Shown piece after piece: positions 1 to 64,000 of a stretch of DNA of 64,000 bases (within the stretch, counting starts at the first letter, position 1; each line of letters begins with the position of its first letter). This stretch comes from Bacteroidales bacterium (GTDB lineage: Bacteria; Bacteroidota; Bacteroidia; Bacteroidales; UBA932): assembly GCA_022648685.1 (NCBI GenBank), contig JALCMW010000005.1, positions 1 to 64,000 of the forward strand, written 5' to 3'. Under the pieces are notes generated by a model. The model was not told where the DNA came from, did not search any database, and saw nothing but the letters and a program-made list of their open reading frames with translations. A program made the position numbers and the translations under genes.

Positions 1-122
1 TGTATTTGTTGTGATTTACAAAGGTATGGATGCCTTCCTTTTTCTTGGCTATGATGGACATTTAACTTTACCAAAATATGTACATTTTGCTTTCCCAAAA
101 ATTGTCGATTTAAAGTTACCTA

Positions 123-296
123 TTACAAAGCAATCACACTATATTTTTTTGGCACAGTCATGATTATTCCGTACCGGGAACGGATAGAATCGGTCAACTC
201 CTTGAAATTCTTATCGAAATCATGGCCCGGCCCGATAGAAAATGCATTCGGCAAAAAGCATATTGCCATAAAAATAATCATTGAAATCTTTTTCAT
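123..296 (-). pseudogene. Short secreted-protein ORF (57 aa) with signal peptide; possible N-terminal remnant
   Basis: Own translation of the minus strand: MKKISMIIFMAICFLPNAFSIGPGHDFDKNFKELTDSIRSRYGIIMTVPKKYSVIAL*. Signal-peptide-like N-terminus, then an abrupt stop. Below the ORF-track length cutoff. Confidence 0.4.
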
Positions 297-635
297 AACT
301 GTGTCCTGTTAAAGTCCGGACAAGGCTATTTAAATTATAGATTTTTTACCGGTCGAAATTTTCTTGGCCTCAGTAATTTGTTTGATTTGCAAGGTTCGCA
401 ACCTTGTAAATAAAGTTCCACTCCGAGATAGAGTATTAAGTGTGAAATCCATGTGGTTATTAGTCATTGGAATTAATTTGATAAAATTACAGAATGACAA
501 CGGAATTAGCAACAATATTTAATATCTTTTAAAGTGCTTATTATTCACAAAAAAGACGCAATTATGATATTATCGGATTATAAGACCAGTTCCAGGGTCC
601 GATCCAAAGAGGAGTGGGGTGCGCTCCAAAGGGGG

Positions 636-877
636 CTGGCCATGGCGTGAAAGGCTTAAGTCATTGTATATCAACGTATTGACCACATGCGATCATGGCC
701 AGGTCGGGGATTTTGGAGGGAGCTGGCCATGAAGTATAAAACTTAAGTTATTAGATATCAACGTATTGACCTCATCCGAGCATGGCCAGGTCGGCTATTT
801 TGATGGGGGGCTGGCCATGGATCAAAAGGGTTAAATAATTCATAATCAATTACTTATCCCTTAGAGAGCATGGCCGC
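636..877. repeat. Three tandem ~87-88 bp units, each bounded by the dyad CTGGCCATG ... CATGGCC(AG)
   Basis: CTGGCCATG at 636, 723 and 811; CATGGCCAG at 694 and 781, degenerate CATGGCCGC at 869. Shared internal ATATCAACGTATTGACC in units 1 and 2. Confidence 0.85.
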
Positions 878-1111
878 CTCCAGCGTTTTTTCGAGAAAAT
901 GTTCGAGACGAGATTTGTCTGGAAGATGTCCGGCAGGAACAAAGCATTTCTATTGGAAAAAGTATCCAAAAATGGATATGGTATTCCATCTGGGAGAAGA
1001 CAGTCTAACTGTCACCCCTGATCAAAAAGCCACAGTCATTGCATTAAGACCACCACAGGTGTTATATTAGGATACAGTCGTTATATTCGGCTTACATCGT
1101 TACGCAAGAAC

Positions 1112-1240
1112 GTTATTCGTACCTGACCGTAACATTATTTGTGACTGACAAGATGTTATCCGTACCTGACCGGACTATTACTTGTGACGGACAAGACGTT
1201 ATTCGTACCTGACCGGACTATTACTTGTGCCGGACAATGA
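1112..1240. repeat. Three tandem 43-bp repeats overlapping the 3' end of hisIE
   Basis: Units at 1112, 1155 and 1198: GTTATYCGTACCTGACCGGACTATTACTTGTGACGGACAAGAC. Exact 43-bp periodicity. Confidence 0.9.
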
Positions 1241-1820
1241 GTTCTTTCTCCAGATCGGCGATAGTACAGCCCATGTGCTCATTTAATACAAGCAAATGGT
1301 AGATAAGGTCCCCGGCTTCATAAAGATAACGTTCGCGGCATCCGTCCACGGCTTCCACCACGGTCTCCACAGCTTCCTCACCTACTTTCTGAGCCATCCT
1401 CTTGACACCGGCACTAAAAAGGGATGTCGTATAGGATTTCTCCGGCATCTCCTTGTGACGCCCCTGGATAACCTGCTGCAACTCACGTATGAAGCCCTCC
1501 GAATCGGGAGTATCGAAACATGCCGTAGTACCTCTGTGACAGGTAGGTCCGGCCGGATATGCCTTGATCAAAAGGGTATCCTTGTCGCAATCCGGAAACA
1601 TTTCGGACACGGTAAGAAAATTCCCGCTGGTTTCTCCCTTTGTCCACAGACACTTGCGCTCCCTGCTGTAAAAAGTCACCTTGCCTCCGGCAACGGTTTT
1701 GTCGAAAGCTTCCTCGTTCATATATCCGACCATAAGCACTTTAAGAGTGTCGGCATCCTGGATTACGACGGGAAGAAGTCCGTCGCTATTTTTCGATAAA
1801 TCGAATTCTTTGAAAGTCAT
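1221..1820 (-). CDS. hisIE: Bifunctional phosphoribosyl-AMP cyclohydrolase / phosphoribosyl-ATP pyrophosphatase
   Basis: HisI motifs (LMVGYMNEEA, SRERKCLWTKGETSGN, GPTCHRG) followed by a HisE domain (GEEAVETVVEA); his operon context. Confidence 0.95.
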   Translation of the reverse strand: MTFKEFDLSKNSDGLLPVVIQDADTLKVLMVGYMNEEAFDKTVAGGKVTFYSRERKCLWTKGETSGNFLTVSEMFPDCDKDTLLIKAYPAGPTCHRGTTACFDTPDSEGFIRELQQVIQGRHKEMPEKSYTTSLFSAGVKRMAQKVGEEAVETVVEAVDGCRERYLYEAGDLIYHLLVLNEHMGCTIADLEKELIVRHK

Positions 1821-1850
1821 AATATTATATTTTTTAAATAAATAATCGCT

Positions 1851-2615
1851 TTAAATCTTGTTCACGGCCATCGGAATCCCCATAGCCGTCAATTGTCTTT
1901 TCAAATCCCCTATTTCTATTTCACCGTAATGGAATATGCTGGCTGCAAGTGCCGCATCGGCCTTGCCTTCAGTCAGAACATCCGCAATATCCTTAACACA
2001 GCCCGCGCCACCGGAAGCTATTATCGGAATCGAAAGGGAATCCGCCAGACGTGCGAAGGTCTCGCATGGATAGCCCTTTTTGGTTCCGTCATGGTCCATG
2101 GAAGTAAAAAGTATCTCACCTGCACCTCTGGACTGTGCCTCGGCCGCCCACGAAAAAAGCTCTTTATCGGTAAGAACCCGCCCTCCTTTTGTCGTCACTG
2201 TCCATCTTCCGTCTATCATCTTGGCATCGATTGCCACAACAACAAACTGGCTGCCGTATTTTGCCGCAATCTCATCGATAAGTCCCGGATTGTATACAGC
2301 CGCGCTGTTTATCGAAATCTTATCTGCACCGGCTTCGAGAAGACGTGCAGCATCTTCCATGGAAGAAATCCCGCCGCCTACGGTAAAAGGGATATTGATC
2401 TCTTTGGAAATCCTTTCCACAAGGGACGTAAACGTATGACGCCCCTCATACGTCGCGCTTATATCAAGATAGACAAGTTCATCGGCACCGGACATGGCAT
2501 AAAAACGCCCCAGTTCGACCGCATCCCCGACATCCTGCAATCCTACGAAATGCACGCCTTTGACGGTACGTCCGTCCTTGACATCAAGACAAGGTATTAT
2601 TCTTTTCGCCACCAT
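1851..2615 (-). CDS. hisF: Imidazole glycerol phosphate synthase subunit HisF
   Basis: [24 protein letters not shown]-terminus; TIM-barrel HisF motifs. Confidence 0.97.
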
Positions 2616-3325
2616 TTTTTCAATTCCTCCGTTTTTATGCGGCCTTCGTACAAAGCCTTTCCTATAATAATCCTTCTAAGACCTTTAGCATCTGCATTTT
2701 CAACATCCTTTACCGAAGAAACGCCTCCGCTGACGGTAAACGATATCCCGGGATATTTATCCTGAAGCCTTGAATATAAATCTAGCGCCGGCCCGGCAAG
2801 CATACCGTCTTTGGATATGTCAGTACAAATTACCTGGGACAATCCCGCACCGGCAAACATATCTATCAGGCCATCAACTCCAAGCGATGCCAAACGGCTC
2901 CAGCCATGAATGGAAACAAATCCGTCACGAATATCGGCTCCGAGCACAATCCTGTCCGGGCCGAAAGATGAAAGCCAGGACGAAAATAGACCCGGGTTCT
3001 CGACTGCAACGCTCCCGCAGACAATTCTGGAAGCTCCGGCATCGAAAACTTTTTTCAAAGAAGCCTCGCTTTTGACACCGCCTCCCCATTCCACAGACAA
3101 ACCTGTTTTGCCCGAAATTACTTTCAAAACATCGAGATTGACAGGCTCCGAAGCTTTCGCCCCGTCCAGATCGACCAGATGAAGCCAACCGGCTCCTGAC
3201 GTTTCATATTTCATTGCAGCTTCCAACGGTGAATCACCGTAAACCGTCTTTTGGCCGTAATCCCCTTGTGTAAGCCGGACACAATTTCCGTCAATAATAT
3301 CTATTGCAGGAATAACTTCTATCAT
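2597..3325 (-). CDS. hisA: Phosphoribosylformimino-5-aminoimidazole carboxamide ribotide isomerase HisA
   Basis: [23 protein letters not shown] motif; overlaps hisF and hisH. Confidence 0.97.
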
Positions 3326-3912
3326 AATGCAATAAAATTTTTCAATATCAAGGCACCTGCATCCCCGCTTTTCTCGGGATGGAACTGAACCCCGTAAAAA
3401 TTCCCTTTATGCAAAGCGGCGCTGAAAAGGATCCCGTTGTCGCTTACGGCGATGGTTCCGTCGCATAAAGAAGCGGCATAGGAATGCACGAAATACATAT
3501 AACTACCTTCCTTTACACCATCTAACAATGGCGATTTCAAAGACGTAATCCTGTTCCATCCCATGTGGGGCACTTTGATTCCTTTTTTCTTGTCCGGTAC
3601 CATACGGACAACATCGGTATCGAATATGGAAAGACAAGGAGTGTTGCCTTCATCGCTACGGCGGCACATAAGCTGGAGTCCCAGGCAGATCCCGAGAACC
3701 GGCTGCGTCAAAGTAGGTATAACGGAATCCAATCCCCTTTCCCTGAGTTTCAGCATTGCTGAAGACGCTTCCCCGACTCCCGGCATAAGGACTTTGTCAG
3801 CTTTTCTTATGACAAAAGGATCAGCGGTCAATTCGAAATCCACTCCCAGACGCCCCAGGGCATTGCAGACCGAACGCAAATTCCCGGTATCGTAATCTAT
3901 TACTGCTACCAT
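3322..3912 (-). CDS. hisH: Imidazole glycerol phosphate synthase glutaminase subunit HisH
   Basis: IDYDTGNLRSV, GICLGLQLM and FYGVQFHPEKSG motifs. Confidence 0.97.
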   Translation of the reverse strand: MVAVIDYDTGNLRSVCNALGRLGVDFELTADPFVIRKADKVLMPGVGEASSAMLKLRERGLDSVIPTLTQPVLGICLGLQLMCRRSDEGNTPCLSIFDTDVVRMVPDKKKGIKVPHMGWNRITSLKSPLLDGVKEGSYMYFVHSYAASLCDGTIAVSDNGILFSAALHKGNFYGVQFHPEKSGDAGALILKNFIAL

Positions 3913-5555
3913 AACATTCCTTTGCTTGAAGGTATCTCGTCACTGAACTTATTCTTGTGCACGGCCTGACGAAGAGCACGGGCAAAAGCTTTGAATACGG
4001 ATTCCGCCAAATGGTGATTGTTCTCCCCTTTGGCTACTATATGCAGATTGCAGTGCATTGCTTCGGAAAGGGATTTGAAGAAATGCCTGAACATCTCAGT
4101 AGGCACATCCCCTACCATTTCCCTTGTAAAAGGGACATCCCATTCGAAATCGATACGGCCCCCCAGATCAATAAGTACCATAGCGCGGCAATCATCCATA
4201 GGAAGAGCGAATCCATATCTTTCTATCCCCCTTTTGTTACCTAGAGCCTTGTACAAAGCCTCTCCCAGAGTAATGGCTACATCTTCCATTGTATGGTGTT
4301 CATCCACCTGAAGATCACCTTCGGCTGCGATCCGCAGGGAAATTCCGGAATGATGGGCAATCTGGTCGAGCATATGATCGAAGAAGTGCAATCCTGTATT
4401 GATGGAAGAAACACCGTTGCCTTCCAGATCGACGGCAACCGTAATTTTGGTTTCTTTCGTATTCCTTACAACGGTAGCCATGCGAACAGATTCCGATACC
4501 ACGGCAGGTTTCTCCGCAACGTCATCTCCGCAATATGCTGACACGGAATCCACAAGGCAATCGTTTTCTTCGGGAGTCCCCACCGTAATTCTCAGACAGC
4601 CTTCGCAGCCCGGTATGGAAGAACGGTCACGGACAATCATCTTCTTATCGGACAGAACTTTATATAATCCCTTCGGATCATCGACCTTGACAAGAAGGAA
4701 ATTCGCATCGCTGGGATATACTTCCCGCACACAGGATATTTTGCCCAATCTCCCTGCGAGGATTTCCCTGTCATGTTTAAGCTCCGACACTTCCTTGGTT
4801 ATATCCCGGCCGAGCAAACCGAAGGCCGCCCTCATTCCGGCAATATTGATGTTATACGGATATTTGACAGAAGAAAATACACTGATAAGATCCTTTGAAG
4901 CATACGCCAGACCGAGCCTGAGACCGGCCATTCCCCAAGCCTTGGAAAGGGTTTGCAGAATTATGAGATTGGGATGGGACTCCAATTCGTCCAAAAGACT
5001 TTGCTGCGAAGAAAAATCGATATAAGCTTCATCAACTACCACCATCCCGTCGAAATGCTCCACCAGATACAGTATCTTCTCTTTCGGAAAAGCATTTCCG
5101 GTAGGATTATTGGGAGAACAAAGTAACATGAGCTTGGTATTGCCGTCTGCCGCGGAAAGCAACCCATCCACCGGAAGGGAAAAACCTTCCTCCAACTGAA
5201 CTTCACGGAACGAAATGTCATTTACGGCGGCCGCCACTTTGTACATTCCGTAAGAAGGAGCTATGGCGACGGCATTATCAATCCTCGGTTCGCAAAATAT
5301 ACGATAGCACAAATCAATTGCTTCATCGCTTCCGTTGCCGATAAATATATTTTCCGAAGGAATTCCCTTTATTCCGGAAATAATTCCTTTCAACCTGATC
5401 TGCAGAGGATCCGGGTAGCGGTTGTATCCGTTATCGTAAGGGTTCTCGTTGGCATCAAGGAATATGCCTTCAGTGCCCTTATACTCGCTTCTGGCACTGG
5501 AATAAGGAGTCAGTTCCCTGATATTTTTCCTGATATAAGCCGAATAATCTTTCAT
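3906..5555 (-). CDS. Fused histidinol-phosphate aminotransferase (HisC) / imidazoleglycerol-phosphate dehydratase (HisB-C)
   Basis: One uninterrupted 549-aa ORF. N-terminal HisC (FLDANENPYDNGYNRYPDP, NNPTG, VVDEAYIDF, LSKAWGMAGLRLG); C-terminal IGPD (GLHFFDHMLDQIAHHSG, DEHHTMEDVAITLGEA, NNHHLAESVFKAFARALRQA). Domain junction near 4481. Confidence 0.93.
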   Translation of the reverse strand: MKDYSAYIRKNIRELTPYSSARSEYKGTEGIFLDANENPYDNGYNRYPDPLQIRLKGIISGIKGIPSENIFIGNGSDEAIDLCYRIFCEPRIDNAVAIAPSYGMYKVAAAVNDISFREVQLEEGFSLPVDGLLSAADGNTKLMLLCSPNNPTGNAFPKEKILYLVEHFDGMVVVDEAYIDFSSQQSLLDELESHPNLIILQTLSKAWGMAGLRLGLAYASKDLISVFSSVKYPYNINIAGMRAAFGLLGRDITKEVSELKHDREILAGRLGKISCVREVYPSDANFLLVKVDDPKGLYKVLSDKKMIVRDRSSIPGCEGCLRITVGTPEENDCLVDSVSAYCGDDVAEKPAVVSESVRMATVVRNTKETKITVAVDLEGNGVSSINTGLHFFDHMLDQIAHHSGISLRIAAEGDLQVDEHHTMEDVAITLGEALYKALGNKRGIERYGFALPMDDCRAMVLIDLGGRIDFEWDVPFTREMVGDVPTEMFRHFFKSLSEAMHCNLHIVAKGENNHHLAESVFKAFARALRQAVHKNKFSDEIPSSKGMLW

Positions 5556-5623
5556 ATCTATATTATAAATATAATTGTCATGGTTACTTTATATGTCGTC
5601 ATCATATTTGATATAATGCCATC

Positions 5624-6925
5624 TCATTTGCGACCGGCATTGGCATCCGCAGCCCCGATTCTTATTTTTACGGCATTGGCATGTGCCTGAAGCCCTTCCG
5701 CTTCGGCCATAGCCGTTATCGTACCGCTCAGATTTTCAAGTCCGGTTCTCGATAGCTGCTGATAAGTGATTTTCCTTATGAAACTGTCCAGATTCACACC
5801 TCCTGAAGCAACAGCCGTTCCCGAAGTAGGAAGGGTATGATTAGTACCCGATGCATAATCGCCGGCACTTTCGGGAGAATAACTTCCCAGAAATATGCTG
5901 CCCGCCGCCGTTATCCTGTCAGCAACCTTCCATGGATCGTCAACAGATATGATCAGATGTTCCGGAGCATACATATTCGCCAGCGCTATCCTGTCATCTT
6001 CTTTGTCCATGACAACAATATGGCTGGATTCCAATGCTTTGGCAGCTATCTCTTTGCGTGGAAGGGCAGCAAGTTGCCTTTCAGTCTCCCGCGTTACCTT
6101 CTCCGCAAAACTTCCGCTTCCGCAGATCAGGAACACCTGGGAATCCGGACCGTGCTCTGCCTGTGACAGAAGATCAGAAGCCACAAAAGAAGGATCGGCA
6201 TTGTCGTCGGCAATAACCATCACTTCCGATGGTCCGGCCAGCATATCTATTGCAACACGATCATTGGACACGATCCGTTTCGCCTTTGCAACATAACGGT
6301 TGCCCGGACCGAATATCTTGTCCACCTTGCCGATAGTTTCGGTACCGTAAGCCATGGCCGCAATTGCTTGGGAGCCTCCGACTTTATAGACATGATCCAC
6401 CCCGCATTCCCGTGCTGCAAAAAGAACTTCAGGAGCAACCGCTCCGTTTTTGCCTGTAGGTGTGCAGATTATAACTTCCCTGCAGCCGGCTATACGTGCC
6501 GGTATCGCAAGCATCAGCACGGTGGAAAACAAAGGAGCCGTACCTCCGGGGATATATAAACCTACACGATCGATAGGGACAGCTTTCTGCCAGCATTTCA
6601 CACCGGGAGATGTTTCCACTTCAATGCCGTCGAATTTCTGGGCTTCATGGAACGCCGTTATATTGCGAATCGCCGTTTTAATAGCATCCCTGACGGCCAG
6701 TTTCACATTCTTGCAAGCCTGTTCATATTCTCCGGACGAAACTTCAAGGTCATCCAGGTCCACTTTGTCTATTTCTTTCGCCAGTCTTTTCAAGGCTGCG
6801 TCCTTGCCGGTTCTCACTTGGGAGATTATATCACGGACACGGGCTTCAATTGCGGAATCATCGAAATCCGGACGTTCCGTCAGCCTTTCCCATTCTTCTT
6901 CCGTCGGGTTATTGACGATATTCAT
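5624..6925 (-). CDS. hisD: Histidinol dehydrogenase
   Basis: Long HisD match, e.g. VGLYIPGGTAPLFSTVLMLAIPA, GPGNRYVAKAKR, IDMLAGPSEV, PTSGTAVASGGVNLDSF. Confidence 0.97.
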   Translation of the reverse strand: MNIVNNPTEEEWERLTERPDFDDSAIEARVRDIISQVRTGKDAALKRLAKEIDKVDLDDLEVSSGEYEQACKNVKLAVRDAIKTAIRNITAFHEAQKFDGIEVETSPGVKCWQKAVPIDRVGLYIPGGTAPLFSTVLMLAIPARIAGCREVIICTPTGKNGAVAPEVLFAARECGVDHVYKVGGSQAIAAMAYGTETIGKVDKIFGPGNRYVAKAKRIVSNDRVAIDMLAGPSEVMVIADDNADPSFVASDLLSQAEHGPDSQVFLICGSGSFAEKVTRETERQLAALPRKEIAAKALESSHIVVMDKEDDRIALANMYAPEHLIISVDDPWKVADRITAAGSIFLGSYSPESAGDYASGTNHTLPTSGTAVASGGVNLDSFIRKITYQQLSRTGLENLSGTITAMAEAEGLQAHANAVKIRIGAADANAGRK

Positions 6926-6967
6926 TTTTTTACATATATATATTAATACACTACTACCAAATATGCC

Positions 6968-7819
6968 TTACGCAACGATTTTTTCCACATTGAGGATAAG
7001 TATGCCCTCCGCTCCTATTTCCTTGAGCTTGTCTATCTTGTCCCACAATTCATTTTCATTGACGACTGAATGCATGGAACACCATCCCTTCTGGGCCAAA
7101 GGCATTATGGTAGGACTTCTGAGTGCAGGCAATATGCCTATGGCTTCGTCCACGGCACTGTCCGGCAGATTCATCAGGATATATTTCTTGCCTCTTCCCA
7201 TCTGTACCGATTCGAAACGGAACAGCAATTTCTCCACCAATGCTTTTTTATCGGCGGAAAGTCCACGGTTTCCGATAAGCACGGCTTCCGAATAAAGGAC
7301 TTTTTCAACTTCCTTGAGTCCGTTTGAAACAAGAGTGCTTCCGGAAGAAACGATATCGAATATAGCATCGGCCAGACCGGCGGCCGGAGCTATCTCCACG
7401 GAACCGGCTATTGTATGTATTTCTCCATTAATACCTTTCTCTTTAAAAAACTCCTTTAGTATATTAGGATATGAAGTAGCTATCCTTTTGCCGTTGAAAT
7501 AAGAGAGTGAATTGTAGTCTACGTTTTTGGGAACGGCAAGAGAGATCCTGCAAGCTCCGAAAGAAAGTTTTTTCAATATTTCAACGTCGAAACCACGCTC
7601 TTTCACTTCGTTGTAACCGACGATGCCGATATCTGCCGCCCCCATGGCCACTGTCTGTGGAATGTCGTCGTCCCTCAGGAAAAGGACTTCTATGGGAAAA
7701 TCCGCCGATTTGGCCAGGAATTTCCTTTTGTCCTCATTAACGGTTATCCCCGCCTCCTTGAGCAATTCAACACTCTCTTCATTTAATCTTCCTTTTGTCT
7801 GGATTGCGATTCGTAACAT
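6968..7819 (-). CDS. hisG: ATP phosphoribosyltransferase (long form)
   Basis: LRIAIQTKGRLNEESVELLKEAG N-terminus; C-terminal regulatory domain; first structural gene after the his leader. Confidence 0.96.
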   Translation of the reverse strand: MLRIAIQTKGRLNEESVELLKEAGITVNEDKRKFLAKSADFPIEVLFLRDDDIPQTVAMGAADIGIVGYNEVKERGFDVEILKKLSFGACRISLAVPKNVDYNSLSYFNGKRIATSYPNILKEFFKEKGINGEIHTIAGSVEIAPAAGLADAIFDIVSSGSTLVSNGLKEVEKVLYSEAVLIGNRGLSADKKALVEKLLFRFESVQMGRGKKYILMNLPDSAVDEAIGILPALRSPTIMPLAQKGWCSMHSVVNENELWDKIDKLKEIGAEGILILNVEKIVA

Positions 7820-7896
7820 ATTATTATCTGATTTTTAAAATTTATCTTTTCCCGGCTATGGCAGCGCCTTTCCTGCCTTTCCAATCACTCCGGGGC

Positions 7897-7932
7897 ATAA
7901 AAAAAGGCTCGCCCTGACGTAGGGGAAGCCTA
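7897..7932 (-). terminator. his attenuator terminator hairpin
   Basis: Minus-strand AGGCTTCCCCT-ACGTC-AGGGCGAGCCT followed by TTTTTTT, between the leader peptide and hisG. Confidence 0.85.
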
Positions 7933-7968
7933 TATATCGTAACACACACGAGCAGCCGCCCTACTTCA

Positions 7969-8016
7969 TTATGAATCGGGATGATGATGGTGCTCTATGT
8001 TGAAACTGCAAGTCAT
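7969..8016 (-). CDS. hisL: his operon leader peptide MTCSFNIEHHHHPDS
   Basis: Minus-strand ATG at 8016; 15 codons with four consecutive His codons (CAC CAT CAT CAT), stop TAA at 7969-7971; followed by a terminator hairpin and hisG. Confidence 0.88.
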   Translation of the reverse strand: MTCSFNIEHHHHPDS

Positions 8017-8035
8017 TTGCTATAAAATTCGCTTT

Positions 8036-8064
8036 CAAAGGTAGACATTTTTTTGATAAAACAA
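8036..8064 (-). promoter_or_regulatory. his operon promoter (Bacteroidetes-type)
   Basis: Minus-strand TTG (8062-8064), 18-nt spacer, TACCTTTG (8036-8043) matching TAnnTTTG; 19 nt upstream of the leader-peptide ATG. Confidence 0.6.
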
Positions 8065-8086
8065 GTATTTTACCTTAAGTTTTGTT

Positions 8087-8094
8087 TAAATTTG
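8087..8094 (+). promoter_or_regulatory. -7 element for the proCBA operon
   Basis: TAAATTTG matches TAnnTTTG, upstream of proC. Confidence 0.4.
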
Positions 8095-8149
8095 CTTGGG
8101 ATATGGAAAAATGAGCATATATAGTGGTGTATTATCAATCGAAAGCAAT

Positions 8150-8965
8150 ATGAAAACAGCAGTATTGGGCGGAGGAAACATGGGTGGCGCCATAGCAAAG
8201 AGTTTCTTCGCCGGCATAAACGGAACCGAAAAAATCATTACGGGAAAGAATCCTGAAATAGAAGTAACTGTCACCCACGCACGGGAAGACCTTAGAAAAT
8301 GGAATTCAGAAAACGGATCCGTCATAGAATTCGCTGAAGATAACTGCAAAGCAATTGCCGGAGCCGATATTGTAGTTCTTGCCGTAAAGCCTTATAAGGC
8401 GGAAGAAGTCATAAACGGAATAAAGGATGCTCCGGATTTCCGGAACAAAACGATAATTTCGGTAGCCGCCGGGATTTCATGCGGACAATTGCAGGAAATG
8501 TGCGGAAATCCGGAACAAAACGTATTCAGGATAATTCCCGATACGGCGATAATGCTGGGCCAAAGCGCAACTTTCATAAGCTGTTCTTCCGGATGTACAA
8601 CGGAGATGAGAAAAACCGTAAGGGAGATTTTCAGCAGGACCGGACAAGTCTATGAAGTGGAAGAAGATTTGATGTCCGCACTTACCGCCCTTTCTTCATG
8701 CGGCATCGCATACGTGATGAGATTCATCGCAGATATGATAAATGCAGGCAATGCAGAGGGAATAGCGTATGAACTTTCCCGGAAAGTGGTTTTCCAGACT
8801 GTAAAAGGCGCCCTGGCTCTGCTTGACCGTAAAGACGCCGATGCCGAGACTGAAATAAAACGCGTGTGCACTCCCGGGGGAATAACCGAGAAAGGTCTGA
8901 AAGCCATGGAAGAACACGGATTCGGGGAAGCCGTAAAGGCCGGAATAAAAGCAAGCATTAAATAA
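8150..8965 (+). CDS. proC: Pyrroline-5-carboxylate reductase
   Basis: MKTAVLGGGNMGGAIAKSFF start; VLAVKPYKAEEV; C-terminal VCTPGGITEKGLKAME. Start moved downstream of the ORF-track start. Confidence 0.93.
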   Translation: MKTAVLGGGNMGGAIAKSFFAGINGTEKIITGKNPEIEVTVTHAREDLRKWNSENGSVIEFAEDNCKAIAGADIVVLAVKPYKAEEVINGIKDAPDFRNKTIISVAAGISCGQLQEMCGNPEQNVFRIIPDTAIMLGQSATFISCSSGCTTEMRKTVREIFSRTGQVYEVEEDLMSALTALSSCGIAYVMRFIADMINAGNAEGIAYELSRKVVFQTVKGALALLDRKDADAETEIKRVCTPGGITEKGLKAMEEHGFGEAVKAGIKASIK

Positions 8966-10053
8966 TGGAAACGGCAAAGCAAAAACGCAGGATAGTAATA
9001 AAAATAGGAAGCAATGTACTTGCCCGTCCCGACGGTCTGCCGGATCTGGTAAGCATGGCTTCCATAGTAGACCAGACGGCATCTCTCCACAAGGATGGTG
9101 TGGAAGTGATTCTGGTATCTTCAGGAGCCGTGGCTTACGGAAGAAAGGAAATCGAAGCCGGCGAACATCTGGACCAGGTGTCGGCAAGGCAACTTTATGC
9201 TGCTGTCGGACAGGCAAAACTGCTCCAGAATTACTATTCCCTTTTCCGGAATTACGGAATCACATGCGGGCAGGTACTCACAACAAAAGAATCCCTTTCC
9301 ACCCGCTCTCATTATCTGAACCAACGCAATTGCCTTCACACAATGCTGCAATGCGGAGTAATACCTATCATAAACGAAAACGACGCCATATCCGTCACAG
9401 AGCTCATGTTCACTGACAACGATGAGCTGTCGGGCCTGATAGCGACCATGATGAATGCGGACATGCTGCTGATACTAAGCAATGTCGATGGAATCTATGC
9501 CGGAAATCCGAAGGAAGGTGCTCCCCTGATAGAATGTGTGGATTCGGACAATCGTGATATGTCGGACTATGTGAGCACCGGGAGTTCTTCGTTCGGACGC
9601 GGCGGAATGCTGACGAAAAGCCGGATAGCATCCAAAGTTGCCGATGAAGGAGCCGATGTCGTGATAGCAAACGGACGCACCCCTGGAATAATAACCGGAG
9701 CTATCCTGAAAGGACCGGATAAAATCCGCTGCACACACTTCATTCCAAGCCATAAGATTTCCGGAGTGAAGAAATGGATAGCCCATTCGGAAGATTTTGC
9801 CAAAGGTGAGATCCATATAGACGCAGGGACATCGGAAGCTCTGCAAGCATCCAAGGCCGTCAGCCTTCTCCCGGTAGGCGTAACCGGAATCACGGGGAAT
9901 TTCGAGGCCGGAGACATTGTCAGGATAATAGACCCCGACGGCAGGCAGATCGGCGTAGGCAAGGCGATGTACGGAAGTGCAGCAGCACTCAAGACGATAG
10001 GCAGGAAAGGCCAGCGGCCTATAATTCATTACGATTATCTTTATCTGGATTGA
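8965..10053 (+). CDS. proB: Glutamate 5-kinase (with C-terminal PUA domain)
   Basis: RIVIKIGSNVLARPDG, LVSSGAVAYGR, INENDAIS, FGRGGMLTKSRIA motifs. Confidence 0.95.
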   Translation: METAKQKRRIVIKIGSNVLARPDGLPDLVSMASIVDQTASLHKDGVEVILVSSGAVAYGRKEIEAGEHLDQVSARQLYAAVGQAKLLQNYYSLFRNYGITCGQVLTTKESLSTRSHYLNQRNCLHTMLQCGVIPIINENDAISVTELMFTDNDELSGLIATMMNADMLLILSNVDGIYAGNPKEGAPLIECVDSDNRDMSDYVSTGSSSFGRGGMLTKSRIASKVADEGADVVIANGRTPGIITGAILKGPDKIRCTHFIPSHKISGVKKWIAHSEDFAKGEIHIDAGTSEALQASKAVSLLPVGVTGITGNFEAGDIVRIIDPDGRQIGVGKAMYGSAAALKTIGRKGQRPIIHYDYLYLD

Positions 10054-10054
10054 T

Positions 10055-11308
10055 ATGGAAGAAAAATATAACGAAATATTCGTAAAAGCGGCGGCAGCGG
10101 CAAAACATCTCGCCGTACTGGAACAAAAAGACGTAGACGGAGCATTGATGGCGGCAGCCGATGCCGTGGAAGCATCTTCAGGACAGTTGCTCGAAGCTAA
10201 TATCTTGGATATGAAACGCATGCCCGAATCCTCACCTATGAGAGACAGGCTGATGCTGACAGAAGAAAGAATAAAGGATATAGCAGCCGGAATGAGGCAC
10301 GTGGCATCCCTGCCTTCCCCCGTCGGGGAGATCATGGAAGAATGGACACGTTCTAACGGAATGAAAATCAAAAAGACAAGAGTGCCGATCGGAGTTATCG
10401 GAGTCATTTACGAATCCAGACCGAATGTAGGATTCGATGTTTTCTCACTCTGTTTCAAGAGCGGGAATGTCTCCATTCTCAAGGGTGGACACGAAGCGGA
10501 GGAATCCAACGCCGCCGCTGTCGATATAATCAAACATTCCCTGTCCCGTTCCGGAATCGATCCCGATGTAGTAAGCCTTTTGCCTGCGGGCCACGAGGCT
10601 TCGGACGCCATGCTCAAGGCCAGCGGATATGTAGATCTTGTAATCCCGCGCGGAGGACGAAAATTAATCGACTATGTACGTAAAAACGCCAGCGTACCTT
10701 TCATAGAAACCGGAGCCGGAATCTGCCATGCCTATTTCGACAGCGAAGGCGATCTCGCTAAGGGAAAAGCCATAATAACTAATGCAAAGACACGGCGTGT
10801 AAGCGTCTGCAATGCTCTGGACTGCCTTATCATACATTTCTCACGCCTTGCCGATCTGCCCGTCCTGCTGGCGGGAGCAGCCGCCGGAAATGTGACAGTA
10901 TACGCCGATCCCGGAGCCTATTCAGCTCTCGAAGGCAATTATCCGGAAAAACTGTTGTGCAAAGCCGATGAAAAATCTTTCATGACGGAATTCCTGGATT
11001 ACAAAATGGCAGTGCAGACCGTAGATTCTGCTGAAGAGGCCATGGCAAGCATAGCAGCATGCGATTCTCGTCACAGCGAAAGCATAATAACCGAAAATAA
11101 AGAGACTGCGGCTTCTTTCGAGAAACGTGTCGATGCGGCCTGCGTATATTGGAATCTGCCTACGTCATTTTCCGACGGAGGGCAATTCGGGTTCGGTGCT
11201 GAAATCGGAATAAGTACCCAGAAACTTCACGCCAGAGGGCCCATGGGACTAAGGGAACTGACTTCCTACAAATACATCATAGAAGGTGACGGTCAAATAA
11301 GGAATTGA
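10055..11308 (+). CDS. proA: Glutamate-5-semialdehyde dehydrogenase
   Basis: RVPIGVIGVIYESRPNVGFDVFSLCFKSGN, VIPRGGRKLIDYVRKNASVPFIETGAGICH, GPMGLRELTSYKY motifs. Confidence 0.96.
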   Translation: MEEKYNEIFVKAAAAAKHLAVLEQKDVDGALMAAADAVEASSGQLLEANILDMKRMPESSPMRDRLMLTEERIKDIAAGMRHVASLPSPVGEIMEEWTRSNGMKIKKTRVPIGVIGVIYESRPNVGFDVFSLCFKSGNVSILKGGHEAEESNAAAVDIIKHSLSRSGIDPDVVSLLPAGHEASDAMLKASGYVDLVIPRGGRKLIDYVRKNASVPFIETGAGICHAYFDSEGDLAKGKAIITNAKTRRVSVCNALDCLIIHFSRLADLPVLLAGAAAGNVTVYADPGAYSALEGNYPEKLLCKADEKSFMTEFLDYKMAVQTVDSAEEAMASIAACDSRHSESIITENKETAASFEKRVDAACVYWNLPTSFSDGGQFGFGAEIGISTQKLHARGPMGLRELTSYKYIIEGDGQIRN

Positions 11309-11321
11309 TTCCTAATACGCT

Positions 11322-12317
11322 ATGACAGACGATTCACGGATAAAAGAGCTGAGACGCATACGCGAGGAAAACAACAGGATGGCATACGCGCTTAGCGATT
11401 ATATAAACGAATATCCCTGCGCCATAACGGCATCCCTGATGAAAGAAGCCGATCCCGATGGCGACCTGCCGGAAGAACGTCTTTACAAAGCTCTGATGTC
11501 GGGAATATGCGGGATAAACGAAAATGACATTGAGGCAAACGGATACATCGCCGAAGGAGTATGCAAACTGTCACCGGAAAAATATGCCGGCGACCCTTAT
11601 TATTCGGAGATAAAATTCCCGGATGTAAGCGGCGGCGGATGGAAATTCACGCATTCATACTACAGACCTTTCGAAGCCTTTGTAAGAGATGACGTCTTGC
11701 TTAAAGACGATTTCAGGGAAATCCAGCGTATCGGCTACTTCAGTGAAAGATTCGTTTTCCCGTCGGTGCTTCAGAACGGACGGGAATGGATGGCGATAAA
11801 ACCCAGCGAAGTGGAAACGATGAGACCCGTCATCGAGAAAGTCCGCGGGAAAGTGGCGGCATTCGGTCTGGGCGCCGGTTATTTTGCATATATGGCCGCT
11901 CTCAAAGATGAAACTGAAAGCGTAACCGTAATAGAGCGTGATCCCGAAGCCATAGCACTTTTCAACAGATATATACTGCCCCAGTTCGAACACCGGGAAA
12001 AAATCAAAACCGTAAGATACGATGCTTTCGAGTATATGGAAAAGGTCATGCCTGATATGGCATACGATTATGCTTTCGTTGATCTGTGGCATGACAATTC
12101 TGACGGTCCCGAACTCTTTTTAAGAGCCAAGCCGCTGGAAAAGCTGTCTCCGGATACCGAATTTTTCTATTGGGCGCAGGAATATCTTTTTTCCGCAATC
12201 CGCTGGAACCGTTTTGATCAAATCATAAAAAAGGCGGAGACCTATGAAGAAGTCCTTTACGATCTGGGCGACGACTCGCTGTCTGATGCTTGTATGCAAT
12301 CTACAGGCCGCGTATGA
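11322..12317 (+). CDS. SAM-dependent methyltransferase-like protein of unknown function
   Basis: 331 aa; Rossmann motif VAAFGLGAGYFAYMAAL followed by VTVIERDPEAI and YDYAFVDLW. Only 13 nt after proA. Confidence 0.65.
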   Translation: MTDDSRIKELRRIREENNRMAYALSDYINEYPCAITASLMKEADPDGDLPEERLYKALMSGICGINENDIEANGYIAEGVCKLSPEKYAGDPYYSEIKFPDVSGGGWKFTHSYYRPFEAFVRDDVLLKDDFREIQRIGYFSERFVFPSVLQNGREWMAIKPSEVETMRPVIEKVRGKVAAFGLGAGYFAYMAALKDETESVTVIERDPEAIALFNRYILPQFEHREKIKTVRYDAFEYMEKVMPDMAYDYAFVDLWHDNSDGPELFLRAKPLEKLSPDTEFFYWAQEYLFSAIRWNRFDQIIKKAETYEEVLYDLGDDSLSDACMQSTGRV

Positions 12318-12867
12318 TTTTTTCTATCACCCCGGGATAATATTTCATTTCAAGTTCGTGTTCTTTCGCAGCAATATCATCGACGGAATCCGACGGCGAC
12401 AATGCGGTTTTGAATTGAGCTATTATCTCTCCCCCGTCTATTCTTCCGCTTACATAATGGACTGTCATTCCCGTTTCGCTTTTGCCGGCGGCTTTGACAG
12501 CTTCATGAACATGATGGCCGTACATTCCTTTGCCTCCGAATTCGGGCAGCAGGGAGGGATGTATATTGATTATCCGATGATCGTAAGCGCCGATAAGGAA
12601 ATCGGGGATAAATGCCAGGAAACCGGCAAGGACAATGAAATCTATATCATATTTACGCATAAGGGGCAGCAGCACAGCCTCTTTTCCGAATTCCGGTTTA
12701 GGCAGCACAACCGTTGGTACGCCGTGTTTATCCGCACGGACCAAAGCATAGGCATTCTCCCTGTCGCTCAATACCAAAGCCGTTTTTATATCTTTAGAAT
12801 TTGAGAAATATTCGATTATGTTCTCACAATTAGTGCCGTTGCCGGAGACGAAAATAGCTATATTCAT
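12301..12867 (-). CDS. purN: Phosphoribosylglycinamide formyltransferase
   Basis: IAIFVSGNGTNCENII, VLAGFLAFIPDFLIGAY, INIHPSLLPEFGGKGMYG, SGRIDGGEII. Confidence 0.95.
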   Translation of the reverse strand: MNIAIFVSGNGTNCENIIEYFSNSKDIKTALVLSDRENAYALVRADKHGVPTVVLPKPEFGKEAVLLPLMRKYDIDFIVLAGFLAFIPDFLIGAYDHRIINIHPSLLPEFGGKGMYGHHVHEAVKAAGKSETGMTVHYVSGRIDGGEIIAQFKTALSPSDSVDDIAAKEHELEMKYYPGVIEKIIRGL

Positions 12868-13009
12868 AATTATATAAGGCCGATTATTCGATAAAAGTAC
12901 CTATTTCCGCCGCCATTTCAAAAAATAATACGGTTAAAAGAAATACCTTAAACAAAAATTAGCTAACTTTATTATTCATATAATCATGAAACAACTATTC
13001 AGCAACTAA

Positions 13010-15751
13010 ATGAAAAATAAAATATTCATAAGAGCGGTAATGACAATGATATGGCTCTTTGCGGGCCTGATCATTACCAATGCTCAAAACAAATCGTTAG
13101 CTTCTGAAATAATCGGATATATTTCAGAAGCTAATAAATTTAATGATATACCGATAGGCTTTGCACCCGTTTCATTGATAACGGCAAAGGACACGATCTC
13201 GACGCTAACCAATCAGAACGGCAAATTCATTTTCAAAAAAGTAAATGCTGGAAAAGCAAAACTCAAAGTCTCCGTCCTCAATTATGAACCTTACGAATGC
13301 GTTTATGATTTCGGAACCGGCGAGAATATGATTTTTATCCGCCTCAAGAAATCGAATGAACAAATCAAGGCCGCAATAGTCAAAGCCGAAGTCCCTTTGG
13401 CGAAACAATCAGGAGACACAACCATTTATTATAAAGCGGCTATTTCTACGCAAGAAGGGGACGACGCAATGCGTATAATCGAACAACTTCCCGGATTTTC
13501 AATCAGGAACGGCAAAATCCTGAATAAAGGAAAAGAAATAAAAAGGACTTACGTAAACGGTGTACTTATTTTCGGCGACAATCCTGAAGACGCCATGAAT
13601 ACGATTCCGGCAAGCGATGTTATCAGCATTAAGGCTTATGAAGAAAAGGGACTCGCTGCCGAAAAGCAAGGACTTGCCAACGCCCCGAAAGAAAGCGTCC
13701 TAGATGTCATAACGAAAAATCACATAGTCACAGCAACCGACATACATGCTCTGGCAAGCGGAGGAACGGACGATGTGAAAGATTCGGACGGAAATTTGCA
13801 AAAAAGATATGCCGGAGGCGTGACAGGCAATTTCTTCTCGGAGATGCTGCTTTTCCATACCAATATCTATGCAAACAATATAAACAGGAAATCGAATAAT
13901 CTTAATGATATAACCAGTGCGAATCAAGGCGGACTCCACAATTATGACGAAACAGTGCACGCCGGCACCGGATTTAAAAAATACTGGAAGGACAGAAGAC
14001 TCGGGGACAGAATGGAATTCAACTATTCCTATGACAGGGATTATTCCAAATCCTACTCACACTCTTTGACCGATTATCTCAAGACGGAATCAAATCCCGA
14101 AATGACATACGCAGATACCACATCGGGTAAATCGGTAATAAATACACATTCAGTCTCTTTCTCCCTTAATCTTACGGATACGCCTGTCAAGGATATTTCT
14201 TTCAGCTCTTCTTTCAATCATTCTTCATCGGACAATTCTTCACTTTCCGGCCTTTCCAACGATAAAGGGAACGGAAATATAATTTCCCAGCATGAAACAG
14301 GTTCATCTTACGACAAAAATTGGCAATATAACGGTTCTTTTTTTTGGAGGGATAATATTCCCGATAAGAAATTGTCTCTTTATGCAGTGGGCATAGCCGA
14401 TTTAGGCAGATCCGACTCCAACTCGTGGACTACGGACACGTTGACCTCCTCTTTCTACAGAAGGAATCTGGAATCCGGGAAAATAGGAAAAAGCACGAAG
14501 TACGATACAAGTATGGAATTGGAATATTTCATACGGAATTCTTCGGACATGACTCTTTCTCTATTCGGAAAATATGAATTCGTTTACGACAATCATAAAA
14601 ATGTAAAGACAGCCGTAGATTATCTGAATCCCGAAGAACCTTCGATAGATTCGACTAATACTTTCGATTACACATGGAACCTGCATAAACATTCGGTATC
14701 TGAAGAAATCACATTATTTACAAAGAATCAACATTTTTACGTCGGTACAAATTTCATTTATGCAGAACAGAATGATAATGAAAGGGTTCCCGGAACAGGA
14801 GCCTACGACTACGATTTCAAGGCGATACTGCCTAGCGTATCTTATGAATATAAAAATATTTTCAGTCTGGACTTCAGGACCGATTCCGGCATCCCGTCCC
14901 TTGAACAGCTCAGAAACTGGACCGACAATACGAATCCACTTATCATAAGAAAAGGAAATCCGGATTTGAAAAATTCATATAACACTTATCTCGATATCAA
15001 GTGGCATACATCTAAAATAAAAGGCAACGGAATCAACTTTTTCAGCACATCACTGAAGTATTCATCGGTATATAATAATATAATAGCGAGCAACGAATAC
15101 AAAGAAGACGGATCGATCGTTTATTCGTATGCGAATGCCGGAGGAACTTCAAATCTATCTTTGGAAAACAGTTACAGCCGACGTTTCATGAAATTGAAAA
15201 CCACCATAAGTTTCAAACTCACCGGCTGCTACAACAAACTTCCGATGTATAACGCAGGAGTATTGAACATGCTCCATGAGCCTTCCGTTGCTTTAGGCAT
15301 GGAATCCCATACGGGCACGAAAAAAATCAATATGTATGTAAATTCACGTACGTCTTACATACATTCCAGAAGCTCTTCGGGAATCACCGTGATGAACGCT
15401 ATCACCGAAGACCTTTTCTTGTCTTTAAAGGGTTCATTCCTGAAAAACGGGTTCGCCGCATTGGGTTACGGATATAATTTGCATCACTATTTTTCACAAT
15501 CGGACAATAATGCATACACCAATAACCTGAACGCTTTGATCGGTGTAAAACTAATGAAAAAAAGACTGACCCTGAGCATATCGGGACACGATCTGCTAAA
15601 TCAGGGTAGTCTTTATTCCATAACGTCGAGCGCTACGAGCATCCAACAATCATGGACACCTTCTTACGGGAGATACTTCATGCTGAACCTGAGTTTCAGA
15701 TTCAATAAAATGAATTCCACGTCCTTCATGGGCAACCTGGACGAAGGCTGA
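13010..15751 (+). CDS. Outer membrane beta-barrel family protein with N-terminal carboxypeptidase-regulatory-like domain
   Basis: Signal peptide; CarboxypepD_reg-like N-terminal region (PVSLITAKDTISTLTNQNGKFIFKKVNAG); plug-like domain (MRIIEQLPGF) and beta-barrel C-terminus (YFMLNLSFRF). Confidence 0.8.
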   Translation: MKNKIFIRAVMTMIWLFAGLIITNAQNKSLASEIIGYISEANKFNDIPIGFAPVSLITAKDTISTLTNQNGKFIFKKVNAGKAKLKVSVLNYEPYECVYDFGTGENMIFIRLKKSNEQIKAAIVKAEVPLAKQSGDTTIYYKAAISTQEGDDAMRIIEQLPGFSIRNGKILNKGKEIKRTYVNGVLIFGDNPEDAMNTIPASDVISIKAYEEKGLAAEKQGLANAPKESVLDVITKNHIVTATDIHALASGGTDDVKDSDGNLQKRYAGGVTGNFFSEMLLFHTNIYANNINRKSNNLNDITSANQGGLHNYDETVHAGTGFKKYWKDRRLGDRMEFNYSYDRDYSKSYSHSLTDYLKTESNPEMTYADTTSGKSVINTHSVSFSLNLTDTPVKDISFSSSFNHSSSDNSSLSGLSNDKGNGNIISQHETGSSYDKNWQYNGSFFWRDNIPDKKLSLYAVGIADLGRSDSNSWTTDTLTSSFYRRNLESGKIGKSTKYDTSMELEYFIRNSSDMTLSLFGKYEFVYDNHKNVKTAVDYLNPEEPSIDSTNTFDYTWNLHKHSVSEEITLFTKNQHFYVGTNFIYAEQNDNERVPGTGAYDYDFKAILPSVSYEYKNIFSLDFRTDSGIPSLEQLRNWTDNTNPLIIRKGNPDLKNSYNTYLDIKWHTSKIKGNGINFFSTSLKYSSVYNNIIASNEYKEDGSIVYSYANAGGTSNLSLENSYSRRFMKLKTTISFKLTGCYNKLPMYNAGVLNMLHEPSVALGMESHTGTKKINMYVNSRTSYIHSRSSSGITVMNAITEDLFLSLKGSFLKNGFAALGYGYNLHHYFSQSDNNAYTNNLNALIGVKLMKKRLTLSISGHDLLNQGSLYSITSSATSIQQSWTPSYGRYFMLNLSFRFNKMNSTSFMGNLDEG

Positions 15752-15777
15752 AAAAATCTCCCGCATGACCCGCAAGG

Positions 15778-17289
15778 TTAGAAATCGATGTTGAAACCGA
15801 TTCCCATAACAAAACTTTTACGGTAGAAATTGTCGGACCCCGGGGTCTTCAGCTTATCTTCCGTAAGATTCGCCGCCAAAGCCGGCATCAAGGCAGCCAT
15901 AGGCGAAAGATTCTTATAATACGTAGCTCCTACGCCTGCATAATCGGCTGAACTCTTGGTAAGATGGGAATAAAAGGTTCTGAAAATGGCAAGGTCGAAA
16001 CTCATTCTGTCATTGATATGAATCCTGCCTCCAAGACCTACGGAGCATGAATTCGTAGTGAAACTCATGTCGGAAATATAGTTAGCACTCTTTCCGAAGC
16101 TGAATGTGGTCGTGTTCACACCACCGCTGACCGTGAAAATCTTATTGATGTCATATTCCAGTCCGGCCATGAACTCCCACGGATTGTTCTTGATATAATC
16201 CTGTTTGTCGTTTTTGCCTGTGGCACTGTTATATTGAGAAGACTGTTTGTCGAAATAAAAATTGCCGCCGACATTGAAACGCAAAGAAGGAATAATACTG
16301 TACTGGACTCCGAGAGCCAGCATAGCAGGGATATCCGCAGCAATCGATTTGCCGTCATCGAACTGGGAGATTCCAGTGGAGTTGGTTTCGGTATCGTTTT
16401 TCAGACGAAGACGGGTTTTGAACTCATATCTTGCAGCAAAATCGAATTTGCCGGTACGGTAGTGAGCTGACAATACAGGTGTATATCCCATATCGGATTG
16501 AGAGCAATCCAACTCCTTGTCACCGACAAGACCCGACGCCATTGTTGCAGCTGAAGTCTGATCGATTGTTCCCCCCGACATTGTGCTTATCAGACCGCCG
16601 AGCACATTCGCGGCAGGAAGCATCTGACCGCCATATTGCAATTGGATATTCCTGATGGCACCGTTATAATCCGTAATCACATAATTCATACGAAGACCGG
16701 CCGAAACGCTAAGATTTTCCATGAGTTTGTAGCCGATGTTAAACTGCCCTGCGAAATAATACTGTTTGCCGACCAGGTTTATATCGGCGTCATATGCGCT
16801 TACCACTGTGGAACCGGCCATAGTGTTGATAAGGGCTGGAAGCATTGCTATCGGAGCTTCGAAAGATCCCAGACCGTCGGCATAATCGCATTTTCCGCCG
16901 CCGGCAACTACTCCGAAATGGAAAGAGCCGAACCATCTGTCATGGACAAAAGCCAGATCCAGATGAGGAAGTACGGGAACATCGGTAGTTCCGATATATT
17001 GTTTCACGGACTTGCCGTTATTATTTATGCCATAGGCAAACGGTCCGAAGGTTGTTTCAGTGTAACGTCTTTGGGTGACATTCTGGATATCCAATGCCAG
17101 ATGCCATCCATTGTTCATGAAACCGATTCCGGCAGGATTATAATAAGCTCCTTCTATTCCGATCACGGCATTATGTGCCGGCTGCCTGAGGAAAGCAACG
17201 TTCTGATTAGTATTAGTCAGATACCCTCCTGCAACAGCAGGGAATGATGCAGCGCATAAAGCTGCCAAAAAAAGTACTTTTTTATTCAT
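15778..17289 (-). CDS. OMPP1/FadL/TodX-family outer membrane transporter
   Basis: Signal peptide; NPAGIGFMNNGW; repeated beta-strand pattern; C-terminal FVMGIGFNIDF. Confidence 0.75.
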   Translation of the reverse strand: MNKKVLFLAALCAASFPAVAGGYLTNTNQNVAFLRQPAHNAVIGIEGAYYNPAGIGFMNNGWHLALDIQNVTQRRYTETTFGPFAYGINNNGKSVKQYIGTTDVPVLPHLDLAFVHDRWFGSFHFGVVAGGGKCDYADGLGSFEAPIAMLPALINTMAGSTVVSAYDADINLVGKQYYFAGQFNIGYKLMENLSVSAGLRMNYVITDYNGAIRNIQLQYGGQMLPAANVLGGLISTMSGGTIDQTSAATMASGLVGDKELDCSQSDMGYTPVLSAHYRTGKFDFAARYEFKTRLRLKNDTETNSTGISQFDDGKSIAADIPAMLALGVQYSIIPSLRFNVGGNFYFDKQSSQYNSATGKNDKQDYIKNNPWEFMAGLEYDINKIFTVSGGVNTTTFSFGKSANYISDMSFTTNSCSVGLGGRIHINDRMSFDLAIFRTFYSHLTKSSADYAGVGATYYKNLSPMAALMPALAANLTEDKLKTPGSDNFYRKSFVMGIGFNIDF

Positions 17290-17490
17290 TTTGTCGTCTT
17301 TTTTATCAAAAACGCGGCAAATATAACAATCATATTCATACCGGCAAAACCTAAAGTGAAAAAGATCGGAAAATAAAACCTACGGAGTCTTTAAAATGGG
17401 GCCGGCCGGAAAACCTGCTACTTTTCGAACGGAATCAACTGTAATAGGTTATCAATATTTTTTTTAACTTCGCATAATACGCATTTTGGC

Positions 17491-18987
17491 ATGCGAAAAT
17501 TCTTTATAATAATTATAGCAATCATGACTTCATTCGGTCCCGGCCCGAAAATGCGCCGTATGGCAGTGGCCGGACAGTTCTATCCCGAAAGCAAATCGGA
17601 AATGGAATCGGTGCTAGGAGAATATTTCGGAAAATACAAAAATGAATCCGGCACAAAAGGACAAATAGCCGCCGTAATAGTCCCACATGCCGGTTATGTA
17701 TTTTCAGGTTACACTGCCGCAGCGGCCTATTCGAAGATCCCGGAAGACGCATCTTACGACCGCATATTCATTCTGGGCCCCAGCCACCATGCTGCTTTCG
17801 AAGGCGCTTCGGTAAATTATGCATATGATGCCTATATGACTCCGCTGGGACCGGTTCCCACGGATACTGCAATATGCAGGGCTCTGACGTCATCTTCGTC
17901 TTGTTTCGGGTATTACGAAGCCGCTCATTCTAAAGAACACTGCATAGAAGTGCAGCTGCCTTTTCTTCAATATAGGCTGCGTAAAATGCCGCCGATAGTT
18001 CCGATCATCATAGGGACAGAGAATTACAAGACCATCCATGAAATAGCCGAAGGGCTGGAACCGTATTTCAATGAAAGGAATCTTTTCGTGATTAGCAGTG
18101 ATTTTTCCCACTATCCTTCATACGATGATGCCTGTACGGCAGACGATAGGACGGCACAGGCAATCCTTACCGGAGATCCTGTCAGATTCGCTGAAGCATT
18201 GAAGTACAATAAAGACGCAGGAATCCATAATCTTTTCACCAGTGCCTGCGGTCAAACCGCAATTATGACTCTCATGCTGCTTTCGAAATGGAAAGGGGGA
18301 TGTTCTTATCACCATGAAAAATATATGAATTCCGGTGATTCGGAATACGGGGACAAAAAGGAAGTGGTTGGCTATAATGCCTTCATCGTCACAAGAAGCA
18401 CTGAAAAAGCCGGAAATCACGATGGAAAAAAATTCGATTTGACCCGTGATGAGAAAAAGACACTTCTTCATATAGCCAGAAAGAGCATACAGACTGCCTT
18501 CGACGAAGAAAAACTTCAGAAAGCCTGGGAAGGGGAAAATCTTACCGGGACCCTGGAATCCGAATGCGGCGCTTTCGTAACTCTTAATGAAGACGGGCAT
18601 CTGCGGGGCTGCATAGGCCATTTCGGTGAGAACATCCCTCTTTACAAAACAGTGGCAATGATGGCAAGGGCCGCAGCTTTCGAAGACACGAGATTCCGGG
18701 AGGTCACACGTGAAGAACTAACTAGAATCGATATAGAAATATCAGTTCTCTCCCCTCTTGAAAAAATCGCCGGTGCAGACGAATTCGAATACGGGAAACA
18801 GGGTATTTACATGGTCAGGAACGGAAGGAGCGGAACATTCCTGCCGCAAGTGGCGCAAGAATCGAATTGGACAAAGGAAGAATTTCTGGGACATTGCGCC
18901 CGTGACAAAGCCGGTATCGGATGGGACGGATGGAAAACGGCGGATCTCTACACTTATTATGCGATCGTATTCTCTGAAAACGAATGA
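17491..18987 (+). CDS. AmmeMemoRadiSam proteins B and A fused (MEMO1-like domain + AMMECR1 domain)
   Basis: MEMO motifs VAGQFYPES, IVPHAGYVFSG, ILGPSHHAAFEG, EHCIEVQLPFLQ, SSDFSHY, SACGQTAIM. AMMECR1 motifs GAFVTLNEDGHLRGCIGHF, AAAFEDTRF, GRSGTFLPQVAQE. Start could instead be 17551. Confidence 0.92.
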   Translation: MRKFFIIIIAIMTSFGPGPKMRRMAVAGQFYPESKSEMESVLGEYFGKYKNESGTKGQIAAVIVPHAGYVFSGYTAAAAYSKIPEDASYDRIFILGPSHHAAFEGASVNYAYDAYMTPLGPVPTDTAICRALTSSSSCFGYYEAAHSKEHCIEVQLPFLQYRLRKMPPIVPIIIGTENYKTIHEIAEGLEPYFNERNLFVISSDFSHYPSYDDACTADDRTAQAILTGDPVRFAEALKYNKDAGIHNLFTSACGQTAIMTLMLLSKWKGGCSYHHEKYMNSGDSEYGDKKEVVGYNAFIVTRSTEKAGNHDGKKFDLTRDEKKTLLHIARKSIQTAFDEEKLQKAWEGENLTGTLESECGAFVTLNEDGHLRGCIGHFGENIPLYKTVAMMARAAAFEDTRFREVTREELTRIDIEISVLSPLEKIAGADEFEYGKQGIYMVRNGRSGTFLPQVAQESNWTKEEFLGHCARDKAGIGWDGWKTADLYTYYAIVFSENE

Positions 18988-19021
18988 ACCGGAATCCCAT
19001 CAATAAAAATGATTATCGGAT

Positions 19022-20050
19022 ATGAAAGAAGCATCATTCTGGCATAAAACGGCAAGAGGGGCCGAATGCGACCTGTGCCCGCATCATTGCAATCTTTCCG
19101 AGGGGAAAAGAGGCTTGTGCGGAAGCAGGATAAACATCGGGGGCATATTGTATTCCGAGGTTTACGGCAGGCCATGCGCACTGGCTGTCGATCCGATAGA
19201 AAAGAAACCGCTCCTTCATTTCCGCCCCGGAACAGAATGCCTTTCACTTGCTTGCACAGGCTGCAATTTCAGATGCCTCAACTGCCAGAATTCCGAAATA
19301 TCACAAGTCCTGCCATCGGAAGTCCGTTCTACGGATTTCTCACCGGAAGAAATCGTGAAGACCTGCATGGATTCAGGGTGCAGGGCCATAGCCTATACCT
19401 ATACGGAACCGCTGACATACATGGAATATGTATACGACTGTGCCGCAGCGGCTCATGAAAAAGGGATTGAAAACATCCTCGTATCGGCGGGATACGTGAA
19501 CCGGGAACCACTGGAAAAACTCGCAAGCGTTTTGGATGCGGCAAATATCGATCTCAAGTCTTTCGACGACGATATATACAAAAAAATAAGCGGAGGCTCA
19601 CTCAGACCGGTGCTAGACACTTTGATCACGTTGAAAGAAAGAGGGGTATGGCTCGAAATAACAAATCTGGTGATCCCGTCCGTGAACGACGATATGGAAA
19701 TGATCCGGGGCATGTGCAAATGGCTGAGCAACAATGGATTTTCGGATACCCCACTGCATTTTAGCAGATTTTTTCCTTGTTATAAAATGGAAAACCTGCC
19801 GCCTACACCTCAATATACTTTGGAAAAAGCGAGGGATATCGCTTGCAAAGAAGGAATGGAATTCGTATATATCGGAAATGTGCCTGGGAAAAACGGAGAA
19901 AACACTTATTGTCCGCAATGCGGAAAACTGCTGGTGGAACGCAACGGATACGTAATAACTGAAAACAGACTCGGACCGGACGGCAAATGCCCCGTATGCG
20001 GACATACAGTTCCAGGCAGATGGCAGACTAAACATTTAAAATGGCATTGA
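19022..20050 (+). CDS. amrS: AmmeMemoRadiSam system radical SAM enzyme
   Basis: CxxxCxxC motif CNFRCLNC; CDLCPHHC N-terminal motif; C-terminal paired CPQC/CPVC cysteines; directly follows the MEMO-AMMECR1 gene. Confidence 0.92.
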   Translation: MKEASFWHKTARGAECDLCPHHCNLSEGKRGLCGSRINIGGILYSEVYGRPCALAVDPIEKKPLLHFRPGTECLSLACTGCNFRCLNCQNSEISQVLPSEVRSTDFSPEEIVKTCMDSGCRAIAYTYTEPLTYMEYVYDCAAAAHEKGIENILVSAGYVNREPLEKLASVLDAANIDLKSFDDDIYKKISGGSLRPVLDTLITLKERGVWLEITNLVIPSVNDDMEMIRGMCKWLSNNGFSDTPLHFSRFFPCYKMENLPPTPQYTLEKARDIACKEGMEFVYIGNVPGKNGENTYCPQCGKLLVERNGYVITENRLGPDGKCPVCGHTVPGRWQTKHLKWH

Positions 20051-20051
20051 G

Positions 20052-20771
20052 ATGGACATGAAACCCATAGCATACTTCCATTCCCCTTTCGGCTCAAAAT
20101 TCGGTATCCCGCGTCAAAGCGGACTCGTTCCGGAAACCGAAGGGACAATAATATTCACACCGGAATTCCGTAATCCCGGGGCTTTGAAAGGATTGGAAGG
20201 GTTCGACTATATATGGCTATTGTGGGAATTCGGCGAAAGGAAATGGCAGCCCACGGTAAGACCGCCGAGACTGGGAGGAAACAAAACCATGGGAGTCTTC
20301 GCCACCCGGTCTCCTTTCCGGCCCAACCCTATCGGACTTTCATCTGTAAGAATAACCGGGATAGAAAAAGGAAGCGGGCAAGGAACTGTGATACATACGG
20401 CAGGAGCCGACCTGATGGACGGGACACCGATTCTGGATATAAAACCATATGTCGCCTATAGCGACAGCCATCCTTCGGCTCTGGGCGGATTCGCAGGGGA
20501 AATACCGGGAAAAGAGTTGGAAGTATCCGTACCAGAAAATCTGGGGAAGATCTTTTCGCCGGAAATCATGAAGACGCTTAAAGATACTCTTGCACTGGAC
20601 CCCAGACCAAGGTATCAAAAAGATCCGGAAAGGATTTACGGGATGTCTTTTTACGGATACGATGTAAAATTCACCGTCTCGGGAAACAAACTATATATAC
20701 GCGAAATTACGAATTCGTCGAATCTTTATCCCGATTTGTCGAATTCAAATGATCGCAACGGTTATCTGTAA
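20052..20771 (+). CDS. trmO: tRNA (N6-threonylcarbamoyladenosine(37)-N6)-methyltransferase TrmO-like
   Basis: TsaA/YaeB motifs GLEGFDYIWLLWEF, GVFATRSPFRPNPIGLSSV, DLMDGTPILDIKPYV. Confidence 0.9.
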   Translation: MDMKPIAYFHSPFGSKFGIPRQSGLVPETEGTIIFTPEFRNPGALKGLEGFDYIWLLWEFGERKWQPTVRPPRLGGNKTMGVFATRSPFRPNPIGLSSVRITGIEKGSGQGTVIHTAGADLMDGTPILDIKPYVAYSDSHPSALGGFAGEIPGKELEVSVPENLGKIFSPEIMKTLKDTLALDPRPRYQKDPERIYGMSFYGYDVKFTVSGNKLYIREITNSSNLYPDLSNSNDRNGYL

Positions 20772-20819
20772 TTATATTTCGGAGTTTTAATATAAAAGCA
20801 GGAATAACCGATTCATATC

Positions 20820-21869
20820 ATGACGGAAATATCGATGAATCGAAACAACAAAAATGCGGTGATCATTCTTGCCCAGATTCTCATTTGGGCATGGCTTATC
20901 CTTACGCCGTGGACTATAAGCTTCATGATAGGAAACAGCCGTCACGAATCAATGAGAATCCTTTTAATAACATTTACACATACCCTTCCCCTATTGATCA
21001 TATATCTTGCCAATTTCCTGCTTCTCGTACCGGAGCTGATGTTCAGAAAAAAAAAGATACTGTGGTTCCTCCTGATAAACGCAGCCCTCATAATTATCCT
21101 GGATGCAGCCATATATGTCCAAAAGATATTAAATGCAAATCTTCCCGTAGAAGAACAAACACGTATGTACATTGCGATAGTCGGGTTCTCTTTCATGATA
21201 ATACTCTGTATCGCGACAGCGGTGGGAATGAGATACATAATGAGATGGAACGACCTTCAAATAAAAATACGCGAAAAAAAACTTAAAAGTGCCGAAGCCG
21301 AAGTGAGATGGCTGAAATATCAGCTGAACCCGCACTTCCTGTTCAATACACTTAACAATATCTCTTCCCTGACACAAATTGATGCCGACAAGGCACAGGA
21401 AAACATAGGCCAGCTAAGCGATCTTCTCAGATACGCGATATATGACAGCAACCAGCAGCGTGTGGAATTAGAAGGCGAAGTGGAATTCATGAACAACTAC
21501 ATATCCCTTATGAGGCTGAGATGCAACGAAATGACAACAATAGAGAATGACATGAAACTGCCCGGAAAGCCTGTAAAAATAGCTCCTCTCCTGTTCATTT
21601 CGTTAATTGAAAATGCCTTCAAACACGGCGTGAATTCAAGAAGGGAATCTTTTGTCAGAATAAGGCTTGAACTTGTAGGTAATGATCTTGTTTTCACATG
21701 TGAAAACAGCTATTTCTCAAACAACAGTTTGAACAGGATAGGCTCCGGAATCGGTCTTGAAAATATGAAAAGAAGACTTGAACTTCTGTATCATGACAAT
21801 TACGAATACATCAGCGTGATAAAGGATGAGACATATACGGCGAAAGTAACGATAAGAAACATCACATAA
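20820..21869 (+). CDS. LytS-like sensor histidine kinase
   Basis: Multiple TM segments; His_kinase motif LKYQLNPHFLFNTLNNISSL; C-terminal GSGIGLENMKRRLELLY. Confidence 0.92.
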   Translation: MTEISMNRNNKNAVIILAQILIWAWLILTPWTISFMIGNSRHESMRILLITFTHTLPLLIIYLANFLLLVPELMFRKKKILWFLLINAALIIILDAAIYVQKILNANLPVEEQTRMYIAIVGFSFMIILCIATAVGMRYIMRWNDLQIKIREKKLKSAEAEVRWLKYQLNPHFLFNTLNNISSLTQIDADKAQENIGQLSDLLRYAIYDSNQQRVELEGEVEFMNNYISLMRLRCNEMTTIENDMKLPGKPVKIAPLLFISLIENAFKHGVNSRRESFVRIRLELVGNDLVFTCENSYFSNNSLNRIGSGIGLENMKRRLELLYHDNYEYISVIKDETYTAKVTIRNIT

Positions 21870-21877
21870 ATAATAAT

Positions 21878-22606
21878 ATGGAAAAGCTGAAATGTATAAT
21901 AGTAGATGACGAACCTCTCGCAATAAAGATGCTGGAGAATTATGTCAACCGCACACCTTTCCTCCAGCTGGATTCATCATATACCGATCCGGTACTGTCT
22001 CTCTCCGAAATAAAAAGCAGGAAGCCGGAACTGGTTTTCCTGGACATACAAATGCCGGATCTGAACGGTATGGAACTTTCAGGAATGATTCCACCGGAAA
22101 CACGTATCATTTTCACTACAGCATTCAAGCAATATGCTTTTGACAGTTATCAGGTGTCTGCCCTGGATTTTCTGCTAAAACCGATAAGGTATCAGAAATT
22201 CCTGGAAGCTGCAGAAAAGGCGAAACAATGGTTCGAAATGAAAGAGACCAGCGATTCTTCTCCGGCCAAGAAAGAACGGAACTCCATTTTCATCAAAGCG
22301 GACGGCGCTTTGAGAAAAGTGGAATTTTCGGATATCCTTTATGTCGCCGGAATGAAAGACTACGTGATGTTTTATCTGTCAGGAGAAAAATATCCCGTAG
22401 TCACACATCTGACTATGAAAGCAGTTGAAGAGATGCTACCTTCGGATTATTTTATGCGTGTACACAGATCTTATATAATCTCCCTGAATAAAATCGAATC
22501 CATAGACAGTTATAACGACATAACAATAGGAAAAGAAGTTATCCACGTCACCGATGCCTACAAAAGCAATTTCGAGAGATATCTGACCGATAACAGCATA
22601 AAATGA
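21878..22606 (+). CDS. LytTR-family response regulator
   Basis: Receiver (CIIVDDEPLAIKML, LVFLDIQMPDLNG) plus LytTR domain (FMRVHRSYIISLNKIE). Confidence 0.94.
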   Translation: MEKLKCIIVDDEPLAIKMLENYVNRTPFLQLDSSYTDPVLSLSEIKSRKPELVFLDIQMPDLNGMELSGMIPPETRIIFTTAFKQYAFDSYQVSALDFLLKPIRYQKFLEAAEKAKQWFEMKETSDSSPAKKERNSIFIKADGALRKVEFSDILYVAGMKDYVMFYLSGEKYPVVTHLTMKAVEEMLPSDYFMRVHRSYIISLNKIESIDSYNDITIGKEVIHVTDAYKSNFERYLTDNSIK

Positions 22607-24973
22607 TCATTTTCCTTTAAGGAACAGATTTGCGGTTGTTACATTTTCGCTGTCAGGGCCTGTCATTATCTCAAATTCGCCCGGTTCACAAACGTGTTCC
22701 AGCCCGGCATTATAGAATTTCAGCAAATCAGGAGTAATCTTGAAAGATACGGCCATACTCGAATGAGCTGGTATATGAACACGTTTGAACCCTTTCAATT
22801 CCTTTACCGGACGAGTAACGGATGCAACAATATCCCTTATGTAAAGTTGTACAACTTCGTCCCCGTCACGATCACCGGTATTCGAAACTTTAACGGAAGC
22901 GGTAACCGAACCGGAATCACGATTCAGTACGGAAGAACTCAGACTCACATGGGAATAGACGAAATCGGTATAACTCAATCCGTAACCGAACGGATATAAA
23001 GGATCGTTGTCCACATCGATATAATTGCTCCTGTATTTCATATACCAACCGCCTTCTGGAAGAGGCCGCCCCGTATTTTTATGATTGTAATATATCGGTA
23101 TCTGACCTACATTCTTGGGAAAAGACATAGTTAATTTTCCGCTTGGATTCACATCTCCGAAAAGGACATCGGATATTGCAAAGGCACCTTCCGAACCTTC
23201 GAACCATACGTTCAAAATCGCCGGAACATTGTCCTTTTCCCAAGACAGGACAGTAGGACGGCCTGAAAAAAGTACAAGTACCACCGGTTTTCCGGTCTTT
23301 AATAAAGCTTCCAGCAAAGTATGCTGTACAGAAGGTAGGACAAGACTGGTCCTGCAGGAAGATTCGCCGGACATATCCGCGCATTCTCCCAAGGCTGCAA
23401 CTATCACATCAGATCTGGAGGCGGTTTCCAATGCATCGGAAATCAATTTGCCATAAGGATCGGGTTCGAATTCCATACGTGAAATATCCCTTTTCATGGC
23501 AGCAGCATCTATATCCAGATTGCATCCTTTGGCATACAACACTTTGACATCAGGACCGGCTACTTCTTTTATTCCCTGATAAAGGGAAGTATACGATCTG
23601 CCTGAAGCAACGCTCCATGTCCCTGTCATTTCAGGTCCGGCATCCGCCAGAGGTCCTATTACAGCGATGGTACCTTTTCTGGAAAGAGGAAGAAGCGGCT
23701 TGCTTCCACCGGCCGTAGAGCCGTTCTCCAGCAAGACAATGCTTTCCCCCGCCAGCTTTCTCGCAAGATTCCTGTGGGCGGGAGTATATATATCTTTTGA
23801 CCGTCTGTTTTTGTCAATATACCTGTATGGATTCTTAAAAAGGCCCAATTTGTATTTGGCTTCCAGAACCTTCCTGCAAGCGGCGTCTATCTCTGATTTT
23901 GTAACACGACCTTCTTCAATCGATTTCTTCAAGGTTCCGGTAAATCCTTCCGAAACCATATCCATATCGACTCCTGCTTTCAGGGCAAGTGCGGATGCTG
24001 TCTGCAGATCACCGAGACCATGATTCTGAAGTTCTGCAATTGCCGTATAATCCGTTACTACGAAACCTTTGAATCCCCACTGATTTCTCAGCAGGTCCGT
24101 AAGCAGCCACTTGTTGGCCGTAGCCGGAATACCGTTTATATCATTGAATGATGTCATTACACTGCCTGCACCTGCATCCACGGCCGCTTTGTAAGGAGGA
24201 AGATATTCGTTATACATCCGGTTAAAACTCATATCCGTCGTATTGTAATCACGTCCGGCCTCTACAGCTCCGTACAATGCAAAATGCTTGATGCAAGCCA
24301 TAATATCTGTACTGTCCCTGAAAATCTTCCCGTTACCCGGGCCCTGAAAGCCCTTGACCATCGAAGCAGCTATCGCACTTCCGAGGAAAGGATCTTCCCC
24401 GGCTCCTTCAGCAACTCTTCCCCATCTCGGATCCCGGGATATATCTACCATCGGACTGAAAGTCCAGCAGATCCCGTCTGCACTCGCTTCCACCGCCGAA
24501 ATCCTTGCGGCTTTCCTAATACCCGAGGTATCCCAGGATGAAGCCATAGCCAAAGGAATAGGGAAAACGGTTTCATAACCGTGTATCACGTCAAGGCCGA
24601 AAATAAGCGGGATTCCGAGACGAGATTGTTCGACTGCGATCTTCTGGCATTCATGTACCACATCATACCCCCTGGCATTAAGAAGACCGCCAACATCGCC
24701 ACTCCTTATGCTTTCGGATATCCCCGTATTTATTTTCGATCCTGTCACAATGTCTTTCCCGTCATCGGAATGATATGTAGGCAGGTTAAGCTGACCAATT
24801 TTTTCATCAAGAGTCATCTTTGACATAAGACAGGAAATGAAACGTCCCATCTCCCTATCCTCTACACCCGGCCGGGGTGACGAAGATTGACAAGTTTTGC
24901 TATTACGTAGAGAACCGCATGACAATGCCAATAAGCCTGCCGCCACGGACAATAAGAAATTCCTGTAGTTCAT
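22607..24973 (-). CDS. bglX: Periplasmic beta-glucosidase, GH3
   Basis: Lipoprotein-like signal (LLALSCGS); GH3 motifs (GFVVTDYTAIAEL, FSPMVDISRDPRWGRVAEGAGEDPFLG); C-terminal Fn3-like domain. Confidence 0.93.
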   Translation of the reverse strand: MNYRNFLLSVAAGLLALSCGSLRNSKTCQSSSPRPGVEDREMGRFISCLMSKMTLDEKIGQLNLPTYHSDDGKDIVTGSKINTGISESIRSGDVGGLLNARGYDVVHECQKIAVEQSRLGIPLIFGLDVIHGYETVFPIPLAMASSWDTSGIRKAARISAVEASADGICWTFSPMVDISRDPRWGRVAEGAGEDPFLGSAIAASMVKGFQGPGNGKIFRDSTDIMACIKHFALYGAVEAGRDYNTTDMSFNRMYNEYLPPYKAAVDAGAGSVMTSFNDINGIPATANKWLLTDLLRNQWGFKGFVVTDYTAIAELQNHGLGDLQTASALALKAGVDMDMVSEGFTGTLKKSIEEGRVTKSEIDAACRKVLEAKYKLGLFKNPYRYIDKNRRSKDIYTPAHRNLARKLAGESIVLLENGSTAGGSKPLLPLSRKGTIAVIGPLADAGPEMTGTWSVASGRSYTSLYQGIKEVAGPDVKVLYAKGCNLDIDAAAMKRDISRMEFEPDPYGKLISDALETASRSDVIVAALGECADMSGESSCRTSLVLPSVQHTLLEALLKTGKPVVLVLFSGRPTVLSWEKDNVPAILNVWFEGSEGAFAISDVLFGDVNPSGKLTMSFPKNVGQIPIYYNHKNTGRPLPEGGWYMKYRSNYIDVDNDPLYPFGYGLSYTDFVYSHVSLSSSVLNRDSGSVTASVKVSNTGDRDGDEVVQLYIRDIVASVTRPVKELKGFKRVHIPAHSSMAVSFKITPDLLKFYNAGLEHVCEPGEFEIMTGPDSENVTTANLFLKGK

Positions 24974-25169
24974 AATTAATCGGTTATAGTGTATCTTTTA
25001 CAAAAATAACCAATTGATCCGGATCTTCAAGATTAAATTAAATTTAACAGATAATTCGATTTTTCGCATGAAAAGTAATGAAGGCAAGCGGATGCAAATC
25101 CTTTCCGGGAAACGGATTAATCATATAATTATATTATATTTGAAGCCGTGTACAACTTGAATTGATAAT

Positions 25170-26855
25170 ATGACCGGACAGGAAAAACATCTTCAGACTC
25201 ATTTGTGGCTGGTACTTGTCATTGTATTCGCCATTAGCTTTTTCGTAAACAACAATGCCCTTCTTCCGGACATAATGGAGTCCAGAAACATAATCACCGC
25301 AAGGGAAATGGTCTATGACGGACATTGGATGATCCCTACAATGAACGGCGATCTGCGTCTGGAAAAGCCCCCGCTTCCGACATGGGTCACCGCTTTTGCG
25401 GAAATTCTAAAACCGGACAGTTTGGGAATGCAACGTGCCATGGCAGGAATTGCCGCGGTACTTCTTGCGGTTTCTTTCTTTCTAATAGGAAAAAGGCTAT
25501 TCAAGAACGGACGTACAGCTTTTTTCGCAACATTGATCCTTTGCACCTGCTATGATGTCGTCCTTTTGGGACGGACGGCATCGTGGGATATATACACTCA
25601 TGCATTCATGCTGACCGGAATCCTTTTCCTGATCAGGGCTTTCGAAAGCGAGAAATGTTCATGGTCCGATTTCATCATGGCCGGTTTATTTACTGGCTTG
25701 TCAATAATGAGCAAGGGTCCCGTATCGCTGTTTGCTCTCCTGCTACCGTTTCTTCCGGTTTATTTCTGGTTTTACCCCCCTAAAATGTCGGGGAAATGGA
25801 AAGGGATTGTAGCCACCGCATTAATAGCCATAATCGTGGGGGGATGGTGGTACGCCTATATCTATCTGTTCAATCCGGATGCCATGGCTTCGGTCGCGGC
25901 AAAGGAATCTGGTAACTGGGCAAGCCACAATGTAAGACCATGGTATTATTATTGGGATTTCTTCCTTGAATCCGGAATCTGGGCTCTACTGTTGCTCACC
26001 GCCATATTCGTGCCTTTATGGTCATGGCGGGAAAGGGAAAGCAAAGAATACAAATTTCCCCTCATATGGATGCTTCTAAGCGTTGTCATCCTGTCCATCC
26101 CGGGCGAGAAAAAGACACGTTATCTGTTTCCGGTAATGATATCGGCCAGTTATCTTATGGGCTATCTTATAGAAGCCTGGGATGACAGATTCAGGAAAAG
26201 GCAGTCGGTAAAAGCTGAAAGGATCATATTCCGGATCAATTCGGGGCTGCTTGCAGCCGTAACTTTCATATTACCGGCCATAATCGCGATATTCGCTCTA
26301 AAACCGGGATATATCTCAGTTGCATCGTTTACAATCCTTACAATAATCATATTATCAGTAAGCATTATTCTGGCTTTTTCCGCGATCAGGTACAAACCGG
26401 AAAATATGGTTGCAGGAGTAACGATTCTATTTCTGTCCGCAGAAATCCTGGCCATGCCTTCGCTCAGGGAAGTAGTAAACAATCCGGAAATCCACAGCAT
26501 AGAACTTACAAGGAACATGCAATCCCTGAAAAACATTCCGTTTTATTACAATAAAGATTCGGAATTGCGTATCGAAGAAGTATACGCCGCCCACAGGAAT
26601 ATTCATGCGATAGATTGTTCTTCGGTCGATTCTTTAAGAAAAGCCTTGCCTTTCGCCATCCTTACACACGGTACAGTCGCATCGGAACTTACTCCGGAAA
26701 TTTTCGAATATGCGGATACGACATTCATCGACAGATATGATAACAATTCGAGACCAAAAGGAAATAGGCTGAACCGCCCGATTTTCGTGTACAATCTAAC
26801 TTTGTTAACTTGCAAAAAAGATACTATTGACATTATCAGTACTCACCATAAATAA
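25170..26855 (+). CDS. Glycosyltransferase family 39-like (ArnT/PMT-type) membrane protein
   Basis: Multi-TM; NNALLPDIMESRNIITAREMVYDGHWMIPTMNGDLRLEKPPLPTW matches the GT39/ArnT N-terminal signature. Confidence 0.85.
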   Translation: MTGQEKHLQTHLWLVLVIVFAISFFVNNNALLPDIMESRNIITAREMVYDGHWMIPTMNGDLRLEKPPLPTWVTAFAEILKPDSLGMQRAMAGIAAVLLAVSFFLIGKRLFKNGRTAFFATLILCTCYDVVLLGRTASWDIYTHAFMLTGILFLIRAFESEKCSWSDFIMAGLFTGLSIMSKGPVSLFALLLPFLPVYFWFYPPKMSGKWKGIVATALIAIIVGGWWYAYIYLFNPDAMASVAAKESGNWASHNVRPWYYYWDFFLESGIWALLLLTAIFVPLWSWRERESKEYKFPLIWMLLSVVILSIPGEKKTRYLFPVMISASYLMGYLIEAWDDRFRKRQSVKAERIIFRINSGLLAAVTFILPAIIAIFALKPGYISVASFTILTIIILSVSIILAFSAIRYKPENMVAGVTILFLSAEILAMPSLREVVNNPEIHSIELTRNMQSLKNIPFYYNKDSELRIEEVYAAHRNIHAIDCSSVDSLRKALPFAILTHGTVASELTPEIFEYADTTFIDRYDNNSRPKGNRLNRPIFVYNLTLLTCKKDTIDIISTHHK

Positions 26856-26864
26856 TAATAAAAA

Positions 26865-27254
26865 ATGCTGAAAACAGGAATAAAAGGACATCGTGAAATT
26901 ACGGTAACATATCAAATGACAGCCGATTACATAGGAAGCGGCATGGTAAAAGTCTTCGCAACTCCGGCTATGATAGCATGTATGGAAAAAACCGCCAGGC
27001 TAAGCGTAAAGCAATATCTTGAACCGGGACAAGGTACCGTTGGTACTAAAGTGGACGTTTCCCATGTCGCTTCCACTCCGGTCGGAATGAAAGTGTCATG
27101 CGACACGGAACTAATAGAAATAGACAGGCGCAGGCTGGTATTCAAGGTTAGCGCTTTCGACGAAAAAGGTTTGATCGGCGAAGGAAAACATGAAAGGTTT
27201 ATTGTCGATGAAGAGAAATTCCAGGCAAAAGCTGATGCCAAGTCGGAAAACTGA
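26865..27254 (+). CDS. Thioesterase-family (hotdog fold) protein
   Basis: Hotdog-like sequence; VGTKVDVSHVASTPVGMKVSCDTEL pattern typical of FlK-like thioesterases. Confidence 0.75.
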   Translation: MLKTGIKGHREITVTYQMTADYIGSGMVKVFATPAMIACMEKTARLSVKQYLEPGQGTVGTKVDVSHVASTPVGMKVSCDTELIEIDRRRLVFKVSAFDEKGLIGEGKHERFIVDEEKFQAKADAKSEN

Positions 27255-27289
27255 TGTCAAGTCATTAAAGGACAAGGGATAGCCGGCCA

Positions 27290-28384
27290 TCATCTTCCGT
27301 CAAGACGGTCAAAATAAGTCAGGACATCTTCCCATTTCCTGAAGTGTTCGGTAGCGAAAGGAACCAGGGTCCCCATAAAATCTTCGCCGCCGGAGAATTC
27401 GGGATGGGCGTCTATCAGATAATCACCCAGCAATAAATCCTTACGCGGGCAGCAGATAACCCGGTTCCACGCCGCAACTCCAAGATATTCATCCGCCCAT
27501 GATACCGGGCCGCCCCATTGTGAAGGGGAATTGTGAGGAAGACTTGCAGATATGTAGACGTCATAGTAGCGTGCCAGCTGCGAAAAACATTTTACAGCAC
27601 TGTTTACAGGTTCCGCACCTGAATAATAACGCGGATAATCGTGGAGATGTCCTTCATAATCTTTCAGAACATCTTCCTGCAAGCGTTTCTCCGATGTTCG
27701 GACATCTGCAAGTGTATCATCCATGGCAATAATTACAACCTGTTTTTCCCGATTTTCCTGTTTATCGTCTATCCACTGTATCACAGGCAATACGGAATGC
27801 AGCAATGTCTCGTCGTTAAGATAATGGCCCCCGTTGAAACGGATCGCGTTCGGATAATGCGATGCGAAAATGTCGTAAGTATCAACCATTTCATCGTGAA
27901 GGCCGAAAAGACCGTAGACACGTGATGTTTCATTTCTATCGGAAGACAGTAGTCCGAAGCAGTTCGAAGTTGTTTTCCTGAATTCTTCAAGCAGTCCCTT
28001 CGTAACCAGGAAACTCGTTTGGCCGTCTTTGCGGGGGGAATGGAATTCCTGACGTCCCAATCCGTTATTTTTCAATACGGTATCTGCCAGGGTGAATGCA
28101 GGATTGACAAGAATCCTGTCGTATCCAGCCAGCATTTCGGCATACATTCCTCCCATTGAAGTCCCGATGATTAAATTCGGTTCCTCTTCTACACAAATCG
28201 TCTTCAGAAGAGATACAGCCTCCTCCGGTTCCACAGGCAGGTCAGGAGCTATTATTTTCGCCTCTGGCAAAAGCGTCTCCAGCGTCTTGACGGTTCCGGA
28301 AGCCCCGGAAGATGCGAAACCGTGGACATAAAGTATTTTCTTTCCGGACATGAGTTCCGGCCTGGCATATTCATATAATTCCAT
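27290..28384 (-). CDS. YqiA/YcfP-like alpha/beta hydrolase fused to a degenerate NT5C-type (HAD) domain
   Basis: N-terminal KKILYVHGFASSGASGTVKTL and IIGTSMGGMYAE; C-terminal VVIIAMDDTLADV ... CPRKDLLLGDYLIDAHPEF resembles the 5'(3')-deoxyribonucleotidase family. Confidence 0.8.
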   Translation of the reverse strand: MELYEYARPELMSGKKILYVHGFASSGASGTVKTLETLLPEAKIIAPDLPVEPEEAVSLLKTICVEEEPNLIIGTSMGGMYAEMLAGYDRILVNPAFTLADTVLKNNGLGRQEFHSPRKDGQTSFLVTKGLLEEFRKTTSNCFGLLSSDRNETSRVYGLFGLHDEMVDTYDIFASHYPNAIRFNGGHYLNDETLLHSVLPVIQWIDDKQENREKQVVIIAMDDTLADVRTSEKRLQEDVLKDYEGHLHDYPRYYSGAEPVNSAVKCFSQLARYYDVYISASLPHNSPSQWGGPVSWADEYLGVAAWNRVICCPRKDLLLGDYLIDAHPEFSGGEDFMGTLVPFATEHFRKWEDVLTYFDRLDGR

Positions 28385-28464
28385 AAGAATCGGTTTTACC
28401 GTACAAATTTATTTACATTTTATTATTTTATCATGCAAAATAACGCTAATCCGTAAAAAATCGT

Positions 28465-28472
28465 TATGTTTG
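28465..28472 (+). promoter_or_regulatory. -7 element upstream of the DHS-like gene
   Basis: TATGTTTG matches TAnnTTTG, 38 bp upstream of the ATG. Confidence 0.5.
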
Positions 28473-28509
28473 CAGACAATTTAAAACAGAATAAATTTAA
28501 TATTTTAAA

Positions 28510-29484
28510 ATGGAAAAAGGACCTATTTCACAGTTCATCATCCGCAATTTTCGTCATTTCAACGCCGCCGCTCTGGTAGACGCATCGCAAGCATATGACG
28601 ACCTTCTGAACAAAGGCGGAAAAATGATGTTGGCGATGGCCGGCGCCATGAGTACGGCTGAACTCGGAATCTCTCTTGCAGAGATGATCCGCAAGGACAA
28701 ATTCCAGATAATCTGCTGTTCCGCCAATAATCTGGAAGAAGATATAATGAACCTTGTGGCTCACTCCCACTATTACAGGGTTCCCGGATACAGGGATCTC
28801 ACTCCGATTCAGGAAAAAGAACTCCTCGACAATCACTATAACAGGGTTACGGATACCTGCATCCCGGAAGATGAAGCTTTCCGCCGTCTCGAAGGCTTCC
28901 TTACTGATGTATGGAAAAATGCACAGGACAAAGGCGAAAGATATCTTCCGTACGAATATATTTACCAAATCATACGAAGCGGAGTGCTGAAGCCTTATTA
29001 CGAAATAGATCCGAAAGACAGCTGGGTACTTGCTGCATGCGAGAAAAACATTCCTATCGTGGTTCCTGCCTGGGAAGACTGCACTACCGGTAATATCTTC
29101 ACTGCCCACGTGATCCGTGGAGAACTCAAACCTGATATTGTCAAAAACGGAATAGAAACAATGATATTCCTGGTAGACTGGTACAAGAAAAACTCAGGAG
29201 GAGAAGGCGTAGGCTTCTTCCAGATTGGAGGAGGCACGGCCGGTGATTTTCCTATTTGCTGTGTTCCTATGATGGAACAGGATCTGCAATGGAAAGGGAC
29301 GCCGCACTGGAAATATTTCTGCCAGATTTCGGACAGCACGACCTCATACGGGTCATATTCCGGTGCAGTGCCGAACGAAAAGATCACCTGGGGCAAACTT
29401 GATCCCGACACACCCAAATTCATAGTTGAATCTGACGCTACAATTGTGGCTCCGCTTATGTTCTACTACATATTGGGAATGTAA
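28510..29484 (+). CDS. Deoxyhypusine synthase-family protein
   Basis: Family-wide similarity (AMAGAMSTAELG, VPAWEDCTTGN); conserved WGK lysine motif ITWGKLDPD near the C-terminus. Confidence 0.9.
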   Translation: MEKGPISQFIIRNFRHFNAAALVDASQAYDDLLNKGGKMMLAMAGAMSTAELGISLAEMIRKDKFQIICCSANNLEEDIMNLVAHSHYYRVPGYRDLTPIQEKELLDNHYNRVTDTCIPEDEAFRRLEGFLTDVWKNAQDKGERYLPYEYIYQIIRSGVLKPYYEIDPKDSWVLAACEKNIPIVVPAWEDCTTGNIFTAHVIRGELKPDIVKNGIETMIFLVDWYKKNSGGEGVGFFQIGGGTAGDFPICCVPMMEQDLQWKGTPHWKYFCQISDSTTSYGSYSGAVPNEKITWGKLDPDTPKFIVESDATIVAPLMFYYILGM

Positions 29485-29510
29485 TCAAAAATAATTACAA
29501 CAAATAGAAA

Positions 29511-29547
29511 AAGCCGTATGCGAAGTCTTCGCGTACGGCTTTTTTTC
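29511..29547 (+). terminator. Rho-independent terminator
   Basis: AGCCGTATGCGAAG-T-CTTCGCGTACGGCT followed by TTTTTTT. Confidence 0.9.
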
Positions 29548-29584
29548 AATACTAACTACACACAAAATATTTATATTAAGACCA

Positions 29585-30364
29585 TTATTTATGAGATTTG
29601 ATTTCAACTGAATTTCCATTTACGTTTTTCAATATATGGGATGCCTTGAGATTGTCTATATCCACATCCCCTGAACCGGCTATGCTGATTTCGACATTGT
29701 CCGCTTTTCCATCCAGTTTGACATCCCCAGAACCGGCAACTGACAGATTTACGGATCCGCCATCCAGTCTCTTCACATTAATGTCTCCGGAGCCTGAAAC
29801 CGATGCGTTGAAAACAGGACAAGTCAAACCGTTTACAGACAAATCGCCGGATCCTGAATGAGAATATGAGAAAAAGCGGCAATTAGCACCATTTATTCTC
29901 ACATGACTGCTCCCAGAGCCATCGATGGACAGAGAATCCGTAATTATGCCATTGTTCATTGCAAAATCACAGGAGCCGCTGATACTTACACTCCTGAGTG
30001 AACGGGTATATACATATATCAGGATTTCGCCGACATTGATGAATTCATGTCTTTTCAAGTGATAATTGATCGAAACATTATTTCCGGTCTGTTTCAACTC
30101 AATAAGAGGTATGATGTTGTCGGAAGCAGAAATTTTCACATGAGGCAAACTGTCGGTTTGCTCATAACGTAATCTGAAACTTCCCGCGACACTTATGGAA
30201 TCGAACTCTCGAACGACAGTATCTTTTACAACTATCTTATCGCTGGCATTGAAAGATTCCCTTTCAATATTTTTCGTATTGAATGTGAACATGCAGGAAG
30301 TAATGGACAAGGAACACAGTGAGACAGTGGCTGCCAAAATAACCGTTTTGATATTTATTTTCAT
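29585..30364 (-). CDS. DUF2807 (head GIN domain) protein
   Basis: Signal/lipoprotein-like N-terminus; repeated GSGD motifs (SGSGDINV, AGSGDVKLDG, AGSGDVDIDNL). Confidence 0.85.
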   Translation of the reverse strand: MKINIKTVILAATVSLCSLSITSCMFTFNTKNIERESFNASDKIVVKDTVVREFDSISVAGSFRLRYEQTDSLPHVKISASDNIIPLIELKQTGNNVSINYHLKRHEFINVGEILIYVYTRSLRSVSISGSCDFAMNNGIITDSLSIDGSGSSHVRINGANCRFFSYSHSGSGDLSVNGLTCPVFNASVSGSGDINVKRLDGGSVNLSVAGSGDVKLDGKADNVEISIAGSGDVDIDNLKASHILKNVNGNSVEIKSHK

Positions 30365-30365
30365 T

Positions 30366-30713
30366 TTATTGTTCTTTAGTACAGAATACGGAAGGATCTA
30401 TTCCTAATAACTTGATTGTCTTGAGAATGCCTGGCAGGGTATTTTCCATGAAATTCTTTTTTTCCCTTTCCATTACAATTTCTTTTGCATCAGGACTGAT
30501 GAAATAACCGATCCCCCTTTTATTGTATATGATTCCGTCGGAAGTAAGAATCTCAAAAGTACGCATCATAGTGTTGGGATTCACTCCAAGATTAGCCCCA
30601 TATTCCCTGACCGACGGAATTCTTTCATCAGCTTTCATTGTACCATTCAATATCTGTTCGCAGATCGAATCGGCTATCTGAAGATATATGGGTTTATTTG
30701 AGTTGAATTCCAT
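30366..30713 (-). CDS. GntR-family (YtrA-like) transcriptional regulator
   Basis: IYLQIADSICEQILNGTMKADERIPSVREYGANLGVNPNTMMRTFEIL; short C-terminus; next to ABC transporter genes. Confidence 0.92.
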   Translation of the reverse strand: MEFNSNKPIYLQIADSICEQILNGTMKADERIPSVREYGANLGVNPNTMMRTFEILTSDGIIYNKRGIGYFISPDAKEIVMEREKKNFMENTLPGILKTIKLLGIDPSVFCTKEQ

Positions 30714-30716
30714 ATA

Positions 30717-31502
30717 TTAATGTTTAATAGTTTTTATTCTGAAGAATATGGCAGTCGAAATGCCGAAAAATACAATCCAGGTCCATATTATTTCTATAAT
30801 ATTGTAGGTCTTTGCAAAATGCAAGAAGTTGATGTTCCAATCGGTTCCGTTGGTTCCATTGAAGTAACTGGCTATCAAGATAATGACCAATACGCTTATA
30901 GACATCAATATGAGAATCACCCCTGATATCTTCCTTTTTTTGAATATCAGCGCACCCAACAAGAAGACCATAATCCCGTTTACAAGAGAGAAATACGCCC
31001 TGACAATACTTACATTGACGAAATCCGCATTTCCGCTATCTCTGAAAAATGAATTGAAATTCAAAGCAAGGGAAGAATGGGCTGTCGGATCCATTGCACA
31101 TATGAGGCCGTCGCATCCAAAGTAAATCAGGACAAACAGAATAGGAAGGACAACAAGTGAATTGAACATCATTGCAATAAACTTTTCCGTTACCGAAACA
31201 GGAATCAATGTAAATTCGGATCCTTCTTTCTTGTTTGTCAGAAAGCCATAGGACTTTGCCGGAAAAGTAATCGCCATAGCACAAGACATTGCGAAAAAGA
31301 AAAGCAACCGGGTGTTAAAGGAAGGCGCTTGCCATTCATAATTTGAAAAAAGGAAATGGAATAGTATATAGAACATATAGAAAAAAAGTCCCGCACAAGA
31401 AAGTATCATGAAAGAGAAGCCGTAACGGGACACTATATTCTTGAAATCATATTTATAGTATCCGGCAAATCTTTTTATATTGAAAACGTCGCTCATAGCC
31501 AT
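30717..31502 (-). CDS. ABC transporter permease-like membrane protein
   Basis: About six hydrophobic segments; encoded 4 nt from the ATPase gene. Confidence 0.7.
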   Translation of the reverse strand: MAMSDVFNIKRFAGYYKYDFKNIVSRYGFSFMILSCAGLFFYMFYILFHFLFSNYEWQAPSFNTRLLFFFAMSCAMAITFPAKSYGFLTNKKEGSEFTLIPVSVTEKFIAMMFNSLVVLPILFVLIYFGCDGLICAMDPTAHSSLALNFNSFFRDSGNADFVNVSIVRAYFSLVNGIMVFLLGALIFKKRKISGVILILMSISVLVIILIASYFNGTNGTDWNINFLHFAKTYNIIEIIWTWIVFFGISTAIFFRIKTIKH

Positions 31503-31506
31503 AATA

Positions 31507-32337
31507 TTAATTATTGGAAAACATATTTTTAATCAGATCCTTGTGATTGTGAACGGCATTGAAAAGAGCTTCTATGTTCACTTTGCTCTCCGCCCCCGTT
31601 ACATTCGGATAAACTTGTATGAATCCCCCCGGCAACTGCTCGCTGTACAAGGCTCCGTTCTTAAGCTCCGACCCGTAATCGAAAAACAGTTTATCCGAAA
31701 TCTCCTTCGTATCGGCATTCAGAAGCACATCTTGCTTATCGAGAATTATGATGGGATCTATTATGTTCTCCAGATCCCTTACCTGATGCGTTGATATGAC
31801 TATTGTCGATTCTTCTGAAGTATACTTGCTTATGGCACTTCTGAACTGAGCTTTGGACGGTATGTCCAAGCCGTTAGTCGGCTCGTCGAGAAAAAGATAT
31901 TCGGTACCGCAAGCCAATGCAAAAGAAATATAGGTTTTCTTCAATTGCCCCGTAGACATTTTATTCATCTTTCCGGAACTGTCGTTTTCAAAAATAGCCA
32001 TCAGTTCCTGGAATTTCTTCATACTGAAGTTCGGCCAGAACCTGCCGACTGTTGCGGCGTAATCATATGCACGAATATTCAGTGCGGCAACTTCCTCACT
32101 CAAATAATACTGGCTCCTCAATGAGGAAGGCAACCTCTTGTAAGGATTCTTTCCGTCAATGATAATGGTACCGCGATCGGCTTTCTTTAATCCGGCAAGT
32201 AATGTGAGGAGAGTCGTTTTTCCAACTCCGTTCTCCCCCAGAAGCCCGTATATCTTCCCCGGTTCCAATTTCATTGTTATGTTCTCCAGAACGGATAGCC
32301 TGCCGTATTTGAAGCCCAGATTTTCAATTTCAATCAT
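31507..32337 (-). CDS. ABC transporter ATP-binding protein
   Basis: Walker A GENGVGKTT, signature MSTGQLKK, Walker B YLFLDEPTNGLD. Start placed at MIEIENLGF rather than the ORF-track start. Confidence 0.93.
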   Translation of the reverse strand: MIEIENLGFKYGRLSVLENITMKLEPGKIYGLLGENGVGKTTLLTLLAGLKKADRGTIIIDGKNPYKRLPSSLRSQYYLSEEVAALNIRAYDYAATVGRFWPNFSMKKFQELMAIFENDSSGKMNKMSTGQLKKTYISFALACGTEYLFLDEPTNGLDIPSKAQFRSAISKYTSEESTIVISTHQVRDLENIIDPIIILDKQDVLLNADTKEISDKLFFDYGSELKNGALYSEQLPGGFIQVYPNVTGAESKVNIEALFNAVHNHKDLIKNMFSNN

Positions 32338-32403
32338 AAAAAATAATATTACACTTTCGTACTCTTGCGTATGGCTGTTCAAATGCTGCCATATGTTTTT
32401 TAC

Positions 32404-32425
32404 GTGTACTAGATTATTAGTACAC
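32404..32425. promoter_or_regulatory. Perfect palindrome, candidate GntR/YtrA operator
   Basis: GTGTACTA-GATTAT-TAGTACAC (8-bp arms, 6-bp spacer) upstream of the ABC/GntR operon. Confidence 0.7.
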
Positions 32426-32490
32426 TGCAAATGTACGAATCATTTTTTAATTAGCAAACTTTTAATGATATATTTTAAAAATAATCAAAG

Positions 32491-32526
32491 AAACGGCTGA
32501 CCGGAATATTCTTCGATCAGCCGTTT
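32491..32526 (-). terminator. Terminator hairpin downstream of ffh
   Basis: AAACGGCTGA ... TCAGCCGTTT inverted repeat (10-bp arms). Confidence 0.6.
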
Positions 32527-32579
32527 AATATTTCATCTTTCTGTTTCTTACTATGAAATGCCAGGTAAAGAGGAATTCT

Positions 32580-33905
32580 TCAACGCTGGCGGAAGCCCTT
32601 CATTCTCGATGAAAGATTACCTGTCATAGCGGATTTCATTACCTTGCGTGTTCCTTCGAACTGCTTGAGTAGTCTGTTTACCTCAGGAATTGAAGTTCCG
32701 CTTCCGTCGGCTATCCTTTTTCTCCTGCTGCCGTTAATAATCTCGGGATGATCCCTTTCTTCCGACGTCATAGACATTATTATCGCTTCTATCCCTTTAA
32801 ATGAGTTGTTGTCCACATCCACATCTTTCAGGGCCTTCCCGACGCCAGGAATCATGGAGGCCAGATCTTTTATGTTGCCCATTTTCTTTATCTGCTGGAT
32901 CTGATTGTAAAAATCCATAAGGGTAAAGTTGTTTTTCGCAAGTTTTTTCTTGAGTTCCCTGGCCTGCTTTTCATCGAACTGCTCCTGGGCCTTCTCGACA
33001 AGGGTGACAACATCACCCATCCCCAGAATACGGTCGGCAATACGGGTTGGATAAAACACATCCAAAGCTTCCATCTTTTCACCCGAACTAATGAATTTTA
33101 TCGGCTTATCGACAACGGCTTTGATTGAAAGCGCCGCTCCTCCTCTTGTATCACCGTCCATTTTCGTCAGGACAACACCGTCGAAATCCAGTCTGTCATT
33201 GAAAGCTTTCGCCGTATCTACGGCATCCTGACCAGTCATTGCATCGACAACGAACAATGTTTCACTCGGTTTCAAGGAACTTTTAAGTAAAGATATTTCG
33301 TCCATCATTTCCTTGTCCACCGACAAACGTCCGGCCGTATCGACTATTACCAGCGATACTCCTTCGTTTTTGGCCTTTGCCACGGCATTACGCGCTATCT
33401 TGACGGGATCCTTAATACCATCTTCGGAATATACGGGAACCTGGATCTGCTCTCCAAGGACTTTCAGCTGATCAATGGCAGCAGGACGATAAACGTCGCA
33501 GGCGGCAAGCATTACATTCATGCCTCTTTTGCTCTTGCAATTCAAAGCCAGTTTTCCACAGAAAGTCGTTTTTCCCGAACCCTGCAAACCGGCAACTAGC
33601 ACTATCCCGGGATTGCCTTTCAAATTGATGTCCTGAGAATCGCTGCCCATGAACGCTGCCAATTCGTCATGTACGATCTTGACCATCATCTGCTGCGGCT
33701 TGACGGCTGTAAGCACGTTCTGGCCCATTGCTTTCACCTTGACTCTGTCACAAAATTCCTTTGCAACCTTAAAGCTGACATCGGCATCCAGCAAAGCCCG
33801 TCTTATGTCCTTTATTGTTTCGGCGACATTGATTTCCGTAATAGAACCTTCTCCCTTCAGTATCTTGAAGGAACGTTCCAATCTATCTGATAAATTCTCA
33901 AACAT
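32580..33905 (-). CDS. ffh: Signal recognition particle protein Ffh
   Basis: N domain MFENLSDRLERSFKILKGEG; G domain GLQGSGKTTFCGKLA, DTAGRLSVD, TKMDGDTRGGAALS; M domain. Confidence 0.97.
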   Translation of the reverse strand: MFENLSDRLERSFKILKGEGSITEINVAETIKDIRRALLDADVSFKVAKEFCDRVKVKAMGQNVLTAVKPQQMMVKIVHDELAAFMGSDSQDINLKGNPGIVLVAGLQGSGKTTFCGKLALNCKSKRGMNVMLAACDVYRPAAIDQLKVLGEQIQVPVYSEDGIKDPVKIARNAVAKAKNEGVSLVIVDTAGRLSVDKEMMDEISLLKSSLKPSETLFVVDAMTGQDAVDTAKAFNDRLDFDGVVLTKMDGDTRGGAALSIKAVVDKPIKFISSGEKMEALDVFYPTRIADRILGMGDVVTLVEKAQEQFDEKQARELKKKLAKNNFTLMDFYNQIQQIKKMGNIKDLASMIPGVGKALKDVDVDNNSFKGIEAIIMSMTSEERDHPEIINGSRRKRIADGSGTSIPEVNRLLKQFEGTRKVMKSAMTGNLSSRMKGFRQR

Positions 33906-33935
33906 GTATTCTGAATATTTTCAAGCTGGAAAGCT

Positions 33936-35153
33936 TCATTTGTTTTTATTGAAATAATCTATGCGGACGGGAGCTTCCGACAAACGGTCGGAATATACGA
34001 CAGGAGCGAAATCCTTGCAATTATATCCGCTGGCCATTACCTTTCCGTAAGCTCCTGCACTTCTTATAGCTATCAAATCCCCTCTCATGCTTTTCCTCAA
34101 TGACCTTCCCGTCCCGAAGACATCGCTGGATTCACATACCGGCCCTGCAATATCATATACGAAATCATCCGTATCGTCTTTCCTCACATAAAAAGCGGTT
34201 ATGTTCTCTATTTTATGATAGGCCCCGTACAAAGCCGGACGTATCAAATCGTTCATACCTGCATCTATGATCAGGAAATTCTTGGTCTCACCCTTTTTGA
34301 GATACAAAACCCGTGAAATAAGTGATCCGCACTGTGCAACCATGGAACGGCCTGGTTCAACATATACAGTCTGGTCCTTCCGTCTAGGCAGATTCGAATC
34401 GATTACAGAAAACCAGGTGCGGAAATCGGCTACAGGATATTTGTCCGGGCACTCGTAATCAATTCCCAAGCCACCGCCCAAATCTATATTGCGGACCTCA
34501 AGGCCCTTGTTTTCAAAATAGGAAACAATATCTCCGGCACGACGGCATTCCAAGGCATAAACATCATCTATACGGACGATCTGCGAACCGATATGGAATT
34601 GCAGTCCTTTGAAATCCAGATAGCGGCTTTGCTTAATCAATGAAACAGCAGCATCAAAATCATGTTCGGATATGCCGAACTTATTTTCATAAAGCCCTGT
34701 CGTAACATACTTGTGGGTATGGGCATCTATATTGGGATTAATTCTTAATGATACGTTTGCGCGTACGCCAAGATGCCCGGCCATTGCATTTATGACGGAA
34801 AGTTCCTCCAATGATTCGCAATTGAATGAGCCAATACCTGTCTTCAGAGCATCATATATTTCCTTATCATTCTTGCCAACGCCGGCAAACATTATTTCGG
34901 AAGGTTCGAAACCGCACCCGTATGCAAGCAAGACTTCATTTCCGCTCACGCAATCGGCACCGAATCCCATACTTGCAAGCTTTTTCAGCATCCTTACATC
35001 GGAATTCGCCTTTACGGCATAATCAATCTTTATTCCGTACTCGGCAGACAAAGCTGCGGCAAAAGAAGCCGTCTTGTCAAACAGCTCCATATCATAATAA
35101 TAGAACGGAGTCCGGACTCCGGAAAACACACTTACATCATTTATTGCTATCAT
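33936..35153 (-). CDS. lysA: Diaminopimelate decarboxylase
   Basis: YAVKAN, GADCVSGNE, DLGGGLGIDY, EPGRSMVAQ, GPVCESSDVF, GAYGKVMASGYN. Confidence 0.96.
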   Translation of the reverse strand: MIAINDVSVFSGVRTPFYYYDMELFDKTASFAAALSAEYGIKIDYAVKANSDVRMLKKLASMGFGADCVSGNEVLLAYGCGFEPSEIMFAGVGKNDKEIYDALKTGIGSFNCESLEELSVINAMAGHLGVRANVSLRINPNIDAHTHKYVTTGLYENKFGISEHDFDAAVSLIKQSRYLDFKGLQFHIGSQIVRIDDVYALECRRAGDIVSYFENKGLEVRNIDLGGGLGIDYECPDKYPVADFRTWFSVIDSNLPRRKDQTVYVEPGRSMVAQCGSLISRVLYLKKGETKNFLIIDAGMNDLIRPALYGAYHKIENITAFYVRKDDTDDFVYDIAGPVCESSDVFGTGRSLRKSMRGDLIAIRSAGAYGKVMASGYNCKDFAPVVYSDRLSEAPVRIDYFNKNK

Positions 35154-35222
35154 CGCTCGGAATTATTGCGGACCAAGCCGCAAAAATAAATAAAATCCGT
35201 AACATTAACCAAATAATCGGAA

Positions 35223-35675
35223 TCACCTTTGTATTTTCTCCAGATAAAAATTCTGGTCGATTACATAATACATCTTATTTTCCGAATTGAACAACGGACT
35301 TTCATCGGACGCGAAAAGCAATATCGAACCCCTCCTATACCACCCCCCGTTATTATCTCCGTCTACATCGAAAGCTGTTATTTCATATACGAAAGAGTCG
35401 GAATAAACAGCATTCAAGAATCGATATTCCCCCTTTTTCGTCAAAACCGTATCCCTGCATGAAACAGACGTTCTGTCCGATGAACGGTAAGAAGACAGTA
35501 TCACTACTATGCTGTCAAGGGGGGCCATCGTATCTTTATCGTAGACATTGCCGGACACAACCATCAGATTGATATCCCCCGTTCCCGAAGAATCCGAGTC
35601 CTCCACGGCACAGGATACTGCGGAAGAAGCGACTGCAGCAAGCAAAAACAGATATCCGGCAATTCTGATTTTCAT
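35223..35675 (-). CDS. Hypothetical lipoprotein with a carboxypeptidase-regulatory-like beta domain
   Basis: Lipobox-like VASSAVSC; VSGNVYDKDTMAPLDSIVVILSS. Confidence 0.6.
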   Translation of the reverse strand: MKIRIAGYLFLLAAVASSAVSCAVEDSDSSGTGDINLMVVSGNVYDKDTMAPLDSIVVILSSYRSSDRTSVSCRDTVLTKKGEYRFLNAVYSDSFVYEITAFDVDGDNNGGWYRRGSILLFASDESPLFNSENKMYYVIDQNFYLEKIQR

Positions 35676-35687
35676 CTTAACTTATTG

Positions 35688-36932
35688 TTATTTTACGTTG
35701 AAACCTCTGGAATCCGTCAAAGAGCCTGCAACTATATTTGCCACCAAGGCTCTTATCCGGCCTACACTTCCTACATCATGGGGATGGACTCTGTTCGTAA
35801 GAAGAATTACGGCCGTATTCGTTTCGAAATCTATTACCATGGATGTTCCGGTATATCCGGTATGGCATATGGATTTGTCCCGGCTGAACAAGTCTCCCTT
35901 CACACCGGAATGGGCGCTTTTCACATCCCAGCCCAACGCTCTTCCTACGCACGGAGCGTTCTCGGAAGGTATTGTAATCATTGTCTTCACAGCTGCCTGA
36001 CTGAGTATACGTTCCCCTTTTCCGTCCGGAAGGGCTCCTCCGTTAAGCAAAGCTATCGCTATCGTAGAAAGATCTTCGGCATTTGAGAAAACGCCTGCGT
36101 TTCCTGAATTTCCGTTGTTGATTACACGGGCTATCGGATCATGGACAACACCTTTGAGAGGCAGCCCGTCCGGCTGGACTTCGGTGGGAGCACAAAGTTC
36201 CAGATTGGCGCCCGAAGGGTTGTAACAAGTATGTTTCAACCCCAAGGCATCGAAAACATTCTGTTGGGCATAATCACACAGTCTTTCACCAGTCACATTC
36301 TCCAATACGTGTTGCAACGTAATGAAATTCAAACAGCTGTACATAAATTTGGTTCCAGGCCTGAAATTCCTTTTAACTTCCGTGGATATGACTTTCATGA
36401 GAGTATCCGGCTGGTTCTTTCCATATTTGGAAACGAAAGAAGCCACATTAACATATGGCGTAAGCCCTGAAGAATGTGTCATGAGGTCCCTGATAGTTAT
36501 CTCAACTTTTTCTCCCGTTTCCGGATCTATCCACGGCTTGAATCCGGGGATATACATGGATACATTGTCTGTAAGACGTACACGGCCCCTGTCGATAAGC
36601 TGCATGAACGACAATGTCGTCCCGACGCATTTGCTTACGGAAGCCATATCGAACATGGTACCGGTAGTCATGGGCGTCTTTTCCGGAACAAGGGATTTAT
36701 TCCCGTAAGCCTTCATATAAACTATGGAATTATTGCTTACGACGGCCAATACCGCCCCGGGGATTATCCCGTCGGAAATAGCCCTATCGATTACCGTATC
36801 CGCCCTTGACAATCGTCCTGTATCCACATGGTAATATCCGGTGCATTTTTCCTTATTACGGAAACCGCCGGCATTGCAGACTGCTGCAGCCGCAAACAAT
36901 AGTGATGCGGCAATAATAAATGACCTTTTCAT
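35688..36932 (-). CDS. Beta-lactamase-family (class C-like) serine hydrolase
   Basis: Signal peptide; SxxK motif in FDMASVSKCVGTTLSF; YSCLN (YxN-like); C-terminal HTGYTGTSMV. Confidence 0.9.
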   Translation of the reverse strand: MKRSFIIAASLLFAAAAVCNAGGFRNKEKCTGYYHVDTGRLSRADTVIDRAISDGIIPGAVLAVVSNNSIVYMKAYGNKSLVPEKTPMTTGTMFDMASVSKCVGTTLSFMQLIDRGRVRLTDNVSMYIPGFKPWIDPETGEKVEITIRDLMTHSSGLTPYVNVASFVSKYGKNQPDTLMKVISTEVKRNFRPGTKFMYSCLNFITLQHVLENVTGERLCDYAQQNVFDALGLKHTCYNPSGANLELCAPTEVQPDGLPLKGVVHDPIARVINNGNSGNAGVFSNAEDLSTIAIALLNGGALPDGKGERILSQAAVKTMITIPSENAPCVGRALGWDVKSAHSGVKGDLFSRDKSICHTGYTGTSMVIDFETNTAVILLTNRVHPHDVGSVGRIRALVANIVAGSLTDSRGFNVK

Positions 36933-38437
36933 CTATGCGATGGTTTTAATAATGACAATATTTCTTTTACGGGGGCGAAAGTAACCGATGGGACCTCTAC
37001 GAACATCGTATTCCAGTCGCTCATGGCCCCGTTCCATAAACCGGGCAGTTCCAAAGCTTTAAGTTCCCGTCCGTGGTAACTCTTGGAACTGATGAATCCG
37101 GCATCATTGTCCACATGCTTGAGCAGATCGAATTTCCTCCCCCTATAATCATACAGACAACAAACAATATCAACAGGGTTGAAATATGTCGAACCGGCCA
37201 TTGCCGCGGCGGTGCCCGGATCGTCCCTGTTGATCTGTACGCTTTCGAGAATCTGGAGGGAACTGGAACCGTCTTTTGAAGCAACTATATAAGGCCCGCC
37301 TCCCGGTTCCCCTTCATTCTTTACCATTCCGCAGACGCGTACCGGTCTGTCAAGTTTAGTCCTTATCATGGACAAACGCTCTTCACAATCCCTTGCCAGA
37401 GGAAGTTGTATGCACAATTTCCTGTCCAGGAACGATTCTATTTTGTCGCAGAGAATACGGCATGATGCTGAAAACGGATCTTTCTCGGCATCAAGTTCCC
37501 TCAGAAACGAAAACAATGTATCGCGTAGCTTCAGACATTCCCCCATCAAAACTTTTTTGTATTCGGCTATAACAGGAAGGAATCTTTCATTTACCACATT
37601 GTCCACATTCTTTATGGAAACCAGTTCTTCGTTTATTCCGTTCAGGTTATATATCAAAGCGCCATGCCCGGCAGGCCTGAAAAACAAAGAATCGGTTTCC
37701 GTTCTGAACGGTCTGTTCCTCATATCGACGGCAATGGTATCGGTAGCCGGATCCTGATATGTGAATCTGACATTATACTTTATATCGTATTTCTTCTCGT
37801 ATTTTTCCCGGACGTCGTCAAACGCCTTGCGGAAAAGATCCGTATGCTCCGGCGATATCGTTACAGTAAGATTTGCTGTACCGTCCGGTTCTTTCATATA
37901 AGACCGGGCTTCAACCAGATGCTCTGCAAATGCAGTACGTATTTCCCCGTCGGGATATTTATGGAACTTCAGCACCCCTTTCGGTTTGGAGCCGTAATCC
38001 AGCCCTCTGTCGGTAAGAAGGGAGACAAGAGTTTTCAAACGGTATGAAGCTGTATCTTCAGGCACACCGAAAATATTCTTGTCATAGAATGCAAAGTCCA
38101 TGATATGCGAAGCCAGTTCACCTGATGGGGAATCCGGACCGGGATCTTTTCCATCTTCCAAAAGAGCCATATCGGCGAACATTGCCTTGAACATTCTGGA
38201 AGCTGCACCGGAAGCCGGAATGAACTTGCAACGTCCTCTGATTTCAGACCGTTCATAATAAGTTTCGGCTGCCCGGGTTTCGGCCTCATCCAGAACTTCG
38301 ATACCTCTTTCCACTGTAGCGGGAGAGATGATGCCAAGCCATGGAAAACCTTTTCTGAAACGCTCGAGCTGGGATTCGACCCTTTCCACCGAACTGCCTT
38401 TTTTTTCTATCTGCTTTATATCTTCCTGACTGAACAT
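36929..38437 (-). CDS. DUF4301-family protein
   Basis: FIPASGAASRMFKAM, KGVLKFHKYPDGEIRTAFAEHLVEA, GHGALIYNLN. Start taken at MFSQEDIKQ. Confidence 0.8.
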   Translation of the reverse strand: MFSQEDIKQIEKKGSSVERVESQLERFRKGFPWLGIISPATVERGIEVLDEAETRAAETYYERSEIRGRCKFIPASGAASRMFKAMFADMALLEDGKDPGPDSPSGELASHIMDFAFYDKNIFGVPEDTASYRLKTLVSLLTDRGLDYGSKPKGVLKFHKYPDGEIRTAFAEHLVEARSYMKEPDGTANLTVTISPEHTDLFRKAFDDVREKYEKKYDIKYNVRFTYQDPATDTIAVDMRNRPFRTETDSLFFRPAGHGALIYNLNGINEELVSIKNVDNVVNERFLPVIAEYKKVLMGECLKLRDTLFSFLRELDAEKDPFSASCRILCDKIESFLDRKLCIQLPLARDCEERLSMIRTKLDRPVRVCGMVKNEGEPGGGPYIVASKDGSSSLQILESVQINRDDPGTAAAMAGSTYFNPVDIVCCLYDYRGRKFDLLKHVDNDAGFISSKSYHGRELKALELPGLWNGAMSDWNTMFVEVPSVTFAPVKEILSLLKPSHR

Positions 38438-38456
38438 ATTGGATTGAAAATTAATG

Positions 38457-39488
38457 TCACACGTAAAATTCCCTTCGGTATTGATATTCCGAACGCATTT
38501 TTTCAAAATTGTCGGGAGTCATCCTGAACATGAAATCATCTGTAAATATAGGATAATTATATTGAAGTACGGCTGCTACCTCTCCCTGATTCATTCCACG
38601 CAGATCCAGCCTCAACGGTTCCTGCTCCGGATTGTTTTCGTTAGGGAAAAAATCATACAAGGCTTTCAGGCCGAAATGCCGTGCGACGGCCCTTACGGCA
38701 CCGGCGGTGCCATTCTGTTTTCCCTGGAAAGAATATCCTGCGATATGTGGAGTCGCTATATCCACTTTATACATAAGTTTCTGATTTATGTCAGGCTCGT
38801 GATTCCACGTATCTATTATTACTGGACCTATTTTAGGCATGGCACGCAGCAAAGCTTCATCATCTACGACCTCCCCCCTGGATGCGTTTATGAAAAAGGC
38901 ACCCGGTTTCATCAGACTGAAGAAAAGGTCGTCGGCCATACCTTTGGTAGTTTCATTCAACGGTGTATGCATTGTTACTATATCGGAATTCTCCAAAAGG
39001 TATTCAAGGGAACAAAAACTTTCCGGACCTTCTTTCAAAGCCCGCGGAGGATCGTTTCTCAGAACCTTGAAGCCGAGATATTCCGCCATTCCGGCAATTT
39101 TCCTTCCCACATTCCCGACTCCGATAATTCCGAAGGTGTCGCCATTCAGATTAATGGCTTTCCGTGAAGCGGTTCCGTACAATGCCGAAAAGACGTAATC
39201 CATCACGCCGCCTGCGTTGCATCCGGCCGCGTTGGATACGGCAATACCTTTTTCGGAACAATAATCCAGATCGATATGATCGGTACCTATCGTCGCCGTG
39301 GAAATCATTTTAACCGCAGTTCCATCAAGGAATGTCCGGCTGCATTTTGTCCTTGTCCTTATAATCAATGCATCTGCATCGATTATATCTTCATGGGTTA
39401 TTTCCTTCCCATCTATATAAACGACATCGGCATAAGGTTCGAAAACACCTCTAAGAAAAGGTATGACGCTGTCTGCAACTATTTTCAT
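38457..39488 (-). CDS. pdxB: 4-phosphoerythronate dehydrogenase
   Basis: MKIVADSVIPFLRGVFEPYADVVYI; TATIGTDHIDLDYC; NAAGCNAGGVMDYV; GIIGVGNVGRKIA. Confidence 0.93.
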   Translation of the reverse strand: MKIVADSVIPFLRGVFEPYADVVYIDGKEITHEDIIDADALIIRTRTKCSRTFLDGTAVKMISTATIGTDHIDLDYCSEKGIAVSNAAGCNAGGVMDYVFSALYGTASRKAINLNGDTFGIIGVGNVGRKIAGMAEYLGFKVLRNDPPRALKEGPESFCSLEYLLENSDIVTMHTPLNETTKGMADDLFFSLMKPGAFFINASRGEVVDDEALLRAMPKIGPVIIDTWNHEPDINQKLMYKVDIATPHIAGYSFQGKQNGTAGAVRAVARHFGLKALYDFFPNENNPEQEPLRLDLRGMNQGEVAAVLQYNYPIFTDDFMFRMTPDNFEKMRSEYQYRREFYV

Positions 39489-39495
39489 AATGTGA

Positions 39496-39843
39496 TCATT
39501 TGAGTATGATATCCTTCACGAATCCGGTCCCCGCCACGTTTTTGTCGAAGAAATCATTTTCGGCAAGAAGCGCGTTGATCTTTTCCACAAGTGTATTTTT
39601 TTGGAAGTATAATTGATTCCTTACCACCGAAGAATTCACGGTAATATAAAGAATGCCGGAACGATAGTATTTCCGGAGTGTAAAAGGCCCCGCTCCGGAA
39701 ACGGCATCCCATGCCGAATATACCAAATGGGAATTCATTCCGTAGGAAAGTCCCATAGTCCTGAGGCATTTCGGAATGATTTCACCTATGCCTACAGCCT
39801 TTTTCCGTTCCAGGCCGCCGTAATAATTTTCTTTTTTAATCAT
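39496..39843 (-). CDS. DUF721 (DciA-like) protein
   Basis: 115 aa; VYSAWDAVSGAGPFTLRKYYRSGILYITVNSSVVRNQL; next to recF. Confidence 0.8.
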   Translation of the reverse strand: MIKKENYYGGLERKKAVGIGEIIPKCLRTMGLSYGMNSHLVYSAWDAVSGAGPFTLRKYYRSGILYITVNSSVVRNQLYFQKNTLVEKINALLAENDFFDKNVAGTGFVKDIILK

Positions 39844-40937
39844 ATACGGGTAAATACGCCTCCTGACGTATCGAAATATGCGCTATCGCTGGTCAAGCCG
39901 TCGACGATGCCGGACATCCTTATCTTGTTGCTGTCGGTAATGAAAATCTGGCCGAAATCGGAACCGGCTACCATCGAAAGCAAATTGGATATCCTGTTCA
40001 GGTCGAGCTTGTCGAAAACATCATCAAGAAGAAGAACGGGAGGATAACCGTACCCGTTTTTCATGATATCGTATTGTGCAAACTTCAAAGATACCAGAAA
40101 AGACTTCTGCTGTCCCTGGGATCCTATACGTCTTATGGGATGGCCGTCCATGTAAAATACGAAATCGTCTTTCTGTATCCCGGCCGTAGTATAGCCGAAA
40201 ACAAAATCCTTTTCCCGGCAGGCTTTGAGAGTCTCGGAAAGAGGACGTTCCTCAATGTCGGACCGGTATCCGATGGACACCTGCTCATTCCCTCCTGACA
40301 AAATACCATAGTATCCGGAAACCACCGGGGTCAAACTGTCGATGAAATCTTTTCTCGATTCATATATTTTCCCGGCGCAAGAGGACATTCGGGAATCGAA
40401 AGCATCCAGAAGATCGCTGTCAGATACATGGTCTTTAAGCATTTTGTTCCTCTGTGCGAGAAGTCTGTTGTATTGCTGTACCGAAGACAGATATTCGTGA
40501 TCCAATTGGGAAAGGACTCCGTTTGCAAATCTACGGCGTTCTTCACCCGAATCGCTCACAAGGGAAATATCCGAAGGCGACACCATGACGATGGGAAGGA
40601 CGCCTATGTGTTCGGATATCTTTACATATGTCTTGTCATCTCTGTTGAATTTCTTTTCACCTTTTGACGATACCTTGACGGAAAACTTTGAATTCATGCC
40701 GTCAGGCATGACATAAGTGCCTGCAATGGCAAAAGAATCGGTTCCGTAACGGAAATTATACCTGTCCGATGAAGAAAATGCACTTTTGGTCATAGACAAG
40801 TAATAGATCGCATCCATGAGATTCGTCTTCCCTTCCCCGTTGTTTCCGCATATGCAGTTGACGTTCGAAGAAAATGACAATTCCTGAAATTCGATATTTC
40901 TGAAATTTTGAACGACTATCTTTCTTAAAGCAAGCAT
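39840..40937 (-). CDS. recF: DNA replication and repair protein RecF
   Basis: LRKIVVQNFRNIEFQELSFSSNVNCICGNNGEGKTNLMDAIYYLS; QGQQKSFLVSLKFAQ; LLLDDVFDKLDLNR. Start taken at MLALRK. Confidence 0.94.
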   Translation of the reverse strand: MLALRKIVVQNFRNIEFQELSFSSNVNCICGNNGEGKTNLMDAIYYLSMTKSAFSSSDRYNFRYGTDSFAIAGTYVMPDGMNSKFSVKVSSKGEKKFNRDDKTYVKISEHIGVLPIVMVSPSDISLVSDSGEERRRFANGVLSQLDHEYLSSVQQYNRLLAQRNKMLKDHVSDSDLLDAFDSRMSSCAGKIYESRKDFIDSLTPVVSGYYGILSGGNEQVSIGYRSDIEERPLSETLKACREKDFVFGYTTAGIQKDDFVFYMDGHPIRRIGSQGQQKSFLVSLKFAQYDIMKNGYGYPPVLLLDDVFDKLDLNRISNLLSMVAGSDFGQIFITDSNKIRMSGIVDGLTSDSAYFDTSGGVFTRI

Positions 40938-40998
40938 ATCTTTGCAAAGATACCAAAATATGGCTAAATAAATAATTGTTGGATTGGGCAATTTTTTA

Positions 40999-41006
40999 TA
41001 CTTTTG
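40999..41006 (+). promoter_or_regulatory. -7 element upstream of the TPR protein
   Basis: TACTTTTG matches TAnnTTTG. Confidence 0.45.
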
Positions 41007-41041
41007 CATTCTGTTTTTTAGATAATTAATATTAATTACAT

Positions 41042-41734
41042 ATGGCAAAGCAAAATCTTAAAGATCAGGAAAACGAACAGGAGAAGAAAGTCGTTGAGAC
41101 CGTTTCCCGAACCGAAGAGTTTTTCGACAAAAACAAATCGGCCGTCTACATTTTCATTATAGCGCTTTTGGTGATAGGAGTTGCAGTTCTGTGCTATCAT
41201 AAGTTCTATTATCAGCCGAAAAAAGCCGAGGCTATGGAACAGATGTTCCCTGCGGAAAACAATTTCCGTTCACAGGAATACAAACTTGCGCTCAACGGGG
41301 ACGGAAATGTCCTGGGATTCGAACAGATTATAAAAGAGTACGGCGCAAAAGGCGGCAAGTCGGTATATTTTTATGCCGGAATATGCGAACTCAAGCTGGG
41401 AAACTACCAAGAAGCCGTATCCTATCTGAAAAAATACACCGGAAAGGATCCGATATTGGCTGCCAGAGCTACAGCTTGCATCGGAGATGCATATGTCGGA
41501 TTGAAAAAATACGGGGAGGCCCTTACTTATTTTGAAAAAGCGGCTTCGAAAGCGGACAACATATTTGCAGCGACATATCTTCTCAAAGCCGGCGTAGTTT
41601 GTGAAGAAATGGGCAAAACCGACAAGGCATTGTCCTTTTACAAGGAAATCAAAGACAAATATCCGCAATCAGTTGAAGGTTACGACATAGACAAATACAT
41701 TTCAAGAATAGAAAGCAGCACTGCTTCGAAATAA
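41042..41734 (+). CDS. Tetratricopeptide-repeat membrane-anchored protein
   Basis: One TM segment (VYIFIIALLVIGVAVLCY) and TPR-like repeats (GNYQEAVSYLKKY, KKYGEALTYFEKA, GKTDKALSFYKEI). Confidence 0.85.
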   Translation: MAKQNLKDQENEQEKKVVETVSRTEEFFDKNKSAVYIFIIALLVIGVAVLCYHKFYYQPKKAEAMEQMFPAENNFRSQEYKLALNGDGNVLGFEQIIKEYGAKGGKSVYFYAGICELKLGNYQEAVSYLKKYTGKDPILAARATACIGDAYVGLKKYGEALTYFEKAASKADNIFAATYLLKAGVVCEEMGKTDKALSFYKEIKDKYPQSVEGYDIDKYISRIESSTASK

Positions 41735-41756
41735 TTTAAGAACAGCAAAAAGAGAT

Positions 41757-42509
41757 ATGGGAAGAGCTTTTGAATTCAGAAAGGAAAGGAAACTGAAACG
41801 TTGGGGACATATGGCCAGGACGTTCACGAAACTCGGGAAGGAAATTACGATAGCAGTCAAGCAAGGCGGACCGGACGTTGTAGGGAATCCGAGGCTGAGA
41901 GCACTCATTGCCGAAGCGAGAAACGAAAGCATGCCGAAGGAAAACGTCGAAAGGGCCATAAAGAAAGCTACCGACAAGAACATCGGGGATTACAAGGAAG
42001 TGACATATGAAGGTTACGGACCTCACGGGATTGCTTACATCATAGAAACTGCGACTGACAATACTACCAGAACGGTTGCAAACGTCAGAAGCTACTTCAC
42101 AAAATGCGGTGGCACGTTGGGGACAAGCGGAAGCGTCAGTTTCATGTTCGATCACAAATGTGTTTTCAGGATCAGGGAAAACGAACCGATAGACGTGGAA
42201 GAGCTTGAGCTCAATCTTATCGATTTCGGCGCCGACGAGGTATTCGAAGAAGAACAGGAAGAACAGGATGGCAGCATAAAGAAAGACATAGTGATCTACG
42301 GTGCCTACGAAGCTTACGGCGCTATCCAGAAATTCATTGAGGATAATGGATATGAACTAGTTTCCGGAGGTTTCGAAAGATTGCCTAATGTGGATCTCAA
42401 AGAAGTAAGTCCGGAAGAAAGGACTGATTTGGACAAATTGACCGAATTGCTTGAAAATGACGAAGACGTTTCCAATGTCTACAATACATTGAAGCCTTCG
42501 GAAGAATAG
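41757..42509 (+). CDS. yebC: YebC/PmpR-family protein
   Basis: GRAFEFRKERKLKRWGHMARTFTKLGKEI; YEGYGPHGIAYIIE; GTLGTSGSVSFMF. Confidence 0.95.
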   Translation: MGRAFEFRKERKLKRWGHMARTFTKLGKEITIAVKQGGPDVVGNPRLRALIAEARNESMPKENVERAIKKATDKNIGDYKEVTYEGYGPHGIAYIIETATDNTTRTVANVRSYFTKCGGTLGTSGSVSFMFDHKCVFRIRENEPIDVEELELNLIDFGADEVFEEEQEEQDGSIKKDIVIYGAYEAYGAIQKFIEDNGYELVSGGFERLPNVDLKEVSPEERTDLDKLTELLENDEDVSNVYNTLKPSEE

Positions 42510-42545
42510 CAGCTCTTTTCATATCGGATAATAAAATTTATCATA

Positions 42546-42578
42546 CCGGATACCATGTAAATGGATATCCGGTTTTTT
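42546..42578 (+). terminator. Rho-independent terminator after yebC
   Basis: CCGGATA-CCATGTAAATGGA-TATCCGG followed by TTTTTT. Confidence 0.8.
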
Positions 42579-42690
42579 GGAATCCTAAATATGCTTCAGG
42601 CATTAAGGAATCAATGTTTACCCGGTTGTTCAAATGGTATAATAAATAGTCCGATATGGTTTTATAATTTTAGTTATAAATTTTATAACG

Positions 42691-42698
42691 TATATTTG
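42691..42698 (+). promoter_or_regulatory. -7 element for the decarboxylase operon
   Basis: TATATTTG matches TAnnTTTG, 44 bp upstream of the carboxyltransferase ATG. Confidence 0.5.
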
Positions 42699-42742
42699 TA
42701 GAATAGGATTTTTATTATCATAAGTAAAATATTAAGGTTACA

Positions 42743-44305
42743 ATGAGCATCCAACAGGAAAAAATAAAAGAATTGGTCGAACGAAGAGCGAAAGCTGTTA
42801 TGGGTGGCGGCCAGAAAAGAATAGACGCACAACACAAGAAAGGCAAACTCACTGCACGGGAACGTATAGATTTGCTTCTCGACAAAGGCAGTTTTGAAGA
42901 ATACGACATGTTCGTATGGCACAGATGCACTAATTTCGACATGGACAAGCAGCACTACGACGGTGACGGAGTAGTTACTGGTCAAGGAACGATCGACGGA
43001 AGACTTGTCTATATCTTCGCACAGGATTTCACAGTATCCGGAGGATCTTTGTCTGAGACAATGGCTCAGAAAATATGCAAGGTTATGGATATGGCCATGA
43101 AGAACGGGGCTCCATGTATCGGGCTCAATGATTCAGGCGGTGCCAGAATCCAGGAAGGGACGAATGCACTTGCCGGTTTCGGCGAAATATTCGAAAGGAA
43201 TATCCTGTCTTCGGGTGTTGTACCACAGATATCCGGAATATTCGGACCATGTGCCGGAGGCGCTGTATATTCTCCCGCCCTCACCGATTTCACCATCATG
43301 GTGAAAAACACCTCCTACATGTTTCTCACGGGACCTGCAGTAGTAAAGAGCGTAACGGGAGAAGATGTCTCGTCCGAAGATCTCGGAGGAGCAAGTGTAC
43401 ATGCAGTCAAAAGCGGTGTCGCTCACTTCGCAGCCGAAAACGACGAAGACGGCATAAAGATAATCAAAGAATTGCTGGGCTATCTGCCGCAGAACAATAT
43501 GGAGACGGCTCCCTTTGTACCGACATCGGATCCTGCCGGCCGTATCGATGATTCGCTCAACGACATAATCCCCGACAATCCCAATAAGCCATACGACATG
43601 TATCATGTCATAAAAAGCATAGCCGACGACGGTAAATTCTTCGAAGTCCATTCAAAATATGCCAAGAATATCATCGTCGGGTTTGCGCACATGAACGGAC
43701 GTTCGGTAGGTATCGTTGCCAACCAGCCTAAAATATTGGCCGGCGTTCTAGACAACAATGCTTCGAGAAAAGCTGCCAGATTCGTAAGATTCTGCGATGC
43801 TTTCAATATTCCTTTGGTCACCCTCGTAGACGTCCCGGGATTCCTTTGCGGAACACAACAGGAATACGGTGCCATCATAGACAACGGAGCCAAATTGCTG
43901 TATGCATATGGAGAAGCTACGGTGCCTAAAGTGACGGTAACTTTACGCAAATCATACGGTGGGGCCCATATAGTGATGAGCTGCAAACAATTGCGCGGCG
44001 ACCTCAATTATGCATGGCCATCTGCCAATATAGCAGTAATGGGTGCAGACGGAGCAGTGAAGATTCTTTACGGCAAGGAACTGAAGGAGATGGAAAATCC
44101 AGAGGAACGCGCAAAATTGGCTGAAGAGAAGAAAAAAGAATACGATGATCTTTTCTGCAATCCTTACCAGGCTGCCAAAATGGGTTATATAGACGATATA
44201 ATAGAGCCACGTAACACCCGTTTCAGAATAATCAGAGGACTGGAACAATTGGCAAACAAACGTCAATCCATGCCTGCAAAGAAACATGACAATCTTCCAC
44301 TATAA
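42743..44305 (+). CDS. mmdA: Acyl-CoA carboxyltransferase; methylmalonyl-CoA decarboxylase alpha-type subunit
   Basis: [74 protein letters not shown]; followed by gamma, biotin carrier and Na+ pump beta subunits. Confidence 0.9.
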
Positions 44306-44311
44306 ATTAAG

Positions 44312-45229
44312 ATGCAAATGAAAAGAATATACATAAGCCTTGCCGCATTATGTCTTTGCATATTCAGTTCGAACGCCCAGAATATTTCCGATTTGATCAT
44401 TTCGGAAGTCTTGGTTGATAATGACAGCAGTGTAGTAGACGATTACGGCAACAGAAATGGCTGGGTGGAGATATTTAACAAATCACAGGGAACTGTGAAC
44501 CTCGGAGGCTGTTATCTGTCGGACGACAGAAACGATCTTACCAAAAGCGTGATTCCCAAAGGTGATCTGAAAACGAAACTCGGTCCGCGTCAGGTAGCAT
44601 TGTTCTATGCCAGCGGAAACAAAAGGCAGGGAACATTCTATCTGGGATTCCGTGTTCACAAGGAATCCACTATATATCTTACAAGCAATGACGGCAGGAC
44701 TCTCGTGGATTCGATTGAAATTCCGGCATCCCTGCCAGCGGATATGTCAGTCAGCAAGATCCCGATCGACAACAAACAAATGGTTTTCGTAACATCCGGT
44801 GAACCCACTAAACCGACTCCAATGTCCTTTAACGAGTCCGGCAACAACGAAACCAAAAGCCAGAAAATGGCAAGGGAGGATCCATATGGCCTGATACTGA
44901 CCGTCGTTTCAATTATGGTAGTATTCTCCGCCCTTATTATTCTATGGTTCCTTTACGGAACTTCCGGAGATATATTCAAGGGAAAACATAAACTCACAAA
45001 AAAGATGTCGGGAAAAAACGATAATGAAAAAAGTCGGGAAATAGCAGCCGCTATATCAATGGCACTGGATGCCGAATGCAACGGTGAAGTATATGCAGCT
45101 ATAGCTATGGCTCTGGACAAATATCAGGAAAATACTGTCCACGATATGGAAAGTTACGTGATCACGATCAAAACCGGAAAAAGCGAATGGTCATCAGGAC
45201 AATTGTCATTCAGACAACTTCCGAAATAA
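44312..45229 (+). CDS. Lamin-tail-domain protein fused to an OadG-like gamma subunit
   Basis: Signal peptide; LTD-like ISDLIISEVLVDND ... GWVEIFNKSQGTVNLGGCYLSDD; OadG-like TM GLILTVVSIMVVFSALIILWFLYG. Confidence 0.8.
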   Translation: MQMKRIYISLAALCLCIFSSNAQNISDLIISEVLVDNDSSVVDDYGNRNGWVEIFNKSQGTVNLGGCYLSDDRNDLTKSVIPKGDLKTKLGPRQVALFYASGNKRQGTFYLGFRVHKESTIYLTSNDGRTLVDSIEIPASLPADMSVSKIPIDNKQMVFVTSGEPTKPTPMSFNESGNNETKSQKMAREDPYGLILTVVSIMVVFSALIILWFLYGTSGDIFKGKHKLTKKMSGKNDNEKSREIAAAISMALDAECNGEVYAAIAMALDKYQENTVHDMESYVITIKTGKSEWSSGQLSFRQLPK

Positions 45230-45253
45230 ATACGAATATAAAAATATAAAGAA

Positions 45254-45694
45254 ATGAAAGAATATAAATTCAAAATCAACGGCAGCGAATATGCGGTATC
45301 CATCGATTCAGTCGAGGGCAAAAAAGCGGAAGTAACGGTAAACGGCACTTCTTATAGTGTTGAAATGGAAAACGGAGCACCTGAAGCACCACAGGCTGCT
45401 GCAACCGCTCCGGTTGCTTCAGCTCCGGAAGTCAACGGAAAAGCTCCAGAGGCTGCACCGGCTGAAAAACCTGCAGGCAAAGGAAAACAGGTGACTTCAC
45501 CTCTTCCCGGAATCATATTGGAAGTATCCGTCAAAGTCGGCGATTCAGTCAAAGCCGGACAAAAAGTAGCTGTAATCGAGGCCATGAAAATGGAAAATGA
45601 AATCCAGGCTGAAAAAGACGGAACGATTACCGAAATCAATGTAAGCAAAGGAGACTCCGTATTGGAAGGTGCGCCTATCGTTACCATTGCATAG
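45254..45694 (+). CDS. Biotin carboxyl carrier protein
   Basis: Ala/Pro-rich linker and biotinylation motif EAMKMENEI. Confidence 0.95.
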   Translation: MKEYKFKINGSEYAVSIDSVEGKKAEVTVNGTSYSVEMENGAPEAPQAAATAPVASAPEVNGKAPEAAPAEKPAGKGKQVTSPLPGIILEVSVKVGDSVKAGQKVAVIEAMKMENEIQAEKDGTITEINVSKGDSVLEGAPIVTIA

Positions 45695-45708
45695 ACCGCT
45701 GATTTAAG

Positions 45709-46851
45709 ATGGATCAAATAATTAACAGTTTAAGTCAGTTCTGGCAATTCACCGGCTTCTGCAACATGACCTGGCAGCATCTGCTGATGATTCTCATCGG
45801 CATCGGTTTTATTTCAATAGCCATAATCAAGCAGTGGGAGCCGCTTCTCCTTATTCCGATCGGATTCGGCATGATAATAGGAAACATTCCCATGTTTCCG
45901 GGGCTTAACATCGGAATCTACGAAAACGGATCCGTATTGAACACTCTTTACCAGGGTGTCAAGCAAGGATGGTATCCTCCGCTGATATTCCTTGGCATTG
46001 GCGCCATGACAGATTTCTCCGCACTGATATCACAGCCGCGGCTGATTCTGATAGGTGCTGCAGCCCAGATGGGTATTTTCGGAGCTTACCTACTTTCCCT
46101 TCTGATGGGATTTGCTCCGAATGAAGCTGCCGCCATAGGAATTATCGGAGGTGCGGACGGACCTACGGCAATATTCCTTTCATCGAAACTGGCTCCGGAT
46201 CTGATGGGTGCGATAGCCGTATCGGCATACTCATATATGGCATTGGTACCTGTTATCCAACGTCCGGTAATGTTACTTTTGACAAGCAAAAAAGAACGTA
46301 ACATCATAATGCCAAAGCCACGCCAGGTAAGCAAAAAGGAAAAAATCATATTTCCGATAATCGGCTTTTTGACGACAGCCCTGATAGTCCCTTCCGGTCT
46401 GCCTCTTCTCGGAATGTTGTTTTTCGGCAATCTTCTTAAAGAAAGCGGTGTGACAAGACGATTGGCCGTGACTGCGGGAGGTCCGCTTATAGATGTCGTG
46501 ACTACTCTTATCGGTCTTACGGTGGGATGTTCAACACAGGCCGACAAATTCCTGACCGGAAATTCTATAAAGATATTCATACTCGGACTCCTGTCGTTCA
46601 TAATTGCTACGGCATCCGGAGTGCTTTTCGTGAAATTCATGAATTTATTTCTCAAAGACGGACACAAAATCAATCCGCTTATCGGAAATGCAGGAGTTTC
46701 TGCGGTGCCTGACAGCGCCAGGGTATCAGAAGTCGTAGGAAGGGAGGTAAATCCTGAAAATCATCTTCTAATGCAGGCCATGGGACCGAATGTCGCCGGA
46801 GTTATCGGATCTGCGGTTGCAGCCGGAATTCTGTTGGGTTTCCTGGGTTGA
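45709..46851 (+). CDS. Sodium-translocating decarboxylase beta subunit
   Basis: OadB/MmdB motifs: FLGIGAMTDFSALISQP, IGIIGGADGPTAIFLSSKLAP, GNLLKESGVTRRL. Confidence 0.95.
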   Translation: MDQIINSLSQFWQFTGFCNMTWQHLLMILIGIGFISIAIIKQWEPLLLIPIGFGMIIGNIPMFPGLNIGIYENGSVLNTLYQGVKQGWYPPLIFLGIGAMTDFSALISQPRLILIGAAAQMGIFGAYLLSLLMGFAPNEAAAIGIIGGADGPTAIFLSSKLAPDLMGAIAVSAYSYMALVPVIQRPVMLLLTSKKERNIIMPKPRQVSKKEKIIFPIIGFLTTALIVPSGLPLLGMLFFGNLLKESGVTRRLAVTAGGPLIDVVTTLIGLTVGCSTQADKFLTGNSIKIFILGLLSFIIATASGVLFVKFMNLFLKDGHKINPLIGNAGVSAVPDSARVSEVVGREVNPENHLLMQAMGPNVAGVIGSAVAAGILLGFLG

Positions 46852-47013
46852 GATAATAGTGGCACGGTTTTAAATCGTGAAAGCCGGCATTACAATGATA
46901 TGAAGTTTCGCTGACTTTCGTTTTAGTTTCGAATTTAGTCGCATTTCTTTCGTTTATCTGTCAAAAAGACATAAAAAGACCCTTTGGGGACCATATAATA
47001 TAATAACAAAACT

Positions 47014-47044
47014 TTTGAAACGTAAGGATAATTTACTAGATTTG
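47014..47044 (+). promoter_or_regulatory. V-ATPase operon promoter
   Basis: TTTG (47014-47017), 19-nt spacer, TAGATTTG (47037-47044). Confidence 0.65.
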
Positions 47045-47086
47045 CGAATGGAGTGGTAAATAATGCAAAATAAAATATATTGAAAT

Positions 47087-47695
47087 ATGCAAAATAAGCT
47101 GCAGGAATTGACAGATAAACTCTATAATGACGGTCTGTCGAAAGGCAAGGAAGAAGGCGAGGCCATATTGGCCCAGGCCAGAGACAAAGCCGGGAAAATA
47201 ATCGAAGAAGCGCAAAAAGAAGCCGGGAGCATCAGGGCAAAGGCTGAAAAAGACGCCGATGATTTGAAGACAAAAGTCGCCAGCGATTTGAAAATGGCTG
47301 CAGATCAAAGTATCCAGGCAACGAAACACGATATCGAAGGCATGATAATAAACAGGATATCGGATGCTAAAGTAGATGAAAATCTGGCTTCTCCAGATTT
47401 CCTCAAAGAGATAATTAAAGCCGTAGCCGTCAAATTCAGTGCAGAAGAATCCAAAGACATTGCACTTGTACTTCCAGGGAATCTCAAGGAAGAATTGGAA
47501 CCGTTCATAGAAAACGAACTTTCGAAACTCCTTCAAGGCGGAGTCAAAGCTGAATTTTCAAAAAAGATCAGCGGAGGCTTCACAATAGGTCCCAAAGACG
47601 GAAGTTATTTCATAAGCATGACAGACTCCGCTTTCAGGGAACTGATCGGAGAATATCTTAGACCTGCAACAAGAAAATTCCTTTTCGGAGCCTGA
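47087..47695 (+). CDS. V-type ATPase subunit E
   Basis: N-terminal coiled coil (KGKEEGEAILAQARDKAGKIIEEAQKEAGSI); C-terminal GGFTIGPKDGSYFISMTDSAFRELIGEYLRP. Confidence 0.85.
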   Translation: MQNKLQELTDKLYNDGLSKGKEEGEAILAQARDKAGKIIEEAQKEAGSIRAKAEKDADDLKTKVASDLKMAADQSIQATKHDIEGMIINRISDAKVDENLASPDFLKEIIKAVAVKFSAEESKDIALVLPGNLKEELEPFIENELSKLLQGGVKAEFSKKISGGFTIGPKDGSYFISMTDSAFRELIGEYLRPATRKFLFGA

Positions 47696-47700
47696 CCGAC

Positions 47701-48318
47701 ATGGACAATTATTATTATTTGATCTCCGGCCTTCCGGAATTATCCAAAGAATGGAAATTCGCCGATAATTCATCTGCAGGAAAATTGCTGGAAGAAATCC
47801 GGGAGAATTGCTCAGACAGGGACAACGTTGTAATAGACCTGATGTTAAACGGATTCGACGACAAAAAGTTGAATTACGAATTCTACCGAGTTGCCCTGGA
47901 CAATAAAAACCGGTTCATACGGGAATACTTCAAATTCGATCTGAATATGCGCAATGCAAAGGTCGGATATCTCAATGAAGCTTTGGGACGCGATTCCAAG
48001 AAAGATACCATAACGGTACCTGTTGAAGACGATGAATTCGAAGAAGCTTCCAAAATAGATTCGGCACTGCATACCGGTGATATTCTTGGGCGCGAAAGGG
48101 CTTTGGATGCAATTTTGTGGGATAAAATAGACGAATTGACGACTTTCGATTATTTTGATCTTGACGCGCTTCTCGGATTCATAGCCAAACTGCATATAAT
48201 TGACAGATGGTTCAGACTTGACGAATCGGAAGGAAGGAAAATGTTCAAGAAACTGGTAGATCAAGTCAGGGGCACTTTCAAAGGTGTAGGTCCTGAAGTC
48301 GACAAATTGAATAATTAA
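47701..48318 (+). CDS. DUF2764-family protein in the V-ATPase operon
   Basis: MDNYYYLISGLPEL N-terminus; located between V-ATPase subunits E and A. Confidence 0.8.
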   Translation: MDNYYYLISGLPELSKEWKFADNSSAGKLLEEIRENCSDRDNVVIDLMLNGFDDKKLNYEFYRVALDNKNRFIREYFKFDLNMRNAKVGYLNEALGRDSKKDTITVPVEDDEFEEASKIDSALHTGDILGRERALDAILWDKIDELTTFDYFDLDALLGFIAKLHIIDRWFRLDESEGRKMFKKLVDQVRGTFKGVGPEVDKLNN

Positions 48319-48333
48319 AACAGACTAATAAAT

Positions 48334-50088
48334 ATGAAAAGTACAGGAAAAGTCATTGGCATCGTTTCCAATCTCGTTACTGTAGAGACAAACGGTCCGG
48401 TGTCCGAGAATGAGATATGCTATATCAATCTCGACGGCACCCTTCTTATGGCCGAAGTCATAAAAGTAACCGGGAAGAACGCTTCCGTGCAAGTATTCGA
48501 AAGCACCAGGGGGCTTAAAAACGGTGACGACGTCATATTCGAAGACAAGATGCTTGAAGCAACTCTCGGTCCCGGACTGCTTTCAAGTGTATATGACGGA
48601 TTGCAAAACAACCTGACGACAATGGAGGGCGTTTTTCTTAAACGCGGAGAATATACCGATCCGCTGGACCATAAGAAGCTTTGGGATTATGTCCCTCTCG
48701 CAAAACCGGGGGACAAGGTTGAAGCTTCCGACTGGCTCGGTGAAGTCAAGGAAGGATGGCTTCCCCATAAAATAATGGTCCCTTTTTCTTTCAAAGGGGA
48801 ATATACGGTGAAATCGGTCACGAAGGCAGGTCAATACAATATAGATGAAACCATAGCCGTATTGACTGACAAAGACGGAGAAGACGTCGACGTGACAATG
48901 ACACAAAAGTGGCCCGTGAAAGTTGCTATCAAATGTTATAGGGAAAAACCGAGGCCGAATAAGATAATGGAAACCGGAGTAAGGGTAATCGATACGTTGA
49001 ATCCGATTGCGGAAGGTGGCACCGGTTTCATCCCCGGACCTTTCGGATGCGGAAAAACCGTGCTTCAGCACTCGATTGCAAAACAAGGTGACGCAGATGT
49101 GATAGTAATGGCGGCTTGCGGAGAACGCGCAAACGAAGTCGTGGAAATCTTCACTGAATTTCCAGAACTGATAGATCCGCACACCGGAAGACATCTGATG
49201 GACAGGACGACGATAATTTGCAATACTTCCAACATGCCCGTTGCAGCCAGGGAAGCTTCCGTATATACAGCTATGACGATATGCGAATATTACAGGGCAA
49301 TGGGGCTGAAATGCCTTCTTCTGGCGGATTCCACATCAAGATGGGCACAGGCATTGAGGGAAATGAGCAACAGGATGGAAGAGCTTCCCGGAGCGGATGC
49401 ATTCCCTGTCGATTTGTCAGCCATCATATCAAACTTCTATTCCCGTGCGGGAATGGTCGTTCTGAACAACGGAAAAACGGGGGCCATCACGTTCATCGGA
49501 ACAGTCTCCCCTGCCGGAGGAAATCTGAAAGAGCCTGTTACGGAATCGACTAAAAAAGCTGCCAGATGCTTTTACGGACTTGAACAGAACCGTGCGGACC
49601 AGAAGAGATATCCTGCTGTGAGTCCTATCGAATCATATTCAAAGTATCTGGAATATCCCGAGATACAAAAATATCTTGCTGAAACTGTTGAAGCGGACTG
49701 GATAGAAAAAGTAAACAAAGCGAAAAATATCATCCGTCTGGGCAAGGAAGCCGAGGAACAAATCAACATCCTGGGAGATGACGGCGTCCCGATGAGTTAT
49801 CATGAAACTTATTGGAAATCCGAACTTCTGGATTTCGTATTCCTGCAGCAGGACGCATTCGACGCTATCGACAGCCTTTGCCCTATTAAGAGACAGAAGT
49901 ACATGCTGGATCTGATTCTAGAGATCAACGACAAAAAATTCGAATTCGACAATTTCGAGAAATGCCGTGACTATTTCAAGAATATGATAAATATCCTGCG
50001 CCAGATGAACTATACCGAATTTGAAAGTGAAAACTTCAACAATTATAAAGAACAATTGACAAAACTTTTGGAAGAAAATGGCAAATAA
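48334..50088 (+). CDS. V-type ATPase catalytic subunit A
   Basis: P-loop GPFGCGKTV; MAACGERANEVVE; DSTSRWAQALREMSNRMEELPGADAFP. Confidence 0.97.
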   Translation: MKSTGKVIGIVSNLVTVETNGPVSENEICYINLDGTLLMAEVIKVTGKNASVQVFESTRGLKNGDDVIFEDKMLEATLGPGLLSSVYDGLQNNLTTMEGVFLKRGEYTDPLDHKKLWDYVPLAKPGDKVEASDWLGEVKEGWLPHKIMVPFSFKGEYTVKSVTKAGQYNIDETIAVLTDKDGEDVDVTMTQKWPVKVAIKCYREKPRPNKIMETGVRVIDTLNPIAEGGTGFIPGPFGCGKTVLQHSIAKQGDADVIVMAACGERANEVVEIFTEFPELIDPHTGRHLMDRTTIICNTSNMPVAAREASVYTAMTICEYYRAMGLKCLLLADSTSRWAQALREMSNRMEELPGADAFPVDLSAIISNFYSRAGMVVLNNGKTGAITFIGTVSPAGGNLKEPVTESTKKAARCFYGLEQNRADQKRYPAVSPIESYSKYLEYPEIQKYLAETVEADWIEKVNKAKNIIRLGKEAEEQINILGDDGVPMSYHETYWKSELLDFVFLQQDAFDAIDSLCPIKRQKYMLDLILEINDKKFEFDNFEKCRDYFKNMINILRQMNYTEFESENFNNYKEQLTKLLEENGK

Positions 50089-51400
50089 GGCATATCAGAG
50101 AGTATATACTCAATTGGAAGCGATTACCAAAGCTACCGTATCGCTGCACGCCAAAGGTGTAGCGAACGACGAACTTGCCGTAGTGGAAGGCCGATTGGGT
50201 CAGGTAGTCAAAACTAAAGGAGATACAGTTACACTCCAGGTATTTTCCGGAACCGAAGGAATTCCGACTAATGCCGAAGTTGCTTTTCTGGGAAATCCTC
50301 CAACTATAAAAGTCAGTGAACAACTTTCGGGAAGATTCTTCAACGCATACGGGCAGCCTATTGACGGTGGCCCTGAAATAGAAGGTGAAGAAAGGCAGAT
50401 AGGAGGTCCTTCGGTGAACCCGTACAAAAGAAGGCAGCCATCGGAACTCATTCCTACGGGAATCGCTGGAATCGATTTGAACAACACGATCGTATCCGGA
50501 CAGAAGATTCCTTTCTTCGCAGATCCGGACCAACCGTATAATCAAGTAATGGCCGACGTAGCCCTGAGGGCCGATGTTGACAAGATCATACTGGGAGGAA
50601 TGGGACTGTCAAACGATGATTATCTGTTTTTCAAGAATGCTTTCGAATCTGCCGGGGCGCTTGACAAAATCATAAGTTTCGTAAACACCACCGAAGAGCC
50701 TCCTGTGGAGAGATTGCTGATCCCGGACATGGCCCTTACTGCGGCAGAGTATTTTGCAGTCGACAAAAATGAGAAAGTACTCGTGCTTCTTACGGACATG
50801 ACTTTGTATGCCGATGCCTTGAGTATCGTCAGCAACCGTATGGATCAGATACCTTCTAAAGACTCGATGCCGGGATCCCTGTATTCGGATCTCGCAAAAA
50901 TATACGAAAAAGCTGTCCAGCTGCCTACGAAAGGTTCCATAACCATCATAGCAGTCACGACACTCAATGATGGGGATATCACACATGCCATCCCGGACAA
51001 TACCGGATATATCACTGAGGGACAATTGTTCCTGCGTGCGGATCCTGATTCCGGAAAGGTAATCATAGATCCGTTCCGTTCACTCTCCAGACTTAAACAG
51101 CTGGTACAGGGAAAGAAGACAAGGGAGGACCATAGCCAGGTCATGAATGCCGGAGTACGTCTGTATGCCGATGCGCAAAATGCCAAGACGAAACTGGAGA
51201 ACGGCTTTGACCTTAGCGACTACGATCACCGCTGTCTGGAATATGCAAAGGAATATGCAACAAAACTGTTGTCCATAGATGTCAATATCAACATAAATGA
51301 AATGCTTGATACCGCGTGGGAACTTTTCTCGAAATATTTCAGCAAAGCTGAAACCGGAATCAAACAAAATATGATAGACAAATATTGGAAAGATAAATGA
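50078..51400 (+). CDS. V-type ATPase subunit B
   Basis: VYTQLEAITKATVSL; SGQKIPFFADP; LTDMTLYADALSIVSNRMDQIPSKDSMPGSLYSDLAKIYEKA. Confidence 0.96.
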   Translation: MANKAYQRVYTQLEAITKATVSLHAKGVANDELAVVEGRLGQVVKTKGDTVTLQVFSGTEGIPTNAEVAFLGNPPTIKVSEQLSGRFFNAYGQPIDGGPEIEGEERQIGGPSVNPYKRRQPSELIPTGIAGIDLNNTIVSGQKIPFFADPDQPYNQVMADVALRADVDKIILGGMGLSNDDYLFFKNAFESAGALDKIISFVNTTEEPPVERLLIPDMALTAAEYFAVDKNEKVLVLLTDMTLYADALSIVSNRMDQIPSKDSMPGSLYSDLAKIYEKAVQLPTKGSITIIAVTTLNDGDITHAIPDNTGYITEGQLFLRADPDSGKVIIDPFRSLSRLKQLVQGKKTREDHSQVMNAGVRLYADAQNAKTKLENGFDLSDYDHRCLEYAKEYATKLLSIDVNININEMLDTAWELFSKYFSKAETGIKQNMIDKYWKDK

Positions 51401-51408
51401 TATAAGTC

Positions 51409-52026
51409 ATGGCAATAAAATTCCAATACAACAAGACTTCGCTAAACAACCTTAACAAGCAGCTTAAGGTCAGACAGAATGCCCTCCCTACTCTTCAGAA
51501 TAAGGAATCGGCACTTCGTCTGGAGGTGCGTAAAGCGAAGAACAAATCTAAAGAGCTTATTGCCGACCTTGATGCCGCACTTAAGAGATACGATTACCTG
51601 GCAGCTCTATGGAATGAATTCGAACCCAATCTGATATCCATTACGGATATTGATCTGACAACAATCAAGGTTGCGGGTGTGAAGACTCCGGAGCTTAAAG
51701 ATATCCATTACGAAATCAAACCTTTCAACGCTTTCGTAAAACCGGCGTGGTTCGCAGACGGAGTATCCATACTCAAAGACCTGTCTAGACTGGGCATAGA
51801 GTCCGAAGTCTATATGGAGAAAAGCAGGATTCTGGATTACCAAAGGAAAAAGACGACGCAAAAGGTAAATCTTTACGAAAAAATCCAGATACCGGGATAT
51901 CAGGAAGCAATCCGGAAAATCAAAAGGTATATGGAAGACGAAGAAAACCTGAGCAAAGCTTCATCGAAGATTGTCAAAAACAGACATGAAGCGGAAGAAG
52001 AAGAGGAGGAAAAGAACAATGGTTGA
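51409..52026 (+). CDS. V-type ATPase subunit D
   Basis: FQYNKTSLNNLNKQLKVRQNALPTLQNKESAL; C-terminal IQIPGYQEAIRKIKRYMEDEE. Confidence 0.92.
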   Translation: MAIKFQYNKTSLNNLNKQLKVRQNALPTLQNKESALRLEVRKAKNKSKELIADLDAALKRYDYLAALWNEFEPNLISITDIDLTTIKVAGVKTPELKDIHYEIKPFNAFVKPAWFADGVSILKDLSRLGIESEVYMEKSRILDYQRKKTTQKVNLYEKIQIPGYQEAIRKIKRYMEDEENLSKASSKIVKNRHEAEEEEEEKNNG

Positions 52027-53857
52027 AAAAATGACTGACTATTCTTTCATTCTCCTGAACGGAGAACAGGAAGAATTCCTTGAACGGATACGCGAGTTCG
52101 GAGTTATGGATATAACCCGTTCCGACAAGCCTGTGGATCCTTCTTCTTCAGCTCTGCTGGAAAAGGCGCGGGATTGCAAGAATGCGATTGCATTGCTTGG
52201 ACGGACCGATTATTCGAAAGACCCCGATATAGACAAGATAAAACAAGCTGAAAGTTCGATAATTCTTGACAGTGACCTGACAAAAGATACTGACGATTCT
52301 TTCGAACGGCTCGCTATGCTGAAAGCACAACTTTCCGCTGCCAAAGCCGAAGTACAGGCAAGGAAGCCATGGGGACTGTTCGACAAGGAGAAACTTGAGG
52401 CGATTTCGGAAAGCGGATATAAGGTAGGATTCCACATTGTACCATCCAAAAGGTTCGACAAGGAATGGGCTTCAACGTGTCCTCTGGAAATCATCAGGAA
52501 TAACGGAAGCAAAATCTTTTTCGTTACAATTACGAAAAAAGACGAAGAAATCCCTATCCCTGTAGAAGAAATTCCTGCTCCGGCAGGAACTTTCGTCCAG
52601 GCTGAAGAAGAACTGAATGCAATCTCATCGAAGATAATAGAAACGAAAGGAAGAATACTGGCATTGAAAGAAAAGACGATGGAAATGAAGCTGTCATACG
52701 ACGGGCTCTTGTCCGAACTCGATTTATATCTGGCCAATGTCTCTTCCGAAACAGCAGTCGAAAACAAAATAGTCGTATTGCAGGGATTCGCTCCGGTAAG
52801 CAATAAAAAGGAAATATGTTCATATCTGGATTCTGAGGGTATCTTTTATATAGCCGAAAAGGCTAAAGCAGAGAACAATCCCCCTGTGAAGCTGAAAAAC
52901 AACTGGTTCGCTTCGATTTTCGAACTTATAGGCAATTTCTATATGCTTCCGAAATATGATGAACTTGACCTGACACCGTTTTTCGCACCTTTTTACATGT
53001 TGTTTTTCGGATTCTGCCTTGGTGATTTCGGATACGGAACCATACTTCTGGCATTGGGAATCGCAGGTATATTCCTCTTCCCGAAATTCAAGAAAGTCGC
53101 CAAACTGGTAGCACTTCTCGGAGCCGGGGCAATGATAATGGCATTGCTTAACGGGCCTATTTTCGGAAGCAGCATGATCAACTGGTTCGGGATCAATCCC
53201 GACAACAATATGATGGGTTGGCTCAAAGCAGGAAAAGACTGGCCTATGGATAATCTGGATATGTTCTGGTTCTCCATGATATTCGGCCTTGTGCAAATCA
53301 TATTCGGAAGAATCATTGCGGCTGTGAAAGCTACGCAGAAATTCGGATGGCAGGCCGGATTGTCCAATGTAGGATGGATTGCATTCATAATATGGATATC
53401 ACTTTATTTTACCGAATGGTATCACGGCTGGGATGCCGGAACCGTAATGAAACCATGGCTAAGCCATATCCTGCTTGCGATCGCGGGAATAGGCGTGATA
53501 TTCTTCTCGAAGATTTCCGGGAACTTTTTCCTGCGGATTCTCAAGGGAGTAGCTTCAATATATGATGTAACCGGACTTTTGGGAGATGTCTTGTCATACA
53601 TAAGGCTTTTCGCCCTGGGCGTATCCGGAGGCATATTGGGAAGCGTGTTCAACAGTATGGCGCTGCAACTTGGAGGCATTCCTTACATCGGATGGTTCTT
53701 CTGCCTGCTTTTGCTCATCGTAGGACACTTGCTTGTGATGTTCCTGTCGAGTCTGAGCGCATTCGTACATCCTATGCGTCTTACTTTTGTGGAATTTTAT
53801 AAAAACGCCAATTTCGAAGGCGGAGGCAGAAGCTATAAGCCTCTTATCAAGAAATAA
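52019..53857 (+). CDS. V-type ATPase subunit I (a-subunit)
   Basis: MVEKMTDYSFILLNGEQEEFLERIREFGVMDI; membrane domain with LLGDVLSYIRLFALGVSGGILGSVFN. Start set at 52019, overlapping subunit D. Confidence 0.94.
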   Translation: MVEKMTDYSFILLNGEQEEFLERIREFGVMDITRSDKPVDPSSSALLEKARDCKNAIALLGRTDYSKDPDIDKIKQAESSIILDSDLTKDTDDSFERLAMLKAQLSAAKAEVQARKPWGLFDKEKLEAISESGYKVGFHIVPSKRFDKEWASTCPLEIIRNNGSKIFFVTITKKDEEIPIPVEEIPAPAGTFVQAEEELNAISSKIIETKGRILALKEKTMEMKLSYDGLLSELDLYLANVSSETAVENKIVVLQGFAPVSNKKEICSYLDSEGIFYIAEKAKAENNPPVKLKNNWFASIFELIGNFYMLPKYDELDLTPFFAPFYMLFFGFCLGDFGYGTILLALGIAGIFLFPKFKKVAKLVALLGAGAMIMALLNGPIFGSSMINWFGINPDNNMMGWLKAGKDWPMDNLDMFWFSMIFGLVQIIFGRIIAAVKATQKFGWQAGLSNVGWIAFIIWISLYFTEWYHGWDAGTVMKPWLSHILLAIAGIGVIFFSKISGNFFLRILKGVASIYDVTGLLGDVLSYIRLFALGVSGGILGSVFNSMALQLGGIPYIGWFFCLLLLIVGHLLVMFLSSLSAFVHPMRLTFVEFYKNANFEGGGRSYKPLIKK

Positions 53858-53871
53858 TATAAACAATTTAA

Positions 53872-54339
<468 letters not shown>

Positions 54340-54362
54340 TTAAGACTATCCAATAAAAAGAG

Positions 54363-54393
54363 AAAAGGATGACTGAGATATCAGCCATCCTTT
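54363..54393. terminator. Bidirectional terminator between the V-ATPase operon and rpmE2
   Basis: AAAGGATGACTGAGATATCAGCCATCCTTT hairpin between convergent genes. Confidence 0.75.
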
Positions 54394-54418
54394 CTTTTTA
54401 ATTTCCTTGCAGAAAAGA

Positions 54419-54670
54419 TTATTTCTTTCTGTTCTTGTATCTTTGATAGAATTTGTCAACTCTTCCGGCAGTATCAACAAGTTTGGTCTTGCCGGTAAAG
54501 AACGGGTGGGATGTATTTGAGATTTCTACTTTCACCAACGGATATTCAACTCCTTCGATTGAAATAGTCTCTTTGGATGCGGCGCATGAACGTGTCACAA
54601 ACACCTGTTCGTTTGACATATCCTTGAAAGCTACAAGACGGTAGGTTTCGGGATGAATTTCTTTTTTCAT
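54419..54670 (-). CDS. rpmE2: 50S ribosomal protein L31 type B
   Basis: [50 protein letters not shown]; lacks the zinc-ribbon CxxC. Confidence 0.97.
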
Positions 54671-54737
54671 TTCTTAATTATTATAAGTATTCTTATGAAG
54701 TTGCAAAATTATCAATAATTACCAAACAATCCAAATT

Positions 54738-55802
54738 TTATTTGATTCTGAAAGGCTGTACGTCATATAAAATATAGCGTTTGGCTTTCCTTATCCATTT
54801 TTGCTCTTCCACCTTTATATATTCCTTCAGCTGCGGAAAATTCATACCCCCTTCTATGAAAGAAGCCAGCGAAGGATCAGCCAGCATATCGTAAAAATCG
54901 GAGTAAAGCTCGAACTGGGAATATCTCCCGGCAAAGAACTTCATAAGCTGAAGGGTATGGATCAGGGAATGGTATTCCGCCCCCGGTTCCAGCATAATCT
55001 GATAACCGTAACACTTCTCTCCGGCATAACGACCGAAAGCCGGAGTAAAGCTGCAAGGACGCATCATCACACCGGCAGGGACAGGCAGCACATCGAACTT
55101 CCCGTGTTTAATGAACGGCGCGCCTATGTATTCATACGGTCTTGCCGTTCCTATTGCGGGAGTTATGCTCGTTCCATTCCATAAAGCTCCGCCGCTGTAC
55201 ATATAGCTTGTGAACATACCGGGAAAATCGGAAGCGGGAGCGATAGTCCATGGCAAAAGCTGCTTGTTAGAATCTGTCGCATTAGCCGAAATGACATGCA
55301 GAGGATATCTTGCTCCTATTTCCACATAATATAAATTACATAGCTCCCCCAATGTCAAGCCGTGCCTGTGCGCCACTTTCGGAATAAATGTATCGCCGTC
55401 ATCTTTAGGGACAGTGCCTTCTACCACCCTTCCCGCCGGATTCATATGATCCACTATATACAAAGAAGGGGATGAATCCAGGCTTTTCATTACGGACATA
55501 AGATGGAAAACGTCTTCGGTGTAATTGAAATACCTGGACCCTGCATCCTGAATTTCCACGACAATGGCATCAAGTCCCGAAATCTGTTCCCGGGAAAAGG
55601 AAATGTGGTCTGTCCCTTGTGACAGTTCAGTTTCCGCCGGACTGAAAATAGCAGCAAGATTGCCGCGTTCCCTGAAAAGATCGTACATGAATCTGCCTTT
55701 GGCCGTATCCCAACAATTCTGAGTACAAAAGCAACCTACCCTACCCTCGAGCAGAGCCTTGTCCAGCTGATCTTCCAGAGGAGTTGTCCTGAATGAAAAC
55801 AT
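54738..55802 (-). CDS. DUF1343 (NamZ-like) protein without signal peptide
   Basis: VVEIQDAGSRYFNYTEDVFHLM, VDHMNPAGRVVEGTV, GLTLGELCNLYY, GTSITPAIGTARPYEYIGAPFI. Confidence 0.85.
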   Translation of the reverse strand: MFSFRTTPLEDQLDKALLEGRVGCFCTQNCWDTAKGRFMYDLFRERGNLAAIFSPAETELSQGTDHISFSREQISGLDAIVVEIQDAGSRYFNYTEDVFHLMSVMKSLDSSPSLYIVDHMNPAGRVVEGTVPKDDGDTFIPKVAHRHGLTLGELCNLYYVEIGARYPLHVISANATDSNKQLLPWTIAPASDFPGMFTSYMYSGGALWNGTSITPAIGTARPYEYIGAPFIKHGKFDVLPVPAGVMMRPCSFTPAFGRYAGEKCYGYQIMLEPGAEYHSLIHTLQLMKFFAGRYSQFELYSDFYDMLADPSLASFIEGGMNFPQLKEYIKVEEQKWIRKAKRYILYDVQPFRIK

Positions 55803-55803
55803 A

Positions 55804-57258
55804 TCAACCGTTTATTATCTTCCTGGCAATCCCGATCACGTCTTCGCCAAGTTTTGCAGCTTCGGTTTCAGTACCGGCTTCCGAATATATCCTTATGATG
55901 GGTTCGGTATTGGATTTGCGCAGATGGACCCAGCTTTTGTCCTTTTCGAACGTTATCTTGACTCCGTCGATATCATTGACGTTTTCATTTGAATAGATTG
56001 ATTTCATCTCGGACAATATTTTATCTATCAAGGACTTATCCGAAAGCTCGATCTTATTTTTAGCTATATGGTATTCAGGATACGTCTTTTTTAATTCCGA
56101 AACCTTCATTCCCTTACGGGCCAGATTCGAAAGGAACAAAGCTACTCCCACCATAGCATCCCTGCCGTAATGAAGAGCCGGATATATAACCCCTCCGTTG
56201 CCTTCGCCCCCTATAAGAGCTCCGGTTTCACGCATCTTTGTAGTAACATTGACTTCACCGACTGCGGAAGCGTAATAAACACCGCCGTATTTCTCGGTAA
56301 CATCCCTCAAAGCCCTTGTGGAAGAAAGATTGGAACATGATACGAATTTGAACGGAGCTGCAGCCTGGTCCAAGCTCCTGCCGGTTTCAGCCGCTTCTTC
56401 GGCTGTTCTGGAGAACAAATAATCTGCGACGCTGACCAAGGTATATTCCTCGACAAAAGGTTTTCCGTCCTCACATATAAACGCGAGACGATCAACATCG
56501 GGATCCACGGAAATACCGAGATCCGCTTTACTGTCAACTACTTCAGAGCACAAATCCGTAAGATTTGCAGGAAGCGGCTCCGGATTGTGGGCGAAATTCC
56601 CTGTCGGATCACAGTTAAGACGTACGCATTCTACACCGAGCCTGTCTAGAAGACGGGGCATAATTATTCCTCCCACGGAATTTATAGCATCCAGAACAAC
56701 CTTGAAACGGGCCTTTTTCACGGCTTCCACATCAACGGCCGGCAAAGACAAGACGGCATCAATATGCCTGTCCGTGAAATCTTCCTCGGTAATGGAACCC
56801 AGCGAATCCACATCAGCGAAATCGAAGTCCCCTCTGTCGGCGCAGTCAAGTATGGCTTTGCCTTCTTCGGCATTGAGAAACTCACCTCTCTCATTGAGAA
56901 GTTTCAAAGCATTCCATTGACGTGGATTATGGGATGCTGTTATGATGATGCCTCCGTCGGATTTTGAGAAAATCACGGCCATTTCAGTAGTAGGCGTCGA
57001 AGCAAAACCGGCTTTGATGACATTCACTCCGCAAGCTGCAAGAGTTCCGCATACCAACTGTTCCACCATTTCGCCCGAAAGCCGGGCATCTCTTCCTACA
57101 ACAACCGTATACCTGGCTCCGGTCGGTTTGGGACGGCGTCTGCGCAACTCGGAACAGTAGGCATACGAAAACCTGACAATGTCGACAGGCGTCAGGGAAT
57201 TTCCGGGCACACCTCCTATGGTACCTCTTATTCCCGAAATTGATTTTATCAATGTCAT
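55804..57258 (-). CDS. glmM: Phosphoglucosamine mutase
   Basis: IKSISGIRGTIGG; VVGRDARLSGEMV; IIITASHNPRQWNALKLLN; SVDPDVDRLAFI; VHLRKSNTEPIIRIYSEA. Confidence 0.92.
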   Translation of the reverse strand: MTLIKSISGIRGTIGGVPGNSLTPVDIVRFSYAYCSELRRRRPKPTGARYTVVVGRDARLSGEMVEQLVCGTLAACGVNVIKAGFASTPTTEMAVIFSKSDGGIIITASHNPRQWNALKLLNERGEFLNAEEGKAILDCADRGDFDFADVDSLGSITEEDFTDRHIDAVLSLPAVDVEAVKKARFKVVLDAINSVGGIIMPRLLDRLGVECVRLNCDPTGNFAHNPEPLPANLTDLCSEVVDSKADLGISVDPDVDRLAFICEDGKPFVEEYTLVSVADYLFSRTAEEAAETGRSLDQAAAPFKFVSCSNLSSTRALRDVTEKYGGVYYASAVGEVNVTTKMRETGALIGGEGNGGVIYPALHYGRDAMVGVALFLSNLARKGMKVSELKKTYPEYHIAKNKIELSDKSLIDKILSEMKSIYSNENVNDIDGVKITFEKDKSWVHLRKSNTEPIIRIYSEAGTETEAAKLGEDVIGIARKIING

Positions 57259-57346
57259 ATAAAAAAAACGATTTAAATTCAACTTAACATAGATCGTGTC
57301 GTTAATACAAATTTAAAATTAAATAGCCCGATAAGCAAATTTATAT

Positions 57347-57354
57347 TATTTTTG
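57347..57354 (+). promoter_or_regulatory. -7 element upstream of the DUF486 gene
   Basis: TATTTTTG matches TAnnTTTG. Confidence 0.4.
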
Positions 57355-57374
57355 CATCTTCATTTTCAGGTTAT

Positions 57375-57743
57375 ATGAAAGGACTATGGACAATACTTTT
57401 ACTGGTAACATCTAATATATTCATGACATTCGCATGGTACGGACATCTTAAACTTCAGGAGATGAAAGTTTCCACAGGATGGCCTCTTATTATTGTAATT
57501 GTTATTTCCTGGAGCCTGGCCTTTTTCGAATACTGCGCGCAAGTCCCTGCCAACAGAATTGGTTTTTCCGGAAACGGAGGCCCTTTCAACATAATACAAC
57601 TGAAAGTCATACAGGAAGTCATATCGCTCATGGTATTCACGGTGGTCGTATCTTTCCTTTTCAAAGGACAATCCCTGCAATGGAATCATTTCGCGGCTTT
57701 TGCATGTCTTGTTATGGCAGTATTCTTCGCATTCCTCAAATAG
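57375..57743 (+). CDS. DMT family protein (DUF486)
   Basis: Four hydrophobic segments; FMTFAWYGHLK; FEYCAQVPANRIGFSGNGGPFNIIQLKVIQEVISL. Confidence 0.9.
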   Translation: MKGLWTILLLVTSNIFMTFAWYGHLKLQEMKVSTGWPLIIVIVISWSLAFFEYCAQVPANRIGFSGNGGPFNIIQLKVIQEVISLMVFTVVVSFLFKGQSLQWNHFAAFACLVMAVFFAFLK

Positions 57744-57815
57744 ATATATAAGACTGAAACAAGATACGCGGAAGATAAATATCAAAGCAATATTTGCAGT
57801 AAAAATAAAAATACC

Positions 57816-57823
57816 TATATTTG
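57816..57823 (+). promoter_or_regulatory. -7 element upstream of tRNA-Glu
   Basis: TATATTTG, 18 nt before the tRNA. Confidence 0.5.
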
Positions 57824-57841
57824 CACTTCAAAATTCGAAAT

Positions 57842-57913
57842 GCTGGGTTCGTATAACGGTTAGTACTCGAGATTCTCAATCTCGCAATATGAGTTCGATT
57901 CTCGTACCCAGTA
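57842..57913 (+). tRNA. tRNA-Glu(CTC)
   Basis: Hand-folded cloverleaf: acceptor GCTGGGT/ACCCAGT, D-arm GTAT-AACGGTTA-GTAC, anticodon arm CGAGA-TTCTCAA-TCTCG (CTC), T-arm ATGAG-TTCGATT-CTCGT; CCA not encoded. Confidence 0.82.
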
Positions 57914-57957
57914 CAAATACAAAGGTAACTTAACGGTACCTGATTAACAGTAACTAA

Positions 57958-57990
57958 GAGGAGCCGCATCGGAATGGCTCCCCTTTTTCT
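57958..57990 (+). terminator. Terminator after tRNA-Glu
   Basis: GGAGCC-GCATCGGAAT-GGCTCC followed by a T-rich tract. Confidence 0.7.
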
Positions 57991-57998
57991 TTTTTCAC

Positions 57999-58703
57999 AT
58001 GATGAAACTTCCAGATCAGATAAAAGTGATGGCATTCGATGCCGATGACACGCTTTGGGATACACAGTCCTACTACGATAATGTAGAACATAAGTTATGT
58101 CTCGCCCTCTCGGCTTTCGGAAACGAATCGTCAATCAGGGATGAGATTTATGCAACCGAAAATGCTAACATGAAAGATCTCGGGTTCGGCGCTCAGGCAT
58201 TCACTTTATCATTGATAGAAACAGCAATCAGGGTGAGTTCCGGGGAAACGCAGCCGACTCTGATAAACAAAATAATAATAGAAGGCAAAGCATTGATGAA
58301 CATACCGTCTACGCCTCTTCCCGGAGTCATCGATACTCTGGAAAAGATTCGTTGCAACGGAAAATATTACATGGTGATATTCACAAAAGGCAATCCTCTG
58401 GATCAGGAAAACAAAATCGAACGTTCCGGACTTGGAAAATTCTTCGATAAGACCGTCATCGTCTCGGACAAGACTGAAAAGGAGTATAATTCACTATGCA
58501 AATCGCTGAACATCAAACCGGAAGAATTCGTCATGATAGGAAATTCGTATAAATCGGACATTTCTCCCGTACTTGGCATCGGAGGATATGGAATCCATAT
58601 CCCCTACGGCATAACATGCCATCTGGAAACAGCCGACGGAGCCGACCATGACAATTTGTTCAGAGCCGGCAAATTCGAAGGAATATTGCCTCTCATCCCC
58701 TGA
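57999..58703 (+). CDS. HAD-family hydrolase
   Basis: Motif I MAFDADDTLWD; TKGNPLDQENKIERSGLGKFFD; FVMIGNSYKSDISPVLGIGGYGIHIP. Confidence 0.88.
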   Translation: MMKLPDQIKVMAFDADDTLWDTQSYYDNVEHKLCLALSAFGNESSIRDEIYATENANMKDLGFGAQAFTLSLIETAIRVSSGETQPTLINKIIIEGKALMNIPSTPLPGVIDTLEKIRCNGKYYMVIFTKGNPLDQENKIERSGLGKFFDKTVIVSDKTEKEYNSLCKSLNIKPEEFVMIGNSYKSDISPVLGIGGYGIHIPYGITCHLETADGADHDNLFRAGKFEGILPLIP

Positions 58704-58751
58704 CCATCCACAATTTTCCATACCAGAAAATATTATTCGTAAATTTTCGAA

Positions 58752-58790
58752 CATATTGTTTGCATTATTACGAACAATATGCTATTTTTG
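58752..58790 (+). promoter_or_regulatory. Promoter with an embedded palindromic operator for the thioredoxin/permease/ArsR genes
   Basis: CATATTGTT-N12-AACAATATG (58752-58781); TTTG (58759-58762), 20-nt spacer, TATTTTTG (58783-58790). Confidence 0.65.
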
Positions 58791-58819
58791 TGGCACCGTT
58801 TCAAACATGATACACAAAA

Positions 58820-59053
58820 ATGGAAATCAAAATCTTGGGTTCAGGATGTTCCAGATGCAAAGCACTGGAGATCAATGTAAAAAAGGCTTGCGAGGAACTA
58901 AATCTCGATGCCGGAATCACGGAAGAAAGAGATATGGCCGAAATCATATCATATAATGTGATGGGATTGCCGGCATTGGTAGTAGATGAAAAGGTTATCT
59001 CTGCCGGAAAGGTTTTGTCCGTCGCCGAAATACGTGATCTTCTTTCGAAATAA
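58820..59053 (+). CDS. Thioredoxin-family small redox protein
   Basis: 77 aa; MEIKILGSGCSRCKALE (CxxC); MGLPALVVDEKVISAGKVLS. Confidence 0.9.
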   Translation: MEIKILGSGCSRCKALEINVKKACEELNLDAGITEERDMAEIISYNVMGLPALVVDEKVISAGKVLSVAEIRDLLSK

Positions 59054-59056
59054 TAA

Positions 59057-60025
59057 ATGCTGCAAAGATTAGTTGACAAACTGGTTTTCGGCCTGATCGG
59101 CCTTTCCCCTTCCAGTGCGCTTGGAAATGCAACGGATTTCTTTATCTACGATACGGTAAAGATACTCCTCCTTTTGTTTTTGATAAGCGCACTTATGGGA
59201 ATAGTAAACGCCTATTTTCCCATAGAAAAGCTTAGACATTATCTTGCCACAAGGAAATTGTACGGTCTGCAATACCTTGCGGCATCGCTTTTCGGAGCCG
59301 TAACACCTTTTTGCAGCTGTTCTTCAATCCCCCTTTTCATCGGATTCGTAAAAGGAGGCATTCCGCTTGGAGTGACGTTCGCATATCTTATCACCTCACC
59401 TCTGATAAATGAAGTGGCTGTAGCAATGTTTCTCGGATATTTCGGAGTAAAAATCACGGCTGTCTATGTGGCAAGCGGAATTATTCTCGGAATGACGGGC
59501 GGTTTCATACTTGGAAAATTGAATCTCAGCCGATATTTAAGCGATTGGGTAAAAGGAATACAGGAGCAGCAGAATTCCGAAACGGATCAGTTTGAAATTG
59601 AAAAGACGCCGTTTCTGAAACGGCTTCCCGATATAACCAGGGATTCCTGGAAAATAGTAAGAGGGGTACTCCTTTATGTAATAATAGGAATAGCGATAGG
59701 GGCTTTCATGCACGGCTACGTACCGCAGGGATTTTTCAATAATTTCCTGTCTGCTGATAAATGGTACTCTGTTCCGGCCGCAGTAATATTGGCTGTTCCC
59801 GTCTATGCCAATGCAGCCGGGATAGTTCCGGTCGTGGAGGTATTCGTTGCAAAGGGAGTACCCATCGGAACTGCTATCGCATTCATGATGGCTGTAGTCG
59901 GATTGTCACTTCCCGAAGCCACACTTCTGAAGAAAGTAATGACATGGAAATTGATAGGCGTTTTCTTCGGTGTCATAACCGGCTTTATAATCTTGTCGGG
60001 ATATCTGTTCAACATTATACTTTGA
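59057..60025 (+). CDS. Permease (DUF318/ArsP-like)
   Basis: Multi-TM; motif TPFCSCSSIPLFIGFVKGGIPLGVTFAYLITSPLINEVA. Confidence 0.9.
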   Translation: MLQRLVDKLVFGLIGLSPSSALGNATDFFIYDTVKILLLLFLISALMGIVNAYFPIEKLRHYLATRKLYGLQYLAASLFGAVTPFCSCSSIPLFIGFVKGGIPLGVTFAYLITSPLINEVAVAMFLGYFGVKITAVYVASGIILGMTGGFILGKLNLSRYLSDWVKGIQEQQNSETDQFEIEKTPFLKRLPDITRDSWKIVRGVLLYVIIGIAIGAFMHGYVPQGFFNNFLSADKWYSVPAAVILAVPVYANAAGIVPVVEVFVAKGVPIGTAIAFMMAVVGLSLPEATLLKKVMTWKLIGVFFGVITGFIILSGYLFNIIL

Positions 60026-60067
60026 TTTTATTCTTGGTTGTCGCAAATTTTGCTATCTTTGATAACG

Positions 60068-60397
60068 ATGGAAATTGATATTGAAGAACGTAAAAAAGTA
60101 GCGGCATTCGCAAACGCCCTCTCCAATCCGGTAAGGGTGGAAATATTGTATTTTCTGGCTAACAGGAAAGATTGTTATTTCGGAGATATCAAGAAAGATC
60201 TGCCGTTGTGCAAGGCAACCGTATCCCAGCATCTAAAGGAACTGAAAAAAGTCGGCCTGATCCAAGGGGAAATAGAAGGTCCGAAGACCAAATACTGCAT
60301 CAATATAGCTAAATGGAATGAAGCCAGGCAGCTTTTTGATGATTTCTTTTCCGGTTACACAGGCGGATGTTCGTGCAACTGCAGAAAGGGGAAATGA
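60068..60397 (+). CDS. ArsR-family transcriptional regulator with Cys-rich C-terminus
   Basis: wHTH ALSNPVRVEILYFLANRKDCYFGDIKKDLPLCKATVSQHLKELKKVGLI; C-terminal GGCSCNCRKGK. Start set at MEIDIEER. Confidence 0.9.
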   Translation: MEIDIEERKKVAAFANALSNPVRVEILYFLANRKDCYFGDIKKDLPLCKATVSQHLKELKKVGLIQGEIEGPKTKYCINIAKWNEARQLFDDFFSGYTGGCSCNCRKGK

Positions 60398-60410
60398 AGA
60401 TTTAAGGCAA

Positions 60411-61103
60411 ATGAAAAAGTTAGTCATAATCAGACACGGGGAAAGCGAATGGAACCGTAAAAATCTTTTTACAGGCTGGACTGATGTCGAACTTTCGGAA
60501 AAAGGTAAGGAAGAAGCAGTGGAAGCCGGAAAAGCTCTGTTGAAGAACGGATTCGATTTCGATATCTGTTTCACATCCTACCTGAAACGGGCGATAAACA
60601 CTCAACAGATCATCCTCAAGGAAATGGACAGGGAATGGCTTCCTGTCATCAAGGCTTACCAGCTTAACGAACGCCATTACGGAGCTCTCCAGGGATTGAA
60701 CAAAGCCGATACAGCTGCCAAATACGGTAATGCCCAGGTAAAGATATGGAGGCGCAGTTTTGACGTACGTCCTCCCGAACTTGCGGAGGACAGTCCTTAC
60801 AATGCACGTAAATCGGAACAATACAGAGGCATTCCTTCAGGAGATATCCCGATGTGCGAAAGTCTTGCAGACACGATCAAAAGGACAGTGCCATACTTTG
60901 AGAAAAACATAAAGCCGCTGATCATGGAAAACAAGAGGGTGTTCATTTCAGCACACGGCAACTCCCTGCGTTCGCTAATAAAATACTTCGAACATATATC
61001 GGACAATGATATTGTAAATGTTGAAATTCCCACAGGACAACCTATCGTATACGAATTCGACGATAATTTCGAAGTCGCGGACAGATACGATCTAATCAGG
61101 TAA
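60411..61103 (+). CDS. gpmA: 2,3-bisphosphoglycerate-dependent phosphoglycerate mutase
   Basis: MKKLVIIRHGESEWNRKNLFTGWTDVELSEKG; LNERHYGALQGLNK; ISAHGNSLRSLIKY. Confidence 0.96.
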   Translation: MKKLVIIRHGESEWNRKNLFTGWTDVELSEKGKEEAVEAGKALLKNGFDFDICFTSYLKRAINTQQIILKEMDREWLPVIKAYQLNERHYGALQGLNKADTAAKYGNAQVKIWRRSFDVRPPELAEDSPYNARKSEQYRGIPSGDIPMCESLADTIKRTVPYFEKNIKPLIMENKRVFISAHGNSLRSLIKYFEHISDNDIVNVEIPTGQPIVYEFDDNFEVADRYDLIR

Positions 61104-61121
61104 ATTGCAAATTAATCACAT

Positions 61122-62267
61122 ATGAAAAGAATATTTATTGCATTCATCACGTTATCTGTATGCGTATGTACGATAACCGCAAAACCAAAAGACGTAAAAA
61201 AAGCTTGCACCTTAACACCTGCTTCTGACGGCAGGATAACATTCGTCGGAAGGACCTCCGTCAACGGCGATAATGTATCTTTCGATTGGAGCGGTGTATA
61301 CGCACGAATCGATTTCAACGGGAAATATGTGGCGCTGAAAGCCGGTGACACTCGAAAAGACTATTTCAATGTGTGGCTGGACACGCCAACCGACAGCAAA
61401 CCTGACAAGGTAATCCGCATCAGCAGCGCCGATACCACAATCATCCTTTTCGACAAGGCCGATTTTATTGCGAAATACGGCAAAGCGGACAGGAAAGGCA
61501 CACAAAGACATGAAGTGATAATTCAAAAACGCACTGAAGGCGAACAGGGTACGGCAACGTTCAAATCCATCATAACCGAAGGCAGCGTACTGCAGGCCGC
61601 TAAACTAAAAAAAAGACAAATAGAATTCATAGGTGATTCATATACTTGCGGATACGGAACAGAAGCACACTCGGGGGAACACTTCACTCCTGAAACCGAA
61701 AATGTAAATTATTCATACGCACCGATTGTTTCCAGATATTTCGATGCGGACTACTATATTGTAGCACATTCGGGAATGGGTATAGCAAGAAATTACAACG
61801 ACAATGTGAAAGGCTACTATATGCCCGACAGGTATCTGCACACATTCGACACGAAAACCGATTGCAAATGGAACGCTGACAGTGCCGCCTTCAAGCCGTC
61901 CATAACAGTAATCCTTCTGGGTACGAATGATTTCTCCACAAGCAGACAGCCGTCACTCAAATCATTTGCCGGCAACTACATAAAGCTCATCAAGGAGATA
62001 AAGGAAAACTACGGGGCAGACTATCCCGTATTATGCCTGAAAGCAAGAGGCGACGACGTTTTGTTCGAATATGTACGCACAGCCTGTGAGAAATGCGGAA
62101 TGGAAAATGTCCATTACATGGGGTACGGAGACGCCGTCTATTCATCACAGGAACTCGGAGCAGATTCACATCCGAATTATTACGCCCAAAGAAAAACAGC
62201 TATGGGAGCAATCCCTTATATCTCCACCCTCACAGGATGGACTATCAAAGACTCCACCGTCAAATAA
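61122..62267 (+). CDS. Secreted SGNH/GDSL hydrolase (CE2-like two-domain esterase)
   Basis: Signal peptide; N-terminal jelly-roll-like region; SGNH motifs IEFIGDSYTCGYG, ILLGTNDFS, DSHPN. Confidence 0.85.
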   Translation: MKRIFIAFITLSVCVCTITAKPKDVKKACTLTPASDGRITFVGRTSVNGDNVSFDWSGVYARIDFNGKYVALKAGDTRKDYFNVWLDTPTDSKPDKVIRISSADTTIILFDKADFIAKYGKADRKGTQRHEVIIQKRTEGEQGTATFKSIITEGSVLQAAKLKKRQIEFIGDSYTCGYGTEAHSGEHFTPETENVNYSYAPIVSRYFDADYYIVAHSGMGIARNYNDNVKGYYMPDRYLHTFDTKTDCKWNADSAAFKPSITVILLGTNDFSTSRQPSLKSFAGNYIKLIKEIKENYGADYPVLCLKARGDDVLFEYVRTACEKCGMENVHYMGYGDAVYSSQELGADSHPNYYAQRKTAMGAIPYISTLTGWTIKDSTVK

Positions 62268-62286
62268 TATCAAAAATATCCGGGAA

Positions 62287-64000
62287 ATGAAAAAGGCCGC
62301 TGCAATAGCATTATCAGTTTTTATGTTGCCATTTATGGCTAATGCACAGTCAGGCGTAATGGAAGTACACCCGGCTTCAGGCAATAACGGCAAGATCCTG
62401 ACTATGGAGGAAACTATTCTGGGAAGAAACATCCGGCCAGAGTACGTATATTGCGGATGGACAAAAAACGGACTGCTAACAGTAAGGAACAGGGACAGCA
62501 TGTCGGTAATGTATCCGGAAACAGGAAAGACGGAGAAATGGGAAAAAGAAAAGCCTGATGCAGATAAATATGTACCTGAAAACGCAGAGAACAGGACGGC
62601 AAGCTCAATCGGCAATATTGCATTCACGATCGGCAAGAGTCTGTATTACACCGACAAAAACGGAAACACATATACGATAGCCGGAAGTAAAAACAATCAG
62701 GTAACATACGGACAGTTGGTAAGCCGGAACGAATTCGGAATCGACGGAGGAATATTCTGGTCTCCTGACGGTAAAAAAATCGCATTTTACAGAAAAGACG
62801 AATCCAAAGTTACGGATTTTCCTCTTTTGGATATAAATTCGCGAACCGGAAGCTTGTTCACTATAAAATATCCAATGAACGGCATGGGATCGGAAAACGT
62901 CAGGCTAGGCATATACGATCTGGCAGCGAACACAGTCGTTTATGCAGCTGCTGATGATTTCGGCTATGATCAATATCTCACGAACATAAGCTGGTCTCCC
63001 GACGGCAGATTCATATTCATACAGGTATTGGACCGTACGCAGAAACATCTTCATCTGAATATGTATTCTTCTTCAGACGGCCGTTTTGTAAAAACCATAC
63101 TTACCGAAAATAACGACAAATACGTCGAGCCTTTGGACAAACTGCATTTCCTGAAAGGGACTTATACATTCATATACAGGACGGACAATCGGGACGGATA
63201 CAGGAATCTGTATCTTTGCGATACGTTGTGCAACGTGAGAAGACTTACCGGAACCGATGCGGATGTCGAATATGTATCCAACGACGGGAAAGCTGTTTAC
63301 TATACTTCTGCAGAAGTCTCCCCTGTCGAAAATCATCTTTTCAGAGTAATTGTAAAAAACAATAAATCCGGTAAACTAAATAAAGCGAAATTCGGAAAAC
63401 CGGAAAGGTTGACATCCGAAAAAGGCTGGCATTCCATAACAATGTCCCCGGACTGCAAATGGTACGCCGATACTTACAGCAGCATCAATACCCCAGGAGT
63501 CACATTCCTTAAATCATCCGACGGCAAAATCACAAGGAGAATCTCGGTTTCAAGTGACCCGTTGAAGAACTATGAGACAGGTGAAGTGGATTTGGGAACG
63601 GTAAAAAGCGCAGACGGCAAATACGATAATTACTATCGTCTCATCAAGCCTGTGAATTTTGACCCGACCAAGAAATATCCTCTCATACTTTATGTATACG
63701 GAGGACCACATTCCCAACTGGTCCGCAATTCTTGGCTGGCAAGCATACGGATGTGGGAAATGTATATGGCTGAACGTGGTTATCTGGTTTATGTCCAGGA
63801 TAACAGGGGGACACAAAACAGAGGGGCGGATTACGAAAAAGCAATTCACGATTACTGCGGACAGGCGGAAATGGCCGATCAGATGGAAGGGATAAAAATG
63901 CTGGAATCACTTCCTTTCGTAGATTCCTCACGGATAGGAGTACACGGGTGGAGTTACGGAGGGTTCATGACGATTTCCCTTATAACCAATCATCCCGGAG
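62287..64000 (+). CDS. S9-family peptidase (dipeptidyl peptidase IV), truncated by window end
   Basis: Open frame to the window end; signal peptide; ISWSPDGRFIFIQ propeller repeats; YGGPHSQLV; catalytic-Ser motif GVHGWSYGGFM. Confidence 0.92.
   Translation, partial: MKKAAAIALSVFMLPFMANAQSGVMEVHPASGNNGKILTMEETILGRNIRPEYVYCGWTKNGLLTVRNRDSMSVMYPETGKTEKWEKEKPDADKYVPENAENRTASSIGNIAFTIGKSLYYTDKNGNTYTIAGSKNNQVTYGQLVSRNEFGIDGGIFWSPDGKKIAFYRKDESKVTDFPLLDINSRTGSLFTIKYPMNGMGSENVRLGIYDLAANTVVYAAADDFGYDQYLTNISWSPDGRFIFIQVLDRTQKHLHLNMYSSSDGRFVKTILTENNDKYVEPLDKLHFLKGTYTFIYRTDNRDGYRNLYLCDTLCNVRRLTGTDADVEYVSNDGKAVYYTSAEVSPVENHLFRVIVKNNKSGKLNKAKFGKPERLTSEKGWHSITMSPDCKWYADTYSSINTPGVTFLKSSDGKITRRISVSSDPLKNYETGEVDLGTVKSADGKYDNYYRLIKPVNFDPTKKYPLILYVYGGPHSQLVRNSWLASIRMWEMYMAERGYLVYVQDNRGTQNRGADYEKAIHDYCGQAEMADQMEGIKMLESLPFVDSSRIGVHGWSYGGFMTISLITNHPG

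Follow-up and report, generated by a model that had tools for sequence, protein, structure and literature searches.

Architecture of the his leader

The stretch of DNA analysed here (64,000 nt; hereafter the window) carries a complete his operon, and direct reading places all parts of the leader described below upstream of this operon on the minus strand (Table 1). Judging from the translations of their ORFs, the neighbouring genes that diverge from it on the plus strand resemble proC, proB and proA. Every coordinate that a preliminary description of the locus had assigned to a part of the leader proved right on direct reading, and the Bacteroidetes-type promoter that it had placed upstream was found as a TTG element and a -7 box. 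Transcription is predicted to start near position 8030. A similar box (TAnnTTnG, in the 60 nt preceding the leader ATG) is present in 101 of 138 leaders, compared with 16 under the null.

Table 1. Positions of the leader parts and his genes in the window.
Feature	Position	Strand	Details
Promoter, Bacteroidetes-type	8036..8064	-	TTG 8064-8062, 18-nt gap, -7 box TACCTTTG 8043-8036
Leader ORF, MTCSFNIEHHHHPDS*	7969..8016	-	15 codons; ATG 8016-8014, TAA 7971-7969
Segment 1	7989..7999	-	Overlaps first His codon; GAGCACC pairs with GGCUGCUC and outward; fold of the untranslated leader
Segment 2	7950..7964	-	GUAGGG 7964-7959, GGCU 7957-7954, UGCUC 7954-7950; partner is segment 1 or 3
Segment 3	7919..7930	-	GGCU 7930-7927, CCCUAC 7924-7919; antiterminator partner and 5′ arm of terminator
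Intrinsic terminator (3:4)	7899..7931	-	Stem 7931-7905, 10 pairs, one mismatch
hisG	6968..7819	-	First gene of operon; ATG 7819; TIGR00070, 209.5 bits
hisD, hisC-hisB fusion, hisH, hisA, hisF, hisIE	1221..6925	-	ORFs with NCBIfam matches

The leader ORF includes four consecutive His codons (CAC CAT CAT CAT; 7992-7981, minus strand). Two defining features of attenuators are evident: a short ORF rich in codons for the regulated amino acid precedes the matching operon, and an intrinsic terminator lies between this ORF and hisG. The terminator begins 40 nt beyond the leader stop codon, has a computed stability of -13.9 kcal/mol and runs into seven U residues at 7905-7899, in agreement with the hairpin proposed earlier. 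No Shine-Dalgarno-like sequence precedes the leader ATG at 8016, and such a sequence was found before the leader start in only 6 of 138 leaders.

Distribution of the leader

To assess recurrence beyond chance, 195 distinct hisG upstream regions were searched for short ORFs of 6-60 codons with at least three consecutive His codons. These regions are nearly all from Bacteroidota and include some families without a leader. Such ORFs were found in 129 of the 195 loci, in agreement with the HHHH peptide reported for the window, but in only one locus each on the antisense strand and in dinucleotide-shuffled sequence. Runs of any other residue occurred in at most 25 of these regions on the sense strand. 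The His codons are conserved among leaders while the remaining peptide residues vary, and the order and spacing of the leader parts are conserved across relatives. The resemblance to the HPD ending of Escherichia coli HisL that had been pointed out is coincidental: PD directly follows the last His run in 1 of 138 leaders. We have accordingly discarded homology of the two peptides by way of 'HPD', which is not conserved in relatives.

In an automated survey, a leader with a terminator was present in 39 of 42 sampled genomes from other orders of the class and in 23 of 29 nearer relatives; inspection by hand added a genome of the same genus (L005). The leader is found in most named Bacteroidales, for example Bacteroides salyersiae, Dysgonomonas sp. 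511 and Paraprevotella xylaniphila. Outside the class, the combination occurs in families f40 (10 of 11), f45 (3 of 4) and f58 (3 of 3), and was not seen in sampled families whose HisG starts with L-x-hydrophobic-G-L-P-K-G. The leaders outside the class that accompany the same HisG type would fit joint transfer of operon and attenuator; for two Chlorobiota, acquisition of an entire compact his operon from Bacteroidota or Balneolota has been argued (PMC8305728). Family f47, also outside the class (L033-L037, L103, L107, L109), has leaders that are unusually rich in His, in interrupted runs such as HHGVHHAHHGHHHIHVQ; most of these were missed by our script, which accepts only ATG starts, and they often lack an ATG within reach.

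Some lineages lack the element. In Prevotella and relatives (L182, L183, L192, L197), the 200 nt preceding hisG show neither leader nor terminator, and several of these loci have a promoter-like box near the hisG start, which suggests that attenuation has been lost in this lineage. In the genome closest by HisG (L002, 68%) and in some other genomes of the same genus, no leader was found where hisG follows another gene. Within the genome itself there are 10 HHHH-codon runs, and only one leader-like short ORF besides that of the window. This second candidate (MTLSVHHHHFYMQTT, L210) was rejected, as it lies antisense inside a lipoprotein gene.

To our knowledge, ribosome-RNA polymerase coupling has not been established for Bacteroidota, and this gap gives some room to a model in which the ribosome senses the leader peptide but control is translational, acting on ribosome access to hisG. 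Some attenuators do act on the ribosome-binding site (PMC9413887). However, the hairpin of the window is followed by seven U residues and stands some 80 nt ahead of the hisG start codon, with no overlap, and a leader with a U-run hairpin recurs in 138 loci. Translational control of this kind is thus very unlikely.

Covariance and Rfam searches

The preliminary description had proposed a covariance search of the leader across related genomes. We built a covariance model from 45 relatives with the window left out. In the 64 kb of the window this model gave a single match, at 7899-8000 on the minus strand (44.4 bits, E = 9.7e-9). Over the whole genome the same locus ranked first (E = 3.7e-7) and the next best match had an E value of 0.26. 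The model also matches independent loci of the class.

A search of positions 7000-9000 with 4227 Rfam families, T-box included, produced no significant match to the leader; the window gave chance matches only. The known His_leader family (RF00514, gathering threshold 49 bits) does not match in the window, and it scores four relatives at 30-37 bits, in the right place and under the threshold. By this test the window leader falls outside RF00514, although it would work alike. The same searches bear on a different type of sensor, in which a T-box, another riboswitch or a leader-binding protein would detect histidine and the ORF would be secondary. Firmicutes his genes are indeed controlled by T-boxes and the HisR repressor (PMC9413887), yet the leader has no significant Rfam match, and what is retained among relatives is the His codons and short alternative pairings rather than a larger conserved fold. 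We find this explanation barely credible.

Alternative pairings covary

Classical attenuation calls for mutually exclusive structures, and in the window the 2:3 antiterminator excludes the 3:4 terminator while 1:2 excludes 2:3. The 2:3 pairing is longer than the GUAGGG:CCCUAC helix originally described, as a GGCU:GGCU helix extends it to 10 pairs (-15.2 kcal/mol versus -13.9 kcal/mol for the terminator). In the 1:2 fold, the pairing of GAGCA (7995-7991) with UGCUC was borne out and can be extended: CCC of the Pro codon also binds GGG in segment 2, and UUCA and UGAA pair around the stop codon.

These pairings were tested in 128 loci where both leader and terminator were clear. Position alone set the limits of the segments: the first reached from 15 nt ahead of the His run to the stop codon, the second from the stop region to the terminator, and the third along the 5′ arm of the terminator. 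Duplexes formed between segments of the same genome were more stable than those between genomes, both for 2:3 (mean -11.7 versus -9.2 kcal/mol, z = -12) and for 1:2 (mean -19.1 versus -14.8 kcal/mol, z = -15). When segment 2 was shuffled with its composition kept, the effect fell from -2.5 to about -0.3 kcal/mol for 2:3 and from -4.3 to about -0.1 kcal/mol for 1:2. Because shuffling nearly abolishes the effect, both pairings carry a signal beyond composition. The corresponding figure for 3:4 was dropped as circular, since the hairpin had been chosen for stability; in the alignment of relatives, 6 of the 8 terminator pairs have changes on both sides. In line with the preliminary description, the His codons are conserved in relatives and the 1:2 and 2:3 pairings covary.

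Folding with stalled and terminating ribosomes

Equilibrium folding of whole leaders prefers the terminator in most states, and we rejected it as a model of attenuation because the terminator wins nearly all of them. Partial transcripts reaching up to segment 3 were used instead. The preference at equilibrium also means that segment 3 must be captured during transcription, as in classical attenuators generally. In the model, the ribosome is assumed to cover 12 nt counted from the first base of the A-site codon. With this footprint, the spacing is such that segment 2 is masked by a ribosome resting on the stop codon but left exposed by one stalled at the His codons.

Across the modelled loci, the 5′ arm of the terminator is blocked with a mean probability of 0.74 when the ribosome is stalled at the His codons versus 0.27 when it is at the stop codon. 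A switch, taken as a difference above 0.3, was computed for 73% of loci and for 18% when the spacer was shuffled. The window responds in the right direction and more weakly than the average locus (0.78 versus 0.49). With no ribosome present, the bases through which segment 2 would bind segment 3 are engaged in other pairs even before the latter is made (mean 0.69; 0.60 in the window); in the window this value hardly shifts with a stalled ribosome (0.59). Applied to E. coli hisL, the procedure gave no difference between stall and stop, a limit of the method that presumably arises because that leader works through extra stems.

The modest switch computed for the window, together with the abundance of terminators in general, could be taken to indicate that his expression is constantly lowered by an unregulated hairpin, either an intrinsic terminator or a leader stem, beside which the His-rich ORF is incidental. 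But the His runs counted upstream of hisG are far above chance, and the 2:3 pairing, which covaries across species, would serve no purpose in a plain terminator. We therefore judge an unregulated hairpin to be very improbable.

Sequence and modelled folding together argue that the window leader is real and correctly read, and that it is very probably a working histidine attenuator of the classical kind. We place at about 0.93 the probability that it acts as a ribosome-mediated transcription attenuator of the his operon that senses charged tRNA-His. The leader parts are present, conserved and covarying, and their folding is consistent with each ribosome state.

In the proposed mechanism, RNA polymerase would start near 8030 and a ribosome would enter the 15-codon leader. 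Were charged tRNA-His scarce, the ribosome would stall on the four His codons and cover segment 1, leaving segment 2 free to pair with nascent segment 3; the terminator would then be blocked and the genes from hisG to hisIE transcribed. When histidine is plentiful, the ribosome would reach the stop codon and cover the start of segment 2, so that 3:4 could form and transcription would end at the U-run. Without translation of the leader, 1:2 would be the first structure to form, and termination would again follow. We infer the ribosome footprint, the timing and the actual dependence on histidine in this scheme.

Relation to known attenuators

The window leader shares with E. coli hisL (RF00514) a short His-run leader peptide before hisG, alternative folds and an intrinsic terminator. 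The E. coli leader, MTRVQFKHHHHHHHPD, has seven His codons rather than four, a stop-to-terminator distance of 63 nt rather than 40 nt, a terminator of -28 rather than -13.9 kcal/mol and a more complex fold, whereas the window leader is a compact four-segment device. It also resembles the Firmicutes his attenuators of the Bacillus cereus group, Peptostreptococcaceae and Erysipelotrichales, which have 3-5 consecutive His codons with a terminator and antiterminator and are likewise unlike RF00514 (PMC9413887). Those belong to another phylum and to few species, however, whereas the type found in the window occurs in nearly all sampled genomes of its class.

Attenuators were reportedly predicted in Bacteroidetes/Chlorobi in a 2004 FEMS comparative study. 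The Bacteroid-trp RNA (RF01692), which we take to be tied to trp attenuation, matches neither the his leader nor the trp leader of this genome. Like the window leader, it is a predicted cis-regulatory RNA of Bacteroidetes (PMC2864571). The long 5′ UTRs of B. thetaiotaomicron contain short ORFs reminiscent of leader peptides (PMC7366714). Within the same phylum, work on Flavobacterium psychrophilum gives strong clues that amino-acid operons are preceded by leader-peptide attenuators and describes structured elements before hisG and pheA (PMC9723704). By the account in its main text, the hisG element of Flavobacteriaceae has no Rfam match, and that text includes neither a phylum-wide distribution nor pairing tests. 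Beyond that report, as far as its main text goes, we found none in the open literature on his attenuators across Bacteroidota. A dedicated survey of the superphylum's his genes, published in 2021, brings up attenuation a single time, with reference to enterobacteria, and is silent on the Bacteroidota his leader (PMC8305728).

The preliminary description had extended the ribosome-stalling logic of enterobacteria to a Bacteroidetes-like genome. This extension is supported by all the evidence that sequence can supply, but notice of it in the phylum already existed. Given the earlier reports (PMC9723704, in its main text, and PMC7366714), the kind of element is known and hints of it exist. As far as the open literature shows, what is added here is the class-wide spread and the tested pairings. 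The his leader family is nearly universal among the sampled genomes of its class and uncatalogued in Rfam, which would thereby gain an RNA family.

Classical attenuation requires a ribosome closely behind RNA polymerase, and experimental knowledge of it comes mostly from proteobacteria. Translation initiation in Bacteroidota proceeds mostly without Shine-Dalgarno sequences. We put forward tentatively, at somewhat less than even odds, that the window leader belongs to a family of compact his attenuators that is old and near-universal in Bacteroidota, works without Shine-Dalgarno sequences, has counterparts for Phe/Tyr, Ile/Val/Leu and Trp, and passes from class to class together with the his operon. 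In that case ribosome and RNA polymerase would be closely coupled as a general rule in Bacteroidota, at least in operon leaders. Conserved leader attenuators could serve as ready reporters for asking whether a major phylum of gut bacteria couples transcription to translation, and how tightly; the window leader, ordinary in kind, offers a clean test-bed for this purpose.

Other leaders and his genes

Targeted searches of other operons in the genome yielded three candidate leaders. A candidate Phe/Tyr leader, MIDERFYNAGYYFFYYRKGNGPDVVCHR, with a terminator of -20.8 kcal/mol lies before pheA (L218:2984-3190; G000:C1 near 560,500), and a candidate Ile/Val/Leu leader, MINISIIVVSILSLVLKTFRPGRRM, with a terminator of -18.3 kcal/mol lies before ilvD (L215:1984-2130; G000:C1 near 459,500). 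The third, a candidate Trp leader containing CWW with a terminator of -20.3 kcal/mol (L217:719-898; G000:C6 near 88,300), is followed by trpB and then a trpE-like gene.

Bifunctional hisNB was reported in 72 of 72 Bacteroidetes examined (PMC8305728). In the window, hisC is fused to the dehydratase half of hisB in one 549-aa ORF (3906-5555, minus strand), which lacks the HisN phosphatase domain. A PHP-type HisJ-like phosphatase is encoded elsewhere in the genome (C1:104393-105142; 134 bits, above cut-off). Similar hisC-hisB fusions are present in at least 12 named Bacteroidales loci. Single frames of about 1000 codons with a HisC motif occur at L166:3838-6817, which also has a HisB motif, and at L149:3844-6844; these are possibly hisD-hisC-hisB fusions.
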